From Devosia nanyangense (GTDB lineage Bacteria; Pseudomonadota; Alphaproteobacteria; Rhizobiales; Devosiaceae): DNA of 64,000 nt. The position numbers and the translations under genes were made by a program. The notes under the pieces were generated by a model. It had not been told where the DNA came from and ran no database searches. It was given only the letters and a program-made list of their open reading frames with translations. This document shows positions 1 through 64,000 of this stretch, piece after piece. The stretch covers positions 1 to 64,000 of the forward strand of contig JACRAF010000039.1 of assembly GCA_016213505.1 (NCBI GenBank), in the 5' to 3' direction. Position 1 is the stretch's first letter; every line of letters starts with the position of its first letter.

Positions 1-96
1 ACCGGCGAGTGGTCCCTGCGCTTCTACAACCACCCCATCGGCGTCATCGACAGAAAACGCCTCATCCTCTCGCGCCGAACCAACCCAAATCTGTAA
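1..96 (+). CDS. IS481-type transposase, C-terminal fragment
   Basis: Frame 1 is open from the window edge for 31 codons and stops at TAA 94-96. The visible peptide includes WSLRFYNHPIGVID followed by a basic tail. It resembles the last beta-strand segment that follows the DDE integrase core in IS481-family transposases, where a short aromatic strand and a G-x-ID-type motif close the protein. The catalytic residues lie upstream of the window. The stop codon overlaps the first terminal-repeat block, as expected for a compact insertion sequence. Family assignment rests on this short tail plus the adjacent repeats, so it is moderate. Confidence 0.5.
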   Translation, partial: TGEWSLRFYNHPIGVIDRKRLILSRRTNPNL

Positions 97-140
97 CCCA
101 TCTATCCGGTCCACACTGTTACCCTTCTATCGGCTGGACA
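1..140 (+). mobile_element. Right end of an IS481-type insertion sequence
   Basis: The window opens inside an insertion sequence. The last codons of a transposase (1-96) run into two related tandem blocks, TGTAACCCATCTATCCGG at 92-109 and TGTTACCCTTCTATCGG at 117-133, ending in TGGACA at 135-140. Read from the outside inward the end begins TGTCCAGCCGATAG, the TGT-start, repeated-motif layout known for IS481 ends. The boundary near 140 is inferred; the left end lies outside the window, so target-site duplication cannot be checked. The element stops about 22 bp before the start codon of the next gene and may have displaced its original promoter. Confidence 0.6.
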
Positions 141-162
141 ACCGCGAATTGAGGAGGATAGA

Positions 163-780
163 ATGCCCGGCCACATCATCCGCGACCTCGACAGCCTCAC
201 CGCCCTCTACGGCGAGGTCAACGAAGCCTCCGCCCTCAAGGAGGTCACATACCTCCACCCGCACTATGCCGCCTTCATCAAGGCCTCGCCCTTCGCCGTG
301 CTGGCGACCGCCGGCCCTCATGGGCTTGATGCGAGCCCGCGCGGCGATCCGCCGGGCTTTGTCGAGATCGCCGACGACAAGACGCTGCTGATCGCCGATC
401 GCCGCGGCAACAATCGCCTCGACAGCCTGCGCAATATCCTCGCCGACCCGCGCGTGGCGCTGCTGTTTCTCGTCCCCGGTATCGGCGAGACGTTGCGCGT
501 CAACGGCACGGCGGAGATTTCCGTCGATCCTGACCTGCTTGGCCGCTTCAACATCAATGGCAAGACGCCGCGCAGTGTGCTGATCGTCCATGTCGAGAGC
601 GTGTTCTTCCAGTGCTCGCGGGCGCTGATCCGTGCCGAGCTCTGGAACCCCGACCGGCACGTCCCGCGCTCGGCGCTGCCCTCGACCGGCCAGTTGCTCG
701 CCGCTGTGACTCAAGACCGCATCGATGCCGAAAGCTACGACAGACAGTTGCCGCCGCGGCTCAAACAGACGCTATACTGA
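163..780 (+). CDS. Pyridoxamine 5'-phosphate oxidase-family flavoprotein (DR_2398-like)
   Basis: A 205-residue soluble protein of the split-barrel FMN-binding superfamily. Visible family blocks are DASPRGDPPG (56-65), DRRGNNRLDSLRNI (79-92), VPGIGETLRVNG (104-115) and the late CSRA (151-154), the pattern of the PPOX-class subgroup named after Deinococcus DR_2398. These proteins bind FMN; the substrate is unknown, so no reaction is assigned. The ATG at 163 has a strong AGGAGG upstream (152-157). The stop is 4 bp before the DUF983 start, suggesting co-transcription. An IS481-type end lies 22 bp upstream, so expression may depend on the element or on a new promoter. Confidence 0.85.
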   Translation: MPGHIIRDLDSLTALYGEVNEASALKEVTYLHPHYAAFIKASPFAVLATAGPHGLDASPRGDPPGFVEIADDKTLLIADRRGNNRLDSLRNILADPRVALLFLVPGIGETLRVNGTAEISVDPDLLGRFNINGKTPRSVLIVHVESVFFQCSRALIRAELWNPDRHVPRSALPSTGQLLAAVTQDRIDAESYDRQLPPRLKQTLY

Positions 781-784
781 TCCG

Positions 785-1147
785 ATGTCCGATAACCTCG
801 TTTCCCCCTTCGCCGCCGGCATCGCCTGCCGCTGTCCCCGCTGCGGCGAGGGCCAGCTGTTTTCCGGCTTCCTCAAGGTCACGCCGCGTTGCGAGAGCTG
901 CGGACTCGACCTGAAGTTCGCCGACAGCGGCGACGGCCCGGCCGTGTTCGTGATCTTCGCCGTGGCGCCGATCGTCATCATCCTCGCCTTCATCGTCGAG
1001 GCGCTGTTCCATCCCGCTCCATGGATGCACCTCGTGCTGTGGATCCCGACCATCATCATCTTGTCGCTCCTGCTGCTCCGGCCGTTCAAGGCGACCATGA
1101 TCGCGCTCCAGTACCAGCGCGGCGCCGGCGAGGGCAGTTCCTCGTGA
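785..1147 (+). CDS. DUF983 family membrane protein
   Basis: A 120-residue protein with an N-terminal zinc-ribbon-like cysteine set (C15, C17, C20 and C36, C39) followed by two hydrophobic helices (about 52-74 and 80-98). This is the DUF983 layout. In alphaproteobacteria such genes usually sit between cytochrome c oxidase subunit III and SURF1, so a role in oxidase biogenesis is inferred from context only. I use the ATG at 785, giving MSDNLVSP; an in-frame extension to 725 would run into the preceding gene. The stop overlaps the GTG of SURF1 (GTGA at 1144-1147), indicating translational coupling. Confidence 0.85.
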   Translation: MSDNLVSPFAAGIACRCPRCGEGQLFSGFLKVTPRCESCGLDLKFADSGDGPAVFVIFAVAPIVIILAFIVEALFHPAPWMHLVLWIPTIIILSLLLLRPFKATMIALQYQRGAGEGSSS

Positions 1148-1911
1148 GCGAGGAGGCCGCGCCCCCGGCGCGCCGCCGTCTCGGCCTCGGCTTCTGGAGC
1201 TTCGTCGTCCTCATGCTGGGGCTGACCGGGCTCTGGATCGGGCTGGGCGTCTGGCAGCTCGACCGGCTGACCGAGAAGGAAGCGCTCGTCGCCGAGGTCG
1301 CCGCGCGGCTCGAGCGGCCGCCCTTCGAGCTGCCACCGGCCGAGCAGTGGGGCGGCCTCGATCTCGAAACCTACGGCTTCCATCCGCTGACCGCGACCGG
1401 CCGCTACCTCAGCGACAAAACGGTGCTGGTGTTCACCAGCCTCACCGAGCCCAGGGGTAAGTTCTCGGGGCCAGGCTATTGGGTGATGACGCCGCTCGAG
1501 ACCGGCGGCGGGATTGTTTTCGTCAACCGCGGCTTCATCCCGCAGTCGTCCGCCGCCGCCTTTGGCAGCGGCCAGTCCGGGCCGCAGGGCGTCCAGACCG
1601 TCACCGGCGTGGCGCTCGCCCCGGAAGCGACCGGCCCGTTCACCCCGGGGCCTGACAACGCGAACCATATCGAGTGGGTGCGCGATCCCGTCCGGCTCGC
1701 CGCCATGGCCGATGTGCCCGGGCCGGTGCTCGGCCTCACCATCGACGCGCCGGCCGGCGAGCTGGGGGCGCTGCCGCAGGGGGGCGAAACGGTGGTGGAG
1801 TTCCCCAACAACCATTTCGGCTATGCGCTGACCTGGTTCGGCTTCGCGCTGCTCACTCCGGCGTTGCTCGGATTCTGGGTCTGGCGGCAGCTGAAATCGC
1901 CCAAACCCTGA
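1144..1911 (+). CDS. SURF1 family cytochrome c oxidase assembly protein
   Basis: A 255-residue inner-membrane protein with the SURF1 architecture: one N-terminal transmembrane helix (about 17-37, ending in GVWQLDRL), a large periplasmic domain with GRY, FVNRGFIP and the late PNNHFGYALTWFG segment, and a second helix at about 229-249. SURF1 proteins help insert heme a into cytochrome aa3 oxidase subunit I. The GTG start at 1144 overlaps the DUF983 stop; no ATG lies near the first helix. The oxidase structural genes are not in the window, probably because the insertion sequence and PPOX gene sit where they would be expected. Confidence in the family is high; the exact heme partner is inferred. 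Confidence 0.93.
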   Translation: MSEEAAPPARRRLGLGFWSFVVLMLGLTGLWIGLGVWQLDRLTEKEALVAEVAARLERPPFELPPAEQWGGLDLETYGFHPLTATGRYLSDKTVLVFTSLTEPRGKFSGPGYWVMTPLETGGGIVFVNRGFIPQSSAAAFGSGQSGPQGVQTVTGVALAPEATGPFTPGPDNANHIEWVRDPVRLAAMADVPGPVLGLTIDAPAGELGALPQGGETVVEFPNNHFGYALTWFGFALLTPALLGFWVWRQLKSPKP

Positions 1912-1916
1912 AATCC

Positions 1917-1945
1917 TTGCTCCGGCCCCCCGCTTTCACTAGGTT
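1917..1945 (+). promoter_or_regulatory. Putative sigma-70 promoter of thrC
   Basis: TTGCTC (1917-1922), 17 bp spacer, TAGGTT (1940-1945). The start codon of thrC follows 31 bp later. The same -10 hexamer TAGGTT recurs in front of glyQ in this window. Pattern-based prediction only. Confidence 0.45.
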
Positions 1946-1975
1946 GCGCCAACTTTTCCCAGGGGCATCCGCCTG

Positions 1976-3376
1976 ATGCAGTTCGTCTCGACCCGCGGCG
2001 AGGCGCCGGTTCTCGGCTTCTCGGACGCGGTGCTCTCCGGTCTCGCCAGCGACGGCGGCCTCTATTTGCCCCAGAGCTGGCCGCAGATCGCGCCAGCTGA
2101 GATCGCGGGCTTTGCCGGAAAACCCTATGCCGACGTTGCCTTCGCCATCATCTCGCGCTTCGTCGGGGGCGAGATCGCCGACGGCACCCTCAAGGGCATC
2201 ATCGACGCCGCCTACGCCACCTTCCGCCATCCCTCGGTAACGCCGCTGGTCGAACTGGCGCCGGGGCGCTTCGCGCTGGAGCTGTTCCACGGCCCGACGC
2301 TGGCGTTCAAGGACGTGGCGATGCAGTTCCTCGCCCGCGTCATCGACGAAATCCTCGCCGAACGGGGGACGCGCGCTACTATCGTGGGCGCGACCTCCGG
2401 CGATACCGGCTCGGCCGCCATCGAGGCCTTCCGCGGTCGCGACGCCACCGACATCTTCATCCTCCACCCTGAGGGCCGGACGTCGGAAGTGCAGCGCCGG
2501 CAGATGACGACGGTCGCCGACGCCAACGTCCACAACATCGCGCTTAAGGGCAATTTCGACGACTGCCAGTCGATCGTGAAGGGCCTGTTCCGGGCGCCGG
2601 GCTTCCGCGACCAGATGCACCTGAGCGGCGTCAACTCGATCAACTGGGGCCGCATCGTCGCGCAGATCGTCTACTACTTCACCGCCGCGGTCTCGCTCGG
2701 CTCGCCCCACCGCCCGGTGAGCTTCGTCGTCCCCACCGGCAATTTCGGCGACATCTTCGCCGGCTATGCCGCCAAACGCATGGGCCTGCCCATCGCCAAC
2801 CTGGTGATCGCCACCAACTCCAACGACATCCTCGCCCGCACCCTCGAGACCGGCCGCTACGAGACCGGCGCCGTGATGCCCACGATCAGCCCGTCGATGG
2901 ACATCCAGGTCTCGTCCAATTTCGAACGGCTGCTGTTCGAGGCGCTGGGCCGCGATGCGCCTGCGCTGAAGCGGCTGATGAACGGTCTCCAGCAATCGGG
3001 CGGCTTCACCGTGCCCGACACGGCGCTGGCGAGGATCCGCGAGAGCTTTGCCGCCGGCCGCGCCAGCGAGGCCGAGACCTCGGCGACCATTGCCAATGTC
3101 CTGCGGGAATCGGGCTATCTGCTCGATCCGCACACCGCGGTCGGGGTCGCCGTCGCCCGCCAGCTGATGCTGGGCGATGCCCCGGTGGTGACCCTTGCCA
3201 CGGCCCATCCCGCCAAATTCCCGGCGGCGGTCAAGGCCGCGACAGGTGTTGAACCGCCCCTGCCGGCGTGGTTGTCTGATCTTTACCAAAGGCCGGAGCG
3301 CTACGACGTTCTGGCCAACGACCAGGGCGCCGTCGAAGCCTATATTCGGGCGCGCTCCCGGGCCGGGAGGAGTTGA
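1976..3376 (+). CDS. thrC: Threonine synthase
   Basis: A 466-residue PLP enzyme converting O-phosphohomoserine to threonine, the last step of threonine biosynthesis. The PLP lysine lies in GPTLAFKDVA (K112), the phosphate-binding loop is GATSGDTGSAA (138-148), and the N-terminus FVSTRGEAPVLGFSDAVLSGLASDGGLYLP is the threonine synthase signature; length is normal. The ATG at 1976 follows a recognisable promoter. The stop lies 1 bp before the GTG of the M16 peptidase, giving a tight pair that is conserved in Rhizobiales. No attenuator-like leader peptide was seen in the 64-bp upstream gap. Confidence 0.97.
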   Translation: MQFVSTRGEAPVLGFSDAVLSGLASDGGLYLPQSWPQIAPAEIAGFAGKPYADVAFAIISRFVGGEIADGTLKGIIDAAYATFRHPSVTPLVELAPGRFALELFHGPTLAFKDVAMQFLARVIDEILAERGTRATIVGATSGDTGSAAIEAFRGRDATDIFILHPEGRTSEVQRRQMTTVADANVHNIALKGNFDDCQSIVKGLFRAPGFRDQMHLSGVNSINWGRIVAQIVYYFTAAVSLGSPHRPVSFVVPTGNFGDIFAGYAAKRMGLPIANLVIATNSNDILARTLETGRYETGAVMPTISPSMDIQVSSNFERLLFEALGRDAPALKRLMNGLQQSGGFTVPDTALARIRESFAAGRASEAETSATIANVLRESGYLLDPHTAVGVAVARQLMLGDAPVVTLATAHPAKFPAAVKAATGVEPPLPAWLSDLYQRPERYDVLANDQGAVEAYIRARSRAGRS

Positions 3377-3377
3377 A

Positions 3378-4640
3378 GTGAGCGTGCGATCGACCACCCT
3401 CGACAACGGCATGACCGTCATCACCGACGACATGCCGCATCTCGAAAGCGCTTCGCTCGGCATCTGGGTGAAGGCCGGCTCGCGCAGCGAGACCGAGGCC
3501 GAGCACGGCATCTCGCACGTGCTCGAGCACATGGCCTTCAAGGGCACCAGGACGCGTAACGCACTCGACATCGCCGAGGCGATCGAGAATGTCGGCGGCG
3601 ACCTCAATGCCGCAACCTCTGTCGAACACACCGGCTATTTCGCCCGCGTCCTCAAGGAGGATGTGCCGCTCGCCGGCGATATACTGTCCGACATCCTGCA
3701 GAACTCGCTGTTCGAGCAGTCCGAGCTCGACCGTGAGCAGCAGGTGATTGTCCAGGAGATCGGCGCCGCGCGCGACAACCCCGACGATCATGTGTTCGAC
3801 CTGTTCCAGCAGGCGGCCTATCCCGACCAGCCGATCGGCCGCACGATCCTGGGCACCGTGGACTCGGTGAAAAGCTTCACGCCGGACACCATCCGCGACT
3901 ACATGGAACGCAACTATGTCGGCAACCAGATGGTCGTCTGCGCCGCCGGTAATGTCGATCACAATGCGCTCGTCGACACCGCCAACGACCGCTTCCACGG
4001 CCTGAAAGCCACGGGCGCGCCGGCGCCCGAGAAGGCCAAATATGTCGGCGGCGAGCACAGGCTTCTGTCCGACCACGAGCAGGCCCACATCGTCCTCGGC
4101 TTCGAGGGCCGTGCCTACAATTCCGACGGCTTCTATGCGGCCCAGATTCTCGCCTCCGTGCTCGGCGGCGGCATGTCCTCGCGGCTCTTTCAGGAAGTGC
4201 GCGAAAAGCGCGGCCTCTGCTACTCGGTCTATGCGTTCCACTGGGCCTTCGCCGACAGCGGCATCTTCGGCGTAGCCGCCTCGACCGGCGAGGCGGAGGT
4301 GACCGACCTGCTGCCGGTCGTTCTCGACGAACTGCGCAAGGCCACCGAGACCATCACCGACGAGGAGGTTGTGCGCGTCCGCAACCAGATTCGCGCCGGC
4401 CTCTTGATGTCGCTCGAGAGCCCGTCCTCGCGCGCTGGCCAGCTGGCGCGCCAGCAGATCCTCTGGGGCCGGCCGATCCCGCTGCAGGAAACGGTCGACC
4501 GCATCAACCGCATCACCGCCGACCGGGTGAAGCAGATCGCGCGAACGATCTTCGAAACCGGCAGCGTCTCGCTCGCCGGCATCGGCCCGGTGGCAAAACT
4601 TCCCGACTATGCCGCGATCACCTCCCGGCTCAAGAACTAG
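3378..4640 (+). CDS. M16 family zinc peptidase (processing-peptidase-like)
   Basis: A 420-residue pitrilysin-family metallopeptidase. The inverted zinc motif HVLEH is at 47-51, with the distal ligand Glu about 76 residues later (E127 in QEIGA). The second half carries the inactive homologous lobe, including a glycine-rich GGGMSSRLFQEVREKRGLCY stretch. Relatives resemble mitochondrial processing peptidase beta; the bacterial substrate is unknown. I chose GTG 3378 because it directly follows the thrC stop and yields VSVRSTTLDNGM, the canonical start of the family; an in-frame extension back to 3195 would overlap thrC. A GTG at 3384 is an alternative. Confidence 0.93.
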   Translation: MSVRSTTLDNGMTVITDDMPHLESASLGIWVKAGSRSETEAEHGISHVLEHMAFKGTRTRNALDIAEAIENVGGDLNAATSVEHTGYFARVLKEDVPLAGDILSDILQNSLFEQSELDREQQVIVQEIGAARDNPDDHVFDLFQQAAYPDQPIGRTILGTVDSVKSFTPDTIRDYMERNYVGNQMVVCAAGNVDHNALVDTANDRFHGLKATGAPAPEKAKYVGGEHRLLSDHEQAHIVLGFEGRAYNSDGFYAAQILASVLGGGMSSRLFQEVREKRGLCYSVYAFHWAFADSGIFGVAASTGEAEVTDLLPVVLDELRKATETITDEEVVRVRNQIRAGLLMSLESPSSRAGQLARQQILWGRPIPLQETVDRINRITADRVKQIARTIFETGSVSLAGIGPVAKLPDYAAITSRLKN

Positions 4641-4646
4641 CCCGAA

Positions 4647-5258
4647 ATGGTGATGCTGAACTGGTTCGTGCGCGATCCGACGCCGGTTCTCACCGGCCCG
4701 CGCATCGTGCTGCGGGCCCCGCGTCCGCGCGACTACGATCAGTGGCGGGCGCTCAGGAAGCGCAGCCGCGAGTTCCTTAAGCCCTACGAGCCGCGCTGGA
4801 CCGAGGCCGACCTCAATCGTCGCGCCTTCGGCGCGCGGTTGTGGCGCGGCCGGCGCGAAGCGCAGCGCGGCACGGATTACTCGTTTCTCATCTTCGAGCT
4901 GACCGCGGCGGGCGAAATCCTCGTCGGCGGCCTCACCATCTCCAACATCCGGCGCCGCGCCGCCCAATACGCCAACCTGGGCTACTGGATGGGGCAGGAG
5001 TTCGCCGGGCGGGGCCTGATGAGCGAGGCCGTGGGCCTGCTGCTGCCGTTCTACTTCGACACGCTCGGCCTGCACCGGCTCCATGCAGCATTCCTGCCGC
5101 ACAACCAGGCGAGCCGTCGCGTCCTTGAAAAAAACGGATTCCGCGAAGAAGGCTACGCCGAGAGCTACCTTCAGATCGACGGCAGATGGGCCGACCATGT
5201 GCTCTTCGCCCTCACCCGCGAGCGCTGGGACGCCCGCCCCAGTCCCGCCGGGCGCTGA
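4647..5258 (+). CDS. rimJ: GNAT family N-acetyltransferase, RimJ-like
   Basis: A 203-residue acetyl-CoA-dependent acetyltransferase. The N-terminus RIVLRAPRPRDYDQW, the GYWMGQEFAGRGLMSEAV acetyl-CoA loop (motif A) and the late NQASRRVLEKNGFREEGYAE segment (motif B) match the RimJ/RimL branch that acetylates protein N-termini, RimJ acting on ribosomal protein S5. Substrate is therefore inferred. The ATG at 4647 lies 6 bp after the peptidase stop, so thrC, peptidase and acetyltransferase probably form one operon. The symbol follows usual naming in this gene neighbourhood and is not certain. Confidence 0.85.
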   Translation: MVMLNWFVRDPTPVLTGPRIVLRAPRPRDYDQWRALRKRSREFLKPYEPRWTEADLNRRAFGARLWRGRREAQRGTDYSFLIFELTAAGEILVGGLTISNIRRRAAQYANLGYWMGQEFAGRGLMSEAVGLLLPFYFDTLGLHRLHAAFLPHNQASRRVLEKNGFREEGYAESYLQIDGRWADHVLFALTRERWDARPSPAGR

Positions 5259-5290
5259 ATGCTTGTCGCAACGGGCAAACCCCGTTACCT

Positions 5291-5393
5291 AGAGCGTGAT
5301 CAGGAGAAGTTGCGGATCTCTCCGGTTCGATCGCGCGACAAAACAAGGACCTGGAGTATCCATTCCGATGCAGTCGGATTGGATACTCCAGGT
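5291..5393. repeat. Intergenic palindromic repeat element
   Basis: A palindrome-rich block lies between the acetyltransferase and the EAL gene. Its core is a 20-bp inverted repeat (5349-5368 and 5374-5393, one mismatch) with a 5-nt loop, preceded by an AGAGCGTGATCAGG-type segment. The layout and the leading sequence look like the short dispersed intergenic repeats of Rhizobiales. The reading frame stays open through it, which artificially extends the following gene at its 5' end. As RNA it would form a very stable hairpin upstream of the EAL gene. Confidence 0.6.
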
Positions 5394-5432
5394 GACCGCT
5401 TAAACGTCCGGGGCAGGATCATTACCAACGGA

Positions 5433-8312
5433 ATGCGCCAGTTCCTCGCCCTAGCGATGGTGTTGTTCGTCGCCCTGGCCGGAATCCCCGCCGTCTCCGC
5501 TTTCGAAGTCGTCACCGCACCCGAGAACGTCAACGCCGTCAACCTGATCTCGGCCGTCGACGTCGCGGCCGGCACCGGCGGCAAGGTCCAGCTGTCTACT
5601 GCTCCCGGCGAAGACGGCATCATCCGCCGCATCGAGGTCCTGGCCAGCGAGGGCGGCACCAATCCCAACTGGGCGCTGTTTGCGTTGCGCAACGATTCCG
5701 ATGCGCAGATCGATCGGCTGCTGGTCGCGCCGTTCTTCCGCCTGCCGGGTTCGGGCGTGCTCCGTCCCGACCTCGGCTCGGAGCGGATCACTGCGCTGAC
5801 CCCGAGCGCCGGCATTCGCCCGGTGCGGCTTACCGACCGCGAAGCGGACGTATACGAGCTGACGCTCGACCCCGGCGCCACAGTGACGTTCGTGGCCGAA
5901 CTCGCCGGCGACAGGCTCCCCGAACTCTATCTGTGGAAGCCTGACGCCTATCGCGACTACGTCAACTCGTTCACCTTGTTCCGTGGCGTGGTGCTCGGCG
6001 TCGCCAGCCTCGCGGCGGTGTTCCTGACCATCATGTTCGTGGTCAAGGGCCGCGGCATTTTCCCCGCCACCGCGGCGTTCGGCTGGGCGGTGCTGGTCTA
6101 TCTGCTCATCGATTTCGGCGTCTTCGGGCCGCTTGTCGGTCTCTCGAACGGCGCCATGCAGCCCTTCCGCGCTGCGGCCGAGGCCGGCATCGCCACGACT
6201 CTGTTCGCGTTCCTCTTCATCTATCTCAATCTGCACCGCTGGCACCTGCGCTTTATCACTCTGGCACTGGCCCTGACCGTAGTGTTCCTCGCGCTGTTCG
6301 GCTTTGCCTTCTTCCAGCCCGCTGTGGCCGCGACCATCGCGCGGCTGGTGCTGGCGCTCTTGGCGCTCACCGGCTTCTTCCTGATCCTGCTGCTGGCGTT
6401 GCGCGGCTACGACCGCGCCGTGCTGCTGGTGCCGACCTGGATTATCTACATCGCCTGGATTTTCTACGGTTGGCTGGTGATCACCGGACAGGTGTCCAAC
6501 GACGTCGCTCAGCCTGCCGTCGCCGGCGGCCTCGTGCTCATCGTCATGCTGCTCGGTTTCACCTCGGTGCAGCACGCCTTCTCCGAGGGACAGGTCTCGA
6601 TCGGCACTTTGAGCGAGGTCGAGCGTCGCGCCCTGGCGCTCACCGGCTCGGGCGATTTCGTCTTCGACTGGAACATCGAGCGCGACCGGGTCAGCGTCTC
6701 CGACGAACTCTGCGTCCGACTCGGCGAGCGGCGAGGGGCGCTCCGCGGCGCCATCAAGCGCTGGCTCGATCGCGTCCATCCCGACGACCGCGACCGCTTC
6801 AGAACGGCGTTCGACACACTGGTGGAGCTGCGTCGCGGCAAAGTCTCGACCGACATTCGCCTCGCTACCCACGACGGCAACCACCGCACCTTCCGCATGC
6901 GGGTGAAGCCGGTGCTCGGCGGCGACGGCCAGGTCAACCGCATCGTCGGCACGCTGCAGGACGTCAACGAAGATCGCGCCTCGCGCGACCGGCTGCTGCA
7001 CGACGCCGTGCACGACAGCCTCACGGGCCTGCCCAACAAGCAGCTCTTCCTCGATCGGCTCGAGCGCTCGCTGAGCCGGGCGAAGCTGCCCAACGGCATC
7101 AAGCCGGCGGTGTTCCTCATCGATATCGACCGCTTCATGGAGCTCGAGGAACGCGTTGGTCACTCGGCCGCCGATTCGGTGCTGCTGGCGATCTCGCGTC
7201 GCGTCGCCCGCGTCATGCGGCCGCTCGATACGGTGGCGCGGTTGAGCGGCGACCAGTTCGCGGTGATCCTCGGTTCGGAAGCCGCCGCCGGCAAGATCGC
7301 CGAGACCGCCGAGCAGATCAGGAAGGCGCTGAAGTCGCCGTTCAATTTCGGCGAGCGCGACCTGTCGCTCACCGCCTCGATCGGCGTGACCATCTACGAC
7401 GGTAATCCGGCGACCGCCGAGGACGTGCTGCGCGATGCCGAGCTGGCCATGTACTACGCCAAGCGGCTGGGCGGCGACCGCATTGAGGCCTACCGCGCCT
7501 CGGCTCGCTCCATCGCGGCCTACACGCGCGCCAGCGAAGAAGACCTCGATCGCGGCCTGCGTCACGGCGAGCTCGAGGTGCAGTTCCAGCCGATCATGGA
7601 CATCCACTCGGGCGAGATCGCCGGCTGCGAGGCGCTGATGCGCTGGAACCATCCGCAGCGCGGCATCGTCTCGCCCGAGGAGTTCGTGCCGCTCGCCGAG
7701 CGCACCGGCATGATCGAGCGGCTCGGCCGGCTCGCCTTCGAGCAGGCCGCGAGCCAGACCAAGGAATGGCTGCGTACGCTGCCGCTGCCCGAGGAGTTCT
7801 TTGTCTCTGTGAACCTGTCGCCCAGCCAGCTGCAGACCGAAACGCTGCTCGCCGACATGCGCGCCCTGGTCAACGAGAGCCGGCAGGTCGCGAGCCATCT
7901 GAAGCTCGAGATCACCGAGGGCCAGGTGATGAGCAACCCCGAGCACTCCGCTTACATGCTGCAGGCCCTGAAGGCGCTCGGCCTCCGCCTCGCCCTCGAC
8001 GATTTCGGCACCGGCCATTCGTCGCTGAGCTACCTGCACCGCTTCCCGGTGGACACCATCAAGATCCCGGCTGCCTTCGTGCAGACCGCCGACGACAGCG
8101 GCCTCGCACACACCCAGGTGCCGATCATCCGTGCCATCGTCTCGCTCGCCACCGAACTCGACCTGACCGTCATCGCCGAGGGCGTCGAGACGCTCGAAGA
8201 GATCGAACGGCTGCAGCAGCTCAACTGCCAGTTCGCCCAAGGCTTCGCTTTCGGCGCCGCCATGAGCGGCGTGGAGCTGGGCAAGAAGCTGGCGGCGCAG
8301 CTCGGACGCTAG
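5433..8312 (+). CDS. Membrane-bound PAS-GGDEF-EAL protein, degenerate GGDEF
   Basis: A 959-residue putative cyclic-di-GMP phosphodiesterase. A signal peptide (1-24) precedes a periplasmic domain of about 150 residues, then about seven transmembrane helices (roughly 180-400), a PAS fold with a PAC tail (about 410-520), GGDEF (about 535-690) and EAL (about 710-955). The GGDEF site reads SGDQF (605-609), so cyclase activity is unlikely. The EAL site looks intact: EAL 733-735, VNLS, LEITE, DDFGTG 856-861, TIK, AEGVE. The degenerate cyclase domain probably acts as a GTP sensor. Start ATG 5433 was chosen because it opens a good signal peptide; an upstream extension would translate a repeat element. 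Confidence 0.9.
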   Translation: MRQFLALAMVLFVALAGIPAVSAFEVVTAPENVNAVNLISAVDVAAGTGGKVQLSTAPGEDGIIRRIEVLASEGGTNPNWALFALRNDSDAQIDRLLVAPFFRLPGSGVLRPDLGSERITALTPSAGIRPVRLTDREADVYELTLDPGATVTFVAELAGDRLPELYLWKPDAYRDYVNSFTLFRGVVLGVASLAAVFLTIMFVVKGRGIFPATAAFGWAVLVYLLIDFGVFGPLVGLSNGAMQPFRAAAEAGIATTLFAFLFIYLNLHRWHLRFITLALALTVVFLALFGFAFFQPAVAATIARLVLALLALTGFFLILLLALRGYDRAVLLVPTWIIYIAWIFYGWLVITGQVSNDVAQPAVAGGLVLIVMLLGFTSVQHAFSEGQVSIGTLSEVERRALALTGSGDFVFDWNIERDRVSVSDELCVRLGERRGALRGAIKRWLDRVHPDDRDRFRTAFDTLVELRRGKVSTDIRLATHDGNHRTFRMRVKPVLGGDGQVNRIVGTLQDVNEDRASRDRLLHDAVHDSLTGLPNKQLFLDRLERSLSRAKLPNGIKPAVFLIDIDRFMELEERVGHSAADSVLLAISRRVARVMRPLDTVARLSGDQFAVILGSEAAAGKIAETAEQIRKALKSPFNFGERDLSLTASIGVTIYDGNPATAEDVLRDAELAMYYAKRLGGDRIEAYRASARSIAAYTRASEEDLDRGLRHGELEVQFQPIMDIHSGEIAGCEALMRWNHPQRGIVSPEEFVPLAERTGMIERLGRLAFEQAASQTKEWLRTLPLPEEFFVSVNLSPSQLQTETLLADMRALVNESRQVASHLKLEITEGQVMSNPEHSAYMLQALKALGLRLALDDFGTGHSSLSYLHRFPVDTIKIPAAFVQTADDSGLAHTQVPIIRAIVSLATELDLTVIAEGVETLEEIERLQQLNCQFAQGFAFGAAMSGVELGKKLAAQLGR

Positions 8313-8321
8313 AGCGGGGTT

Positions 8322-8726
8322 TCAGACCGCGCTGACGATATCGGTCTTGGCGAAATCGCCGCCCTTGTAGAGCAGCTTCGCGTTGAGCGATTTGGCCAGC
8401 GCATAGGCGAAGCAGTCGCCGAAATTGAGCTGCGCCGGATGACCCGTACCCTTGCCGAACTTGACGTGCGCCCGGCGGGCTTCATTGGCGAGGTCGAGCG
8501 TCACCGGGCGAACCTGCAGTCCTGACGTCCGAACGAGTTCGTCGAGTTTCTCGTCAGCGAAATGCGCCGACTTCTTGTCGATTGTGCGCAAGACGATCGA
8601 CGCTTCGAGCAGTGTTGCCGCCGACATACTGGGCTCGTCGTCGGCGCCCAGTCGCTCGGCGAGCGCGGCGCCATCTTGCTCTTCACGCAGAATGGCGACG
8701 ATGGCGGAAGTGTCGACGACGATCAC
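8322..8726 (-). CDS. vapC: VapC-type PIN-domain toxin
   Basis: A 134-residue PIN-domain ribonuclease. Acidic metal-binding positions are visible: D5 in VVDTSA, E41 in LLEAS, D104 in NFGDCFAYALA and D124/D129 near GGDFAKTD. VapC toxins cleave tRNA or rRNA when freed from VapB; the target here is unknown. The ATG overlaps the vapB stop by 4 bp (8723-8726), the usual antitoxin-first order. The gene converges on the EAL gene with 9 bp between stops. The pair lies between two conserved chromosomal genes and is likely an acquired module. Confidence 0.9.
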   Translation of the reverse strand: MIVVDTSAIVAILREEQDGAALAERLGADDEPSMSAATLLEASIVLRTIDKKSAHFADEKLDELVRTSGLQVRPVTLDLANEARRAHVKFGKGTGHPAQLNFGDCFAYALAKSLNAKLLYKGGDFAKTDIVSAV

Positions 8727-9007
8727 GTCGGCAGGCCGTTTTGGTCGTAGCCGACCGCTTCCTCGTCGGTCATCGTCCGAGGGCCGGCCCGGCGGGAATA
8801 GTCCCTTGCGACAGCCATGATCCGCTCGAACCGCTCCTGCTTGGTCAGTTCGCGCCGGTCCCGGCTCAGCTTCTCACGCAATGCCGACTTCACCGCTCCA
8901 CTGAGCGTATCACCGTGGAGCTTGGCAAGTTCGGCCGCGAGCTCATAGGTCTCGGCGTCCTTGAGGTTCAGCTGCCTTGGTCTATCGATCTTACCGAGCT
9001 CGTTCAT
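8723..9007 (-). CDS. vapB: VapB-type antitoxin (PSK-family transcription factor)
   Basis: A 94-residue protein of the Rv0623/VapB antitoxin family: an N-terminal segment with RQLNLKDAETYELAAELAKLHG, which would form a ribbon-helix-helix DNA-binding dimer, and a C-terminal arm that should wrap the toxin. The ATG at 9007 lies inside one arm of a perfect 10-bp inverted repeat and no ribosome-binding site is visible, so translation may start on a leaderless or nearly leaderless transcript. An ATG at 9035 is out of frame. Autorepression through that palindrome is the simplest model. Confidence 0.85.
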   Translation of the reverse strand: MNELGKIDRPRQLNLKDAETYELAAELAKLHGDTLSGAVKSALREKLSRDRRELTKQERFERIMAVARDYSRRAGPRTMTDEEAVGYDQNGLPT

Positions 9008-9035
9008 GGTAGAAAGGTAGGCCAGTTTCTACCAT
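9006..9035 (-). promoter_or_regulatory. vapBC operator, inverted repeat over the start codon
   Basis: A perfect 10-bp inverted repeat, ATGGTAGAAA (9006-9015) and TTTCTACCAT (9026-9035), with a 10-bp spacer. One arm contains the vapB start codon. The size and spacing suit a ribbon-helix-helix antitoxin dimer pair. Predicted from sequence symmetry. Confidence 0.65.
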
Positions 9036-9044
9036 TTGGCAAGA

Positions 9045-9623
9045 TTACGCGTGCCCGGCGTCGCCGCTGAGGCTTGCCCGGGTGATCCCCAGCTGCCCGA
9101 GCGCCGTGTCGTAACGGCTGTGGAGCGGGGTGCCGAACAGCAGATTGCGCGAGAACGGCACCGTTAGCCAGCCGTTGAGCGCGATCTCGTTCTCGAGCTG
9201 TCCTGGCGCCCAGCCGCAATAGCCGAGGGCGAACACAGCGTTGGCCGGCGCGTTCTGGAACGCCATGGCTTTGAGGATGTCGAGCGTCGCGGTGAGGCAG
9301 ATGTCGTCGTTGACGACGTAGGAATTGCCCTCGCGGAAATAGTCGGGCGAATGCAGCACGAAGCCGCGGCCGCGCTGAACCGGGCCGCCGCGCAGCACCT
9401 CGCGGTCGCGCACCGTCGAGGGCAGGCGGATGATCTGGTCCTTCTCGCCCAGCCCGAGTTCCTCGAGGATATCGGCGAAGCGCATATCTTCGACCGGCTG
9501 GTTGATGACGAGGCCCATCGCGCCCTCGTCGCCGTGACCGACGATGTAGACCACGGTCTCGTGGAAACGCTCGTCGCCCATGCCGGGCATCGCCACCAGA
9601 AACTGCCCCTTGAGGGAAATCAT
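9045..9623 (-). CDS. YqgE/AlgH family protein
   Basis: A 192-residue soluble protein (DUF179). The opening LKGQFLVAMPGMGDERFHETVVYIVGHGDEGAMGLVIN is split over the well-conserved family start, followed by GGPVQRGRGFVLH and the late GYCGWAPGQLENEI signature. Homologs occur across proteobacteria; AlgH was linked to alginate regulation in Pseudomonas, but the biochemical role is unknown. In Rhizobiales the gene is commonly next to the DsbD-like and peroxiredoxin genes, as here, divergently oriented. The ATG at 9623 fits the usual length. The 117 bp to the next start should hold both promoters; I could not define them. Confidence 0.93.
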   Translation of the reverse strand: MISLKGQFLVAMPGMGDERFHETVVYIVGHGDEGAMGLVINQPVEDMRFADILEELGLGEKDQIIRLPSTVRDREVLRGGPVQRGRGFVLHSPDYFREGNSYVVNDDICLTATLDILKAMAFQNAPANAVFALGYCGWAPGQLENEIALNGWLTVPFSRNLLFGTPLHSRYDTALGQLGITRASLSGDAGHA

Positions 9624-9740
9624 CTCGCGTCTCCGTCGCCGCCTAGTCTACTCCACACCGCCATTGCGGCAATATGCCGGTCACGAAGAGCTGACCTGTT
9701 GTGGCTTCTTTGTTGATCGGTTCTCATGTATCGGGGCGAC

Positions 9741-10538
9741 ATGCTGAAGCTCCTGCCGCTCCTCTGTGTGACGCTCGCTGCCTCGCCCGCCTTGGCGGGG
9801 GCGACGCCGTGGCAGGACCTGGCGCCTGGCGTCAGGGCGCGCATGATCTCCTCCGACGCCATCGGGCTGGGCGACACGATGATCGGGCTCGAGCTCGATA
9901 TGCCCAAATCCACCGAGACTTACTGGCGCATCCCCGGCGAAACCGGCATCCCGGCGGAGTTCGATTTCACCGGATCGACCGGGCTGACCGGGGCGGTGGT
10001 CGAGTGGCCCTATCCCGAGATCGACGAGAGCCGCGGCTATCGCAACTTCGTCTATCACGGCCATCTTGTGGTGCCGATGCGCTTTGCCGCCGAGGGCGGC
10101 TCGGCCCTGCTGAACGTGGCTGTCACCTTGGGCATCTGCTCGGACATCTGCGTGCCGGCGCAGGCGAGGTTCAGCCTGCCGATCGCTTTCGGCGCACAGG
10201 ATCCCGAGCAGACGCTGCGGCTGCAGATGGCCGAAGTGACGCTGCCCACCGACTGGGACCTGCCGCAGGAGCCGTTCGGCCGGATCGCGGTCGCACCCGA
10301 GGGGGTGACCATTGCCGGTATCGATCCGGCCATCGACCCGGCCAGCGTCATCGCCGATATCGGCGATCCGTCGGCGCTCTTCTCGGCGCCGCAAAAAAGC
10401 CCGGATGGACACCTATGGGTCCTGAAACTGCTGGGGGATTTCGGGTCGGCGGACCTGGCGGGGCGTGACCTTCAATTGACATTCACGACCCGGCTGGGTC
10501 CTTATGCGGTCTCCCGCCCGATCGCTGCCGCGCCCTGA
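9741..10538 (+). CDS. Periplasmic DsbD N-terminal-domain-like protein
   Basis: A 265-residue exported protein: signal peptide MLKLLPLLCVTLAASPALA, then one immunoglobulin-like domain related to the N-terminal (alpha) domain of the thiol:disulfide interchange protein DsbD. The redox pair is CSDIC (residues 133-137), a CxxxC motif. There is no transmembrane beta domain and no thioredoxin domain, so it is a stand-alone periplasmic thiol carrier or adaptor. ATG 9741 is preferred over 9726 because GGGG precedes it and it opens the signal peptide directly. The next gene encodes a peroxiredoxin, suggesting a redox pair. Confidence 0.82.
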   Translation: MLKLLPLLCVTLAASPALAGATPWQDLAPGVRARMISSDAIGLGDTMIGLELDMPKSTETYWRIPGETGIPAEFDFTGSTGLTGAVVEWPYPEIDESRGYRNFVYHGHLVVPMRFAAEGGSALLNVAVTLGICSDICVPAQARFSLPIAFGAQDPEQTLRLQMAEVTLPTDWDLPQEPFGRIAVAPEGVTIAGIDPAIDPASVIADIGDPSALFSAPQKSPDGHLWVLKLLGDFGSADLAGRDLQLTFTTRLGPYAVSRPIAAAP

Positions 10539-10567
10539 GCCGGCCACCAACAATCGGAATGCAATCG

Positions 10568-11059
10568 ATGATCAAAGCCGGCGACAAGCTGCCGTCCGTC
10601 CCCGTCAGACTTGTCGACGCCAGCGGTGTTACCGAGACCGATACTCTCGCCATTCTGGGCAAGGGCAGGGTGGTGCTGTTCGCCGTCCCCGGCGCCTTCA
10701 CCCCCACCTGCGACACCAGCCATCTGCCCGGCTTCGTGGCGGCTGCGGGCAAGATCAAGGCGGCGGGCATCAGTCGGATCGTCTGTGCCGCGGTCAACGA
10801 CCATCATGTGGTCAAAGCCTGGGCCGAGCGCAGCGAGGCGGTGGGCGCCGTCGATTTCATCGCCGATGCCAAGGCTGAGTTCGCCGAAGCGCTTGGCCTG
10901 GCTAAGGATTTCTCCGATCTCGGCCGCCGCTTCAGGCGCTTTGCCATGATCATCAAGGACGGTGTGGTCGAAAAGCTCTTCGTGCAGGACGTCTCGGGCG
11001 TGACAGTAAGCGGCGCTCCTGCCATTCTGCTCGCCCTGCAAGGGGAAGCAGTGAGTTGA
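10568..11059 (+). CDS. Peroxiredoxin (Prx5 subfamily)
   Basis: A 163-residue thiol peroxidase reducing hydrogen and organic peroxides. The peroxidatic cysteine is C48 in PGAFTPTCDTSHLPG, the Prx5 signature; a second cysteine at C73 matches a non-catalytic position in Prx5 enzymes. No C-terminal resolving cysteine is visible, so it probably works as a 1-Cys enzyme reduced by glutathione, glutaredoxin or another thiol. ATG 10568 has GGA at a suitable distance; ATG 10559 is nine bases upstream. The stop overlaps the region before the lipoprotein gene, so both may be co-transcribed. Confidence 0.92.
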   Translation: MIKAGDKLPSVPVRLVDASGVTETDTLAILGKGRVVLFAVPGAFTPTCDTSHLPGFVAAAGKIKAAGISRIVCAAVNDHHVVKAWAERSEAVGAVDFIADAKAEFAEALGLAKDFSDLGRRFRRFAMIIKDGVVEKLFVQDVSGVTVSGAPAILLALQGEAVS

Positions 11060-11091
11060 GGTCGGGGAGTAGCGCGTTGCTGTCAGGGGCT

Positions 11092-11664
11092 ATGGGATTG
11101 CGGGTCGCCGCAGTGGCGGCGTTGGGGCTGATGCTGTCGGCCTGTTCGATGGGCAACATGTTCGGGTCGTCGACACCGTCGGCGAACACAGCCCAGTTGG
11201 CGAACGCCACCGCCTCGCCCGACCAGATTGCGGCCGAGAGTGCGGCGCTTCCCGCCATCGCCACCGAATGCCCGCCGATCAAGGTCAGGCCGGGCGCCGA
11301 GGCCCTTTATTTCTACGGCAAGGGCCAGGTCGGCAACACCAAGGACCTGCAATACCAGGCGGTCATCGACAAGCAGTCGCGCAACTGCGTGGTGTCGAAC
11401 GGCCTGATCACGGTGAAGATGGGCGTCGTCGGCCGGTTGCTGCTCGGGCCTGCCGGCAACCAGACCAGTGTCGATCTGCCGCTGCGCTTTGCGGTCGAGC
11501 GCGACGCCACGCCATTGTTCTCCGAACTCTACCAGATCCCGGTCACCATCACGCCGCCGGCGCAGTCCAACGACTTCGTCCAGGTCGTCGAAAATGTCGC
11601 GATCCCCTATGTGGCAGGCGACGATATCGTCATCTGGGTCGGCTTCGACAGCGGTAAGGGCTGA
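11092..11664 (+). CDS. Putative lipoprotein
   Basis: A 190-residue exported protein with a type II signal peptide: hydrophobic stretch then lipobox LSAC with C18 as the lipidation site. The following Ser/Thr/Asn/Ala-rich linker leads to a folded domain from about residue 60 with C60 near ATECPPIKVRPGAEALYFYG and a second cysteine in RNCVVSNGLITVKMGVVGR. Family members are conserved hypothetical lipoproteins of Rhizobiales with no assigned function. ATG 11092 is preferred over an upstream TTG at 11056, because GGGG precedes it and it starts the signal peptide directly. Confidence 0.75.
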   Translation: MGLRVAAVAALGLMLSACSMGNMFGSSTPSANTAQLANATASPDQIAAESAALPAIATECPPIKVRPGAEALYFYGKGQVGNTKDLQYQAVIDKQSRNCVVSNGLITVKMGVVGRLLLGPAGNQTSVDLPLRFAVERDATPLFSELYQIPVTITPPAQSNDFVQVVENVAIPYVAGDDIVIWVGFDSGKG

Positions 11665-11718
11665 AAACCGGCGCCGGGCGGTTGACTCCGGCCAGCCAAA
11701 ATCGTCAGGATGATTTGA

Positions 11719-11899
11719 CTGCGGGAGAGACCGTGCCGGGCGACCGGTACGGCGCCGAAGGAGCAACCGCCCCGGAAACTCTCAGGCAAAGTGGACCGCA
11801 GCCTGTACTGAACTCTGGAAAGCGAACCGAAAGGTTCCACCGAAGGAGCAACCGGAGCATAGGCTCTCCGGGAAATCTCTCAGGTTAGCGGACAGAGGG
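11719..11899 (+). ncRNA. Tandem glycine riboswitch
   Basis: Two consecutive glycine aptamers: the first about 11719-11800, the second about 11812-11899. Each carries the hallmark CCGAAGGAGCAA (11755-11766 and near 11840-11852) and a closing CTCAGG segment (11781-11786 and 11879-11884). They sit directly before gcvT, the standard place for this riboswitch, where glycine binding turns on glycine catabolism. Edges are approximate. Confidence 0.93.
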
Positions 11900-11908
11900 G
11901 GCACGGCG

Positions 11909-11924
11909 CGCGACGCGAGTCGCG
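11909..11924 (+). promoter_or_regulatory. Possible riboswitch expression platform hairpin
   Basis: CGCGAC-GCGA-GTCGCG is a perfect 6-bp stem 10 nt after the second aptamer and 30 nt before the gcvT GTG. It lacks a uridine tract, so it is more likely to affect translation initiation or to be an RNA stabiliser than to terminate transcription. Prediction only. Confidence 0.35.
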
Positions 11925-11954
11925 GGCAATCGTGCAATCGACCCCGGTGTTCCA

Positions 11955-13124
11955 GTGGCAGAGCCTCAAACCGAAGACCTCAAGACCGTCGTTCTCAATG
12001 ATGAGCATGTGAAGCTCGGCGGCCGTATGGTGCCGTTCTCGGGCTACTCGCTGCCCGTCCAATATCCCACCGGTATCATCGCCGAGCACAAATGGACGCG
12101 CGAGCATGCGGGACTGTTCGATGTCTCGCACATGGGCCCGAGCTTCCTGCTGCTCGACCAGAAATCCGGCGACGCGCAGAAGGACCACGAGACGATCGCG
12201 GCCCTCGTCGAACCGCTGGTCTGCGGCGACATCAAGGGCCTGAAGCCCGGCCAGATCCGCTACACGCTGCTGCTCAATGAGGCCGGCGGAGCGCTCGACG
12301 ATTTGATGCTTGCCCGGCCTGCCGATCCGGCCTGGGCCGGCACCCTCTACGTCATCGTCAACGCCGGCACCAAGCAAGGCGACTGGTCCCGCATCGCCGC
12401 TGCGGCGGGCGGCCAGGCGAAGCTCAACCGTGCCGACAATTGCGGCCTGCTGGCGCTGCAGGGTCCGGAAGCCGTCGCCATAGCCGACAGGCTCGTGCCG
12501 GGGGTCCAGGACCTTGGCTTCATGACCTATGGCAGCTTCTCCTGGGGCGGCACGCAACTCGTCATCTCGCGCTCCGGCTACACCGGCGAGGATGGCGTCG
12601 AGATCCTCGTCGAGCCCGAATATGCCACCCAACTCTGGAACGCACTTCTAGCCGATCCACGGGTCAAGCCGATCGGTCTCGGCGCCCGCGACAGCCTCCG
12701 GCTGGAGGCCGGTCTGCCGCTTTACGGCCACGACCTCGACGAGACCGTCTCGCCGACCGAGGCCGGGCTCAATTTCGCCATCAGCAAGCGTCGCCGCGAA
12801 GCTGCCGACTTTCCCGGCGCCCCGCGCATCCTCAAGGAATTCGCTGGCGACCTCGGCCGCGTCCGCGTCGGCCTCTTCGTCGAGGGCGCGCCAGCCCGCG
12901 AGGGTGCGGAAATCCTCGATGCATCGGGCGCCGCTATCGGCCGGGTGACCTCGGGCGGCTTCGCCCCATCGCTCAATCGCGCCATCGCGCTCGGCTTCGT
13001 GCCGGCGGCTTCGTCGTCGCCCGGCACCAAGCTGCAGGTCTCCGTCCGCGGCCGGCTGCAGCCCGCCGAAGTCACTCCGCTCCCCTTCGTTCCCCATCGC
13101 TATGTCCGGAAGGCCACGCCATGA
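11955..13124 (+). CDS. gcvT: Glycine cleavage system T protein (aminomethyltransferase)
   Basis: A 389-residue tetrahydrofolate-dependent aminomethyltransferase. It accepts the aminomethyl group from lipoyl GcvH and yields methylene-tetrahydrofolate and ammonia. The family start LGGRMVPFSGYSLPVQYP, the DVSHMGP segment, RSGYTGEDGVEI and the late GARDSLRLEAGLPLYGHDLDE are all present; length is normal. Start is GTG 11955, downstream of the riboswitch. The stop overlaps the gcvH ATG (ATGA at 13121-13124), so T and H are translationally coupled. Confidence 0.96.
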   Translation: MAEPQTEDLKTVVLNDEHVKLGGRMVPFSGYSLPVQYPTGIIAEHKWTREHAGLFDVSHMGPSFLLLDQKSGDAQKDHETIAALVEPLVCGDIKGLKPGQIRYTLLLNEAGGALDDLMLARPADPAWAGTLYVIVNAGTKQGDWSRIAAAAGGQAKLNRADNCGLLALQGPEAVAIADRLVPGVQDLGFMTYGSFSWGGTQLVISRSGYTGEDGVEILVEPEYATQLWNALLADPRVKPIGLGARDSLRLEAGLPLYGHDLDETVSPTEAGLNFAISKRRREAADFPGAPRILKEFAGDLGRVRVGLFVEGAPAREGAEILDASGAAIGRVTSGGFAPSLNRAIALGFVPAASSSPGTKLQVSVRGRLQPAEVTPLPFVPHRYVRKATP

Positions 13125-13486
13125 CCACCAAATACACCGAGGACCACGAGTATATCCGCGTCGACGGCGCGCACGGAATCGTCGGGATCACCAACTACGC
13201 GCAGGACCAGCTCGGCGACATCGTCTTCGTCGAACTGCCCTCGATCGGCCAGAAGCTCAAGAAGGGCGACGAGGCCGCGGTGGTCGAGTCGGTGAAGGCG
13301 GCGTCCGAAATCTACTCGCCCGCCTCCGGCACCGTGACCGAAGTCAACATGGCGCTCGCCGCCGAGCCCGGGCTGATCAACACCTCGCCCGACGCCGACG
13401 GCTGGATCTTCAAGCTCAAGCTCGACAGAGCCGCCGAGCTCGACGCCCTGATGGACGACGCTGCATACGCGAAACACACCGCTTGA
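13121..13486 (+). CDS. gcvH: Glycine cleavage system H protein
   Basis: A 121-residue lipoyl carrier shuttling the aminomethyl intermediate between P, T and L proteins. The lipoylated lysine is K59 in ESVKAASEIYSP. The GDIVFVELP strand before it and the NTSPDADGWIFKLK segment after it are typical. It starts within the gcvT stop codon. A palindromic repeat separates it from gcvPA by 164 bp, but all genes point the same way and share the riboswitch. Confidence 0.97.
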   Translation: MTTKYTEDHEYIRVDGAHGIVGITNYAQDQLGDIVFVELPSIGQKLKKGDEAAVVESVKAASEIYSPASGTVTEVNMALAAEPGLINTSPDADGWIFKLKLDRAAELDALMDDAAYAKHTA

Positions 13487-13497
13487 TGATCGTTGCC

Positions 13498-13616
13498 CCA
13501 CCCTCATCCGCCCTTCGGGCACCTTCTCCCATCAAGGGAGAAGGCTGCCACTCATAGAGCTCGGCTCGAAGGCCTTCTCCCCTCGTGAGAGAAGGTGGCG
13601 AAGCCGGATGAGGGGG
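13498..13616. repeat. Intergenic palindromic repeat, copy 1
   Basis: A mirrored element: CCCTCATCCGCCCTTCGGGC followed by ACCTTCTCCC, a short centre, then GAGAAGGTGGCG and CCGGATGAGGGGG in reverse orientation. Each half also holds its own small hairpin. Two more copies occur at 29021-29164 and 30610-30714. It is inserted inside the gcv operon between gcvH and gcvPA. Confidence 0.8.
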
Positions 13617-13650
13617 AAGTCACGAACACCGAACTCTGGACAAACCAACA

Positions 13651-14994
13651 ATGAGATACCTCCCCCATTCCGATGCCGAGCGCGCCGACATGCTGGCCGT
13701 CATCGGCGCCACCTCCGCCGAGGCGCTGTTCGCGTCCGTGCCCCGCTCCGCGATGCTGAGCAAATCGGTCGATCTCCCGGCCCATTCGCCCGAGTTCCTG
13801 GTCGAGGCGCATATGCGCGCGCTGGCGAACAAGAACCATGCGGCGGCCGACGGCCCGTTCTTCGTCGGCGCCGGCGCCTATCGCCATCACGTACCGGCGA
13901 CGGTCGACCACCTGATCCAGCGCAGCGAGTGGCTCACCGCCTACACGCCCTACCAGCCCGAGGTGGCGCAGGGCACGCTGCAGATGCTGTTCGAGTTCCA
14001 GACCCAGGTCGCGCATCTGACCGGCATGGAGGTCGCCAACGCCTCGATGTATGACGGCTCGACCGCCACTGCCGAGGCCGTGCTGATGGCGCGGCGGCTG
14101 ACCCGCAAGGACAAGATGGTGCTGTCGGGGGGGCTCCACCCGCACTATCGCGACGTGGTCCGCACTTACCTCGACAATTCGCCCAATCTCATCTGCCAGC
14201 CGGCGTCGCCTGAAGGGCAGGGCGATATCCTCAGCCACATCGACGACGACACCGCCGCCATCGTCATCCAGACGCCGGATTTCTTCGGCCATCTGCGCGA
14301 CCTCGAAAGGGCCGCCGAGGCGATCCACGCCCGGGGCGGGCTGCTGATCGTGGTGGTCACCGAGATCGTCTCGCTGGGCCTCCTCGAGGCGCCCGGTGCA
14401 CTCGGCGCCGATATCGTCGTCTGCGAGGGCCAGTCGATCGGCAATGCGCTGAACTTCGGCGGCCCCTATGTCGGCCTGATGGCGACCAAGAAAGAGTTCA
14501 TCCGGCAGATGCCGGGCCGGCTCTGCGGCGAGACCGTCGACGCCGAGGGCACGCGCGGTTTCGTGCTGACGCTGTCGACCCGCGAGCAGCACATCCGCCG
14601 CGAGAAGGCGACGAGCAATATCTGCACCAACTCGGGCCTCTGCGCTCTCGCCTTCTCGATCCACATGGGCCTGCTCGGCGAAGCCGGGTTGACCCGGCTG
14701 GCGCGGCTCAACCATGCCCGCGCCGTGGCACTCGCCAAGGCGCTGAGGGCGGTGCCCGGCGTCGAGTTGCTCAACAAGACCTTCTTCAACGAGATGACCA
14801 TCCGCCTGAACAGCCTCGCCGCCCCGGTCGTCGAGGTACTGGCGAGGAACGGCATTCTGGCCGGCGTGCCGGTCAGCCGGCTGATCCCCGACGATCCTGC
14901 TGCGGCCAATCTCATGGTCCTCGCGGCAACGGAACTGACCACCGACGCCGATATCGCGGCGCTCGTCTCCGGCCTGACGGGAGCACTCAAATGA
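13651..14994 (+). CDS. gcvPA: Glycine dehydrogenase (decarboxylating) subunit 1
   Basis: A 447-residue N-terminal-type half of the P protein. In organisms with the split enzyme this subunit pairs with GcvPB to form the PLP decarboxylase. Visible blocks include MRYLPHSDAERADMLAVIG at the start, FFVGAGAYRHHVPATVDHLIQRSEWLTAYTPYQPEVAQGTLQ in pieces across residues 70-115, and the NASMYDGSTATAEA region. This half lacks the PLP lysine. The ATG at 13651 follows the repeat; the stop overlaps gcvPB by 4 bp. Confidence 0.96.
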   Translation: MRYLPHSDAERADMLAVIGATSAEALFASVPRSAMLSKSVDLPAHSPEFLVEAHMRALANKNHAAADGPFFVGAGAYRHHVPATVDHLIQRSEWLTAYTPYQPEVAQGTLQMLFEFQTQVAHLTGMEVANASMYDGSTATAEAVLMARRLTRKDKMVLSGGLHPHYRDVVRTYLDNSPNLICQPASPEGQGDILSHIDDDTAAIVIQTPDFFGHLRDLERAAEAIHARGGLLIVVVTEIVSLGLLEAPGALGADIVVCEGQSIGNALNFGGPYVGLMATKKEFIRQMPGRLCGETVDAEGTRGFVLTLSTREQHIRREKATSNICTNSGLCALAFSIHMGLLGEAGLTRLARLNHARAVALAKALRAVPGVELLNKTFFNEMTIRLNSLAAPVVEVLARNGILAGVPVSRLIPDDPAAANLMVLAATELTTDADIAALVSGLTGALK

Positions 14995-16565
14995 GCATGA
15001 ACACCCAAGGCCGCCCGACCGGCATCGGCATCGCGCCCGCTGGCGCCTCGACGCCCGCCGGCGCTTTCGCCTCCACCTCCGGCTCGTCGCTGCTGCCCAA
15101 TGAGCCGCTGCTGTTTGAGATCGGCGACACCGAGCACTCCGGCGTCGATCTGCCGGATGCATCCATCGGCGACGAATTCCTCGGCGGCTTCAAGCGCACG
15201 ACGCCGCTCGATCTCGCCGGCCTCACCGAGCCCGAGGCGCTGCGCCACTACGTGCGGCTCAGCCGTCTCAACTACTCGATCGACAGCGGCATGTACCCGC
15301 TCGGCTCGTGCACGATGAAGCACAACCCACGCCTCAACGAGAAGACGGCGCGCCTGCCGGGCTTTGCCGATATCCATCCGCTCCAGCCGGTCTCGACCGT
15401 GCCGGGCGCGCTCGAGCTGATGAACGAGCTCGCCCACTGGCTGATGACCCTCACCAACACCTCGGCCGTGGCGCTGACGCCCAAGGCCGGCGCCCATGGC
15501 GAAATGTGTGGCATGATGACCATCCGCGCCGCCCAGGCGGCACGGGGGCAGGGGCGCCGGAACGTCGTTCTTGTTCCCGACAGTGCCCACGGCACCAATC
15601 CGGCTACGGCGGCGTTCCTCGGCTATAGCGTGCGGTCGGTCCCGGCCAACGCGCAGGGCACCGTCGACGTCGCGGCGGTCAAGGCCGCGCTCGGCCCCGA
15701 TGTTGCGGCGATCATGCTGACCAACCCCAACACCTGCGGCCTGTTCGAGCCGCAGATCATCGAGATCGCTGCCGCCGTGCACGAGGCGGGTGCGTTCTTT
15801 TACTGCGATGGCGCCAATTTCAACGCCATCATGGGCGTCGTCCGGCCGGGCGATCTCGGCATCGACGCCATGCACATCAACCTCCACAAGACCTTCTCGA
15901 CCCCGCACGGCGGCGGCGGCCCCGGCGCCGGTCCGGTCGTCCTATCGGAGGCGCTGGCGCCCTTCGCGCCGGTGCCCTTTGTCAGGAAAGGTGACGGCCC
16001 GCTGGCCCTCGTCGAACACTCTTCCGACACTCACCTCGGCCGCATCACCGCCTTCAACGGCCAGATGGGCATGTATGTGCGCGCCCTCACCTACATGCTG
16101 AGCCACGGCGGCGACGGCCTCGCCCAGGCCGCCAAGGACGCTGTGCTCAACGCCAACTACGTCAAGGCGCGGCTGACCCCGACCTTCTCGGCTCCGTTCG
16201 GCGAGGGGCCCTGCATGCATGAAGCGCTGTTCGACGATCATTTCCTCGAGGGCACTGGCGTTTCGACGCTCGATTTCGCCAAGGCGCTGATCGACGAGGG
16301 GTTCCACCCGATGACCATGTACTTCCCACTGGTTGTTCATGGCGCCATGCTGATCGAGCCGACCGAAAGCGAGCCGCGCCAGACCCTCGATCACTTCTGC
16401 GATGTGATGCTCGATCTCGCCGCCGACGCCCGCGCCGGCAATGCCGGGCGGTTCACCGGTGCCCCGACCCGTGCCGCGCGCCGCCGGCTCGACGAGACTC
16501 GCGCCGCGCGTTCGCCGAAGCTAAAGTGGGAGCGGGCGGAGAGCCTGCCACGAGCAGCGGAGTAG
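14991..16565 (+). CDS. gcvPB: Glycine dehydrogenase (decarboxylating) subunit 2
   Basis: A 524-residue PLP-binding half of the P protein. The Schiff-base lysine is K300 in NLHKTFSTPHGGGGPG, the family signature. Upstream, SGMYPLGSCTMKHNPRLNE and the PHGTNPA-like GTNPATAAFLGY loop are conserved. The first 35 residues are an Ala/Gly/Ser-rich extension. ATG 14991 overlaps the gcvPA stop; ATG 14997 is equally possible. With GcvT, GcvH and lipoamide dehydrogenase (not in the window) it cleaves glycine to CO2, NH3 and methylene-tetrahydrofolate. Confidence 0.96.
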   Translation: MSMNTQGRPTGIGIAPAGASTPAGAFASTSGSSLLPNEPLLFEIGDTEHSGVDLPDASIGDEFLGGFKRTTPLDLAGLTEPEALRHYVRLSRLNYSIDSGMYPLGSCTMKHNPRLNEKTARLPGFADIHPLQPVSTVPGALELMNELAHWLMTLTNTSAVALTPKAGAHGEMCGMMTIRAAQAARGQGRRNVVLVPDSAHGTNPATAAFLGYSVRSVPANAQGTVDVAAVKAALGPDVAAIMLTNPNTCGLFEPQIIEIAAAVHEAGAFFYCDGANFNAIMGVVRPGDLGIDAMHINLHKTFSTPHGGGGPGAGPVVLSEALAPFAPVPFVRKGDGPLALVEHSSDTHLGRITAFNGQMGMYVRALTYMLSHGGDGLAQAAKDAVLNANYVKARLTPTFSAPFGEGPCMHEALFDDHFLEGTGVSTLDFAKALIDEGFHPMTMYFPLVVHGAMLIEPTESEPRQTLDHFCDVMLDLAADARAGNAGRFTGAPTRAARRRLDETRAARSPKLKWERAESLPRAAE

Positions 16566-16567
16566 CG

Positions 16568-17614
16568 ATGTACGACGCCGGGCGCATCCTCAAGCAGTTC
16601 GCCGATCAGGCGGTCGCTTGCGAAACCCTCGGCTCGCCCTTCACGGCGATGCTCTGCCGCCTGCTCGCGGCGCGGCTCGATGTCTCGACCCGCTTCGGTC
16701 GCCGCATCCTCGAATGGCCGACCGATCCCTATGCCGACAACATCGCGCTGCGCGCCACCGGCGCGCTTCACGCCTTGGCCCGGTCCGGCTGGGAGCCGGG
16801 TCTGCAGAGTGTCTATCCGCCCAACGCGGTGAGCGAGCATACCCTCTGGATCGCCATCGCCGACGCGCTCGGCCACCACGACAATTTCCTCGCCGACCGG
16901 CTGTCGAGCGCCCCCCAGACCAACGAGGTCGCGCGCTCGGGGCTGATCCTGGGCGCCATGCTGCAGGTCGCGAGCCTGACCCGCCTGCCACTCGAAATCT
17001 TCGAGATCGGCGCCAGCGCTGGGCTCAATCTGAGCTTCGATCGATACGGCTACACGCTCGGCGAGGGCAGGATGTGGGGCGCCCCCGATGCGCCGCTGAC
17101 CATCGAATGTCCGTGGCGCGGCAGGATCCCGCCGCTCGATGCGCCGCTCAGCGTGGTCGGCCGCCAGGGCTGCGACCTCAATCCGCTCGAGCCCGACAAT
17201 CCCGCCGATCGCGAGCGACTGCTGTCCTATGTGTGGCCCGACCAGGCGCACCGCCTGCAACGGACCGATGCGGCACTCAGATTCGCCGCCGCCCGCCACC
17301 AGGGCGTCGATCGCGCCGATGCCGCCGACTGGCTCGAGCACAAGCTCGGTGCGCCGCCCAGACCCGGCGTGGCCCGCGTGCTGGTGCACACCATCGTTCT
17401 GCAATATCTGCCGGCTCAGGTGAGGGCGCGCATCGAAGCATTGCTGGTCCGCACCGGCGCGGCGGCCACCTACGACACGCCGCTGGCGCGCTTCGCCTTC
17501 GAGCAGGATGAAGTGCCCGGTAGCGGCCGCATGTCGCTGACGCTGTGGCCGACAGGGACGACCATCATCCTCGGCCGCGGCGATTTTCACGGCCGCTGGG
17601 CCGAGTGGGCGTGA
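16568..17614 (+). CDS. DUF2332 domain-containing protein
   Basis: A 348-residue soluble protein matching the DUF2332 family. Recognisable segments are FADQAVACETLGSPFTAMLCRLLA near the N-terminus, FEIGASAGLNLSFDRYGY in the middle and a C-terminal VLVHTIVLQYL. The FEIGASAGLNL loop resembles a nucleotide- or SAM-binding turn, but the function is unknown. ATG 16568 lies 2 bp after the gcvPB stop, so it may be read from the gcv transcript. An upstream in-frame start at 16526 would overlap gcvPB. It converges end to end with the hydrolase gene. Confidence 0.85.
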   Translation: MYDAGRILKQFADQAVACETLGSPFTAMLCRLLAARLDVSTRFGRRILEWPTDPYADNIALRATGALHALARSGWEPGLQSVYPPNAVSEHTLWIAIADALGHHDNFLADRLSSAPQTNEVARSGLILGAMLQVASLTRLPLEIFEIGASAGLNLSFDRYGYTLGEGRMWGAPDAPLTIECPWRGRIPPLDAPLSVVGRQGCDLNPLEPDNPADRERLLSYVWPDQAHRLQRTDAALRFAAARHQGVDRADAADWLEHKLGAPPRPGVARVLVHTIVLQYLPAQVRARIEALLVRTGAAATYDTPLARFAFEQDEVPGSGRMSLTLWPTGTTIILGRGDFHGRWAEWA

Positions 17615-18481
17615 TCAGGCGCTGCGCGCCGCCCGCACTGGCGCGCGCTCGGCAAAGGCTGCGGCATCTGCCGTGAATTGCCCGAGCAGGGCGTTGAAGA
17701 TTACCGGCTGATCCCAGAACGGCGCGTGGCCGGCGCCGTCGATCACCTGCGGCGCGCCCTTCCACAGGGCCGGCGAGTGGATGCCGTCGAGATAGCCGAG
17801 CCGCACGAACGGTTCGCCGCGGCCGTTGACGATCGCCACCGGCACATGTGCCTCCTCGACCGCCCGCCGCTGATCCGATCCGTCGCCGCGCATCAGCGAT
17901 TTGACGAGGATCGAGCGCGCGCGTCCATCGGCGCGGCGCACCGCCTCGGCCAGCACAGGATCACTCCCATGCGGGAAGCAGAGTTCGTGGAACCGCAGCA
18001 CGTCGCGATCGGAATAGCGTTCTTTCGAGGCCAGCAGCATGTCCCAGCTCGGCTGGAACGCCCGCAACATGCCCAGCGGCCCCTTGCTGGTCGGCGGCGC
18101 GCCCCCGATCATCAGTCCCGCGACCGCGGGGTTCTGGAGCAGTTCGATGCCGATATGCCCGCCCAGCGACCAGCCATAAACGACCACCTTGTTGAGCCCG
18201 AGTGACTCGATCACATTGGCCACGGTGCCCGTGAATCCGCCCAGGGTGTAGTCGAGCTCGGGGGCGGCCGCGTCGGTGGATTCGCCGTGCCCCGGCAGGT
18301 CCGGTGCGACGAGCCGGTGGCGGCTCGTCAGGGCGCTCTCGAATTGCTTGCGAAAAGCGTGACGGGTGCTGCCCGTGCCGTGCAGCAGCAGAATCGGCGT
18401 GCCGTCGCCGCCACTGTCGGAAATGCGGAGCCGCGCGTGGCGCGTCCGAAGGGTGAAATCGTTCTGCAATCGCGCCGGCAT
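17615..18481 (-). CDS. Alpha/beta hydrolase
   Basis: A 288-residue alpha/beta-hydrolase. The oxyanion segment LLLHGTGSTR (32-40) and nucleophile elbow GWSLGG with S105 are clear; the catalytic histidine is in DGAGHAPFWDQP near residue 262. DLPGHGES is the usual post-strand-4 motif. Substrate is unknown; the closest general class is esterase/epoxide-hydrolase-like enzymes. ATG 18481 (MPARLQ) has GGAAG eight bases upstream and is preferred over a TTG at 18502. It is divergent from the methyltransferase-like gene. Confidence 0.85.
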   Translation of the reverse strand: MPARLQNDFTLRTRHARLRISDSGGDGTPILLLHGTGSTRHAFRKQFESALTSRHRLVAPDLPGHGESTDAAAPELDYTLGGFTGTVANVIESLGLNKVVVYGWSLGGHIGIELLQNPAVAGLMIGGAPPTSKGPLGMLRAFQPSWDMLLASKERYSDRDVLRFHELCFPHGSDPVLAEAVRRADGRARSILVKSLMRGDGSDQRRAVEEAHVPVAIVNGRGEPFVRLGYLDGIHSPALWKGAPQVIDGAGHAPFWDQPVIFNALLGQFTADAAAFAERAPVRAARSA

Positions 18482-18629
18482 CCGCTGACTTCCGGCGCAC
18501 AATGCCTCCGTTCCGGTCCATGCCGGGTTTACCCGTATGCTGAATGCTTCGCTAACGCGGCAGGGCCACTTGTCAGTACGTCGGCTCTCGCACTAGGCTC
18601 TGGCGAGGCACCGCGTTCAGGGGGCGACG

Positions 18630-19181
18630 ATGGACTTGGTATTGCCCGCGCTGGTGACGATCGTGAGCCTTGCCATCGTCGCCCAGCATGCCTGGGCCGG
18701 GAAGGGGCACTTCGCGTCCGTAACGCTGCCGAGAGGCGCCACTCTGTTGATGGTGGCGGTCGTCACCACCTCGCTGGCCTATGTGCTGCTCACCTGGCGC
18801 CTGCCCGCCATGGTGCCCGCGATGATCGCCGCGCTGGTCATCGAGTTCGCGAGTCTGGTGCTGTTTTGGCTCGCCATCGCCGCCTCGCGCAAGGCCCGGC
18901 TGCTCCTCGCCTTCGATGCCAATTTGCCGCACAGCATCGTCCAGACCGGCCCGTACCGCGTGGTGCGCCACCCGTTCTACACCTCCTACATCGTGTTCTG
19001 GATCGGCTGGGCCATCGGCACCTGGTCCCTGTGGGCGGTGCCGCCGCTGGTGCTGATGATCGCCATCTATGTCCTCGCCGCGCGGGGCGAAGAGGCCAAA
19101 TTCGCCGCCACCGCGCTCGCTGCCGATTACCAGCAATACCGCCGGCAGGCCGGCATGTTCTGGCCGCGGCTCACGCGCTAA
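18630..19181 (+). CDS. Isoprenylcysteine carboxyl methyltransferase-family membrane protein
   Basis: A 183-residue integral membrane protein with four to five helices. The conserved C-terminal core, GPYRVVRHPFY (107-117) followed by a hydrophobic helix and a late acidic EEAKF segment, is the cofactor-binding pattern of the ICMT/PEMT group that methylates lipids or small molecules with SAM. Bacterial members are of unknown substrate. The ATG at 18630 lies in a 148-bp divergent region. The gene converges on the ATP synthase operon, with a terminator hairpin in between. Confidence 0.75.
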   Translation: MDLVLPALVTIVSLAIVAQHAWAGKGHFASVTLPRGATLLMVAVVTTSLAYVLLTWRLPAMVPAMIAALVIEFASLVLFWLAIAASRKARLLLAFDANLPHSIVQTGPYRVVRHPFYTSYIVFWIGWAIGTWSLWAVPPLVLMIAIYVLAARGEEAKFAATALAADYQQYRRQAGMFWPRLTR

Positions 19182-19185
19182 CGCC

Positions 19186-19213
19186 CAAACAAAAGGCGGG
19201 CACCTGGCCCGCC
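19186..19213 (-). terminator. Intrinsic terminator of the F0 operon
   Basis: Read on the minus strand: a 7-bp stem GGCGGGC-loop-GCCCGCC (19195-19201 with 19207-19213) followed by TTTTGTTT. It sits between the converging atpF and methyltransferase-like genes. Confidence 0.75.
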
Positions 19214-19241
19214 TCGAATTCGATTCGCTGCACAGTCCGCG

Positions 19242-19724
19242 CTAGTTGAGCTTACTGCCCACGTCCTTGATCGCCTGGTCGATCAGTGCGTCGCCCTTGG
19301 TTCCCATCTGCCGGGTGAGCAGCACGCGCGCCGCTTCCACCGCAACATCGGCCGAGCGCGACCGCACATCGGCGACCGCCTGCGCTTCCGCCTGCGCGAT
19401 CTTGTCCTCGACTGCCTTGGTGCGGCGGACGATCAGCGTTTCGAGCGAGGTCTTGGCCTCGGCGGTCATGCGGAACGCCTCTTCGCGCGCCGCGGCGACG
19501 ATGCTCTCGGCTTCGCTCGCGGCGGCCTGCCGCTTGCTCTCATATTCCTCGAGCAGGAACTTCGCTTCCAGCCTGAGCCGCTCGGCCTCGGCCAGTTCGC
19601 CCTCGATCGCCTTGATGCGGCCATCGAGCGCCTTGGTGATCATGGCCGGCAGCTTGAGATAAAGCACCACGCCCAGGAAAATGAAGAGCGCGATCGTCGC
19701 CCAGAATGCGGCATCGAATTGCAT
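19242..19724 (-). CDS. atpF: ATP synthase F0 subunit b
   Basis: A 160-residue peripheral-stalk subunit: one N-terminal membrane helix (about 5-24, ATIALFIFLGVVLYLKLP) and a long charged coiled coil (about 35-140) rich in Ala, Glu and Arg. It dimerises with b' to connect the a subunit with F1. It is the last gene of the F0 operon, 3 bp after the b' stop, and is followed by a terminator. ATG 19724 gives the usual length. Confidence 0.95.
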   Translation of the reverse strand: MQFDAAFWATIALFIFLGVVLYLKLPAMITKALDGRIKAIEGELAEAERLRLEAKFLLEEYESKRQAAASEAESIVAAAREEAFRMTAEAKTSLETLIVRRTKAVEDKIAQAEAQAVADVRSRSADVAVEAARVLLTRQMGTKGDALIDQAIKDVGSKLN

Positions 19725-19727
19725 CGC

Positions 19728-20363
19728 TTACCCCTTCACAACTTCGGCCACTGCGGCGGCGACGTCCTTGGCGTTGGCCTCGCCGGTGAGCTGGGTGACC
19801 AGCGCGGCAGCGGTTTCCTCGGCGATCTCGCTGACCCGGCCGAGCGCCTCGTCCTTGTTCTTGAGGATCCGCGCCTCGGCCTCGGCGACCTTCTTGCTGA
19901 GGTCGTCCTCGACGCCTTTGCGCTTGCCCTCGAGATCGGCCTTGATGCTCGTGCGGGTTTCCTCGGCGATGCCGTGCGCGTTCTTGCGCGCCTCGGCCAG
20001 CGCCGCTTCATAGGCCGCGATCGCCTTGTCGGTTTCGCCGCGCAGCCGCTCGGCTTCCTTGAGGTCGCCGTCGATCCGCGCCTTGCGCTTGTCGATGATC
20101 GAGCCAATCTGCGGCAGCGCCACCCGGCTCATCAGCACGTAGAGCACGCCGAAGGCCAGCGCAAACCACAGCAGCTGGCTGGCGAACGTCGTCGCGTCGA
20201 ACGGGGGGAACACCAGCGCCTCTTCCGCCTCGGTGGTCGCATGCACCTCACCGGCAGGCGCCGGCGTCGCCGCCGAATCCTGCACGACGACGCCGTTCTG
20301 CACGGCATCGGCGGGAGCGGCCGAGCTTTCGGCCTGCGCCAGGAGAATGGTGGTCTCAGCCAT
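19728..20363 (-). CDS. atpG: ATP synthase F0 subunit b'
   Basis: A 211-residue second stalk subunit typical of photosynthetic bacteria and alphaproteobacteria. An Ala/Pro-rich N-terminal extension of about 55 residues precedes the membrane helix (FASQLLWFALAFGVLYVLM) and the coiled coil. It pairs with b. Naming varies (atpG, atpF', atpX); I use atpG in the alphaproteobacterial sense. It is separated from atpE by 66 bp that hold a stable hairpin. Confidence 0.93.
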   Translation of the reverse strand: MAETTILLAQAESSAAPADAVQNGVVVQDSAATPAPAGEVHATTEAEEALVFPPFDATTFASQLLWFALAFGVLYVLMSRVALPQIGSIIDKRKARIDGDLKEAERLRGETDKAIAAYEAALAEARKNAHGIAEETRTSIKADLEGKRKGVEDDLSKKVAEAEARILKNKDEALGRVSEIAEETAAALVTQLTGEANAKDVAAAVAEVVKG

Positions 20364-20388
20364 TGATGGTCACCCTGTTCTGCGGTCC

Positions 20389-20409
20389 GCTCCGGAGCAG
20401 CCCCGGAGC
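20389..20409 (-). promoter_or_regulatory. Intercistronic hairpin between atpE and atpG
   Basis: A 7-bp perfect stem GCTCCGG/CCGGAGC with a 7-nt loop lies in the 66-bp gap, with no T tract. Such a hairpin after atpE could protect its mRNA 3' end or dampen read-through and so help make more c subunit. Inferred. Confidence 0.4.
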
Positions 20410-20429
20410 AGCAATTCGGCTGTCTGGTC

Positions 20430-20669
20430 TCAGACTGCGTAGAGCAGCAGGAAGGCGATAACGAGCGAGAAGATGCCCAGGGCTTCGGTCACGGCGAAGC
20501 CGAAGATCAGGTTCGAGAACTGGCTCGCGGCCGCCGCCGGATTGCGCAGCGCGCCCGACAGATAGTTGCCGAAAATCACGCCCACGCCGACGCCGGCGCC
20601 GCCCATGCCGATGCAGGCAATGCCCGCGCCGATCAGTTTGCCCATCAACTTGGCTGCTTCGGGATCCAT
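20430..20669 (-). CDS. atpE: ATP synthase F0 subunit c
   Basis: A 79-residue hairpin of two membrane helices forming the rotor ring. The glycine-rich first helix ([14 protein letters not shown]), the polar loop ALRNP with R42, and the proton-carrying carboxylate E62 in AVTEALGIF are all present. The carboxylate environment has no sodium-binding pattern that I can see, so proton coupling is assumed. A clear GGAG precedes the ATG at 20669. Confidence 0.97.
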
Positions 20670-20718
20670 GCTTAGTCTCCTTGGTGTCTGGAATGCTGTT
20701 TGGTTGAGAGGATCCGGC

Positions 20719-21498
20719 CTAGTGGCCGGGATGGATTGCGTCGTGAAGATAGACGCAGGTGAGGACCGCGAACACGAACGCCTGCAGCGCCGCGACGAGG
20801 AATTCGAGGCCGGTCAGCGCTACCGCCATGCCGAGCGGCAGAACCGCGACGACGCCCCAGGCGCCGGCACCGAGCAGCGCCACGACCATGCCGCCGAACA
20901 CTTTGAGGACGATGTGGCCGGCAAGGATGTTGCCGAACAGACGCAGCGAGTGGCTGATCGGGCGCGATAGGAACGAGATGATTTCGATCGGCACGACGAT
21001 CAGCAGCACCGGAACCGGAATGCCCGAGGGCACGAACAGCTTGAAGAACTTCAGGCCGTTCTTCATGAAGCCGTAGATGACGACCGTGAGGAACACGATC
21101 ATCGCCATGGCGACGGTGACGATCAGGTGGCTGGTTACCGTGAAAAAGTACGGGAACATGCCGAACAGGTTCGCCACCAGGATGAACATGAACAGCGAGA
21201 ACACCATCGGGAAGAACTTCATGCCTTCCGTGCCGGCGGTGTTGCGCACCATGTTGGCGATGAACTCGTAGCTCATCTCCGCCATCAGCTGCATGCGGTT
21301 GGGGATGATCGCCCGGCGGTTGCTGGACAGGATCAGGAAGGCCCCGATCAAACCGACCGTGAGCACCATGAACAGCGCGGAATTGGTGAAGGCGATGTTG
21401 ACGCCGCTGCCGGCGGTGCCGTCGCCGCCAAACGTCCCGATATTGAAGATCTCGGTGATCCGGAACTGATGGATCGGTTCAATCGGTTTTTCAGACAC
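20719..21498 (-). CDS. atpB: ATP synthase F0 subunit a
   Basis: A 259-residue membrane subunit forming the proton half-channels. The essential arginine lies in [12 protein letters not shown], and the late helix [22 protein letters not shown] is split over the conserved C-terminal pair. Start GTG 21498 gives [17 protein letters not shown] lies at the right distance upstream. In-frame extension to 21609 would overlap atpI and is rejected. It is followed by atpE after 49 bp. Confidence 0.96.
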
Positions 21499-21559
21499 AT
21501 CGAGCCTTTCGTCGTCATCCCCACCCCCGGACTGGATTCGGGGGTGACCCGGGGACCAT
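21499..21559. repeat. Short palindrome between atpI and atpB
   Basis: The 61-bp gap holds CCCCCGGACTGGATTCGGGGG, a stem of about 6 bp, flanked by GTCATCCCC and GTGACCCGGGGAC. This resembles the dispersed GTCATCCCCGG-type repeats of alphaproteobacteria. It may modulate translation of atpB. Confidence 0.4.
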
Positions 21560-21943
21560 TCAGTCGTCTTCGTCGTCGCGCAGCGCCGGCGTCTCCGGCG
21601 GCACCGCACTGGCGGCGTTCATCTCCGCGGTCGCCCTTACCACGTTGAGCACCCCGGCGGCAAAGCCGAGCAGCAGGAGCACGATCAGCCCCCACGGCCG
21701 CGTGGGCAGGACCATGTCGACGATGTATCCAAGCCCGGCGCCGACGAAGATCGCGGCAGTGAACTCGGACGCCAGCCGGAACCCCCGGCTCAGCCCCGAC
21801 ATGTCGCCTTGTCGCATGCGCTCCGCTTCGGCCAGGGCCGGGCGTTGCGCCTGCGCACGGGCAATGCGCTCTCCCAGCTCCGCCGTCGCCTTGCGCGCGT
21901 CGGACCCGGCAGCAGGGCGTTTGTCGTCACGTGGTTCGCTCAT
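21560..21943 (-). CDS. atpI: AtpI-like F0F1 ATP synthase assembly protein
   Basis: A 127-residue small membrane protein leading the F0 operon. A charged N-terminal stretch (1-50) precedes two membrane helices (about 60-80 and 86-105) with [18 protein letters not shown], the AtpI/Gene1 signature. AtpI helps c-ring assembly and may bind Mg2+. The acidic C-terminus ends RDDEDD. First gene downstream of the predicted promoter. Confidence 0.9.
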
Positions 21944-22001
21944 CGCGCCCCCTCGCTTCGCCCCGGCACAGAAGGAATTTTATGCCCTCAAAGTCGCGCG
22001 C

Positions 22002-22030
22002 AACATAGTGTTGACTCTTTTGGGTGTCAA
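22002..22030 (-). promoter_or_regulatory. Sigma-70-type promoter of the F0 operon
   Basis: On the minus strand: TTGACA (22025-22030), 17-bp spacer, TATGTT (22002-22007). A consensus -35 with ideal spacing, 59 bp before the atpI ATG. The rest of the 273-bp gap (21944-22216) to smc shows no gene. Confidence 0.75.
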
Positions 22031-22216
22031 GCGCGCAAAATCAGTGCTAACCTACTGAAATCGCACAAGATTTTAGGGTGCGACAACACCGCGCCGACGA
22101 GTCGGTTCGCGCCGACGTGATCGCCCCGGTGGAAGTCGGCACGGATTATCCTCCCGCGTGGAGAGGGAGAACCGACCGATAGCCCGGATGATGCGGGAGA
22201 GCCTCCGGCCAACAAG

Positions 22217-25200
22217 CTAGGCGACGACCGCTTCCCGCACTTCCAGCGCCCCGGTGAGGTCGACCGACACCAGCTGGCTGACGCCGCGCTCCTGCATGGT
22301 GACGCCGAACAGCCGGTCCACCCGGCTCATGGTGATGGGGTTGTGGGTGATCACCACGAACCGCGTCTCGGTGCGCTCGGCCATGGTGTCGAGCAGGGTG
22401 CAGAAGCGCTCGACATTGGCGTCGTCGAGCGGCGCGTCGACCTCGTCGAGCACGCAGATCGGCGCCGGATTGGTGAGGAACACCGCAAAGATCAGCGACA
22501 TCGCCGTCAGCGCCTGCTCGCCGCCCGAAAGCAGCGTCATGGTCGAGGGCTTCTTGCCCGGCGGCCGCGCGATGATTTCGAGCCCGGCTTCCAGCGGATC
22601 GTCGCTCTCGACGAACTGCAGTTCCGCCGTACCGCCACCGAAGAGCGTCGTGAACAGCTCCTGGAAATGCGCGTTGACCTTCTCGAACGCCTCGCTGAGC
22701 CGGATGCGTCCTTCGCGGTTGAGGCTCTGGATGCCGGAGCGGAGTTTGGCGATCGCCGCCACCAGGTCGTCGCGGTCCTTGACCATGACGTCGTGCTTTT
22801 CCTGCACCTCGACGCTTTCCTGCTCGGCGGCGAGATTGACGCCGCCCAGCCGCTCGCGCTCCGCCTTCAGCCGCTCGACCTTGCGCTCGACATGTTCCTC
22901 GTCGGGCAGCGTGTCCTGCGGCCGGATGCCGGCGGCCTGTGCCGTCTCGGCGGCTTCGATGTCGAGGGTCTCGACCACCTGTCGCTCGATCTGATGCCGC
23001 TGCGCGATCAGGCCCTTGAGCCGTTCCTCGACCCGCGCCAAATTCTCGCGGAAGCCGCTCAGCGCTTCGGCCGCGAGCCGCTGCGCCTTGTCGGCCTCGC
23101 GGTGCTTGCCCTGCGCTTCGGCCAGCGTATCGGATGCCGCGCCGTGCGCCGTGCGGGCCGTGGCGATCTCGGCGTCGAGCGCCGCACGCCGCTGGGCAAA
23201 TCCCTCCGGGGCGCTGCTCAGCGCCTCGAGCTGCTGGCCGAGATCGGCCCGCCGCGCATCGAGCGTGGTGACCTGCGCCTCGGCGCCCTGCCGCCGGCGC
23301 TGCCAGTTGGCGGTCTCGGTCGAAATCTGTGTCAGCCGGGCCGTCCGCACCTGCGCCGCCGTCTCGAACGTCGCCAGTTTCACCCGCGCCTGTTCGGACT
23401 GCCCGCGCGTCTCGTCGAGATGAGCGCGCTTCTGTTGCGACAGGGTCGCCGCTTCGATCTCGTCGCCGGCTTCCGCCAGCGCCTTCTGCGCGTCGGCCTC
23501 GATGGCTTCGGCTTCACTGAGGCTCGAGTTCAGCCGCACGCGGGCTTCTTCCAGCGCGCTCTGCCGGCTCGACAGTTCACCGATGGCGCGCTGCGCCTGG
23601 TCGAGCGCCGTCTGCGCCGTGGCGATCTCGCGCTGCGCATTGCGCCACGCTTCGCGCTTCTGCCGTTCGCTTTGCCGCGATTGTTCGAGGCTCTCGCCCA
23701 GCGCCGAGGCGTCGGCCTTGAGCGAATTGCGCCTGGCCCGCGCCTCGCCCAGTTCGGCGTCGAGTTCGGCCAGCCGGTTGCGTTGTGCCAGCCGCTGGGC
23801 GGCCGCGCTCGGCGCATCGGCGGCGGCGACGAATCCGTCCCAGCGCCAGAGGTCGCCGGCCTTGCTCACCAGCCGCTGCCCGGGCCTCAGCTGCGGCTGC
23901 AGCCGCGCCCCTTCGGCCTTGTCGACGAGCCCGATCTGGTCGAGCCGGCGTTTCAGCAGCGGGCTGCCGCGCACATGCGCCGACAGTGCCGCGATGCCAC
24001 CCGGCAGGGCCGGGTCGCCGTCGCCGGAAATCGGTCCGCTCCAGTGGAGCGGCGCTCCAGAATCGGCGGAAGCCTCGAGGTCGTCGCCGAGCGCCGCGCC
24101 GAGCGCCGTCTCGAACCCGGCGTCGACCTTGAGCTCGTCGGCGATCGCCGCCCACAGGCCCTTGGCGCCGCCGTTGAGAATGCGGTTGAGCGTCTGCGCT
24201 TCGGATTCGAGCCGGTTGAGCCGCGCCTCGGTCTCCTGCAGGGTCGGGCGCGCCGCCTCGAGCGCCGCCTGCGCCTGCCGCGTCGCTTCCTCCGCCGCGA
24301 CTGCGGCCGCTTCGGCATCCGCGGAAAGCCCCTGCGCCGCTTCGAGTACGGCGCGTTTCGCCGTCACCCCGTCGTCGGCCTCGAGCTGCTGGGCTACCCC
24401 GGCGGCGTCGCGCATGACCTCGGCGACCTGCTGCTTCAGCCGCACAATCCGCGTCGCGGCATCTTCCGCGCCGCGCTTGGCCTGTGCCCGCCGCGCCCGG
24501 ACCTGGGCTTCGAGATCGGCGGCGATCCGCGCCTCGGCTTCCGCCGCACGCACCGCCTGCTGGGCCTCGTCGGCCGCGGCCTTGGCGGCCGCGAACGCCT
24601 CCGTTTCGCCGGCCGCCTCCGCTTCGAGCCGCGAACGCTCCTCGGCCGCCGCCGTCAGCGCCTCGTTGCTCTCATTGAGCAAGGCCCGCTCGCGCCCGCC
24701 GTCGGCCTCGGTCTGCCGGATGCGCTCGGCGAGTTCGGCGCGCCGCGCCTCGGCCCGCCGGGCCTCCTCGGCCAGCTGCTCGGCAAGAATGGTCAGTCGC
24801 TGCAGGGCGGCGCCCGCCGCCGCCTCGCGGTCGCGCAGCGGCTGCACCGCCTGGTCGGCGAGCATGAGCACCTTCTGCGCCTCGAGATCGACATGCTGGG
24901 CGTCGGCGAGGTCGTTGACCAGCCGGCCCTGTTCGGCCTCGGTCTCCTTTTCCGCCGCGCGCGCCGAGATCCAGCGGATGTGAAACAGCATCGCCTCGGC
25001 CTTGCGGATTTCGCCGCTGAGCGAGCGATAGCGCGTCGCGAGCCGGGCCTGGCGCTTGAGCTGTTCGAGTTGCTGGGCCACCTGGGCGATGACGTCGTCG
25101 ACGCGTTCGAGGTTCTGCTCGGCCGCCTTGAGCCTGAGTTCCGCCTCGTGGCGCCGCGAATGGAGCCCGGAAATCCCCGCCGCCTCTTCGAGCAGCGCCC

Positions 25201-25681
25201 GCCGCTGCTGCGGCTTGGCCGCGATCAGCTCGCCGATCTGGCCCTGCCGGACCAGCGCCGGAGAATGCGCGCCGGTCGAGGCGTCCGCGAACAGCAATTG
25301 CACGTCGCGGGCCCTGACTTCGCGGCCGTTGACGCGATAGATCGAGCCTTCCTCGCGCTCGATCCGGCGGGTGACTTCGAGGATGTCAGCCGAATTGAGC
25401 GCTGCCGGCGCGGTGCGGTCGGCATTGTCGAGCACCAGCGTCACTTCGGCCGAATTGCGCGCTGGCCGGCTGCCCGAGCCGTTGAAGATGACGTCGTCCA
25501 TGCCCGAGGCGCGCATCGCCTTGTATGAGCTTTCGCCCATCACCCAGCGCAGCGCTTCGACCAGATTGGACTTGCCGCAGCCATTGGGCCCGACGACGCC
25601 GGTCAACCCCGGCTCGAGATAGAGCTCGGTGAGGTCCGAGAAGGATTTGAACCCGTGCAGCTTGAGACGCGTGAACTTCAT
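22217..25681 (-). CDS. smc: Chromosome segregation protein SMC
   Basis: A 1154-residue SMC ATPase that, with ScpA/ScpB, compacts and helps segregate the chromosome. Walker A GPNGCGKS is at 31-38; two long coiled coils (about 165-500 and 670-1000) flank a hinge at about 505-655; the C-terminal half-head carries the LLSGGEQAL signature (near 1050) and Walker B ICVLDEVDAPLDDAN. Length and layout are normal. ATG 25681 starts MKFTRLKLHGFKSF, the canonical start. In Rhizobiales it is normally preceded by the DsbA-like gene, but here an extra gene intervenes. Confidence 0.97.
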   Translation of the reverse strand: MKFTRLKLHGFKSFSDLTELYLEPGLTGVVGPNGCGKSNLVEALRWVMGESSYKAMRASGMDDVIFNGSGSRPARNSAEVTLVLDNADRTAPAALNSADILEVTRRIEREEGSIYRVNGREVRARDVQLLFADASTGAHSPALVRQGQIGELIAAKPQQRRALLEEAAGISGLHSRRHEAELRLKAAEQNLERVDDVIAQVAQQLEQLKRQARLATRYRSLSGEIRKAEAMLFHIRWISARAAEKETEAEQGRLVNDLADAQHVDLEAQKVLMLADQAVQPLRDREAAAGAALQRLTILAEQLAEEARRAEARRAELAERIRQTEADGGRERALLNESNEALTAAAEERSRLEAEAAGETEAFAAAKAAADEAQQAVRAAEAEARIAADLEAQVRARRAQAKRGAEDAATRIVRLKQQVAEVMRDAAGVAQQLEADDGVTAKRAVLEAAQGLSADAEAAAVAAEEATRQAQAALEAARPTLQETEARLNRLESEAQTLNRILNGGAKGLWAAIADELKVDAGFETALGAALGDDLEASADSGAPLHWSGPISGDGDPALPGGIAALSAHVRGSPLLKRRLDQIGLVDKAEGARLQPQLRPGQRLVSKAGDLWRWDGFVAAADAPSAAAQRLAQRNRLAELDAELGEARARRNSLKADASALGESLEQSRQSERQKREAWRNAQREIATAQTALDQAQRAIGELSSRQSALEEARVRLNSSLSEAEAIEADAQKALAEAGDEIEAATLSQQKRAHLDETRGQSEQARVKLATFETAAQVRTARLTQISTETANWQRRRQGAEAQVTTLDARRADLGQQLEALSSAPEGFAQRRAALDAEIATARTAHGAASDTLAEAQGKHREADKAQRLAAEALSGFRENLARVEERLKGLIAQRHQIERQVVETLDIEAAETAQAAGIRPQDTLPDEEHVERKVERLKAERERLGGVNLAAEQESVEVQEKHDVMVKDRDDLVAAIAKLRSGIQSLNREGRIRLSEAFEKVNAHFQELFTTLFGGGTAELQFVESDDPLEAGLEIIARPPGKKPSTMTLLSGGEQALTAMSLIFAVFLTNPAPICVLDEVDAPLDDANVERFCTLLDTMAERTETRFVVITHNPITMSRVDRLFGVTMQERGVSQLVSVDLTGALEVREAVVA

Positions 25682-25928
25682 GAGGTCTCAGATACCGGCA
25701 CGGCCCGCCGCACGGAAGCGGCGAGCCGGATTGAAGGCACGAAGACTGTGGAAAGCCAGCATCGACCAACAGGGGCCATGCCCCGAGGGTCAATCAGGCG
25801 GCACCTGCCACCCGCCCAACACCAATAATGATGAGTGACTGCAATCATCCACCACTTGCAGAAGCCACTCAGACGGGTCATCCTACTACAATCAAGCGGT
25901 CGCCACTTTCGAGCATTCGGGGGAGCCT

Positions 25929-26498
25929 ATGCAAAAGTTGAAAACACCGGTCCTTCTTGCAGCTTTCTTCGCCGTCATCTTGCAGAGCCCGACATACGCT
26001 TTTGTTGTAAACTGCCCGTCGGAAATGGATATTTTACACGAACCAATTCCAGGTGCGAGTAAAGCCGTCCTGCTGGAGCGCTTTCCCGACTTCAAGCAGT
26101 TTGCCGACAACGCTGATAGTCGTGAGTTGGTGGTCTACCTGCGGCATGCGTCCGACATGAAGTTTCTGTCGTTTGGAGAAGCCTTGGGTGTTTTTCACAT
26201 GGACTACACTCAGGGACAGAACCGCAGTCTCTTCGCCCCCTCTCTTTCTGGAAACGAGTATGTAAAGAATTTTCTGGTGTCTAGTACTGAGCCGCCCCTG
26301 CCTTACGCGGGTTATCCAGCATTCTACAGCCCAGGCCCGATCATCCGCTACGCAGAGATGCCGCTGCGGACGTTGATGGCGTCCAAGGATCCGTGTGAAG
26401 TGGAGCACTTGCGGGGCCGGATGAAACCGACCCCGCTAACTCCTCAAGAGCGCAACCCCTACGTCAGGATGTTTGTCCAGGCCTTCAGGGGGACGTAG
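25929..26498 (+). CDS. Secreted orphan protein, low GC
   Basis: A 189-residue protein I do not recognise. A good signal peptide (MQKLKTPVLLAAFFAVILQ then PTYA) predicts export; the mature part has two cysteines, one in VNCPSEMD near the start and one in KDPCEVEHL near the end, which could form a disulfide. GGGGGAG precedes the ATG. GC content is clearly below the surroundings (about 50 % versus 67 %) and the gene is inverted relative to its neighbours, interrupting the usual smc-dsbA adjacency. Together these point to horizontal acquisition. Function unknown. Confidence 0.7.
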   Translation: MQKLKTPVLLAAFFAVILQSPTYAFVVNCPSEMDILHEPIPGASKAVLLERFPDFKQFADNADSRELVVYLRHASDMKFLSFGEALGVFHMDYTQGQNRSLFAPSLSGNEYVKNFLVSSTEPPLPYAGYPAFYSPGPIIRYAEMPLRTLMASKDPCEVEHLRGRMKPTPLTPQERNPYVRMFVQAFRGT

Positions 26499-26505
26499 CC
26501 CGCCC

Positions 26506-27291
26506 CTAAAGCAGCGGGTCGATCTCGGCCGACAGCTGCTCCAGCGTCTTCTCGCCGACCATCTGCTTGCCGTTGAGATAGAAGGTCGGGGTACCCTCGA
26601 GCCCGAAATCCTTCATCGCCTGGTCCCGCATCGTCTCGATGGCGGTGAACAGCTCCTGATTCGTCAGCGCCGTGTTGAACGCCCCCTCCGAAAAGCCGAG
26701 CTGGATGGCCACGGCCTTCACCGCGTCGAGCGGCTTGTCGGAAACGCCCCAGGTCTGCTGCGTCCGGAAATAGGTGGAGATGACGTTCTCATAGGCCGCG
26801 ATCGCCGCCTGCGAGTAGCCGCTCGGATTGTTCGGATCGACCGCCGGGGCTGCAGGCTCCGAACTGGAAGCCGAGGCCTCCGAACTCGGAGCGGACGGCT
26901 CGGAACTGGCGGCCGGGGGGGCGTTCGCCGCATCGACCGACTTCGCCGCCGCTTCGGCCAGCATGAAGATCGCCGCATCGAGGGTGTTGCGGGCGAACGG
27001 GCGGAGGATGAACTTCACCTTGCCGGTGGTCACGTATTTGGCCCGGAACGGCTCGAGCACGGTGTTGGAGAACAGCGCGCAATGCGGGCAGGTGGGCGAG
27101 GCGTATTCGATGAAGATCACCTTGGCGTCGGGGCTGCCGGCCACCTTGTCGGGAATGCCGTTGGGCGCCATGAGCTTAAGCTGATCGATGACGTCGCCTT
27201 CCTTGGCGAGCGCGAAGGCGGGCCAGCCGGCAATGCCCGCGGCGGTCGCGGCGGCGGCGAGGGTCAGGGTCTCTCGGCGGGTCAGGTTCAC
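26506..27291 (-). CDS. DsbA-family thiol:disulfide oxidoreductase with Tat-like signal
   Basis: A 261-residue exported thioredoxin-fold protein. The N-terminus NLTRRETLTLAAAATAAG looks like a Tat signal. The redox site is CPHC (68-71) in SPTCPHCALF, and the cis-proline loop is GTPTFYLNG. Residues 117-151 are a Ser/Ala/Pro/Glu low-complexity insertion within the helical domain, longer than usual. Members of this single-domain family act as disulfide isomerases or oxidases in the periplasm. GTG 27291 is chosen because GGAG lies ten bases upstream; a TTG at 27318 is less likely. Confidence 0.87.
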   Translation of the reverse strand: MNLTRRETLTLAAAATAAGIAGWPAFALAKEGDVIDQLKLMAPNGIPDKVAGSPDAKVIFIEYASPTCPHCALFSNTVLEPFRAKYVTTGKVKFILRPFARNTLDAAIFMLAEAAAKSVDAANAPPAASSEPSAPSSEASASSSEPAAPAVDPNNPSGYSQAAIAAYENVISTYFRTQQTWGVSDKPLDAVKAVAIQLGFSEGAFNTALTNQELFTAIETMRDQAMKDFGLEGTPTFYLNGKQMVGEKTLEQLSAEIDPLL

Positions 27292-27386
27292 GGCAGAACT
27301 CCATATTTCGCGGGGCAAGTTACACAGCCATGGGGGCGGGGCAAGGGCCGAAACCTTACGGTTTGGTCACGTGCTTGCGAGCGGGC

Positions 27387-27932
27387 CTAGTGCTTGCGCT
27401 GGCCGAAAACCGCCTCGCCCAAACCCTTGAGCGCATCCTTGAGGGCAGGGTCCCCGACCTCGGCCACGGCATCGCCGGCATGTTGCGCCACCTCCGGCAG
27501 CGTAACGCGAGCCTCGGTTTTCGCCACTGAACGCGGCCTGAACGGCTCGATCGAAAGCCGCACCTCCCTGACCAGGAAATAGCCGAAATAGCGGTTGACC
27601 GCTGCCGCCACCAGCGGCCCCTCGTGGCTGAGCGCCAGCGCGTGCCCCTGCGAACAGCGCAGGTAGAGCGTCGCGCCTTCATGCCCGGCGCCCCGCGGCC
27701 ACTGCAGCCGGTCGGGCACCGCCACCAGATCGTAGGGTTTCGGCGCCATCGCCGCCCAGTGAGTGAGGATGTCCTTGGTGGCGAAGCCGCGCTTCTTGAG
27801 CGCCGAATCGAGCACTCCGCTCAGCGCCTCGCCGACGCCGACCGTGCGGTTGAGCCGTCTGGGCTCGCTGGGCTCTTTGGGTTTGCTGGCCACGGAAATC
27901 CAGGGTTGCAGCCGAGCGGGCGCTCGGGTCAT
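27387..27932 (-). CDS. DUF721/DciA-like protein
   Basis: A 181-residue protein with the DUF721 core (about 32-130): a helix-strand region containing LKKRGFATKDILTHW and a beta section LYLRCSQGHALALSHEGPLV. DUF721 includes DciA, a bacterial helicase-loading factor that replaces DnaC/DnaI; alphaproteobacterial members are often longer with a disordered C-terminus, as here. Function in replication is therefore possible but inferred. ATG 27932 faces the mutY ATG 8 bp away; an internal GTG at 27893 is an alternative and would leave room for promoters. Confidence 0.78.
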   Translation of the reverse strand: MTRAPARLQPWISVASKPKEPSEPRRLNRTVGVGEALSGVLDSALKKRGFATKDILTHWAAMAPKPYDLVAVPDRLQWPRGAGHEGATLYLRCSQGHALALSHEGPLVAAAVNRYFGYFLVREVRLSIEPFRPRSVAKTEARVTLPEVAQHAGDAVAEVGDPALKDALKGLGEAVFGQRKH

Positions 27933-27940
27933 CTGCCATC

Positions 27941-28999
27941 ATGCCCAAACGCGCCGCCCCGCAACAGCCGCTCGATGCGGATGCCGTCCTCGCCTGGTAC
28001 GACCGCCACGCGCGGAGCCTGCCGTGGCGCGTCTCGCCCGCCGACCGGCGGCGGGGCGTGCGGCCCGACCCATACCGCGTCTGGCTCAGCGAGATCATGC
28101 TGCAGCAGACCACCGTGGCGGCCGTCGGCAAGTACTATGCCCGGTTCCAGGCGCTCTGGCCCACGGTCGCCGATCTTGCCGCCGCGCCGCTCGACGCCGT
28201 GCTCGTCGAGTGGGCCGGCCTCGGCTACTACGCCCGCGCCCGCAACCTCCACGCCTGCGCGGAAGCGGTGGTCGCCCGCTTCGGCGGCCAATTCCCCGAA
28301 ACCTCGGCCGGGCTTCTCACGCTCCCCGGCATCGGCCCCTACACCGCCGCCGCCATCGCCGCGATCGCCTTCGACGAGCCCGTCGCCGTGGTCGACGGCA
28401 ACGTCGATCGCGTCCTTGCCCGCTATCTCGCGCTGCCGGTCCCGGTGCGCGAGGCCAAGGACGCCATCCGCGCCACGGTCCAGTCCGCCGTTTCCGCCCG
28501 CGCCGGCGATTTCGCCCAGGCGCTGATGGACCTCGGCGCCACGCTCTGCGCTCCGCGTGTTGCCAACTGCCTGATCTGCCCGCTGGCCGAGGGCTGCGCC
28601 GGCCGCCCCCTCGACCCGCTGGCGTTTCCAGTTAAAGCCGAAAAGCCCGAGCGCCCGACCCGCTACGGCCACGCCTTCGTCATGCGCGACCCCTCTGGCG
28701 ACGTCTATCTGCGCACTCGCGCCGACAAAGGCCTCCTCGCCAAGATGACCGAGACGCCGGTCTCGCCCTGGGGTGCCGAGAAAACCGCGCCCGCCTATCC
28801 CGTCGCCGCCGGCTGGCGCCACCGCGGCCAGGTGGTCCACGTCTTCACCCATTTCCGCCTGGAGCTCGAGATCTGGTCGGCCACGGTGCCCGACCCCTCG
28901 GTCCTCGCCGACGGCTGGTGGGCCGATCCCCGTGAACTGGGCGCCGAGGCGCTCCCCACCGTGTTCCGCAAGGCGCTCGCGATGGCGGGGCTGGAATAA
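27941..28999 (+). CDS. mutY: A/G-specific adenine DNA glycosylase
   Basis: A 352-residue base-excision enzyme removing adenine mispaired with 8-oxoguanine. The catalytic Glu is in SEIMLQQTTV (E51), the helix-hairpin-helix is LPGIGPYTAAAI, and the catalytic Asp lies in VVDGNVDRVLAR. The iron-sulfur loop C-x6-C-x2-C-x5-C is intact (CAPRVANCLICPLAEGC). The C-terminal NUDIX-like domain that recognises 8-oxoG is present. ATG 27941 gives an N-terminus of normal length. It is divergent from the DUF721 gene and followed by palindromic repeats. Confidence 0.96.
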   Translation: MPKRAAPQQPLDADAVLAWYDRHARSLPWRVSPADRRRGVRPDPYRVWLSEIMLQQTTVAAVGKYYARFQALWPTVADLAAAPLDAVLVEWAGLGYYARARNLHACAEAVVARFGGQFPETSAGLLTLPGIGPYTAAAIAAIAFDEPVAVVDGNVDRVLARYLALPVPVREAKDAIRATVQSAVSARAGDFAQALMDLGATLCAPRVANCLICPLAEGCAGRPLDPLAFPVKAEKPERPTRYGHAFVMRDPSGDVYLRTRADKGLLAKMTETPVSPWGAEKTAPAYPVAAGWRHRGQVVHVFTHFRLELEIWSATVPDPSVLADGWWADPRELGAEALPTVFRKALAMAGLE

Positions 29000-29020
29000 A
29001 TGCCTTCGCGCCCGCGGCCC

Positions 29021-29164
29021 CCCTCATCCGCCCTTCGGGCACCTTCTCCCGCGAGGGGAGAAGGCGCTCGACCGGTGCATTTGCCGAGCGTGAAGGCCCA
29101 GATGTCTGGCGGGTGGCCTTCTCCCTTGATGGGAGAAGGTGGCCGAAGGCCGGATGAGGGTGGG
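29021..29164. repeat. Intergenic palindromic repeat, copy 2
   Basis: The same mirrored element as at 13498: CCCTCATCCGCCCTTCGGGC and ACCTTCTCCC at the left, GGGAGAAGGTGGCCGAAGG and CCGGATGAGGGTG at the right, here with a longer centre that holds two inner GGAGAAGG/CCTTCTCC stems. It fills most of the 302-bp gap between mutY and ccrM; the rest (29165-29234) shows nothing recognisable. Confidence 0.8.
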
Positions 29165-29234
29165 GCCACGTCCGTCGGTCCGTCATTCGCCAACGGCTCT
29201 CCTCGCGGCAAGGGGAGAGAAAAGACGCCGCCCC

Positions 29235-29272
29235 CAAAAAAGATGCCGCCGGTTCCTTGCGGGACCGGCGGC
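29235..29272 (-). terminator. Intrinsic terminator of ccrM
   Basis: On the minus strand a 12-bp stem (29245-29256 with 29261-29272, one wobble pair) and GCAA loop are followed by ATCTTTTTT. It starts 30 bp after the ccrM stop. Confidence 0.85.
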
Positions 29273-29301
29273 AGGTTTGCCCGAAAGACTGGAGGTCAAG
29301 C

Positions 29302-30521
<1,220 letters not shown>

Positions 30522-30609
30522 CGAGGGTGGACGAACATGCGCTCTCGCCCGGCCGAAGGCCCAGCGGGCTCTGAGTCCTTGGCCAACCCCGCATCCGGCT
30601 ACTTTGCAG

Positions 30610-30714
30610 CCACCTTCTCCCGCAGGGGGACAAGGCCAACCCCTCACGACGCCTTCGGCTCTTTTGCCTTCTCCCCTCGTGGGAGAAGGTGCCCGAAGGG
30701 CGGATGAGGGGGAG
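30610..30714. repeat. Intergenic palindromic repeat, copy 3
   Basis: Third copy of the mirrored element, better preserved on its right side: GGGAGAAGGTGCCCGAAGGG and CGGATGAGGGGG. It lies between rnhB and ccrM, upstream of the CtrA-type boxes. Confidence 0.8.
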
Positions 30715-30730
30715 GCAACAGGAACCAGTT

Positions 30731-31384
30731 CTACGCCGCCGCGCGCTTCCGCCCCGCCGCCTCGATGCACGGCGCAAAATCCATGCGGTGGTACCGCCCC
30801 GGCCCGTGCGCATCGAGCGCCGCGAAATGCGCCGGCGCCGAATAGCCTTTGTGGCTGGCAAAGCCGTAGTGCGGTTCTTCGCAATCCATGATCGCGCACA
30901 TGCGGTCGCGCGTCACTTTCGCGACGATCGACGCCGCCGCGATCGAGAGGCTGAGCCCGTCCCCGCCGATCACCGCTTCGCCGGCGCAGGGTAGGCCCTT
31001 GGGCACGATGTTGCCGTCGACCAGCACATGGTCCGGCGCCAGCGACAGCCCCATCACTGCCCGCCGCATCGCCCACAGCGTCGCGTGAAGAATGTTGAGC
31101 TCGGCGATGATCGAGGTCGGTGCCGCCACCACCGATACCGTCGCGCCGGCCAGGATCTCCTCGAACAGCGCCGCGCGCCGGTCCGCCGTCAGCAGTTTGG
31201 AATCGTTGAGCCCCTCCGGCACCTTTCGCCGGTTGAGGATCACCGCGGCCACCACCACTGGCCCCGCCAGCGGTCCACGTCCGGCCTCGTCGACACCCGC
31301 GACGATGGTCGCGCCGCGGCGCACCGCCCGCTTTTCGAGGGCGAGGTCGGGCCAGTTCTTCTCGGTCGAATCGGCGGCAGCCAT
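30731..31384 (-). CDS. rnhB: Ribonuclease HII
   Basis: A 217-residue endonuclease cutting RNA in RNA:DNA hybrids, including single ribonucleotides in DNA. The catalytic DEAGRGPLAGPV block starts at D32-E33; further acidic residues are in LNDSKLL and VLVDGN. The SKKGYSAPAH-like segment HKGYSAPAHF is conserved near the C-terminus. ATG 31384 is preferred; an in-frame GTG at 31426 adds 14 residues. It points in the same direction as ccrM, a neighbourhood common in Rhizobiales. Confidence 0.95.
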   Translation of the reverse strand: MAAADSTEKNWPDLALEKRAVRRGATIVAGVDEAGRGPLAGPVVVAAVILNRRKVPEGLNDSKLLTADRRAALFEEILAGATVSVVAAPTSIIAELNILHATLWAMRRAVMGLSLAPDHVLVDGNIVPKGLPCAGEAVIGGDGLSLSIAAASIVAKVTRDRMCAIMDCEEPHYGFASHKGYSAPAHFAALDAHGPGRYHRMDFAPCIEAAGRKRAAA

Positions 31385-31463
31385 GCGTTCAACATGCCAG
31401 TCCGTGTGGCTCAATGAAATCGCCACAAACTAGGCCTTTGATCTCAGGGACTTCCGGCGCATT

Positions 31464-31480
31464 ATGACAGTTTGATGACA
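31464..31480. promoter_or_regulatory. Putative Pho box
   Basis: Two direct repeats ATGACA spaced 11 bp (31464-31469 and 31475-31480); on the minus strand TGTCAT-CAAAC-TGTCAT, close to the PhoB half-site pair. It lies 78 bp before the Na/Pi cotransporter start, but in the orientation facing rnhB. Binding by PhoB is plausible, not shown. Confidence 0.45.
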
Positions 31481-31557
31481 TTCAGATTCGGTTCAGCTGC
31501 GCTGGCTCTGTCTGTCGGATGCGCCGGGCGATCTGCACAAGGAGAACGGCTGACCAA

Positions 31558-33207
31558 ATGGACTTTACTCTCGCCGTTCTCGGTCTCGCCGGCGCGATCG
31601 CGCTGTTTCTGTGGGGCACGCACATGGCGCAGACCGGCGTGCAGCGCGCGCTCGGTCCGCGCCTCCGCCGCGTCCTCGGCCTCACCCTCTCCAATCGCGT
31701 CAAGGCGTTCTTTGCCGGCATCGGCCTGACGCTGCTGCTGCAGAGCAGCACCGCGACCGGCCTCATGGCCACCAGTTTTACCGCCGCCGGCATGGTCGAT
31801 CTGCTGCCGGCGATGGCGGTGATGCTGGGCGCCAATGTCGGCACCGCTCTCATCGTCCAGGTGTTGTCGTTCGACGTCGCGGCGGCCTCGCCGGTGCTCA
31901 TCCTGGGCGGCTTCCTGATGTTCCGCCGCACCGCCAACACGCTGGTGCACGATCTGGGCCGCGCGCTGATCGGCCTCGGGCTGATGCTCTTGGCGCTGCA
32001 CCAGATGCTGGCGATCCTCGGCTCTGTCGAGGACGCTTCGGCCTTCCGCGCCGCCATCGCCATCATCGCCGCTGTGCCGGCGCTCGATTTCGTCCTCGCG
32101 GCCATCGCCGCCTGGGGCGTCCATTCTTCCGTCGCCGTGGTGCTGCTGATCATCTCGCTGGCGAGCCGCGGCGCGCTGCCGCTCGACGTCGCCTTCATCG
32201 CCGTGCTCGGCGCCAATCTCGGCACCGCCATCAACCCGCTGCTCGAAGCGACGACCCCCACGCCCGAGGCGCGCCGCCTGCCGCTCGGCAACCTCGTCAA
32301 CCGCGTCGTCGGCATCGGCATCGCGCTGCTGCTCGTCGCACCGGCGGCGCGCTGGCTCGGCTCGGCGCTGAATCCAGCCCAGGCTGTAGCGGCGTTCCAC
32401 TTCGCCTTCAATCTGGTGCTGGCGCTGCTCATGCTGCCGCTGCTGCGTCCGGCCGGGGCGCTGCTGCGCCGCCTGCTGCCCGACCAGCCGGCGGTCAACC
32501 CCGCCGCGCCGCTCTATCTCGATCTCAGCGCCCGCGAGACGCCGCTGGTGGCGCTGGGCGGCGCCGCGCGCGAGGCGCTGCGGCTCGCCGACGTGCTCGA
32601 ACAGATGCTGCATGGCGCCCGAGACGCGCTGGCCCGCAGCGACCGCCGGCTGATCGAGGAGACGCGCAGCCGCGACGACGTGCTCGATGGCCTCAACACC
32701 GCCATCAAGACCTACCTCACCTCGATCGATGCCGATGCGCTGGCCGAGGACGATCAGCGGCGGCTCAACCAGATCCTGGTGTTTTCGATGAACATCGAGC
32801 AGGCCGGCGACGTCATCGACCGGAACCTCTTGCCCCATGTCAGCAAGCGGCTGAAGCGCGGCCTCGTCGGCAACGATGGCGGCGACGCCGAGCTGACGGC
32901 GCTGATGGACCGGCTGGTGGTCAACCTCCGCACCGCCGCGTCGCTGTTCATGACCGACGACGCCCGCGTCGCCCGCCACCTCGCCGAGGAGAAGGTCACC
33001 TTCCGGCGCGCCGAACACGAAGCGGTCTCGGCGCATTTCGACGTCATGCGCAAAGACCGTGTCTCGCATTCGATGAGCAGCGCCATCCATCTCGATCTCT
33101 TGCGCGACATGAAGCTGATCAACTCGCTGATCGTCGCCGCCGCCGCCTACCCGGTGCTCGACCGGGCCGGGGAGCTGTTGCCGACGCGCCTCGCCGCGCC
33201 GTCGTGA
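31558..33207 (+). CDS. Na/Pi cotransporter family protein with PhoU-like domain
   Basis: A 549-residue membrane transporter. Its N-terminal part (about 1-310) holds two NptA-type repeats with the QSSTATGLM and GANLGTAI/GANVGTAL motifs that line the phosphate site; the C-terminal part (about 340-540) is a helical PhoU-like domain. It should move phosphate with sodium, possibly as an exporter or low-affinity importer. ATG 31558 (MDFTLAVLGLAG) has GGAG upstream and opens the first helix; upstream extension to 31519 is unlikely. A possible Pho box lies in the promoter region. Confidence 0.92.
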   Translation: MDFTLAVLGLAGAIALFLWGTHMAQTGVQRALGPRLRRVLGLTLSNRVKAFFAGIGLTLLLQSSTATGLMATSFTAAGMVDLLPAMAVMLGANVGTALIVQVLSFDVAAASPVLILGGFLMFRRTANTLVHDLGRALIGLGLMLLALHQMLAILGSVEDASAFRAAIAIIAAVPALDFVLAAIAAWGVHSSVAVVLLIISLASRGALPLDVAFIAVLGANLGTAINPLLEATTPTPEARRLPLGNLVNRVVGIGIALLLVAPAARWLGSALNPAQAVAAFHFAFNLVLALLMLPLLRPAGALLRRLLPDQPAVNPAAPLYLDLSARETPLVALGGAAREALRLADVLEQMLHGARDALARSDRRLIEETRSRDDVLDGLNTAIKTYLTSIDADALAEDDQRRLNQILVFSMNIEQAGDVIDRNLLPHVSKRLKRGLVGNDGGDAELTALMDRLVVNLRTAASLFMTDDARVARHLAEEKVTFRRAEHEAVSAHFDVMRKDRVSHSMSSAIHLDLLRDMKLINSLIVAAAAYPVLDRAGELLPTRLAAPS

Positions 33208-33277
33208 GCTGACCGCGCCCGTCCCCTTGGCGGCCGCTTTTCTCCCCGATATCTAGCCCCGGTGCTTTGAGGCCCCC

Positions 33278-33958
33278 ATGTTCTCACGCGACAACGCCGC
33301 GCTGCTTTTCGATATCGACGGGACACTCGTCGACACCGACCGGCTTCATCTCGAAGCCTTCAACCGCGTCTTCGGCCCGCTCGGCCAGACCTTCGACGCC
33401 GCTCGCTTTCGCGCCGAACTGCAGGGCTTTTCGATGACCTCGATCATGGACCGGCTCCTCGGCAACGAGCCCGAGCCGCGCCGGCACGAGATCATGGCCG
33501 AAAAGGAGGCGACGTTCCGCCGGCTCGCCGAAAAAGGTCTCGAGCCGATGCCGGGGTTGCTGGCGCTGCTCGATCGCGCCGACGAGGCTGGCCTGCCGAT
33601 GGCCGCCGTCACCAACGCGCCGCGGCTCAACGCCGATCTCATCCTCGACGCGCTCGGCATCCGGCATCGGTTCACGGCGATCGTGATCGGCGACGAGCTC
33701 GCCCATGGCAAGCCGCATCCGCTGCCCTATCTCGAAGGACTTCGCCTCACCGGAGCGAGGCCGGACCTCTCGGTTGCCTTCGAGGATTCGATCTCGGGCG
33801 TGACCTCGGCGAGCACTGCCGGTATCGCCACCGTCGGCATCATGACGAGCCTGACGGGCCAACGGCTGCTCGCCGCCGGCGCAACCACCGTCGCTCAGAG
33901 CTATGCCGAGCCGGCCCTGCTCGCGTTCATCGCCGCGACCACGGCCGGCAGCCGATAG
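33278..33958 (+). CDS. HAD-family phosphatase
   Basis: A 226-residue haloacid-dehalogenase phosphatase. The nucleophile motif DIDGTLVDTD begins at D12; the second motif is VTNAPR (about 108), the third a lysine in GKPHPLPYLEG, the fourth FEDSISGV. A helical cap between motifs 1 and 2 marks the beta-phosphoglucomutase/phosphoglycolate-phosphatase subgroup; the substrate is not known. The stop lies 1 bp from the converging radical SAM gene. ATG 33278 matches the family start. Confidence 0.88.
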   Translation: MFSRDNAALLFDIDGTLVDTDRLHLEAFNRVFGPLGQTFDAARFRAELQGFSMTSIMDRLLGNEPEPRRHEIMAEKEATFRRLAEKGLEPMPGLLALLDRADEAGLPMAAVTNAPRLNADLILDALGIRHRFTAIVIGDELAHGKPHPLPYLEGLRLTGARPDLSVAFEDSISGVTSASTAGIATVGIMTSLTGQRLLAAGATTVAQSYAEPALLAFIAATTAGSR

Positions 33959-33959
33959 G

Positions 33960-35108
33960 TCAGAACAAGCTCATCTGTCCGTCGTCCACCCGCGGCGGGA
34001 CGAACAAATCGGTCCTCAGCGCCGGCAGCCGCTTGTCGAGGCCGTAGCGTTCCTTGGCCTTCTGCATCCGCTGCTGCATCATCTCGGCATAGACGCCTTC
34101 GCCGACCATGCGCTCGCCCCATTTGGCGTTGTAGTCCTTGCCGCCGCGCGTCTCGCGCACCAGCGACATCACGTGCTTCACCCGGTCGGGATAGTGCCTG
34201 AGCATCCACTCGCGGAAGATCTCGCGGACTTCGCCCGGCAGCCGCAGCAGCACCATGCCCGCCGTCTGCGCGCCCTGCGCCGCGCCGGCATCGAGGATGC
34301 GCTCGAGCTCCATGTCGTTGATCGCCGGGATCATCGGCGCCGCCATGACGCCGGTCGGCACGCCCGCCGCCGAGAGCAGCCGCAGCGCCTCGAGCCGCTT
34401 CTCCGGCGTCGAGGCCCGCGGCTCCATTTTGCGGCTCAGCATATGGTCCATGCTGGTCACCGACAGCGCCACATGTACCAGCCCGAGCTTGGCCATCTCG
34501 CTCAAAATGTCGAGGTCGCGCACCACCAGCGCCGACTTGGTGACGATCGAGGTGGGGTGGCGCGTCTCCAGCAGCACCTCGAGGATGCCGCGCGTCAGTT
34601 TGTGGGTACGCTCGGCCGGCTGGTAGGGGTCCGTGTTGGTCCCCATGGCGATCGATTTGGGCTTGTAGCGCTTGTCAGCGAGTTCTCGCCTCAGCAGCTC
34701 GACCGCGTTCACCTTGACATAGATGTCGCGCTCGAAATCGAGCCCGGCCGAGTGTCCGAGATAGGCATGCGTCGGCCGCGCGAAACAGTACGAGCAGCCG
34801 TGCTCGCAGCCGCGATAGGCGTTGATCGAGCGGTCGAAGCCGATGTCGGGACTCTCGTTGCGGGTGATGATCGATTTGGCGCGCTCGATATGCTCGATCG
34901 TCTCGAACGCCTTGAGCTCCTCGACCTGGCCCCAGCCGTCATCGACCGGCTCGCGGCTCTCGGTGTCGAACCGGCTCGCCTTGTTGGTCTGCGCCCCACG
35001 CCCGCGACTGCGCTGAGGATCGAGCATCTGCCGCCCGATCAGGTCGGCATCGCGCGTATCCTTCAGCTTTTCGAGCGCCTCGAACGAGGGTGCAGTCTGG
35101 ATCGCCAT
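33960..35108 (-). CDS. PA0069-family radical SAM protein
   Basis: A 382-residue radical SAM enzyme of the SPL-like (spore photoproduct lyase related) PA0069 group. The cluster motif is C101-EHG-C105-SY-C108, CxxxCxxC, and the flanking NAYRGCEHGC and FARPTHAYLG are typical. The family is widespread and uncharacterised; it is not proven to repair DNA. ATG 35108 (MAIQTAPSF) is used; the in-frame extension to 35240 has no family similarity. Confidence 0.88.
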   Translation of the reverse strand: MAIQTAPSFEALEKLKDTRDADLIGRQMLDPQRSRGRGAQTNKASRFDTESREPVDDGWGQVEELKAFETIEHIERAKSIITRNESPDIGFDRSINAYRGCEHGCSYCFARPTHAYLGHSAGLDFERDIYVKVNAVELLRRELADKRYKPKSIAMGTNTDPYQPAERTHKLTRGILEVLLETRHPTSIVTKSALVVRDLDILSEMAKLGLVHVALSVTSMDHMLSRKMEPRASTPEKRLEALRLLSAAGVPTGVMAAPMIPAINDMELERILDAGAAQGAQTAGMVLLRLPGEVREIFREWMLRHYPDRVKHVMSLVRETRGGKDYNAKWGERMVGEGVYAEMMQQRMQKAKERYGLDKRLPALRTDLFVPPRVDDGQMSLF

Positions 35109-35260
35109 GTTCACACCAGATGGGGACGTCGCCGCGGTTGGCCAAGCGGGCCGCCTTCGGATCGCTTTGTCCAGAGCCTCAACGAATCGCCCCGAAGTTA
35201 ACCGGTCTAAACGACTAGCATGCGTAATAGAACAAAACAAGAACGACGAGACGGCGAGGG

Positions 35261-35410
35261 TTAGTGGCGTTTGAAGTACTGCACCTCGCGCTCATGCTTC
35301 TCCGCGCCTTCGCGCGTCGGAAACGTCCCAAGGTTGCGCCGTTTCCCTGTCTTGGGATCGGTCTTCTTCGAATAGAGCCGGTACTCGCCGGATTTGAGCT
35401 TGCGGATCAT
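35261..35410 (-). CDS. Conserved small protein, 49 residues
   Basis: A basic 49-residue protein: MIRKLKSGEYRLYSKKTDP, then KTGKRRNLGTF and EREVQYFKRH at the end. Such proteins are common single-copy orphans in Rhizobiales. The fold is probably one beta-hairpin with a C-terminal helix; function unknown. I start at ATG 35410; the longer frame to 35515 would overlap the divergent ArsR gene. Basic residues suggest nucleic-acid contact, which is only a guess. Confidence 0.7.
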   Translation of the reverse strand: MIRKLKSGEYRLYSKKTDPKTGKRRNLGTFPTREGAEKHEREVQYFKRH

Positions 35411-35497
35411 CTCGCTCTCCCATGCCGGGGAAACGGGCGAGCAGGGGCCGTGTTCCGGATCCCTTGCAATAACCCGATCGATGATATACTGAACTAC

Positions 35498-35866
35498 ATG
35501 GTTCAGTCTCATCAAGCCTCTCGGTTCGACGCTTCGTTCGCCGCCATCTCCGACGCAACGCGTCGTGGCGTGCTCGAGCAGCTCGGCCGCGCCGACGCCT
35601 CGATCACCGAGCTCGCCGAGCAGTTCGACATGACCCTAACCGGGATAAAAAAGCACGTGAGCGTCCTCGAACAGGCGGGCCTCGTGACCACCGTGAAGAT
35701 CGGCCGCGTTCGCACCTGCAAGCTCGGCGGCCGCGGTCTCGAGGACGAGGCGGCCTGGATCGAACGCTACCGCCGGATGTGGGCCGCCCGGTTCGATGAA
35801 CTGGACAAGGTCGTCGAACAGCTCAAACAGAAGGAACAGTCCGATGGACGCAAAGCAAACGAGTGA
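35498..35866 (+). CDS. ArsR-family transcriptional regulator
   Basis: A 122-residue winged-helix repressor. The HTH spans about 20-65 with ATRRGVLEQLG and LAEQFDMTLTGIKKHVSVLEQAGLV; the C-terminal helix has EQLKQKEQ. It lacks metal-ligand cysteine patterns, so it is the kind that works with a partner protein rather than metals. ATG 35498 follows an AACTACATG context with no good ribosome site. It overlaps the next gene by 23 bp, forming the common ArsR/AHSA1 pair. Confidence 0.88.
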   Translation: MVQSHQASRFDASFAAISDATRRGVLEQLGRADASITELAEQFDMTLTGIKKHVSVLEQAGLVTTVKIGRVRTCKLGGRGLEDEAAWIERYRRMWAARFDELDKVVEQLKQKEQSDGRKANE

Positions 35867-36347
35867 ACAATTGCCGAGCCCGATCACCACGACCGATCGC
35901 CACTCGGATCGGGAGGTTGTCGTCACCCGCACCTTCAATGGCCCCGCGCGCATCGTCTTCGACGCCTGGACCAAACCCGAAATCATAATGAAATGGTGGA
36001 CGCCCGCATCGTTCGGCATCACCTTCATTTCCTGCGAGGCCGATGTTCGTGTTGGCGGCACCTACCGCTTCGTATTCGGCCACCCCGACTTTGATCAGCC
36101 GATGGCGTTCGTCGGGCGATACCTCGACGTGGACCCGCCCAAGCGTCTCGTCTGGACCAACGAGGAAAGCGAGGACGGATCGGTGACCACCGTCACCTTC
36201 GAGGAGAAGGACGGCAAGACCCACTTGATCCTGCACGACCTCTATCCCTCCAAAGCCGCCCTCGATGAAGCAATGGCCTCCGGCGGCATCAACGGCTACC
36301 CCGAGCAGTTCGACCAACTCGACAAGCTGCTTGGAATACAAGGCTAG
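35844..36347 (+). CDS. AHSA1/SRPBCC-family protein
   Basis: A 167-residue START-like hydrophobic-pocket protein. REVVVTRTFNGPARIVFDAWTKPEIIMKWW and DVRVGGTYRF in the first half mark the AHSA1 family; the late GWPEQFDQLDKLL-type helix reads NGYPEQFDQLDKLL here. Ligand unknown. The ATG at 35844 has AAGGA upstream and lies inside the ArsR gene, so translation is coupled. In this widespread pair the AHSA1 protein is thought to act with the ArsR regulator. Confidence 0.9.
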   Translation: MDAKQTSEQLPSPITTTDRHSDREVVVTRTFNGPARIVFDAWTKPEIIMKWWTPASFGITFISCEADVRVGGTYRFVFGHPDFDQPMAFVGRYLDVDPPKRLVWTNEESEDGSVTTVTFEEKDGKTHLILHDLYPSKAALDEAMASGGINGYPEQFDQLDKLLGIQG

Positions 36348-36412
36348 CCTGGACGAGCGCCGGCGCAACGGCGGTTCCCGCTTTCTCGGGAATGACTTGA
36401 GGATGTCAGGCT

Positions 36413-36446
36413 ATAACGTCTTGCGTTATATAACGTGAGACGTTAT
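36413..36446 (+). promoter_or_regulatory. higBA operator, nested palindrome
   Basis: Outer arms ATAACGTCT (36413-36421) and AGACGTTAT (36438-36446) and the inner palindrome CGTTATATAACG (36424-36435) share one centre, giving four ATAACG half-sites in 34 bp. It ends 8 bp before the higB ATG. Two antitoxin dimers could bind side by side. Confidence 0.75.
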
Positions 36447-36454
36447 GGTCCCTT

Positions 36455-36736
36455 ATGATCATCAGCTTCGCCTCGCGCGAAACCGAACTGATCTGGTCGG
36501 GCCAGCGCAGCCGCAAGCTGCCGGGCGATATTCAGTCTATCGCCCTTCGCAAGCTGCGCATGCTCAACCAAGCCCGGGTCTTGTCAGACCTGCGGGTACC
36601 TCCCGCCAATCGGTTGGAGGCATTGCGCGGGAGCAGGGCGGGGCAACACAGCGTCCGCATCAACGATCAATGGCGGATTTGCTTTGTGTGGTCTGCGAAT
36701 GGAGTGAGCGATGTCGAAATCGTCGACTACCACTGA
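36455..36736 (+). CDS. higB: HigB-type toxin (RelE-like)
   Basis: A 93-residue RelE/HigB-fold ribonuclease. The family blocks ALRKLRMLNQA, PPANRLEALRG, GQHSVRINDQWRICF and the terminal VEIVDYH with its C-terminal histidine are all present. HigB cuts mRNA on the ribosome. Toxin-first order is characteristic of higBA. The antitoxin starts 26 bp before the stop of this gene. A nested palindrome lies directly upstream. Confidence 0.93.
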   Translation: MIISFASRETELIWSGQRSRKLPGDIQSIALRKLRMLNQARVLSDLRVPPANRLEALRGSRAGQHSVRINDQWRICFVWSANGVSDVEIVDYH

Positions 36737-37022
36737 CCTTCTGCCCAACCCTCATCCGGGCGAAATCCTCCTCGAAGAGTTCCTCACGCCGATGGAGCTC
36801 AGCCAGAACGCGCTGGCTCGCGCCGTCGGCGTGCCGCCGCGCCGCATCAACGAAATCGTCCTCGGCAAGCGCGCCGTGACCGCCGACACCGATCTTCGGC
36901 TCGCTCGTTATTTCGGCATGTCCGAGGGCTTCTTCCTCGGCCTGCAAACCGACTACGACCTGCTCGAACGCCGCCGTCAGATCGTCGCCGACCTCGAGGC
37001 GATCACGCCCCGCGCCGCCTAA
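36711..37022 (+). CDS. higA: HigA-type antitoxin (XRE family)
   Basis: A 103-residue HTH protein that neutralises HigB and represses the operon. LPNPHPGEILLEEFL is the HigA start, followed by the HTH MELSQNALARAVGVPPRRINEIVLGKRAVTADTDLRLARYFG in segments and a C-terminal helix. ATG 36711 overlaps higB. The last codons overlap the moaB stop by 4 bp, convergent. Confidence 0.93.
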   Translation: MSKSSTTTDLLPNPHPGEILLEEFLTPMELSQNALARAVGVPPRRINEIVLGKRAVTADTDLRLARYFGMSEGFFLGLQTDYDLLERRRQIVADLEAITPRAA

Positions 37023-37555
37023 CGCTCCGCCAATCTCGGCATCAGCTCGACGAAGTTGCAGGGCTGGTGCCGGTTGTCGAGTTGCTGGCGCAGGATGCCC
37101 TCCCACGCGTCCCGGCACGCCCCTCTTGAACCCGGCAGCACGAACACGAAGGTCTCGCCGATCAGCCCGCCCGTCGCCCGCGATTGCAGCGACGAGGTGC
37201 CCACCGTCGTCGCCGAATACTGGTGGAACAGCACCGAGAACCCGTCCATCCGCTTTTGGAACAATGGCTCGAGCGCCTCGGGCGTCACGTCGCGTCCCGA
37301 GAACCCGGTGCCGCCGGTGGTGATGATCGCATCGATCGCCGGATCGACGACCCAGTCCATCACCTGCTTGCGGATGGCGTGGATATCGTCGCGCACCACG
37401 GCGCGCGCGGCGCAGCGGTGGCCGTCGGCCTCCATCAGTGTCTTCAGCAGCGCGCCGGCGGTATCGGTCTCGAGCGTCCGCGTGTCGCTGACCGCCAGCA
37501 CGGCGAGCGACAGTGGCGTGAAGGCCTTGCTGAGGTCGAGCTCACTCTTGAACAT
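37019..37555 (-). CDS. moaB: Molybdenum cofactor biosynthesis protein B
   Basis: A 178-residue MogA/MoaB-fold protein. The core TTGGTGFSGRDVTPEAL and LPGSRGACRDAWEGIL motifs bind molybdopterin. MoaB proteins adenylylate or bind molybdopterin in cofactor synthesis; in some bacteria MogA does this job instead. Start ATG 37555 overlaps the upstream MFS gene by 14 bp, so both are likely co-transcribed. Confidence 0.93.
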   Translation of the reverse strand: MFKSELDLSKAFTPLSLAVLAVSDTRTLETDTAGALLKTLMEADGHRCAARAVVRDDIHAIRKQVMDWVVDPAIDAIITTGGTGFSGRDVTPEALEPLFQKRMDGFSVLFHQYSATTVGTSSLQSRATGGLIGETFVFVLPGSRGACRDAWEGILRQQLDNRHQPCNFVELMPRLAER

Positions 37556-38951
37556 CGTCGGTCTCCGGCTTGGGCGCCTCGGGCTTGGTGCCCGCCTGCT
37601 TTTCGGTGATGACCACCGGCTCGATCACATCGGGCACGATGAGCTCGACCTCTTCGGACGGCGCGGCTGATGGCTCCGGCTTGAGGCTGCCGGACGCCGC
37701 TGCCCGCGGCAAGTCTTCCTGCGTCTCGTCCGAGCGCGGGTCAAGCGCCACGGTGCCGGGCGATACCCCCTTTTCGGCGTTCATCGGGCGGAAGCGGATG
37801 CGGCCGCCGACCCGCACCGGCCGCACCTTCATCCTCAGGAACGCCGTCAGCGCCAGCGCCCCATGGAACGTCGCTGTGACGATGAACAGTCCCACCGGCG
37901 CGTAAAGGTTCATCACCAGCGCCGCGATCGCCGGGCCGATGGCGAGACCGGTGCCCAGCACCAGCAGCATGCCGCCGGCGACGCGCCCGAACTCGCCCTC
38001 CTTGGCGAAGTCGTTCGCATGCGCCACGGCGATGGCATAGATCGGATAGGCCGAAAAGCCGTAGAGCCCGAACAGCACATACATCCACCAGCCGCCCTGC
38101 GGGTTGGTAACCAGCATCAGAAAGCCGATGACCGCCGCCATCGCGCCGAGAAACACGATGACCATGCGCCGGTCCATCCGGTCGCTGAGCCGGCCGAACG
38201 GGATCTGGGCGATGGCGCCGACCACCGCAGTCACCGAAAACAGATAGGCGATGCCCGCCGCGTCGAGCCCCTGGTCGTGGCCATAAACCGGCGCCAGCGT
38301 GCCGAAGGTGCCGTTGGCCATGCCCACCGAGAACGCCGCGATCACCGCCAGCGGCGAGGTCTTGTAGAGCAGCACCACGTCGAGCTTGGCCGAGGCGAGG
38401 GGCCGCGGCTGCGGCGTCGAGGTCAGCGCCGTTGGAATGATGGCGCAGATGAAGGCGATGGCGCCGACCACGAACGGGATGGCGCTGGTGACGCCGGTCA
38501 CCGACATCGCCAGCTGCCCCAGCGTCGAGGCCGTCATGTTGATGGTGGTGTAGATCGAAAAGATCGTACCGCGGGTCTTGTTCTCGGCCACCTCGTTGAG
38601 CCAGCTCTCGACGATCATCGCCGCACCCGCGAAACAGAAGCCGGAGAAGGCGCGCAGCGTGATCCAGCCGATATCGTTGACCCACAACAGGTTGAGCAGG
38701 ATCGTCACCGTCCCGATCGCCGCCATGATCGAAAACGCCCGGATATGGCCGGTCCGCTGGACCAGGATCGGCACCGTCACCGACCCGGCGATGAACCCCA
38801 CCGACCAGCCGGTCCCGATAAGGCCGAGCGCCAGCAGCGAAAAGTGCTCCTCCGCGCCGCGCACGCTGAGCAGCAATCCCTGCAGCCCGCCGCCGAACAG
38901 CAGCAGCGCGGAGCCGAGGAACAGGGCATAGATTTTGACGACGGAGGACAT
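37542..38951 (-). CDS. MFS transporter with acidic/proline-rich cytoplasmic tail
   Basis: A 469-residue major facilitator permease: 12 predicted helices in residues 1-375, with RLSDRMDRR in the loop between helices 8 and 9 or the matching loop, the usual MFS signature. The last 90 residues are a hydrophilic Pro/Glu/Ala-rich tail. Relatives are annotated as YcaD-like or general MFS proteins; the substrate is unknown. It overlaps moaB, but a role in molybdenum metabolism is not implied. Confidence 0.88.
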   Translation of the reverse strand: MSSVVKIYALFLGSALLLFGGGLQGLLLSVRGAEEHFSLLALGLIGTGWSVGFIAGSVTVPILVQRTGHIRAFSIMAAIGTVTILLNLLWVNDIGWITLRAFSGFCFAGAAMIVESWLNEVAENKTRGTIFSIYTTINMTASTLGQLAMSVTGVTSAIPFVVGAIAFICAIIPTALTSTPQPRPLASAKLDVVLLYKTSPLAVIAAFSVGMANGTFGTLAPVYGHDQGLDAAGIAYLFSVTAVVGAIAQIPFGRLSDRMDRRMVIVFLGAMAAVIGFLMLVTNPQGGWWMYVLFGLYGFSAYPIYAIAVAHANDFAKEGEFGRVAGGMLLVLGTGLAIGPAIAALVMNLYAPVGLFIVTATFHGALALTAFLRMKVRPVRVGGRIRFRPMNAEKGVSPGTVALDPRSDETQEDLPRAAASGSLKPEPSAAPSEEVELIVPDVIEPVVITEKQAGTKPEAPKPETDDVQE

Positions 38952-39037
38952 GGCGCTTTCTGCGGGACCCGAGGCCGCGACCCTAGCGCGGTGCGGCGCA
39001 AATGCGCGTCAACAGCGACCGAATTCGGGCATTTATT

Positions 39038-39844
39038 TCAAGCCGTTCCGTTTTTTTCCTTAACGATGGCTTGCTTCAGCGCCAGCATGTCCTTCCATGC
39101 CTGCGCCTTGGCGCCCGGCGTGCGCAGCAGGAAGGCCGGGTGCAGCGTGGGCAGCGCCGGCCCGCTCCACGAATTGATGGTCAGCGTCTTCCACTGCCCG
39201 CGCATCCGGGTGATTCCCTGGCCGGTCGAGAACAGCGCCTGCGTCGGCACGTTGCCGAGCGTCACCAGCAATTTGGGCGCCACCAGTTCCACCTGCCGGT
39301 GGAGGAACGGCGCGCACAGCGCCAGCTCTTCCGGCGTCGGGTTGCGGTTCCCCGGCGGCCGCCACGGCACCATGTTGGCGATATAGACTTTCGTCCGGTC
39401 GAGCCCGATCGCCGCCAGCATTTTGTCGAGCAATTGCCCGGCGCGGCCGACGAAGGGCTTGCCCTCGCGGTCTTCCTGTTCGCCTGGACCTTCGCCCACC
39501 AGCATGATCTCGGCGGCCGGATTGCCGTCGGCAAAGCAGAGCTGCGTCGCCCGGTGTTTCAGCGAACAGCCGTCATAGGCGTCCATCGCCGCCCGCAGTT
39601 CCTCTAGGGTTTGCGCCGCGGCGGCGATCGCCCGCGTCTCGGCCGGATCGGTCACCAGCGGCGTCGCCGGCACCGGCATGGGGGCTGGTCCCGGCAGCGG
39701 GGCGGCGCGCTTGGGCGGCGCCACGGCCGAAGCCGCGAAGCGGTCGACCGGCTCGTCGCCCACCGCGACGTCCACCCCGGCCGCCCGATACCAGTCGAGC
39801 GCCGAGAGCATTTCGGCTTCATTTAGCGGTCGATTTGCGGACAT
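39038..39844 (-). CDS. Uracil-DNA glycosylase, family 4-like
   Basis: A 268-residue base-excision enzyme. Motif 1 GEGPGEQED, the EGKPFVGRAGQLLDKML segment, the NMVPWRPPGNRNPTPEE motif and the C-terminal HPAFLLR motif identify the family 4/5 uracil glycosylase fold. A cysteine pair in YDGCSLKHRATQLC partly matches the iron-sulfur ligands of family 4. A 75-residue Ala/Pro-rich N-terminal part of unknown role precedes the domain. ATG 39844 is used; the ETF-QO gene is divergent. Confidence 0.88.
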   Translation of the reverse strand: MSANRPLNEAEMLSALDWYRAAGVDVAVGDEPVDRFAASAVAPPKRAAPLPGPAPMPVPATPLVTDPAETRAIAAAAQTLEELRAAMDAYDGCSLKHRATQLCFADGNPAAEIMLVGEGPGEQEDREGKPFVGRAGQLLDKMLAAIGLDRTKVYIANMVPWRPPGNRNPTPEELALCAPFLHRQVELVAPKLLVTLGNVPTQALFSTGQGITRMRGQWKTLTINSWSGPALPTLHPAFLLRTPGAKAQAWKDMLALKQAIVKEKNGTA

Positions 39845-39897
39845 CGGCTCTGTTATGTCACAGCCCGAATTTGCCGACCAGCGCCGGAGCTTTTTTG

Positions 39898-41538
39898 GTG
39901 GACCGCGAAATCATCGATACCGACGTGGTGATCGTCGGGGGCGGGCCCGCCGGCCTCGCCGCCGCCATCCGGCTCAAGCAGAAATCGCCCGCGACCTCCG
40001 TCACAATCGTCGAGAAGGCGTCCGAGATCGGCGGCCATATCCTCTCGGGTGCGGTCATGGACCCCGCCGGCCTCACCGAGCTCATCCCCGATTGGCGGAC
40101 CAAGGGCGCCCCGGTCGGCCCGACGGTGACCCGCGATACCTTCCACGTCCTCACCCCGCGCGGCGATCTGCGCCTGCCCAACTGGCTGCTGCCGCCGCTG
40201 ATGCAGACCCATGACGGGGTGATCACCAGCCTCGCCGATCTCGTCCGCTGGCTCGGCGACGAGGCGCAGGGGCTCGGCGTCGACATCTTCCCGATGACCG
40301 CCGCCGTCGATGTCCTCACCAACGCCGGCGGCGCCGTCGAGGGTATCGTCACCGGCGATCTCGGCGTGGGCCGCGACGGCAAGCCCAGGCCGGGCTACGC
40401 CGCCGGCATCGGCATCCGCGCCAAATACACGCTGATCGGGGAGGGCGCCCGCGGCTCCTTGGCCAAGCAGTTGATCCAACGCTTCAACTTGAGCGCCGGC
40501 CGCAGCCCGCAGAAATTCGGACTCGGGATCAAGGAGATATGGCAGATCCCGGACTCGCTGCATGAGCCCGGCCGCGTCGATCACTATCTCGGTTTTCCGC
40601 TCGACGACGCGACCTCGGGCGGCGGCTTTTGCTACCACGCCGCCGACCGCCGCATCTATCTCGGCCTCGTCGTCCACCTCGACTACCGCAACCCGACGCT
40701 GTCGCCCTTCGACGAGTTCCAGCGCTTCAAGACCCACCCCTCGATCGCAAAACTGCTCGTCGGTGCCACCCGCATTTCCTACGGCGCCCGCACCCTGACC
40801 TCGGGCGGCTGGCAATCGATCCCCGAACTGGTGTTTCCCGGCGGCGCGCTGATCGGCTGCGCGGCGGGCTTCATGAACGCGCCGCGCCTCAAAGCCATCC
40901 ACAGCGCCATCCGCTCCGGCATCGGCGCCGCCGATTGCGTCGCCGAAGCGCTGGCCCAGGGCCGCGCCAACGACCGGCTCGACGATCTGCCGGCCCGCGT
41001 ATTGGCCACCGGCATCGGCCGCGAGCTCCATCGCGTCCGCAACGTCAAGCCGCTGTGGTCGCGCTTCGGCACCGTGCTCGGCGTCGCGCTCGGCGGCCTC
41101 GACATGTGGGTCAACACGCTGTTCCGCTTTTCGCCCTTCGGCACGCTGAAGCACAAGAAGGCCGACGCCGATGCTCTCTGGCCCAGATCGGCGGTCGCCG
41201 AAAAATCCTATCCCCGCCCCGACGGCAAGCTGACCTTCGACCGCGCCGCATCGGTGTTCCTCGCCAACATCGCCCACGACGAGGACCAGCCCGTGCACCT
41301 GCGCCTCGCCGATCCGGCGGTGCCGGTCCGCGACAACCTGCCGGTCTATGGCGAGCCCGCGCCGCTCTATTGTCCCGCCGGCGTCTACGAAGTCGCCGAG
41401 GCCGGCGGTGCCCCGGTGTTCCGCATCAACCCTGGCAACTGCGTCCACTGCAAGACCTGCGATATCAAGGACCCGGCGAGGAACATCACCTGGGTCCCGC
41501 CCGAAGGCGGCAGCGGGCCGAACTACGTGGGGATGTGA
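39898..41538 (+). CDS. Electron transfer flavoprotein-ubiquinone oxidoreductase
   Basis: A 546-residue membrane-attached flavo-iron-sulfur enzyme passing electrons from ETF to ubiquinone. The FAD loop VVIVGGGPAGLAAAIRL is at the N-terminus; the [4Fe-4S] ligands lie in NPGNCVHCKTCDIKDP near the C-terminus, ending GGSGPNYVGM, the family terminus. GTG 39898 has GGAG eight bases before it; TTG starts upstream are less likely. Substrate source is fatty-acid and amino-acid dehydrogenases via ETF, not encoded here. Confidence 0.94.
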   Translation: MDREIIDTDVVIVGGGPAGLAAAIRLKQKSPATSVTIVEKASEIGGHILSGAVMDPAGLTELIPDWRTKGAPVGPTVTRDTFHVLTPRGDLRLPNWLLPPLMQTHDGVITSLADLVRWLGDEAQGLGVDIFPMTAAVDVLTNAGGAVEGIVTGDLGVGRDGKPRPGYAAGIGIRAKYTLIGEGARGSLAKQLIQRFNLSAGRSPQKFGLGIKEIWQIPDSLHEPGRVDHYLGFPLDDATSGGGFCYHAADRRIYLGLVVHLDYRNPTLSPFDEFQRFKTHPSIAKLLVGATRISYGARTLTSGGWQSIPELVFPGGALIGCAAGFMNAPRLKAIHSAIRSGIGAADCVAEALAQGRANDRLDDLPARVLATGIGRELHRVRNVKPLWSRFGTVLGVALGGLDMWVNTLFRFSPFGTLKHKKADADALWPRSAVAEKSYPRPDGKLTFDRAASVFLANIAHDEDQPVHLRLADPAVPVRDNLPVYGEPAPLYCPAGVYEVAEAGGAPVFRINPGNCVHCKTCDIKDPARNITWVPPEGGSGPNYVGM

Positions 41539-41641
41539 TCGGTTCCGCAAGGCCGCGTGCCGATGGGCCGACACCGGCTTCTGGCGCCAGGCGGCCAATC
41601 CTATGATAGTCTTGCGAGCCATCAGGCGGAGGTGACGAACC

Positions 41642-42454
41642 GTGTTGGAAACGGACAAAGTGTTCGCCGGCTCGATTCCGGAAAACTACGACCGCTATAT
41701 GGTGCCGTTGATTTTCGAGCCGTACGCCGCCGATATTGCGCGGCGCGCGGGGTCGTTGTCGCCTGGCGCCGTTTTGGAGACCGCCGCCGGCAGCGGCGTT
41801 GTCACCCGCGCCCTGGCGCCAAAACTGCCCCCAGGCGCAACCTATGTCGTCACCGACCTCAACCAGGCGATGCTCGATTACGCCGCATCGCGACAACCTC
41901 CCGACACCCGGATCGAATGGCGCCAGGCGGATGCTCTGGCGCTGCCGTTCGAAGATGCGGCCTTTGATCTTGTTTGTTGCCAGTTCGGCGCGATGTTCTT
42001 TCCCGACCGGGTGGTGGGCTACCGCGAAGCGAGGCGCGTCTTGAAGCCCGGCGGACATTTCCTGTTCAATGTTTGGGATCGCATCGAGGAAAACGTCTTT
42101 GCCGATGACGTGACCAATGCCCTCGCAAGGATCTTTCCGAACGATCCGCCACGCTTCATGGCGCGCACGCCGCACGGCTACCACGACACCGCACTGATCC
42201 GCAGCGAGCTGGAGGCGGCCGGTTTCTCGAGCGTGGTCATCGAGACGAGGGCCGAACGGAGCCGTGCATCGTCAGCGCGTATTCCCGCTATCGCCTATTG
42301 TCAGGGAACGGTTCTTCGCACCGAAATAGAGGCCCGGGACGCGGGAAAACTGCAGTCTGCAACCGACTTCGTCGCCTCCGCAATGGCCGACAAACACGGC
42401 CGCGGCGAGGTAGCCGCCAAAATACAGGCACACGTCGTCGTGGCTGTGGCCTAG
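41642..42454 (+). CDS. Class I SAM-dependent methyltransferase
   Basis: A 270-residue UbiE-like methyltransferase. Motif I is VLETAAGSGVVTRALA, the acidic post-I residue is in VTDLNQAML, motif II QADALALPFEDAAFDLVCCQFG and motif III RVLKPGGHFLFN. Substrate unknown. GTG 41642 has GGAGG upstream. GC content is a little lower than the flanking ETF-QO and TPR genes. It may be a later insertion between them. Confidence 0.85.
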   Translation: MLETDKVFAGSIPENYDRYMVPLIFEPYAADIARRAGSLSPGAVLETAAGSGVVTRALAPKLPPGATYVVTDLNQAMLDYAASRQPPDTRIEWRQADALALPFEDAAFDLVCCQFGAMFFPDRVVGYREARRVLKPGGHFLFNVWDRIEENVFADDVTNALARIFPNDPPRFMARTPHGYHDTALIRSELEAAGFSSVVIETRAERSRASSARIPAIAYCQGTVLRTEIEARDAGKLQSATDFVASAMADKHGRGEVAAKIQAHVVVAVA

Positions 42455-42612
42455 GGCCGGGACGGCCCCCTGGCGCATGGCGGACACCATTCGTGACAGG
42501 CAAGTCGTCGCCTTATGTCCTCAGCCTCTGTCGCCCGCCCTTGCGGCGCAGTCGCAAAATCGCCAATCTTTCCGCGCTTATCCGCAAGCCTCTCCCGGAG
42601 ATCGAACCCCTC

Positions 42613-44346
42613 GTGAACATCCTTCTGCGCCTCGTCGCCGCCTCAGGGCTTGCGGGTCTCGCTCTGGCGGCGCCCGCGGCCGCGGAGGATTTGCTTGCCC
42701 CGCAGACCGTCACCGGCAGCTATCTTGCCGGTCAGCAGGCGATGAGCGAGCTGAGGACGCCCGAAGCCGCGCAGTTCTTCCGCGCCGCGGCCGCCGAGGA
42801 ATGGGACAATCCGCTGGTGCTCGGCCGCGCCTTCATCGCCTACGCGGCGGACGGCCGGATCGAGGAGGCGGCGGATGCCGCCCGCCATCTGCTCGCGCTC
42901 ACCCCGAACAACGAGATGGCCCGAATCGTCCTTGCCGCCGAGGCGCTGAAGCAGCGCCGCTACGACGCTGCCGTCCGCGATCTCGATCAGCTCGGGTCCG
43001 ACAGTTTCGAGGGCATCACCGGCGCCATTCTGAAAGCCTGGGCGCTGACCGGCAGCGGCCGGATCGACGACGCCCTCGCTTCGCTCGACAAGATCGCTGA
43101 TGGCGGGCTCGAGGAATTCCTCGTCTTCCATCGCGCCATCATGGCCGATGTCGCCGGCCGCAGCTCCGACGCCATCCAGTACATCACCGAAGCCCACGAC
43201 GCCGACCCCTACACCGCCGACATCGTCGAGGCCTATGCGCGCATGCTCGGCAATGCCGGCCAGTTCGACCAGGCGATCGATGCCATCGTCCAGTTCGAGG
43301 CCCAGGGGCTGAACCACCCCGTCGTCACAGAGGTTAAGGAGGCGCTCGCCAACAAGCAGCGTCCGGGCCTCTATGCCGACAGCGTCCAGGCGGGCGCCGC
43401 CGAAATGTTCCACAGTGTCGGCGTGGCCTTTGCGCGCGAGGGCAGCAACGACGTCTCGATGGTGCTGCTCCGCCTCGCCGCCTACCTCAATCCCAGGAAC
43501 GATACCGTCGCCCTGGTCATCGGCCAGCTCTATGACGGGGCCGGCCAGCACGTCCTCGCCAATGCCGTCTACGACGCCATCCCGACCACCTCGCCGATGA
43601 AGGCGATGGCGATCGTCCGCGTCGCCGACAATCTCGATGCCCTGGGCGACCGCCCGCAGGCCCTCCGCCGGCTCAACAACATCGTCACAACCAACCCCAC
43701 CGATATCGACGCCATCTCGGTGCTCGGCGATCTCTATCGCACCGACAAGCAATACCAGTCGGCGGCCGACACCTACACCAAGGCGCTGGCCCTCACCGGC
43801 GGCGCCAGCCCCGGCGACTGGCGCTTCTACTACGTGCGCGGCATCTCCTATGAACGCTCCGACCAGTTCCCGCTGGCCGAGAAGGATTTTCTAAAAGCCC
43901 TCGAGCTCAATCCCAACCAGCCGCAGGTGCTCAACTATCTCGGCTACAGCTGGGTCGACAAAGGCATGAACCTCACCCGGGCCCTCGACATGATCCAGAA
44001 GGCCGTCGATGGCTCGCCCAATGACGGCTACATCATCGACAGCCTCGGCTGGGCCTACTACCGGCTCGGCCGCTACGACGACGCCGTCGTCGAGCTCGAG
44101 CGGGCCGCCATCCTCCGCTCCACCGACCCCGAGATCAACGATCATTTGGGCGACGCCTATTGGCGCGTCGGCCGTCACCTCGAAGCGCGCTTCCAGTGGA
44201 ATGTCGCCTCCTCGCTCGATACCGAGGGCAATGTGAAAAAGCGGGTCGCGCCCAAACTCGCCGGTGGGCTCGATGCGGCCCCGCCGTCCGAGGATTCGGC
44301 GCCGATCCAGGAAGAGACGCCCGCCGCGCCCGTCGCGGTGAACTAG
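42613..44346 (+). CDS. Tetratricopeptide repeat protein, exported
   Basis: A 577-residue TPR protein. The signal peptide VNILLRLVAASGLAGLALAAPAAA is split at about residue 24, and at least eight TPR-like helix pairs follow between residues 35 and 545, with the most regular ones at 410-540 (NYLGYSWVDKGMNLTRAL, IIDSLGWAYYRLGRYDDAV). The tail is acidic and proline-rich. Such proteins scaffold complexes in the periplasm or at the outer membrane. GTG 42613 fits the signal peptide. The ispE start lies 13 bp after its stop. Confidence 0.85.
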   Translation: MNILLRLVAASGLAGLALAAPAAAEDLLAPQTVTGSYLAGQQAMSELRTPEAAQFFRAAAAEEWDNPLVLGRAFIAYAADGRIEEAADAARHLLALTPNNEMARIVLAAEALKQRRYDAAVRDLDQLGSDSFEGITGAILKAWALTGSGRIDDALASLDKIADGGLEEFLVFHRAIMADVAGRSSDAIQYITEAHDADPYTADIVEAYARMLGNAGQFDQAIDAIVQFEAQGLNHPVVTEVKEALANKQRPGLYADSVQAGAAEMFHSVGVAFAREGSNDVSMVLLRLAAYLNPRNDTVALVIGQLYDGAGQHVLANAVYDAIPTTSPMKAMAIVRVADNLDALGDRPQALRRLNNIVTTNPTDIDAISVLGDLYRTDKQYQSAADTYTKALALTGGASPGDWRFYYVRGISYERSDQFPLAEKDFLKALELNPNQPQVLNYLGYSWVDKGMNLTRALDMIQKAVDGSPNDGYIIDSLGWAYYRLGRYDDAVVELERAAILRSTDPEINDHLGDAYWRVGRHLEARFQWNVASSLDTEGNVKKRVAPKLAGGLDAAPPSEDSAPIQEETPAAPVAVN

Positions 44347-44359
44347 TGCGGCGCCCGGC

Positions 44360-45253
44360 ATGACCGGTTCCATGATGGACGAGCCCGTCATCGAGGCCGC
44401 GCCCGCCAAGATCAACCTCGCGCTCCACGTCACCGGCCGCCGCGCCGACGGCTACCATTCGCTCGAAATGCTCGTCGCCTTCGCCGAGGTCGGCGACGAG
44501 CTCGAGGCCGCCCCGGCGCGCAAGGACAGCCTGTCGATCACCGGCCCGTTCGCCGCCGCGCTCGGAAATTCCGAGGGCAACCTCGTGCTCCGCGCGCTCG
44601 CCGCCTTCCGCGCCCGCTGGCCCGAGGCGCTGCCCGACGGCCTCGCCATCACGCTCCGCAAGAACCTCCCCGTCGCCGCCGGCCTCGGCGGCGGCTCCGC
44701 CGATGCGGCCGCGGCGCTGCGCCTGTTCGCCACGATGAGCAGCGAGGCCATCGCCTTCGCCGATCTGTTCGCCCTCGCCACGACCCTCGGCGCCGACGTG
44801 CCGATGTGCCTCCACTCGCGCCCCGCCGAAGTGCGCGGCATCGGCGAGATCGTGCTGCCGCTCAAACACTTTCCCGCCTGCCACGTCGTGTTGGTCAATC
44901 CGCTCGTCCCGGTGGTCACCGCCGAGGCCTTCCGCAAACTCGAGCGGCGCGACAATCCGGGCCTCCCCGCCATCGCCGACCCTCTGATGCGCCCCGCCCA
45001 GCTCGGCCTCTGGCTCGGCGAAACCCGCAACGACCTCGAAGCCCCGGCGCTCGCCATTGCCCCCATCGTCGGCGAACTGATCGAGCATCTGGCGGGGGTC
45101 GACGGCTGCATCCTCGCCCGCATGTCGGGCTCCGGCGCCACCGTCTTCGGCCTCTTCGGCTCCTCCAACCAGGCCCACCAGGCCGCCCACGATCTGCGCG
45201 AGCGCTGGCCCGATTTCTGGGTCGCGGCAGCGCCGCTGATCGGGATCAGCTGA
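44360..45253 (+). CDS. ispE: 4-diphosphocytidyl-2-C-methyl-D-erythritol kinase
   Basis: A 297-residue GHMP kinase of the MEP isoprenoid pathway. The substrate lysine/asparagine APAKINLALHV and ADGYHSLEML are at the N-terminus; the ATP loop is PVAAGLGGGSADAAAALR and the third motif MSGSGATVFGLF. Length is normal. ATG 44360 is 13 bp after the TPR gene. The next conserved neighbour, a polyprenyl synthase, is separated by an accessory esterase and a Fic gene. Confidence 0.96.
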   Translation: MTGSMMDEPVIEAAPAKINLALHVTGRRADGYHSLEMLVAFAEVGDELEAAPARKDSLSITGPFAAALGNSEGNLVLRALAAFRARWPEALPDGLAITLRKNLPVAAGLGGGSADAAAALRLFATMSSEAIAFADLFALATTLGADVPMCLHSRPAEVRGIGEIVLPLKHFPACHVVLVNPLVPVVTAEAFRKLERRDNPGLPAIADPLMRPAQLGLWLGETRNDLEAPALAIAPIVGELIEHLAGVDGCILARMSGSGATVFGLFGSSNQAHQAAHDLRERWPDFWVAAAPLIGIS

Positions 45254-45372
45254 AGCCGGCGGGGCTTCCCCGGCGTGACTGGATCGCCGATTCAACCGCC
45301 TGTTGGATTGTCGCCATGTGCGGCTTGCCTGCGGCCGGTGGTTCCGTGCATGAAGCATCAGGGGAGTTATCA

Positions 45373-46338
45373 ATGCCGTTATATGATTTCAGCCTGCCGG
45401 AACTGCGCCGCTACCAAAGCGATCTCGTCGCGCCCGACGATTTCGGCGCCTTCTGGGAGCAAACGCTGTCGGACTCCCGCGCGGCCTCGTCATCGGTTGA
45501 GTTCGAGCCGATCGATGTCGGCCTGAAGCTCGTCGAGGTGTACGACGTCACCTTCGCCGGCTTCGGCGGCCACCCGATCAAGGCCTGGCTGATTCTGCCG
45601 CGCGACCGGCCCCAGGCTCTCGCCTGCGTCGTCAAATTCATCGGCTATGGCGGCGGGCGGGGGTTTCCGCACGAGCACCTGCTCTGGCCCACGGCCGGAT
45701 ACGCGACCTTCGTCATGGATACCCGCGGCCAGGGCAGCTCCTGGTCGAAAGGCGACACGCCCGACCCCGTAGGCTCCGACCCGGCGCTGCCCGGCTTCAT
45801 GACGCGTGGAATCCTCGACCCCCAGAGCTACTATTACCGCCGCGTCTTTACCGACGCCGTGCGCGCGGTCGAAGCGGCCCGCAGCCACGCGGCCATCGAC
45901 CCGGCGCGGATCGCAGTCACCGGCGGCAGCCAGGGCGGCGGTATCGCGCTGGCGGCGGCTGGGTTGGATTCGGGCGTTCGTGCGGTCATGCCCGACGTGC
46001 CGTTCCTGTGCGATTTCCCACGCGCCGTGAGAGTGACGCCCCGCGATCCATTCCCCGAGATCTCGCGGTTCCTCGCCGTCCATCGCGACAAGGTCGCGCA
46101 GGTCTTCAAGACGCTGGCCTATTTCGATGGCGTCTGCTTTGCCCGGCGCAGCAAAGCCGCCGCGCTGTTTTCGGTCGGCATCATGGACACTATCTGCCCG
46201 CCGTCCACCGTCTTTGCCGCCTTCAACGCGTTCGCCGGCACCGACAAGACCATCGTCGAATACGGCTTCAACGACCACGAAGGCGGCGGCGCCTTCCAGG
46301 ACCGCGCGCAACTGGAGTGGCTTGCCGGCCATCTGTAG
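45373..46338 (+). CDS. Acetyl xylan esterase / cephalosporin-C deacetylase (CE7 family)
   Basis: A 321-residue serine esterase. Family blocks are the N-terminal DFSLPELRRYQ, the GYGGGRGFPHEHLLWP oxyanion loop, DTRGQGSSW, and the nucleophile GGSQGGG with S186. The acid is in GIMDTICPPST and the catalytic histidine in NDHEGGG. CE7 enzymes remove acetyl groups from xylo-oligosaccharides or cephalosporin C. GGGGAG lies upstream of ATG 45373. It has no sugar transporter neighbours and interrupts the ispE-polyprenyl synthase order. Confidence 0.92.
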   Translation: MPLYDFSLPELRRYQSDLVAPDDFGAFWEQTLSDSRAASSSVEFEPIDVGLKLVEVYDVTFAGFGGHPIKAWLILPRDRPQALACVVKFIGYGGGRGFPHEHLLWPTAGYATFVMDTRGQGSSWSKGDTPDPVGSDPALPGFMTRGILDPQSYYYRRVFTDAVRAVEAARSHAAIDPARIAVTGGSQGGGIALAAAGLDSGVRAVMPDVPFLCDFPRAVRVTPRDPFPEISRFLAVHRDKVAQVFKTLAYFDGVCFARRSKAAALFSVGIMDTICPPSTVFAAFNAFAGTDKTIVEYGFNDHEGGGAFQDRAQLEWLAGHL

Positions 46339-46418
46339 CGCTGTGTTGGGTTAACGAGGTCGCTGCCGGTAATCGTGCAGACCGGTCAGCAGGCCAAGCG
46401 CCAGCTGACAGGGCTGGA

Positions 46419-46619
46419 GATCGGCCAAAAGATCGGCCAGGGCGGACGAGATGTTGAAGATAAGATCATGATTTCAGCATCTTAGGACACATCGTAGATC
46501 GGCCATTCCCCTCAGCCTGGCTCCATGATAGAAGATCGGCCAAAAGATCGGCCAAGATCGCCCCCCTGAGCCAATACTACACTACTTTACAATGTGCTGT
46601 AGCGAGAATGGATCGGCCA
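46419..46619 (+). promoter_or_regulatory. Six GATCGGCCA repeats upstream of fic
   Basis: Six identical 9-mers in the same direction at 46419, 46431, 46497, 46534, 46546 and 46611. Two pairs are 12 bp apart with an AAA centre. A -10-like TACAAT lies at 46588-46593 between the fifth and sixth copies, and the last copy touches the fic start codon. The 282-bp gap 46339-46620 has no convincing gene. They look like binding sites, possibly for the fic product's own C-terminal winged helix. Confidence 0.65.
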
Positions 46620-46620
46620 A

Positions 46621-47877
46621 ATGCTCGAAACGGTTCAGCGGATTGAACCAGCACGACTGGAACGGCCCAGCGAAGAAACGGTCGACACGATCGCCACGCT
46701 TTCCGCGGCCTCCGCGACCCTGGGGCGGGCGCTAAAGCCGCAGACGGCAAACAGCTTGCGCGCTCTCGTACGCATCATGAACAGCTACTACAGCAACCTG
46801 ATCGAGGGAAACCACACGCTGCCGCGTGATATCGAAAGCGCTCTCGCGGTCATCCGGCACTCACCAGCGCATCGCAACGAGACACGGCCAGCAGAAATCG
46901 AGCGGGCGCTCAGTGACGGACCGGATCGGGACGAAGGGCGACGGAATCTCCAGTTGGAAGCTGCCGCCCATGTGCGGGTGCAGGAGGAGGTAGATCGTCA
47001 GGCCCTTGCGGGCGTTCTGCCCGAGCCGGCGTCTCAGGACTTCGTCCGCTGGCTTCATCGCGCTTTCTATGCCGGCGCGGCACCGGAATTATTGGTCGCC
47101 CGCGGAAGCGGCAAGACCTGGAAGATGATACCTGGCGAGTGGCGATCCACGTCCGACCAGGACGTCGCGGTAGGGCGTCACACGCCTCCATCCAGCGAGC
47201 GCGTCCCAGACTTCATGCAATACTTTGCTGAGCGCTACAGGACCGAGACGATGGGCAGGTCAACGCGGATCATTGCCGTCGCCGCCGCGCATCACCGCTT
47301 CAACTATATTCATCCCTTTCCCGACGGCAACGGTCGCGTCAGCCGGTTGATGAGTCACGCCCTCGCCTACAAGGCCGAGATAGCGGCTCATGGACTCTGG
47401 TCGGTGTCCCGCGGTCTGGCGCGCGGCCTCGAAAGCCGTACCGAATACAAGCGCATGATGGACTATGCCGACACTCCGCGTCAGGGTGATCTCGATGGGC
47501 GAGGAAACCTCTCCGAGAAGGCGCTGTCCGACTTTGTCCTTTGGTTCCTCAAGACCTGTGTCGATCAGGTCACCTTCATGTCCAGCCTCTTCGACCTCGA
47601 CAGTTTGGCGGATCGGCTCCACAGCTACGTCGCCCGCAAGGACAATCTCAAACCCGAAAGCACCAGAATCCTGGATCAGGTGTTGCTTCGAGGGGAGCTT
47701 GATCGCGGGGACGTCGCGTCGATCACCGGATTGCCCGAACGTAGTGCCCGTCGCGTCCTTGCCGACGTGCTGGCGACTGGACTGCTTGCGTCCGATACAC
47801 CCAAAGGCAGGCTGTCATTGCGGTTTCCTGCGGATGCAGCCGAACTCTTGTTTCCGCGACTGTTTCTTGAAACCTAA
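46621..47877 (+). CDS. Fic-domain protein with self-inhibitory motif and C-terminal winged helix
   Basis: A 418-residue Fic (AMPylase-type) protein. The catalytic loop HPFPDGNGRVSR is at 231-242. The inhibitory motif S-x-x-x-E-G occurs at 58-63 (SNLIEG), the N-terminal class II arrangement that blocks ATP until released. Residues about 345-410 look like a winged-helix domain. It would transfer AMP or another nucleotide monophosphate to an unknown protein. No ribosome site is visible; the ATG at 46621 follows a GATCGGCCAA repeat directly, so translation may be leaderless. Composition is below the genome average. Confidence 0.92.
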   Translation: MLETVQRIEPARLERPSEETVDTIATLSAASATLGRALKPQTANSLRALVRIMNSYYSNLIEGNHTLPRDIESALAVIRHSPAHRNETRPAEIERALSDGPDRDEGRRNLQLEAAAHVRVQEEVDRQALAGVLPEPASQDFVRWLHRAFYAGAAPELLVARGSGKTWKMIPGEWRSTSDQDVAVGRHTPPSSERVPDFMQYFAERYRTETMGRSTRIIAVAAAHHRFNYIHPFPDGNGRVSRLMSHALAYKAEIAAHGLWSVSRGLARGLESRTEYKRMMDYADTPRQGDLDGRGNLSEKALSDFVLWFLKTCVDQVTFMSSLFDLDSLADRLHSYVARKDNLKPESTRILDQVLLRGELDRGDVASITGLPERSARRVLADVLATGLLASDTPKGRLSLRFPADAAELLFPRLFLET

Positions 47878-48902
47878 TACGCCCGGCTCACATAGAACTC
47901 GGCAATATCCGACAAGATCGTCTTCATCTCGGACTCCGGCAGCCCCGCCAGCGCCGCGCGGGCGGCGCGCACATGCGCGTGCGCCTGGTCCACCGTGCGG
48001 CTGAGCGCATTGTGCCGGTTCATGATCGCCGCCACCTGCGCCAGGGCCGTTTCGCTCGCGTCGGGCTTGCCCAGCGAGGCGACGATGATCTCGCGCTCGG
48101 CCGGGTTGGCGTCGGCGAGCGCCATGATCACCGGCAGCGTCATCTTGCCTTCGCGCAGATCGTCGCCGGAATTCTTGCCCATCGCCCCGCTCTCGCCGCG
48201 ATAGTCGAGCACGTCGTCGACCAGCTGGAACGCCAATCCAAGCTCCATGCCGTAGTCGCGCATCGCCGCCCGGCCCGCCTCGTCGGCGCCGCCCGCCATG
48301 GCGCCCACCTCCGCCGCCGCCTGGAACAGCGTTGCAGTCTTGGCGCGGATCACCTGGTCGTAGTCGGCCGTCGTCGCCGTGAGGTCGCGCGCCTTGGCGA
48401 GCTGGAACACCTCGCCCTCGGCAATGATCGTCGCGGCTTTCGCCAGCACCCCGAGCGCATCGAGCTTGCCGGTCTCGACCATCATCAGGAACGCCTGCCC
48501 GAGCAGAAAATCGCCGACGAGCACGCTCGCCTGGTTGCCCCAGATCATGCGCGCCGCCGGCCGGCCGCGCCGCATGTCGCTCTCGTCCACCACGTCGTCG
48601 TGGAGCAGCGTCGCGTTGTGCATGAATTCGACGGCGGCGGCGTAATTGGTCTGCGCCCCGGTGGCACGCCCGAACAGCAGCGCCGCCGCGACCGTCAGCA
48701 TCGGCCTGAGCCGCTTGCCCCCCGCTTCGATCAGGTAGCGCGCCAGTTCGGGCACCATCTCGACATGCGAGTCGGCGCGCTTGAGGATCAGCGCATTGAC
48801 CTTTTGCATCTCGGCGTCGGTGGCCGCGAGCAGCCGGTCGAGAGCGCCAAGCCCCGCCGCTTCCTTGGTTGCTGCCGCCGAAACCACCATTGCCTCGTCC
48901 AT
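47874..48902 (-). CDS. Polyprenyl diphosphate synthase (octaprenyl/decaprenyl type)
   Basis: A 342-residue trans-prenyltransferase making the side chain of ubiquinone. First aspartate-rich motif HDDVVDESD is at 101-109, the second in AFQLVDDVLDY; GGKRLRPML precedes them. Chain length cannot be read safely. ATG 48902 is used rather than a TTG at 48923. It converges on the fic gene by a 4-bp overlap, consistent with the fic gene being a later arrival. Confidence 0.94.
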   Translation of the reverse strand: MDEAMVVSAAATKEAAGLGALDRLLAATDAEMQKVNALILKRADSHVEMVPELARYLIEAGGKRLRPMLTVAAALLFGRATGAQTNYAAAVEFMHNATLLHDDVVDESDMRRGRPAARMIWGNQASVLVGDFLLGQAFLMMVETGKLDALGVLAKAATIIAEGEVFQLAKARDLTATTADYDQVIRAKTATLFQAAAEVGAMAGGADEAGRAAMRDYGMELGLAFQLVDDVLDYRGESGAMGKNSGDDLREGKMTLPVIMALADANPAEREIIVASLGKPDASETALAQVAAIMNRHNALSRTVDQAHAHVRAARAALAGLPESEMKTILSDIAEFYVSRAY

Positions 48903-48959
48903 GGCGTTGAGACTTGTCCGCAAAACTCTATGATCGCCGCGGAACCGGCCCGAGTTGCA

Positions 48960-49736
48960 ATGTCCCTAGCCCAAGGCGCTGAAATTGTAAAACGTGAGGG
49001 TGTCACACATGACGCCTTTCTCGGCGGCCGCCTGACCATCGCCCAGCCCGCCAAAGGCTTTCGTGCCGGGCTCGATTCGGTGCTGCTCGGCGCTGCTGTC
49101 GGCCGCTCCGCCGGCCATCTGCTCGATCTCGGGGCAGGGGCGGGCACCGCCGCGCTGGTGGCGCTGGCCGATCGTCCGGCGCTCACCGCGACCCTGGTCG
49201 ACGCCGATCCGGATATCGCTGCGCTCGCCGCCGAGAACATTGACTCCAATGGCTTTTCCGCCCGCGCCCGGGTGCTGGTGCTCGATTTTACAGGCTCCGG
49301 CCGGAGTCGCGTCGCCGCCGGGCTCGCGGCCGATGCCTACGACGCCGTGATCGCCAACCCGCCCTTCTTTGAGGCCGGCACCGCCCCGGCGCCCCGCCGC
49401 GCAGCCGCCCGGCACATGCCGGCCGATGCCCTGGACCGCTGGGTCAGGACCGCCGCAGCCCACGCCGCGCCGGGCGGCGAGGTGATCTTCATCCACGTCG
49501 CCGGGCGGCTCTCGGCCTTGCTCGCCGCCTTCGACTCCCGCTTCGGCGCCATCACCCTCCTGCCGCTGATCCCGCGCGAGGGCGATCCGGCCCACCGCGT
49601 CCTCATTCGCGGCATCAAGGGCTCCCGCGCCCCGCTGACCCTGCTCGCCTCCCGCGCCCTCCACACCCCGGCGGGCCGCGATTTCCGCGCCGAGTTCGAG
49701 GCAATCTTCCGCGGCGACGACCGGCTGCACTGGTAA
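48960..49736 (+). CDS. tRNA1(Val) (adenine(37)-N6)-methyltransferase-like protein
   Basis: A 258-residue class I methyltransferase. The start THDAFLGGRLTIAQPAKGFRAGLDSVLLGAAV, the LLDLGAGAGTAAL SAM loop and the catalytic VIANPPFFE (NPPF) motif place it with YfiC/TrmN6. Modification of tRNA position 37 is inferred from the family. ATG 48960 gives a usual N-terminus; ATG 48930 adds ten residues. Divergent from the polyprenyl synthase. Confidence 0.88.
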   Translation: MSLAQGAEIVKREGVTHDAFLGGRLTIAQPAKGFRAGLDSVLLGAAVGRSAGHLLDLGAGAGTAALVALADRPALTATLVDADPDIAALAAENIDSNGFSARARVLVLDFTGSGRSRVAAGLAADAYDAVIANPPFFEAGTAPAPRRAAARHMPADALDRWVRTAAAHAAPGGEVIFIHVAGRLSALLAAFDSRFGAITLLPLIPREGDPAHRVLIRGIKGSRAPLTLLASRALHTPAGRDFRAEFEAIFRGDDRLHW

Positions 49737-49779
49737 TGGCGCCCACGCGGCCCTACATCACCGCCGGATCGAGGCGCAT

Positions 49780-50607
49780 ATGATGGCGAAGAGTTCTGGC
49801 TTTGTCGGTTGGCTGACCCGACCGTTCGTCGGCGGCGGTCCGATCATTCCCGTCGTCCGGCTGCACGGCGTCATCGCCGCCGAGCAGCGCCTCGGCCGGC
49901 TGAACATCCAGAGCGTGGCGCCGCTGCTCGAGCGCGCCTTCGAGATGGCCGGCCCGGCCGTCGCCATCATCGTCAATTCACCCGGCGGCTCCGCCGTGCA
50001 GTCGCGCCTCATCGCCAAGCGCATCCGCGATCTTGCCGCCGAGCACGAAAAGCAGGTGCTGGTGTTTGTCGAGGACGCTGCCGCCTCGGGCGGCTATTTC
50101 ATCGCCACCGCCGGCGACGAGATCATCGCCGATCCGTCGTCGATCGTCGGCTCCATCGGCGTCATCTTCGCCGGCTTCGGCTTTGCCGGCACCATGGACA
50201 AGCTCGGCGTCGAGCGCCGCGTCCACACCGCCGGCAAGAACAAATCCACCCTCGATCCCTTCCTCCCCGAGAAGCCCGAGGACGTCGAACGCATCAAGCA
50301 GATGGAGCTCGACGTGCACCAGGTATTCATCGACTGGGTCAAGGCGCGCCGCGGCGCCAAACTCAAGGCATCCGACGATCAGCTGTTCACCGGCGAGTTC
50401 TGGAGCGCCGTTCGCGGCCTCGATCTCGGTCTCGTCGACGCACTGGGCGATCTGCACGAAACGCTCCGGACCCGCTTCGGCGAGAACGTCCGGCTCCGCC
50501 CGGTCGAACCGAGGCGCGGGCTTTTCCAATTGCCGCGCTTCGGCCTTGGCGCCGATCTCGCCGCCGCCATCGAGGATCGCGCCATGTGGACGCGGTTCGG
50601 ACTATGA
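49780..50607 (+). CDS. S49-family serine peptidase (SppA-like)
   Basis: A 275-residue peptidase of the SppA/SohB clan. The nucleophile is S103 in DAAASGGYFIA and the general base probably K155 in GKNKSTLDPF; VNSPGG precedes them at 66-70. It lacks a clear signal peptide or helix at the N-terminus, so it is likely cytosolic and membrane-associated. ATG 49780. Its stop overlaps the next ATG by 4 bp (ATGA). Confidence 0.92.
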   Translation: MMAKSSGFVGWLTRPFVGGGPIIPVVRLHGVIAAEQRLGRLNIQSVAPLLERAFEMAGPAVAIIVNSPGGSAVQSRLIAKRIRDLAAEHEKQVLVFVEDAAASGGYFIATAGDEIIADPSSIVGSIGVIFAGFGFAGTMDKLGVERRVHTAGKNKSTLDPFLPEKPEDVERIKQMELDVHQVFIDWVKARRGAKLKASDDQLFTGEFWSAVRGLDLGLVDALGDLHETLRTRFGENVRLRPVEPRRGLFQLPRFGLGADLAAAIEDRAMWTRFGL

Positions 50608-50825
50608 TCGCCATCGCCATCCGCATCGTCATCTTCGCGGCCATCGGCCTCGCCATCTATTTCGGCGTCCGCCGCATCTGGCGCGACTGGTCCGGCCAGT
50701 TCCGCACCGAAGAAAAGGCGATCCACGACCGCGACCTCGCCGAGCGCGCCCGCCCCGACGTGATCACCTTGAAGCGCGACAAAGACGGGACGTTCCGCCC
50801 GCCGGACAAGGGGCCGCGGGACTAA
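50604..50825 (+). CDS. Small single-pass membrane protein
   Basis: A 73-residue protein: one membrane helix (about 2-20, IAIRIVIFAAIGLAIYFGV) and a charged C-terminal tail with DLKRDKDGTFRP-like residues (VITLKRDKDGTFRP). It starts inside the stop codon of the S49 peptidase, the strongest coupling in the window. Similar pairs occur in Rhizobiales. It may anchor the peptidase at the membrane; that is an inference. Confidence 0.75.
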   Translation: MIAIAIRIVIFAAIGLAIYFGVRRIWRDWSGQFRTEEKAIHDRDLAERARPDVITLKRDKDGTFRPPDKGPRD

Positions 50826-51451
50826 ACGGGCATGCCAAGAGCCATCCACTCGGTCATAGCGGCGAGGAGTTCAGCGGTGGGGTAGTCCCGAATGTCTTTC
50901 TCGTCGAACCCCGCCGTCAGTTGCCCCTCATAGTACCATTTCTGGAACAGCGCATATCGGTCGATGATGCGAGAGGCGCCGGGTGCCTTGATCCCGGCTT
51001 CGCTCACGAGCCAGTTCCGGACTTTGCGGATGACGACATCGAACTGGCCGCCGTGCACCTGGATGTCGCATCCAGCCAGGTCGGAGAGGCCAGCCTGATA
51101 CTGCCGCGCGACTTGCTCCAGGATGAGCAGTCGCTTGCCGGCGAAGCGTCCGTCTCCATACTCGCGACAGCCGTAGTCGAGGCCGAGTTCGAACGGCATA
51201 TTCAGTCGATAGAACTCGCCCTTGTTCTTGGCCTGAATCCGGCTCAGGTCGTGTATCGAGAACTTCGCTGTGCGAATGAGGGCCATGATTTTGTGCAGCC
51301 TGACGCTGGCGGAGTCATTGCTCTCGGACGCGATGCGCGGGGTGAGCTTCAGGTAGATCAGGCAAAAGAGCATCGCCTGGAGGAGGGGAGCGAAGTCTCC
51401 GTCGAACGGACAATTAATGAAGACGGAAGTCTCGAACTCCGCCTTCTCCAC
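50822..51451 (-). CDS. TIR/nucleoside-deoxyribosyltransferase-like protein of unknown function
   Basis: A 209-residue alpha/beta protein. The first strand and loop read FINCPFD (11-17), followed by SESND..SVRLHKI (42-55), HDLSR (67-71), NMPFELGL with E88 (84-91), and a late RNWL helix (145-148). A strand-PFD start, a D-L-S turn and a FELG helix are what TIR-like and nucleoside 2-deoxyribosyltransferase-like folds show, so NAD or nucleotide cleavage is possible. I infer the fold, not the activity. It lies 3 bp after the DUF2188 gene and should be co-expressed. The cassette interrupts the conserved S49-glyQ neighbourhood. Confidence 0.7.
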   Translation of the reverse strand: MEKAEFETSVFINCPFDGDFAPLLQAMLFCLIYLKLTPRIASESNDSASVRLHKIMALIRTAKFSIHDLSRIQAKNKGEFYRLNMPFELGLDYGCREYGDGRFAGKRLLILEQVARQYQAGLSDLAGCDIQVHGGQFDVVIRKVRNWLVSEAGIKAPGASRIIDRYALFQKWYYEGQLTAGFDEKDIRDYPTAELLAAMTEWMALGMPV

Positions 51452-51454
51452 CGG

Positions 51455-51676
51455 CTAGACCTTCACGCCGACCGTGCGTGCGTAAGAACTGCGCTCGCGA
51501 ATTCTCCCGTCGGAACCGTGAACGTAGAGTTCGGAGTGCTCGCTCCGAGCCAATTCGCGCGCGCGCGCGATGGCCTCTTCCTGAGTCTCGAACGTCCCCG
51601 ATGCCCGCGTTGCCCCGCTTCTGACGACGCGCCATTTCCCCCCACCGGGGATCACGTGCTGGCTCTTCGAAGACAC
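51455..51676 (-). CDS. DUF2188 domain protein
   Basis: A 73-residue protein matching DUF2188: HVIPGGGKWRVVRSGATRASGTF, then ETQEEAIARARELAR and ELYVHGSDGRIRERSSY. It folds as a small beta-sheet with one helix and is found in many bacteria without known function. GTG 51676 has AGGAGG seven bases upstream. The next gene (50822-51451) begins 3 bp after its stop. As a compact companion it could be an inhibitor, adaptor or sensor for the TIR-like protein. Confidence 0.82.
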   Translation of the reverse strand: MSSKSQHVIPGGGKWRVVRSGATRASGTFETQEEAIARARELARSEHSELYVHGSDGRIRERSSYARTVGVKV

Positions 51677-51798
51677 TCTAGCCTCCTACAGGCTGCTGCA
51701 TTGTTCAGCTTCGCGTCGAAGATAGTATGCCGAACGGAACTTGCCAACTGATGGACGTCGCCGTCGTCGAGGTGTCCGCTCTCCTGACGGCCGCCCCC

Positions 51799-54468
51799 TC
51801 AGCTCGCCCAGCGCTCCCGATGGCGATCGAGGTCGAGCGGCCGCCGGTCCAGTTCGGCGATGACCGAGGGGATCAGCGCCGCGGCGACCGGGCGGCTGAG
51901 GTGGTAGCCCTGCGCCTCGTCGCAGCCGGCCTTGACCCAGTCCAGCTGCGCCGGCGTCTCCACGCCCTCGGCGGTGACCTTCATGCGCAACGATCGGCCG
52001 AGCCCGATCACCGAGCGGACGATGGCCTTGCTTTCCTCGCTGGTGGGAAGGCCGGCGATGAAGCTGCGGTCGATCTTGATCTTGCTGAACGGAAACCGCT
52101 GCAGGTAGCGCAGCGACGAAAAGCCGGTGCCGAAATCGTCGAGCGCGATGCGGATACCCAGGTCGCGCAACCGGCGCAGCGTCTCGAGGTTCGCCTCGCT
52201 GTCCCCGAGCAGTACGGTCTCGGTGATCTCGAGTTCGAGCCGGGTCGCGGCGAGCCCGCTGACCCCGAGCACCTCCTCGACCATCGCCGGCAGATCCCCG
52301 GCGCTGAACTGCCGCGAGGAGAGATTGACCGCGACCCAGATGTCGTCCGGCCAGCGCGCCGCTTCGGCGCAGGCGGTCCGCAGCACCCAGGCGCCGATGT
52401 CGACGATCAGCCCGGTTTCCTCGGCCATCGGGATGAACTCCTCGGGCGACACCGGCCCGCGGACCGGATGGGTCCAGCGCAGCAGCGCCTCGAAGCCGCA
52501 GACACGTTCCGAGGCCAGATCGACCAGCGGCTGATAGGCCAGCGCGAACTCGCCGTTCCCCAATGCCGCACGCAGGTCGGCATGGAGCATCCGCTGCTGC
52601 TGCAGCTCGGTCTCCATGGCCGGCTCGAAGAAGCGGAAGCCGCCGCGCGCGCCCGATTTGGCGGCATAGAGAGCGATGTCGGCGTTCTTGAAGATCTGCT
52701 CGGAATCCTCGCCTCCGGCGGTGCCAAGCGCAATCCCGATGCTGGCCCCGATCCTGACCGATTGACCCTCGATGACGTGCACGGCACACGCCGCATCGAT
52801 GATGCGCTGCGCCAAAATGCCGATCTCGTCGACGCCCTCGAAACCGGCGACGATGACGGCGAACTCGTCACCGCCGAGCCGCGCAATGGTGTCTTCGGGC
52901 ATGAGGCAGGCGCGCAGCCGGTCGGCCGTCGCCACCAGCAGCGCGTCGCCCACCGGGTGGCCGAGCGTATCGTTGATCTCCTTGAAATGATCGAGGTCGA
53001 GCAGCAGCGCAGCCGTTCTCGGTCCGCTGGTCAGCGCCTCCTCGAGCCGGCGCTGGAACAGCAGCCGGTTGGCCAGCCCGGTCAGCGGATCGTGGTGAGC
53101 AAGGTGCATCACCTCGTCGCGCCGCCGCTTGCGCTCCGAAATGTCGCGGAAAAAGATCGAAAGGCCGTCCGCCGTGGGGTAGGCGCTGATCCCCAGCCAC
53201 AGCCGCCGGTCCTCGACGAAAATCTCGAACTCGGCCGGCTGGCCGGTGGCGACCGCACGTTTGTAGTGGTCGCCCTCGCCCGAGGTCAGCGCCGCCGGAA
53301 ACAGCTCCCAGACGCTGATGCCGTTCCGCAGCAGCTCGGACTTGTTGATGGTTGTCGCGGCACGCTGGTTGAAGAAAACGACGTTCCAGTCAAGATCGAG
53401 CACCAGCACGCTGTCGCTGGTGCTTTCAAGCACTGAACTGAGCCGCTCCTCGCTCCGCATCAGGTCGGCCCGGCTGTCTTCCACCGCCCCGCGCAGCCGG
53501 CGCTGGGTGTGGATGATCCAGTATTCCCTGAAGCCGGCGACCACCGCGAAGATCATCCCGATGATCGCCGCGAACCCTGCGTAGGACCCCTGGCCGAGGG
53601 CCCCCGTCAGGCTGCCCGAAAGCAGGATCAGCGCCACCGCTGCGGCCGGGATCGTCGCCTGGGCGAAGCTGCGGCCGTTGCGGCGGATCAGTTGGTCCGG
53701 CTCGGCTGGCGGGGTGCGCGACAGGACGATCTGTTCGCTGGCCGCCCACGTCAGCAGCCCGGCCGACGCCACCCACAGCAGCTGTGTCCAGCCCCCCAGC
53801 TGGTAGGTTCCACCCAGCAGCTCGAGCGAGTAGCCGAAGTCCGCGATGGCCTCCGCGAGGACCGCGAGGATCAGCAGCGTGAACGCGACGCTCCGGCGGC
53901 CCTGGTCGTAGAGCACCAGCGAGATCAGCCCCGAAGCGGCGACGCTGAACCACAGCGCCGGATAGGCGAAGGCGGCGATGGTCGCGAATGGCGGCAGCAC
54001 CGACTCGGCGATGCTGCGATGCAGGAGGAACAGGCTCGCCAGCGTGATCGCGCAGTAGATCAGCACGAAATTGGCGACCTGGACGGCGCTGACCCGGCGG
54101 CCGAGCTTGCCGTACTGGAACAGCCCGGCGGCAAAGCAGATCGCCATCAGGAAATAGGCCGCATCCGGCAGGCTCGGAAACAGCAGCTTCTGGCCGGCGA
54201 GGGTGAAGCCGAGATAGGCGAGATTGCCGGCGAAATAGAGCGACGAGCCGGCGCAGAAGCTGAGCCAGGCGAGCCGGTCGCGCGCATCGCCGGTTCGCGC
54301 CGCGAACCACGAAAAGATCGCCGCGGCGAGCGGTCCACCGACCTGCGCCACCGCCGCCCATGCCAACAGGCCCGCAGCGTCGAGCCCGAGCAGCCCGGGG
54401 CCGAACCGGAAGACGGCGAGCGCAGCGGCAAAGCTGAGCAGCATCGTGATCCGGCGCGCATTGGGCAT
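51799..54468 (-). CDS. Membrane PAS-GGDEF-EAL bifunctional cyclic-di-GMP enzyme
   Basis: An 889-residue protein. About nine N-terminal helices (1-330) precede a PAS domain (about 345-450), a GGDEF domain with intact GGDEF at 532-536 and an EAL domain with EAL at 660-662, DDFGTG, KIDRSF and AEGVET. Both catalytic sites look complete; the RxxD inhibitory site before GGDEF reads MPED, so product inhibition is probably lost. ATG 54468 (MPNARRITMLL) starts the first helix; the in-frame upstream region to 54663 is unlikely to be coding. Confidence 0.92.
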   Translation of the reverse strand: MPNARRITMLLSFAAALAVFRFGPGLLGLDAAGLLAWAAVAQVGGPLAAAIFSWFAARTGDARDRLAWLSFCAGSSLYFAGNLAYLGFTLAGQKLLFPSLPDAAYFLMAICFAAGLFQYGKLGRRVSAVQVANFVLIYCAITLASLFLLHRSIAESVLPPFATIAAFAYPALWFSVAASGLISLVLYDQGRRSVAFTLLILAVLAEAIADFGYSLELLGGTYQLGGWTQLLWVASAGLLTWAASEQIVLSRTPPAEPDQLIRRNGRSFAQATIPAAAVALILLSGSLTGALGQGSYAGFAAIIGMIFAVVAGFREYWIIHTQRRLRGAVEDSRADLMRSEERLSSVLESTSDSVLVLDLDWNVVFFNQRAATTINKSELLRNGISVWELFPAALTSGEGDHYKRAVATGQPAEFEIFVEDRRLWLGISAYPTADGLSIFFRDISERKRRRDEVMHLAHHDPLTGLANRLLFQRRLEEALTSGPRTAALLLDLDHFKEINDTLGHPVGDALLVATADRLRACLMPEDTIARLGGDEFAVIVAGFEGVDEIGILAQRIIDAACAVHVIEGQSVRIGASIGIALGTAGGEDSEQIFKNADIALYAAKSGARGGFRFFEPAMETELQQQRMLHADLRAALGNGEFALAYQPLVDLASERVCGFEALLRWTHPVRGPVSPEEFIPMAEETGLIVDIGAWVLRTACAEAARWPDDIWVAVNLSSRQFSAGDLPAMVEEVLGVSGLAATRLELEITETVLLGDSEANLETLRRLRDLGIRIALDDFGTGFSSLRYLQRFPFSKIKIDRSFIAGLPTSEESKAIVRSVIGLGRSLRMKVTAEGVETPAQLDWVKAGCDEAQGYHLSRPVAAALIPSVIAELDRRPLDLDRHRERWAS

Positions 54469-54773
54469 AAGTACGTCTCTTTGCGTCAGTCCAATACGGC
54501 ATGTTGGCCCGGGACATCTGCCGAAACCGCTAAATGACTTGGCGAAAATTGTGTAAAGGCCCACGCCCGCAACTATTCGGTTCCAGCCGGGCAGGGACGC
54601 CGCGTCCGCAATCGACCCACGCCCCGTCAGCTGGCGCCACAGGCTGCTCCACCGCTGGCCCATTGTGCAGAATCCTGCAGGATGTTTCCGGCGAGGCCCG
54701 GCTTATCCCCGGCCACCCGCCGGCGTAGATCGGCATCTCACGAGCCCGTCGCTCAGGAGGTGAGAATGCCGAT
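54469..54773. other. 305-bp intergenic region with a 24-bp repeated motif
   Basis: No convincing gene. It holds one copy (54666-54689) of a 24-bp motif with the palindrome TGCAG-AATC-CTGCA, found again at 55884-55907 in the lysR/doxX intergenic region. Near its end a strong AGGAGGTGAG (54752-54761) precedes a 9-codon frame and the 77-codon frame at 54774. Confidence 0.6.
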
Positions 54774-55007
54774 ATGCCGCAGGCAATCATGTTGATGTCC
54801 GGTCGGCTTGGATTTGGCGCCGCGCTCTCGGCGCCGCTTCGCGTTGCCGCGTGCGCCGTCCTGCGGCCCCTGCCGCACGGGCCGTCCCGGTCCCGGCCGA
54901 AGCCCGTCGCGCGCTCCGTCGGGCCGCTGCCCAACGAGGAGCGCATCGGCTGGGAGGCCGCGGCTTTCCTGGCGCTCGAGGCGCAGCAGGAGCGGGCCGG
55001 CGGCTAG
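54774..55007 (+). CDS. Small hypothetical protein
   Basis: A 77-codon frame behind a strong Shine-Dalgarno (54752-54761, a little far at 12 bases). The first half is hydrophobic and Ala/Arg-rich (LGFGAALSAPLRVAA); the end, NEERIGWEAAAFLALEAQQERA, would form an amphipathic helix. No family recognised. It converges with lysR by 4 bp. Codon use does not clearly separate it from chance in this GC-rich DNA, so it is a candidate only. Confidence 0.4.
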   Translation: MPQAIMLMSGRLGFGAALSAPLRVAACAVLRPLPHGPSRSRPKPVARSVGPLPNEERIGWEAAAFLALEAQQERAGG

Positions 55008-55873
55008 CTCCGCTCCAGGGCCCCAATCGCCATTTCGATGAATGCCCGCACGCGAACCGGCACGAAACGCTGCGCCGGATAGACGAAGAACACCGCGTTC
55101 TCCGCCGTGGCGAATTCAGGCAGCACGTGCACGAGGTTGCTGTCGGTCGCCTGGAAATCGGGCAGCAGCCCGATGCCGGCGCCCAGCGTCACGAAGGCCC
55201 GGAGCGTCTGCATGTCGTCGGCCTTGACCCTCGCCGTCGCGGCGAGCTCGAAGGCCGCGCCTTTCGAGACGAGGCGCAAATGGCTGGCCGGGATCTTCGA
55301 CATCACCATCACGGGTTGCCCGGCCAGATCGTCCGGATGGCGCGGCGTCCCGTGGTCACGCAGATAGTCGGCGCTGGCCCACAGCGACAGGCTGCCGCTT
55401 CCCAGCTTGCGGCTCAGCAGGCTCGAGTCGCGCATCGGGCTCGCCCGGATGGCGAGATCGATGCCCTGCGCCAACAGGTCGAGCGGCGCGTTGGTCACCA
55501 CCAGCTCGACCTCGGCCCGCTGAAAGCGTGCGAGGTAGGCCTGCACCAAGGGCGGCAGCACGCTCTGCGACAGGTCGGGTGGGGCGGTTATGCGCAACAG
55601 CCCGCTCGGCTCCTGCGTGCCCGCCTGCAGCTGGTCCTCCCCCTCCTGCAGCGAGGCGAGCGCGGCGACGCAATGTTCGAAATAGCGCTGGCCCGCGTCG
55701 GTGACATGCATGCGCCGGGTCGAGCGCTGGATCAGCGTGACGCCCAGCCCGTCCTCCAGTCGTGCGATCTTGGCGCTGACGGTGGTCGGCGGCATGCCCA
55801 GTTGGCGGGCGGCGGCGCTGAAGCCACCGGCCTGCACCACGCAGACGAAGACATCGATCCCTTCGAGCATCAT
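55004..55873 (-). CDS. LysR-family transcriptional regulator
   Basis: A 289-residue regulator: winged HTH at 5-65 (FVCVVQAGGFSAAARQLGMPPTTVSAKIARLEDGLGVTLIQRSTRRM in parts) and a periplasmic-binding-like effector domain to the C-terminus. ATG 55873 (MMLEGIDVF) is used; an in-frame extension to 55909 would cross the palindrome. It is divergent from doxX with 127 bp between the starts, where the repeated 24-bp motif sits 11 bp from its start codon, so it probably controls itself and doxX. Confidence 0.92.
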   Translation of the reverse strand: MMLEGIDVFVCVVQAGGFSAAARQLGMPPTTVSAKIARLEDGLGVTLIQRSTRRMHVTDAGQRYFEHCVAALASLQEGEDQLQAGTQEPSGLLRITAPPDLSQSVLPPLVQAYLARFQRAEVELVVTNAPLDLLAQGIDLAIRASPMRDSSLLSRKLGSGSLSLWASADYLRDHGTPRHPDDLAGQPVMVMSKIPASHLRLVSKGAAFELAATARVKADDMQTLRAFVTLGAGIGLLPDFQATDSNLVHVLPEFATAENAVFFVYPAQRFVPVRVRAFIEMAIGALERS

Positions 55874-55883
55874 CGGGCGATTA

Positions 55884-55907
55884 TGCAGAATACTGCAGGA
55901 TGTTTCC
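55884..55907. promoter_or_regulatory. Putative LysR-binding motif, doxX side
   Basis: Palindrome TGCAG-AATA-CTGCA followed by GGATGTTTCC; 23 of 24 bases equal the copy at 54666-54689. It lies in the divergent lysR/doxX region. Confidence 0.6.
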
Positions 55908-56000
55908 ACCCTTATCCGGATTGTGGGTGAAAGGGCGGTTCGTGTTTATGCCGCCCAACGCGGACGGCGAGGTGTCGTCCCAGCACCTGGATCACGACAA

Positions 56001-56402
56001 ATGCAAGTCCTCACGACAATGACCTTCTGGCTCTGGGCGGCGCAGATCGCCCTCGCCATTCTCTACGGCATGGCGGGCGTCATGAAGAGCACCCAGCCGA
56101 TCCCCAAACTGGCGGGGATGATCGTCTGGCCCGGCGATGTGCCGGAAGGCTTCGTCCGCTTCATCGGCATCAGCGAGGCGCTGGCTGCGCTCGGCATGGT
56201 GCTCCCCATCGCCACGGGCATCCTGCCGTGGTTGACGCCGCTGGCCGCGATCTGCCTCTCGCTCATCCAGGTCTTGGCCATCGCCTTCCACGCCCGGCGC
56301 GGCGAGACGAGCAAGACCCTGCCGATGAACCTCGCCTTCCTCGCGCTGTCGCTCTTCGTCGCCGTGGCGCTGTGGCCGCTCTTCGGCAAGCTCGGGGGAT
56401 GA
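56001..56402 (+). CDS. DoxX-family membrane protein, first copy
   Basis: A 133-residue protein with four membrane helices (about 8-28, 46-66, 71-92, 108-128). FWLWAAQIALAILYGMAGVMKS and FIGISEALAALGMVLP mark the DoxX family, whose members often act with redox or sulfur proteins; function here is unknown. It is about 60 % identical by eye to the second DoxX gene at 57561. Divergent from lysR, so likely its target. Confidence 0.9.
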   Translation: MQVLTTMTFWLWAAQIALAILYGMAGVMKSTQPIPKLAGMIVWPGDVPEGFVRFIGISEALAALGMVLPIATGILPWLTPLAAICLSLIQVLAIAFHARRGETSKTLPMNLAFLALSLFVAVALWPLFGKLGG

Positions 56403-56410
56403 TGGGCGAC

Positions 56411-56438
56411 GGCCCCGGCGGCCCACCGCGCCGGGGCC
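56411..56438 (+). repeat. GC-rich hairpin after doxX
   Basis: A perfect 10-bp stem (56411-56420 with 56429-56438) and 8-nt loop, without a T tract. It may act as a weak or Rho-assisted terminator between doxX and glyQ. Confidence 0.45.
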
Positions 56439-56455
56439 GCCCCGCATCGCGGCGA

Positions 56456-56484
56456 TTGACCGGCCCACCCGGTCAAACTAGGTT
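56456..56484 (+). promoter_or_regulatory. Promoter of glyQ with embedded inverted repeat
   Basis: TTGACC (56456-56461), 17-bp spacer, TAGGTT (56479-56484). An 8-bp inverted repeat TTGACCGG/CCGGTCAA (56456-56463 and 56469-56476) overlaps the -35 and spacer and could bind a regulator. The glyQ ATG is 28 bp downstream. Confidence 0.6.
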
Positions 56485-56511
56485 CCGCGCGCCTTCAACC
56501 GGACCTGCCCG

Positions 56512-57435
56512 ATGCCCAACCAGCCCGCCCATATGGACCCCCGGAACTCGTTCCAGGGTCTCATCCTGACGCTGCAGCGCTTCTGGGCGGACCAGGGCTG
56601 CGTGATCCTCCAACCCTACGACATGCAGATGGGCGCCGGCACCTTTCATACCGCCACCACGCTGCGGGCGCTCGGGCCGAAGCCGTGGAAGGCCGCCTAT
56701 GTGCAGCCTTCGCGTCGCCCCAAGGATGGACGCTACGGCGAAAACCCCAACCGGCTGCAGCATTACTACCAGTTCCAGGTGATCCTGAAGCCGTCGCCCG
56801 ACGACATCCAGGACCTCTACCTGCGCTCGCTGGCCGAGATCGGCCTCGATTCGGCGCTGCACGACATCCGCTTCGTCGAGGACGATTGGGAGAGCCCGAC
56901 GCTGGGCGCTTGGGGGCTGGGCTGGGAGTGCTGGTGCGACGGCATGGAGGTGAGCCAGTTCACCTATTTCCAGCAAGTCGCCGGCTTCGAATGCTCCCCG
57001 GTGCCGGGCGAGATCACCTACGGCCTCGAGCGCCTCGCCATGTATGTGCAGGGCGTCGAGAACATCTACGACCTCAATTTCAACGGCCGCGACGGGGCCG
57101 AGCGCGTCACCTATGGCGACGTCTTCCTGCAGAACGAGCAGGAGTTCTCGAAGTACAATTTCGAGGCCGCCGACACCGACATGCTGTTCCGCCATTTCGC
57201 CGACGCCGAAGCCGAGTGCAAGGCGCTGTTGGAGAAGGGCGCTGAGGGCAACCGCCAGACCCTCGCCGTCCCGGCCTACGAGCAGGTCATCAAGGCCAGC
57301 CACAATTTCAACCTGCTCGACGCCCGCGGCGTCATCTCGGTCACCGAGCGCCAGAGCTACATCCTGCGCATCCGCGACCTCGCCAAAGCCTGCGGCGCCG
57401 CCTGGCTGCAGACCGCTGGTGGCGGGGCGGTTTAG
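56512..57435 (+). CDS. glyQ: Glycine-tRNA ligase alpha subunit
   Basis: A 307-residue catalytic subunit of the alpha2-beta2 glycyl-tRNA synthetase. [31 protein letters not shown] and [22 protein letters not shown] occur in pieces as in all GlyQ; motif 3 is near [12 protein letters not shown] 56512 or 56533 (MDPRNSF). The beta subunit is 4.5 kb downstream; in relatives a few small genes also lie between. The two DoxX genes flank it. Confidence 0.97.
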
Positions 57436-57524
57436 CCGGCCGCCCGCAGCTTCCGCCCCCATCGATCCTCCCCCGGTTCCCCCGATGTGCCCGCTTGCGC
57501 AACTGGAAGCGCCGTTCTAGCTAA

Positions 57525-57544
57525 ACGATAATAGTCGTTATCGT
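57525..57544 (+). promoter_or_regulatory. Inverted repeat in the promoter of the second doxX
   Basis: ACGATAA (57525-57531) and TTATCGT (57538-57544), 6-bp spacer, ending 16 bp before the ATG. Typical size for a small dimeric repressor such as a MarR/HxlR/TetR type. No such regulator gene is adjacent. Confidence 0.55.
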
Positions 57545-57560
57545 ATCGAGCAGGGCGAGC

Positions 57561-57950
57561 ATGGATATCCTGGGGACTCTCAACTTCTGGCTTTGGGCGG
57601 CGCAGGTGCTGCTGGCCCTGCTGTTCGGCTTTGCCGGCATCATGAAGACCTTCCGGCCGATCCCCGATCTTGCCAAAATGCTGGTCTGGCCGGGCGACCT
57701 CCCGGTCTGGGTGACCCGCTTCATCGGCATCGCCGAAGGGGCGGGGGCGCTCGGCCTCATCCTGCCGCTCGCCAGCGGCATCCTCGCCTGGCTGACCCCA
57801 CTCGCCGCCATCGGTCTCGCAATCATCCAGGCGCTGGCCATCGGTTTTCACGCCCAGCGCGGCGAAACCGCCAAGAGCCTGCCGATCAATCTGGTCTTGC
57901 TCGCGCTCGCTGTCTTCGTCGCCTGGGGCCGCTGGAGCTTGTTCGGCTAG
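57561..57950 (+). CDS. DoxX-family membrane protein, second copy
   Basis: A 129-residue four-helix protein, a clear paralog of the gene at 56001: FWLWAAQVLLALLFGFAGIMK, DLAKMLVWPGDLPVWVTRFIGIAEGAGALG and the late HAQRGETAKSLPIN align block by block. Function unknown. It has its own promoter palindrome, unlike the lysR-linked copy. The duplication brackets glyQ. Confidence 0.9.
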   Translation: MDILGTLNFWLWAAQVLLALLFGFAGIMKTFRPIPDLAKMLVWPGDLPVWVTRFIGIAEGAGALGLILPLASGILAWLTPLAAIGLAIIQALAIGFHAQRGETAKSLPINLVLLALAVFVAWGRWSLFG

Positions 57951-57983
57951 ATCATGGCGGCAGCGATTGCTACGATTGCCGCC

Positions 57984-58154
57984 ATGAAGCCGCCAAGCCC
58001 CAAATCCCCGCCCGCCCGCCGCAACCTTGCGGCCAAGGCGTTGCGCAGTCCGCTGTTCCGGCCCAGGGCCGAGGCCGATCCCAACGCTTACAAGCGGCGC
58101 CGGAAGTTCATCCAAAATCCAGTTGACGACACCTCGGACGACCAGATCAACTGA
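57984..58154 (+). CDS. ArfA-like alternative ribosome-rescue factor
   Basis: A 56-residue basic protein. From ATG 57984 its core N14-LAAKALRSPLFRPRAE aligns without gaps to Escherichia coli ArfA from memory (N14, then P23-L24-F25-R26-x-R28-x-E30), followed by a basic stretch YKRRRKF where ArfA has its mRNA-channel tail. ArfA recruits RF2 to ribosomes stalled at the end of broken mRNA. The hydrophobic ArfA C-terminus is absent here. ATG 57954 would add ten residues. The match is short, so function is inferred. Confidence 0.6.
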   Translation: MKPPSPKSPPARRNLAAKALRSPLFRPRAEADPNAYKRRRKFIQNPVDDTSDDQIN

Positions 58155-58297
58155 TATCCGGTCAATCGCAGACTCAGCCGCCGCCGCCCGCCGTTCATTG
58201 CGCGTTCAGCCGCGCCGCCCCAGTTGCAGCGCCATTGCGCCGGTGCCAATGTCCCGGCAGCGCTCGGCGTGCGGCGCGCGCCCCCAAGGAGGCTCAC

Positions 58298-58855
58298 ATG
58301 TTCGGCTGGATCGTTCTCGCAATCATCCTGGTCGTCGCCGGCTATGCCGTCGTCGTCTACAACAACCTCGTCCGCCAGCGTCAGCTCAGCAAGGAAGGCT
58401 GGTCGGGCATCGATGTGCAGCTGAAGCGCCGCACCGACCTCATCCCCAACCTGCTCGAATCGGTGAAGGGCTACATGGCCCATGAGCGCGAGACGCTCGA
58501 GGCCGTCACCGCCGCCCGCACCGCCGCCCAGTCGGCCCAGAACGGTACGCCGGAGCAGCGCGCCCAGGCGGAAGGCGTTCTCTCCGGCGCGCTCGGCCGG
58601 CTTTTCGCCGTCGCCGAGGCCTATCCCGACCTCAAGGCGAGCCAGAACTTCCTGCAGTTCCAGGGCGAGCTCTCCAACACCGAAAACGAGATCCAGCTGT
58701 CGCGGCGCTACTACAACGGCACCGCCCGCGATCTCAACACCGCCGTCGAATCGTTCCCCTCCAACATCTTCGCCAACATCTTCCATTTCGAGAAGGTGCA
58801 GTATTTCGAGCTCGACAACCCCGCCGACCGCGCCGTGCCGACCGTGAAGTTCTGA
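58298..58855 (+). CDS. LemA family protein
   Basis: A 185-residue membrane-anchored helical protein: one N-terminal helix (2-22) and a four-helix bundle with YNNLVRQRQLSKEGWSGIDVQLKRRTDLIPNLLE (in parts) and the late FELDNPADRAVPTVKF-type end. LemA proteins are of unclear function. AAGGAGG precedes ATG 58298. Next to it lies DUF2207, a constant neighbour in many bacteria. Confidence 0.94.
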   Translation: MFGWIVLAIILVVAGYAVVVYNNLVRQRQLSKEGWSGIDVQLKRRTDLIPNLLESVKGYMAHERETLEAVTAARTAAQSAQNGTPEQRAQAEGVLSGALGRLFAVAEAYPDLKASQNFLQFQGELSNTENEIQLSRRYYNGTARDLNTAVESFPSNIFANIFHFEKVQYFELDNPADRAVPTVKF

Positions 58856-58932
58856 ACCGACGTTCTCGTCGTCCACTTCCCACTGCGTCATTCCCACAGG
58901 AATGCAGTGCGGCCACAGCGCGGAGCATGTTG

Positions 58933-60903
58933 ATGGCACAGACCACCGGTCGAACCTCGTTCTGGTCGCCCGTCCTGGCGAGAGTGACGCAGCGGTTCGT
59001 TGCGGCAATGCTGATCCTCGTGGGGCTGGCGGTCTTCGCCGTCCCCGCTCTCGCCGCCGAACAGATCCGCTCCTTCACCACCAACACCACGCTGCGCGTC
59101 GATGGTTCGGTCGACGTGGTCGAGACCATCGAGGTCAATGCCGAAGGCAGCCAGATCCGCCGCGGCATCTACCGCGATATCCCGACGACGCTGATCAACG
59201 ACGACAAATCGCGCCTGCGCTCCGACCTCGACGTCGTCGCCGTGCTGAAGGACGGCGTTCCCGAACCCTATTCGGTCGAAAACATCGGCAACGGCTTCAA
59301 GCGCATCAGGATCGGCGATGCCGATGTCTTCCTCGATTACCGCGTCTACCGCTACACCATCCACTACACCATGAGCCGCATGGCGCGGTTCTTCGCCGAC
59401 CACGACGAGCTCTACTGGAACGCCACCGGCAACTACTGGGATTTCCCCATCCTCAAGGCCACCGCGACGCTCAACCTGCCGGCCGGCGCGGTGACCGCCG
59501 ACGCCATCGGCTACACCGGCACACCGGGATCGCAGGAACAAGCCGTCGAGATCGTCCGTACCTCCGGCGTCACCACCACCTTCCGCTCCACCCGCGTGCT
59601 GTCGCCGGGCGAGGGCATGTCGGTCGCAGTGAAATTCCAGAAGGGCATTCTGGTCGAGCCGCAGGGCCTCACCGGTTTGGGCAACTGGCTTTCCGATCAC
59701 CGCGAGATCGTCTTCCCCTCGGTCGCGGTGCTTATCGTCCTCCTCTACAATCTGTTCGCCTGGAACGCCGTCGGCCGCGACCCGCAGAAGGGCACGATCA
59801 TCCCGCTGTTCCATCCGCCTGCGGAAATGTCCCCGGCGGTGGTGCACTACGTCAACCGCATGGGCTTCAAGCAGAGCGGCTGGACCGCCTTCATCGCCTC
59901 GATTTTCGATCTGGGGGTCAAGGGCCTGGTCACCATCGACAAGGCCGGTGGCAAAACCAAAATCACGGCAACAAACGCCTCGCCGAACGGCAACCTGCCG
60001 TCGGGCGAAAGCAGCGTCTATAGCTTCCTCCACTCGCGCGGCACCGTCACCATCGACAAGACCGACGGTCCCAAGCTCAATGAGAAGCGCGGCGAGCTGG
60101 TGAGCACCATCCAGTCCGAGAACCGCGCGAAATACTTCAAGAACAATGCCGGCTACACCGCCATCGGCGTCGTCCTGGCGATCCTGCTCCTCGGCGCGCT
60201 GGTCCTGCTCGATGTGCTCGAGCCGGTGTATCTGGTGGTCGCAGTCGTTGCCGCCATCGCCGTCGGGGTCGTCATCGGCGTCGCCTCCGGCGCCCGCTCG
60301 GGCAATATCGTCGGCAAGGTCATCGGCTTCGTCTGGGTCGCCATCATCGGCGTCAATGTGCTGGGCAGCTCGGTGAGCATGCTCTCCGGCATCCGCTTCG
60401 ACACCGGCCTCGTCGCCGCCACCTCGATCATCGTCATCGAGATCGTCTTCGCCATCTTGATGCGGGCCCCCACCGTCGCGGGCCGCAAGCTCATGGACCA
60501 GATCGAGGGCTTCAAGATGTACCTCGAGACGGCCGAGAAGAACCGCCTCAACTACGTCGACAAGGGCGAGCCGGTAATGACCATCACGCGCTTCGAGGCG
60601 ATCCTGCCCTTCGCCATCGCGCTGGCAGTCGAAAAGCCCTGGTCGCAGCGCTTCGAGGCCGATCTGGCGCGCAACGCCGTGGCCGATGCCCAGGGCGGCC
60701 ACTATTCGCCGCTCTGGTATACCGGCACCGACTGGTCGTCCTCGTCGTCCGGGTTCTCCAACACCGTCTCCTCCATGGCCACCGGCATGAGCGCCGCCAT
60801 GATCGCCGCCCAGCCCTCGTCCTCCTCCGGCTCGGGCTTTTCCGGCGGTGGTGGCGGCGGCTCGGGCGGCGGCGGCGGTGGTGGTGGCGGGGGCGGGTGG
60901 TAG
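58933..60903 (+). CDS. DUF2207 membrane protein with glycine-rich tail
   Basis: A 656-residue protein: an N-terminal signal or anchor helix (about 15-40), the DUF2207 extracellular domain (about 50-250, with IRSFTTNTTLRVDGSVDVVETI in parts), then several helices and a cytoplasmic domain, ending in a serine/glycine run of about 30 residues finishing GGW. DUF2207 and LemA commonly form a pair. ATG 58933 is preferred to 58927 because GGAG is then seven bases away. Confidence 0.9.
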   Translation: MAQTTGRTSFWSPVLARVTQRFVAAMLILVGLAVFAVPALAAEQIRSFTTNTTLRVDGSVDVVETIEVNAEGSQIRRGIYRDIPTTLINDDKSRLRSDLDVVAVLKDGVPEPYSVENIGNGFKRIRIGDADVFLDYRVYRYTIHYTMSRMARFFADHDELYWNATGNYWDFPILKATATLNLPAGAVTADAIGYTGTPGSQEQAVEIVRTSGVTTTFRSTRVLSPGEGMSVAVKFQKGILVEPQGLTGLGNWLSDHREIVFPSVAVLIVLLYNLFAWNAVGRDPQKGTIIPLFHPPAEMSPAVVHYVNRMGFKQSGWTAFIASIFDLGVKGLVTIDKAGGKTKITATNASPNGNLPSGESSVYSFLHSRGTVTIDKTDGPKLNEKRGELVSTIQSENRAKYFKNNAGYTAIGVVLAILLLGALVLLDVLEPVYLVVAVVAAIAVGVVIGVASGARSGNIVGKVIGFVWVAIIGVNVLGSSVSMLSGIRFDTGLVAATSIIVIEIVFAILMRAPTVAGRKLMDQIEGFKMYLETAEKNRLNYVDKGEPVMTITRFEAILPFAIALAVEKPWSQRFEADLARNAVADAQGGHYSPLWYTGTDWSSSSSGFSNTVSSMATGMSAAMIAAQPSSSSGSGFSGGGGGGSGGGGGGGGGGGW

Positions 60904-60914
60904 TATCTAGATTA

Positions 60915-60943
60915 TTGACAATTTCTTTCTGGTCTCCTACGTT
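60915..60943 (+). promoter_or_regulatory. Promoter of the second vapBC pair
   Basis: TTGACA (60915-60920), 17-bp spacer, TACGTT (60938-60943), 22 bp before the antitoxin ATG. Confidence 0.65.
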
Positions 60944-60965
60944 TCACCAACGAGAGGAGTTGCAG

Positions 60966-61469
60966 ATGGCTTACGCATATGGTCAGCCCGCGGAAGGCAC
61001 GGTCACCCGTCGCGTATGGGACATCGCAACCGAGGAGACGCGCCGCCGTGGGCGCCTCGCCGACCGGAAATTGGTTGTTGAACGCGCCCTCGAACAGGGG
61101 GTGAACTACAACACCGCCAGCACGCAATATCATCATTGGCGCAAGCACGAAGAGGCCCAGGCGGCGACTCCTCGCTCGACGGCACCGGTCCCGCTTCCGG
61201 TCAAAGTCGAGGTTAAGGAGGCAGGGCGCGTGCTTCTGCCGGCCGATGTAAGGGCGGCGATGGGAATTGCCGAAGGTCAGACGCTTGTTGGTGAAGTCAG
61301 CGATGGCGAGCTTCGCTTGATGTCGCGTGATACCGCCGTTCGGAAAGCACAGGCGCTCGTTCGAAAATATGTCCCTGAAGGCGTCAGCTTGGTGGACGAG
61401 CTGATCGCCGAACGCCGCGCGGAAGCTCAGCGTGAAGAAACCGAAGCGCTGGCAGACGGCCGCAAGTGA
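60966..61469 (+). CDS. vapB: VapB-like antitoxin, AbrB/SpoVT domain
   Basis: A 167-residue antitoxin. The C-terminal part has the AbrB strand pattern VKVEVKEAGRVLLPADVRAAMGI (in parts, about 80-110) and a toxin-binding arm ending in charged residues. The first 65 residues form an extra helical domain with TRRVWDIATEETRRRGR and VNYNTASTQYHHWRK, longer than in usual VapB. GAGAGGAG precedes ATG 60966. It overlaps the toxin start by 4 bp. Confidence 0.85.
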   Translation: MAYAYGQPAEGTVTRRVWDIATEETRRRGRLADRKLVVERALEQGVNYNTASTQYHHWRKHEEAQAATPRSTAPVPLPVKVEVKEAGRVLLPADVRAAMGIAEGQTLVGEVSDGELRLMSRDTAVRKAQALVRKYVPEGVSLVDELIAERRAEAQREETEALADGRK

Positions 61470-61846
61470 AGTTCGTCCTCGATGCCTCGGCAGCGCTGGC
61501 AGTCCTCAACGAGGAGCCGGGGGCCGACTACGTTCGGGCGAGGCTCGAAGATTCGGTGATCGGTGCGGTAAACGTGGTCGAAGTCGGCTCGCGCCTTGCC
61601 GATGTGGGCATCGCCAGCGATGACGCCCGTCGCGCGTTCGCCTTGCTCCACCTTCCCGTCATCGAATTTGGGGTGGACCTGGTGGAAACAGCTGTCGCCC
61701 TGCGCCCTATGACGCGACAGCTGGGGCTGTCGCTCGCCGACCGCGCCTGTCTCGCTCTCGCGATACACCGGGGCGCCGTGGCCCTCACGTCGGATCGCGC
61801 TTGGACAAAGCTGGACGTTGGCTGCGAGATCGAATTGATCCGCTAG
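61466..61846 (+). CDS. vapC: VapC-type PIN-domain toxin, second copy
   Basis: A 126-residue PIN-domain ribonuclease: D6 in VLDASAAL, E39 in VVEVGS, the [11 protein letters not shown] acidic site near 93-103 and D109 in LTSDRAW. It starts with GTG inside the antitoxin stop (GTGA 61466-61469). It is about 77 bp upstream of glyS, where the pair has been inserted between DUF2207 and glyS. Confidence 0.92.
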
Positions 61847-61923
61847 AAGTGGGCGAAGTCCCCCATTGGACATTCCGCCTCGCCCTTGCTACCCCTCCCG
61901 CGCCCAGGAAAACCGGTCGAAAC

Positions 61924-63990
61924 ATGCCCGAACTGCTGCTCGAAATCTTCTCCGAGGAAATCCCCGCGCGCTTCCAGCGCCGGGCCGCCGAGGACCTCAA
62001 GAAGGCCGTCACCGACGCGCTGGTCGAGGCCGGGCTGCTCTATGAGGGCGCCAGGGCGTTCGTCACGCCGCGCCGGCTGGCGCTGACCGTGTCGGCCATT
62101 CCGGCGCGCTCGCCCGACCTCAAGGAAGAAAAGAAGGGCCCGCGCGTCGGTGCCCCGCAGCAGGCCATCGACGGCTTCCTCAAATCGGCGGGGCTGACCT
62201 CGCTCGATCAGGCCTCGATCGTCTCCGACGCCAAGAAGGGCGATTCCTACGTCGCCCATATCGAGCGCAAAGGCGCCGAGGCGCCGGCGCTGCTCGCCGC
62301 CATCCTGCCGCGCATCGTCTCGAACTTCGCCTGGGCCAAGTCGATGCAGTGGGGCAATGGCGGGCTGACCTGGGTGCGCCCGATCCGCGCCATCACTGCG
62401 ACCTTCGGTACCGACAACGACGAGCCGATGGTGATCCCCTTCGCCACCAACACCATCGCCTCCGGCCAGACCACCTACGGCCACCGCTTCCTCGCGCCCG
62501 AGGCCATCAAGGTCCGCCGCTTCGACGACTATGTGCAGGCGCTCGAAAAGGCCAAAGTCGTGCTCGATCTCGACCGGCGCAAGGACATCATCCGCGCCGA
62601 CGCTGAGCACCTCGCTTTCGCCCAGGGGCTGACGCTCATCGCCGACGAGGGCCTGCTCGAAGAAGTCGCCGGCCTCGTCGAGTGGCCGGTGGTGATGATG
62701 GGCTCGTTCGACGAGAGCTTCCTCAAAGTGCCCGAGGAAGTGATCATCGCCACCATCCGCGCCAACCAGAAATGCTTCTGCCTGCGCGATGCCTCGGGCA
62801 AGCTCGCGAACCGGTTTGTCCTGACCGCCAACAATATCGCGACCGATGGCGGCGCCACGATCGTTGCCGGCAACGAGCGCGTCATCCGCGCCCGGCTCTC
62901 CGATGCGAAATTCTTCTACGAGACCGATCTGAAGCTGCCGCTCGAGCACGGCCTGCCCAAGCTCGAGGAGTCGGTGTTCCACGCCAAGCTTGGAACGCAG
63001 TTCCAGCGGGTCGAGCGGCTGGTCAAGCTCGCCGCCGAGATCGCCCCCAAGGTCGGCGCCGATGTCGAGGACGCCAAACGCGCCGCGATGCTGGCCAAGG
63101 CCGATCTCACCACCGGCATGGTCGGCGAGTTCCCCGAGCTGCAGGGCATCATGGGCCGCTATTACGCGCTGGCGCAGGGCGAAAAGCCCGCCATCGCCAA
63201 CGCCGTCGCCGAGCACTACCGGCCGCTCGGCCCCACCGACCGCGTCCCCACCGACCCGGTCTCGATCGCCGTCGCCCTCGCCGACAAGCTCGACCTCCTC
63301 ACCGGCTTCTGGACCATCGACGAAAAGCCCACCGGGTCGCGCGACCCGTTCGCGCTACGCCGCGCGGCGCTGGGGGTGATCCGGATGGTGACGGAGAACA
63401 AGCTGACACTTACGCTGGAACCCCTATTGGCTGAACATGCGAAGTCATTCTCATCGTCCGCCGACATCGCCGATTTGTTGAACTTCATTGATGATCGGCA
63501 AGACAACCTGCTAAAAGAAAGTGGCGTTCGGCCGGATGCGATTGCGGCTCTGTCTGGTGCGATAGGCTGGAGCCTCACGTCGCGAAAGGAGCGCGCGATG
63601 GCGTTAGCGAGACTCCTTGGCGACGAAGTGGGCAAGAGCCTGATGGCAGGCTATCGACGCGCCACGAACATACTCGTAGCTGAGTCCAAGAAGGACGGGC
63701 ACGGGTACGACGCGCAAGTAGATCCTACCAAGTTCACTGTCGATGCAGAGACCGATCTTGCCAGTGCCATTCAGTCAGTGGACGCGTCTGCCGCGGCAAT
63801 GATCAAAGTTGACGACTACAATGGAGCCATCGCCGTGCTGGCGACGCTCCGTGCACCGGTCGACGCCTTCTTCGAGGCGGTGCTGGTCAACGACGACGAC
63901 CCGGCAGTCCGTGCCAACCGGCTGCATCTGCTTGCGGCGCTCCGTGATACCATGCACCTTGTTGCGGACTTCTCGAAAGTGGCGGGATGA
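61924..63990 (+). CDS. glyS: Glycine-tRNA ligase beta subunit, mosaic composition
   Basis: A 688-residue tRNA-binding subunit. [17 protein letters not shown] is the standard start, the HD-like centre and DALRV-type C-terminal anticodon domain follow. From about 63395 to 63835 GC drops to roughly 52-58 % with different codon choice, then rises again; the translated protein stays in frame and complete. This suggests replacement of one segment by a related glyS from another lineage. ATG 61924 is used; in-frame sequence upstream to 61801 overlaps vapC. Confidence 0.96.
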
Positions 63991-64000
63991 TCTGGAAAGT
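63987..64000 (+). CDS. Possible start of the next gene (partial)
   Basis: ATG 63987 overlaps the glyS stop (ATGA) and reads M-I-W-K to the window end. Too short to identify; listed because the overlap is typical of a coupled downstream gene. Confidence 0.25.

What the first reader, a model, noticed from the sequence alone, without database searches (positions are those of the whole stretch)
50822..51676. Two-gene DUF2188 plus TIR/deoxyribosyltransferase-like cassette
Seen: a 73-residue DUF2188 gene and, 3 bp later, a 209-residue gene with FINCPFD, HDLSR and NMPFELGL motifs, one strong ribosome site, inserted in a conserved neighbourhood next to a GGDEF-EAL gene. Inference: the larger protein may be a NAD- or nucleotide-processing enzyme kept in check or triggered by the DUF2188 partner, the layout of a small anti-phage or toxin-like module. 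I know of no experimental description of this pairing.
Basis: partly seen in the sequence, partly recalled or inferred. Interest (0 to 1): 0.75.

Follow-up and report, generated by a model that had tools for sequence, protein, structure and literature searches.

The report
Tiny mobile TIR-like immune gene pair
A two-gene cassette that moves between bacteria and phages pairs a small basic protein with an unnamed, stripped-down relative of the NAD-destroying TIR immune enzymes; because that small protein also sits at the head of other bacterial immune operons, the pair is probably a very small immune system, though this is untested.

Summary
A DUF2188 gene (51455-51676, -; PF09954, 85.4 bits) is followed, 3 nt after its stop and in the same frame, by a 209-aa gene (50822-51451, -) with no match in Pfam, NCBIfam, PHROGs, PADLOC or PDB sequences. 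The predicted fold (pLDDT 84) is a TIR/deoxyribosyltransferase-like core. By profile it is a distant relative of CAP12/PCTIR TIR domains (hhalign E 1e-4; all 100 permuted controls scored lower). Four SfSTING NADase residues (R78, N80, E84, D110) align with residues kept in 48 of 48 relatives (R82, N84, E88, D124). The pair moves between unrelated sites, plasmids and viral contigs. All 53 loci examined have a small ORF just upstream: DUF2188 in 26, other proteins in 27, mostly very basic. Elsewhere DUF2188 directly precedes CBASS, Thoeris-like TIR and ubiquitin-like operons. Against the defence reading: 18 chromosomal copies tested are not in defence islands (1 of 108 neighbours matches PADLOC), and a fused model shows no confident docking. 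Most likely: a minimal TIR-type NAD(P)-cleaving effector with a small regulatory partner, probably anti-phage. Activity and the partner's role are untested.

The parts
51455..51676 (-). DUF2188 gene, 73 aa, first gene of the cassette; small basic partner (pI 10.5)
   Evidence: PF09954 E 2.9e-24; PADLOC PDC-S16 E 4.3e-27; purifying selection in relatives
50822..51451 (-). 209-aa TIR-like (CAP12/PCTIR-related) protein, second gene; no named family found
   Evidence: (no database match)
51188..51208 (-). codons R82-L-N84-M-P-F-E88: aligned to SfSTING R78/N80/E84 (E84 catalytic)
   Evidence: 48 of 48 relatives keep R82, N84, E88; alignments; residue roles
51080..51085 (-). codons S123-D124: D124 aligned to SfSTING D110, the residue given by the opposite TIR subunit
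   Evidence: 48 of 48 keep S and D
51248..51253 (-). codons H67-D68 of the HDLSR motif, invariant
   Evidence: 48 of 48
51682..51687 (-). Shine-Dalgarno AGGAGG of the DUF2188 gene
   Evidence: sequence
51719..51747 (-). promoter-like site TTGGCA-17-TATCTT
   Evidence: consensus match only
50826..51798 (.). 973-bp segment between the flanking genes that is 4 bp in congener G089 (approximate limits of the insert)

Best explanation
A mobile two-gene module. The second gene is a minimal, sensor-less relative of CAP12/PCTIR TIR domains that most likely cleaves the N-glycosidic bond of NAD(P)+ (or a close nucleotide) as a homodimer or oligomer, with E88 as catalytic glutamate, R82/N84 binding substrate and D124 contributed by the neighbouring subunit. 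The first gene is translated first and makes a small basic protein (DUF2188, or another basic protein in the other clade) that controls the enzyme, keeping it inactive or helping it assemble when a phage arrives. The likely result is growth arrest or abortive infection. Shown here: gene pair, mobility, selection, predicted fold, profile homology, invariant active-site residues, recurrent small partner. Inferred: NADase activity, oligomerisation, control by the partner, anti-phage role.
For: Model pLDDT 84.3, pTM 0.85; structural matches to DNPH1 (8rps, Z 14.9, 124 residues, 2.2 A), MilB (4jem, Z 13.8), SPARTA TIR (8qlo, Z 13.4) and plant TIRs (Z about 12.6). hhalign to a 7-sequence CAP12/PCTIR alignment: E 1e-4, score 35.5; 100 column-permuted controls mean 13.5, max 20.6; reversed 16.7. 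With 3 such sequences the score was 26.8; TIR_2, NDT and unrelated S49 alignments gave 17.0, 15.1 and 17.8. PF10137 matched weakly in 9 of 48 relatives, the next families in 2. SfSTING R78/N80/E84/D110 align with R82/N84/E88/D124, each 48 of 48. A small ORF ends within 31 nt of the expected start of the large gene in 52 of 53 loci (87 nt in L073), DUF2188 in 26; partner type follows the tree, 3 changes against 16.3 in shuffles. In most pairs of distant loci only the cassette aligns, not the flanks. DUF2188 precedes CBASS, Thoeris-like TIR and ubiquitin-like operons elsewhere. The large gene is broken in four loci while the small ORF stays open, intact in three.
Against: Chromosomal copies sit among housekeeping genes: 1 of 108 neighbours of 18 loci matches PADLOC at 1e-15, while 33 models matched among 108 control proteins. 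The window protein itself matches no Pfam or PADLOC model at E up to 1. Foldseek gave no match below E 0.001, and response regulators reach Z 11.6 in the structural list, so fold similarity alone is a weak guide. The fused model does not place DUF2188 confidently (pTM 0.69; two of five models poor). DUF2188 also occurs beside unrelated effectors and without a recognised partner (8 of 23 strong loci), which argues against a dedicated inhibitor. The profile link rests on 7 template sequences and one pairwise E-value.
Confidence: 0.55

Rival explanations
1. A toxin-antitoxin (addiction) module: the large protein is a NAD or nucleotide-cleaving toxin, the small basic protein is its antitoxin, and the pair persists by addiction rather than by immunity.
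For: Small gene first, coupled to the second gene; acidic enzyme (median pI 5.8, 48 sequences) with basic partner (median pI 10.6 for 25 DUF2188 rows, 11.2 for 26 others); solitary insertion among unrelated genes; plasmids and viral contigs carry it; large gene broken in four loci with the partner ORF open.
Against: DUF2188 also leads CBASS, Thoeris-like and ubiquitin-like operons, whose effectors are unrelated; about half of the relatives have partners not recognisably related to DUF2188. Not exclusive with defence.
Confidence: 0.22
2. A nucleotide-pool enzyme of the DNPH1/MilB kind (hydrolysing a nucleotide monophosphate), perhaps sanitising or altering the pool, with an auxiliary small protein.
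For: Best structural matches are DNPH1 and MilB (Z 13.8-14.9); D68 and E88 could play the parts of DNPH1 D80 and E104 (their roles from passages; the residue match is my inference).
Against: Profile comparison favours CAP12 TIR over NDT (35.5 against 15.1); the R-x-N-x-x-x-E and S-D motifs match the TIR NADase; patchy distribution (6 of 136, 8 of 398, 14 of 397, 7 of 385 genomes, own included).
Confidence: 0.12
3. A phage-derived moron (superinfection exclusion or lysogenic conversion) left in chromosomes by prophages.
For: 11 IMG/VR contigs carry the large gene, and neighbours there include portal, major head and tail proteins (63 of 103 neighbouring ORFs scanned, from 7 contigs).
Against: No match in 50,697 phage records; the pooled Pfam scan around 18 chromosomal copies shows housekeeping families, none phage-like among the 25 of 122 families listed.
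Confidence: 0.08

Closest known systems
CAP12 / PCTIR TIR domains (Pfam PF10137; for example TIR-STING)
   Same: Profile-level homology in register, NADase residues R/N/E/D aligned and invariant
   Different: No STING, SAVED or other sensor domain found; own helical C-terminal region (137-204); separate small partner gene; the window protein is not matched by the Pfam model
DUF4062 / Swarozyc TIR-like NADases (PMC13174449, passages seen)
   Same: A TIR/NDT-like family with patchy, mobile spread and a conserved Glu
   Different: No DUF4062 model matched in 48 members; Swarozyc has a fused auxiliary domain that engages the phage portal; here the partner is a separate small protein
PADLOC candidate PDC-S16 (DUF2188 proteins)
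   Same: The small protein matches it at E 4.3e-27
   Different: The enzyme partner matches nothing in PADLOC-DB at E up to 1. That 'S' stands for a single-gene candidate is recalled
CapH+CapP, CapW and CapK+CapS controllers of immune operons (PMC13373217, passages seen)
   Same: Genes at the head of diverse immune operons; 9 of 23 strong DUF2188 loci have HTH and/or ImmA/IrrE-like or WYL genes on the divergent side (all but WYL judged by eye)
   Different: DUF2188 is on the operon strand, downstream of the presumed promoter, and no DNA-binding domain was matched
DNPH1 / MilB / nucleoside deoxyribosyltransferases
   Same: Same fold class, best structural Z
   Different: No profile similarity to NDT above controls

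Membership tests
CAP12/PCTIR TIR (PF10137) | Pfam model match of the window protein | tested here: not met
   0 families at E up to 1; weak match in 9 of 48 relatives, best E 0.0075
CAP12/PCTIR TIR (PF10137) | Profile homology over the TIR core | tested here: met
   hhalign E 1e-4, 112 columns, 100 of 100 permuted controls lower
CAP12/PCTIR TIR (PF10137) | NADase residues equivalent to SfSTING R78, N80, E84, D110 | tested here: met
   R82, N84, E88, D124 in 48 of 48; S10 and L47, also named in the passage, were not mapped
CAP12/PCTIR TIR (PF10137) | Fusion to a nucleotide-sensing domain (STING, SAVED, cNMP) | tested here: not met
   209 aa, no Pfam domain; C-terminal helices only
CAP12/PCTIR TIR (PF10137) | NADase activity on oligomerisation | not testable with these tools
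   needs enzyme assay
DUF2188 (PF09954) / PDC-S16 | Model match | tested here: met
   85.4 bits against cut-off 22; PDC-S16 92.7 bits
NDT / DNPH1 (PF05014 and kin) | Pfam or profile match | tested here: not met
   no such Pfam match; hhalign to 20 NDT sequences 15.1, no better than the S49 control 17.8
NDT / DNPH1 (PF05014 and kin) | Fold | tested here: met
   DNPH1 Z 14.9, MilB Z 13.8; shared with TIR
DUF4062 / Swarozyc | DUF4062 model match | tested here: not met
   not among the 16 families matched by 48 members at E up to 1
Type II toxin-antitoxin | Small first gene next to a larger effector gene on the same strand | tested here: met
   52 of 53 loci within 31 nt, one at 87 nt; where several ORFs overlapped I chose by eye
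Type II toxin-antitoxin | Toxicity neutralised by direct binding of the partner | not testable with these tools
   fused model gave no confident docking, which decides nothing
Defence system | Location in defence islands | tested here: not met
   18 of the 30 chromosomal loci fetched: 1 of 108 neighbours matches PADLOC; 33 models matched among 108 control proteins
Defence system | Protection against phage | not testable with these tools
   needs phage challenge

The most novel reading that the evidence does not exclude
DUF2188 (and the analogous basic proteins of the other clade) is a general leader or adaptor of bacterial immune operons, and in this cassette it is the sole regulator of a minimal TIR immune system: the basic protein detects an infection signal, possibly nucleic acid, and brings the sensor-less TIR subunits together, so that D124 of one completes the NAD-cleaving site of the next.
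Probability: 0.2. Interest if true: 0.85.

Novelty: new variant of a known kind. Interest (0 to 1): 0.62.

Why it matters
The TIR NADases used here for comparison carry a sensor in the same protein or are switched on by a dedicated signal (background knowledge; SfSTING, Swarozyc). A stripped-down TIR core that moves between replicons with only a small basic protein would be a minimal two-part system in which activation could be studied directly. It also gives a testable role for DUF2188, a domain of unknown function that recurs at the head of CBASS, Thoeris-like and ubiquitin-like operons, and it adds an unnamed family to the TIR/NDT superfamily.

Tried and rejected
DUF2188 as a YegP (DUF1508) relative, suggested by YegP genes behind CapK+CapS: hhalign score 10.8, inside the permuted range (60 permutations, mean 9.9, max 17.2); rejected at this sensitivity. 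A shared origin of DUF2188 and the other small partners: weak (score 17.2, 25 columns, no permuted control), left open; L079 appears to join both types.

Defence-island enrichment of the pair: not found at 18 of the 30 chromosomal loci fetched, those whose contigs were long enough for a control stretch of the same genome. I cut the neighbours from up to 8 to 6 per locus to fit the residue limit, giving 108 test and 108 control ORFs. ORFs came from a simple script, so some may be false. In the control, 33 PADLOC models matched, one protein each (25 listed); the answer does not say how many proteins these are, and one defence island could account for many of them.

A link to a housekeeping operon: rejected; only one pair of homologous neighbours among 108 (probably response regulators).

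Docking of the two proteins: one fused prediction, pTM 0.69, inconclusive. CAP12 structures (7un8, 9lmq) are not among the 50 rows; this excludes nothing. Searches with two of the other small partners on plasmids found only loci already known, copies of the same kind, or nothing. Extra viral scans gave no contig beyond the 11.

Literature: 'DUF2188' occurs in 7 papers (listing only; none of the titles or abstract openings concerns this pairing), 'PDC-S16' in none; the listings and the passages showed no description of the pair. Most subscription papers are outside that library.

Full report
What is there. The window holds two co-oriented genes on the minus strand: a 73-aa DUF2188 gene (51455-51676) and, 3 nt after its stop and in the same frame, a 209-aa gene (50822-51451). 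A strong Shine-Dalgarno precedes the first gene; I see none comparable before the second. A promoter-like site lies in the 122 bp before the pair. The cassette sits between a small ORF behind an S49 peptidase and a GGDEF-EAL gene. In congener G089 (L093) those two genes end 4 bp apart, against 973 bp in the window. I searched 18 other genus members for the peptidase: none has the large gene in the fetched flank (1.5 kb or to the contig end), and only G089 also shows the GGDEF-EAL gene there.

The large protein. It has no match in Pfam, PADLOC, NCBIfam or PHROGs at E up to 1, nor in PDB sequences at E up to 10. Relatives were found in 6 of 136 family genomes, 8 of 398 phylum, 14 of 397 order and 7 of 385 class genomes (own genome included in each; the sets overlap), 17 plasmid records, one contig of the GTDB collection (a scan that reaches close relatives only) and 11 viral contigs, but in no record of the phage collection. 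AlphaFold2 with 12 sequences gave pLDDT 84.3 and pTM 0.85: five strands with alternating helices, then C-terminal helices. Foldseek found nothing below E 0.001; its top rows are a deoxyribosyltransferase and SPARTA TIR subunits among response regulators and PurE. The structural aligner gave DNPH1 Z 14.9, MilB 13.8, SPARTA TIR 13.4, plant TIRs about 12.6, deoxyribosyltransferases 11-12, AbTir 11.3, but also response regulators up to 11.6. Fold alone therefore does not separate TIR from NMP glycosidase.

Which side of that superfamily. In a Pfam scan of 48 relatives, PF10137 (CAP12/PCTIR TIR) is the most recurrent weak match (9 of 48, best E 0.0075; the next families match 2); in PADLOC a CBASS TIR effector model matched 1 of 48 (E 0.0062). 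A profile comparison with 7 such TIR domains gave E 1e-4, score 35.5, against at most 20.6 in 100 column-permuted controls. Deoxyribosyltransferases (20 sequences), TIR_2 (19) and an unrelated S49 set (9) scored 15.1, 17.0 and 17.8. The alignment places R82-x-N84-x-x-x-E88 on the same pattern of CAP12, and S-D124 on its S-D. In SfSTING the paper names S10, R78 and N80 as coordinating the substrate, E84 as catalytic and D110 as coming from the opposite TIR (PMC9402430, passages seen). The 7un8 chain printed carries R, N, E and D at its positions 86, 88, 92 and 118; the offset of 8 is inferred from that match. The four equivalents are present in 48 of 48 relatives. This is the strongest argument for NAD(P) cleavage. 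Activity itself is not shown.

The partner. In 53 loci examined (window and 52 others; near-duplicates such as L014/L017/L018, L016/L019, L033/L035 and L038/L039 included) a small ORF ends within 31 nt of the expected start of the large gene in 52, and 87 nt before it in L073; in 26 it is DUF2188 by BLASTP, in 27 something else. Where several ORFs overlapped I chose one by eye. Small ORFs arise by chance in GC-rich DNA, so for the second group the weight lies on what they share: the 26 of 27 that I could delimit are short (median 65.5 aa) and strongly basic (median charge +10, pI 11.2), several with a common 'THFT..I...I' stretch. In one close pair of this group the partner has dN 0.000 and dS 0.205. 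The tree has one side with 22 of 22 DUF2188 rows and another with 23 of 26 other partners; partner type needs 3 changes against 16.3 in shuffles. In four loci the large gene is broken; the small ORF is intact in three (L011, L018, L082) and altered beside an IS6 gene in the fourth (L019).

Mobility. In most pairs of distant loci only the cassette, or part of it, aligns (up to about 860 bp); exceptions are close relatives, shared insertion sequences and some other flank stretches (for example L061 with L067 and L083, L082 with L084). The window's nearest row in the tree is from another family (G226), whereas the same-genus copy (G090) is on the other side. On viral contigs, pooled neighbours (63 of 103 ORFs, 7 contigs) include portal, head and tail proteins.

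Defence context, both ways. Around 18 chromosomal cassettes 1 of 108 neighbours matched PADLOC at 1e-15. In control stretches of the same genomes 33 models matched, one protein each, among them BilA, BilB, GajB-type helicase and PDC-S15 (25 listed; number of proteins not given), so the cassettes are not enriched. Pooled Pfam shows housekeeping genes (25 of 122 families listed). On plasmids some copies lie near a restriction endonuclease, AbiEii or RecB-like genes, but I ran no plasmid control. DUF2188 on its own tells another story. It was found in 16 of 142 class and 29 of 200 phylum genomes. Of 23 distinct loci at E 1.2e-11 or better, 4 are followed by the present family; 3 by immune genes (a multiubiquitin-like protein, below Pfam's cut-off, plus ThiF; a ThsB-like TIR at E 4e-71; a CBASS cyclase with HNH-SAVED); 1 lies next to a convergent DUF4917 gene (PDC-S21); 5 precede an unnamed family; 2 have only HTH/ImmA-type or ImmA-type divergent neighbours; and 8 show no recognised immune partner, one of these at a contig end and one with an HTH gene upstream (HTH and ImmA judged by eye, the latter from HExxH). 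Of 9 annotated plasmid neighbourhoods, 4 place DUF2188 directly before immune-type genes (CBASS phospholipase and nucleotidyltransferase in Pontibrevibacter; patatin-like phospholipase in Pseudosulfitobacter; multiubiquitin/E2/ThiF in Rhizobium phaseoli; TIR in Nitrosococcus), 1 has a TIR gene about 2 kb away (Roseibium), and 4 (Klebsiella, Cupriavidus, Agrobacterium, Nostoc) show no clear link. I picked these 9 for variety; they are not a random sample, and Klebsiella makes up 269 of the 347 records. I ran no matched control for the DUF2188 neighbourhoods.

Mechanism. The most likely reading is a TIR-type NAD(P) glycohydrolase under the control of a small basic protein. Whether the partner restrains or triggers it cannot be told: the fused model did not dock (pLDDT 86.6, pTM 0.69; two of five models poor). 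The use of DUF2188 beside unrelated effectors argues for a general role (expression, stability, signal) over a tailor-made inhibitor.

Comparison with the known. The protein shares homology and active-site residues with CAP12/PCTIR TIRs but is not matched by their Pfam model and lacks their sensor domains, so I do not file it there. It parallels DUF4062/Swarozyc (PMC13174449, passages seen) without matching that model. DUF2188 is already a PADLOC candidate; I found no paper on the pairing in the searches named in Tried and rejected. Hence a new variant of a known kind.

Noticed in passing
L216, L218, L222, L224, L226 (downstream of DUF2188): An unnamed family (386-395 aa in four loci, a 478-aa frame in L226; grouped by eye; no Pfam or PADLOC match for the two members scanned) that follows DUF2188 by 11-15 nt, in four of the five loci with divergent HTH plus ImmA/IrrE-like genes: a candidate immune effector.
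   Followed up: partly
window 51419-51446 (-): Terminator-like hairpin (10 pairs) inside the first codons of the large gene, with a weak T tail; could attenuate transcription between the two genes, or be chance.
   Followed up: no
own genome G000:C15:13331-13453 and 8803-9126: A second, weak DUF2188 match (26.8 bits) about 4 kb from a TIR_2 domain in the same genome.
   Followed up: no
L220 (G927:C25): WYL regulator, DUF2188, ThsB-like TIR, and further on a protein that looks by eye like DUF4062: a possible immune island.
   Followed up: partly
L079 upstream ORF: One small partner seems to join the 'DGV..L...FT' type and a DUF2188-like stretch in one protein.
   Followed up: no
L037, L038, L039: The cassette lies inside a stretch shared between viral contigs (L037 and L039 align over about 7 kb); the pooled PHROG scan that includes L037 found portal and head proteins.
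   Followed up: partly
window 46621-47877 (+): ORF of 418 aa with a Fic-type HPFxxGNGR motif (by eye).
   Followed up: no
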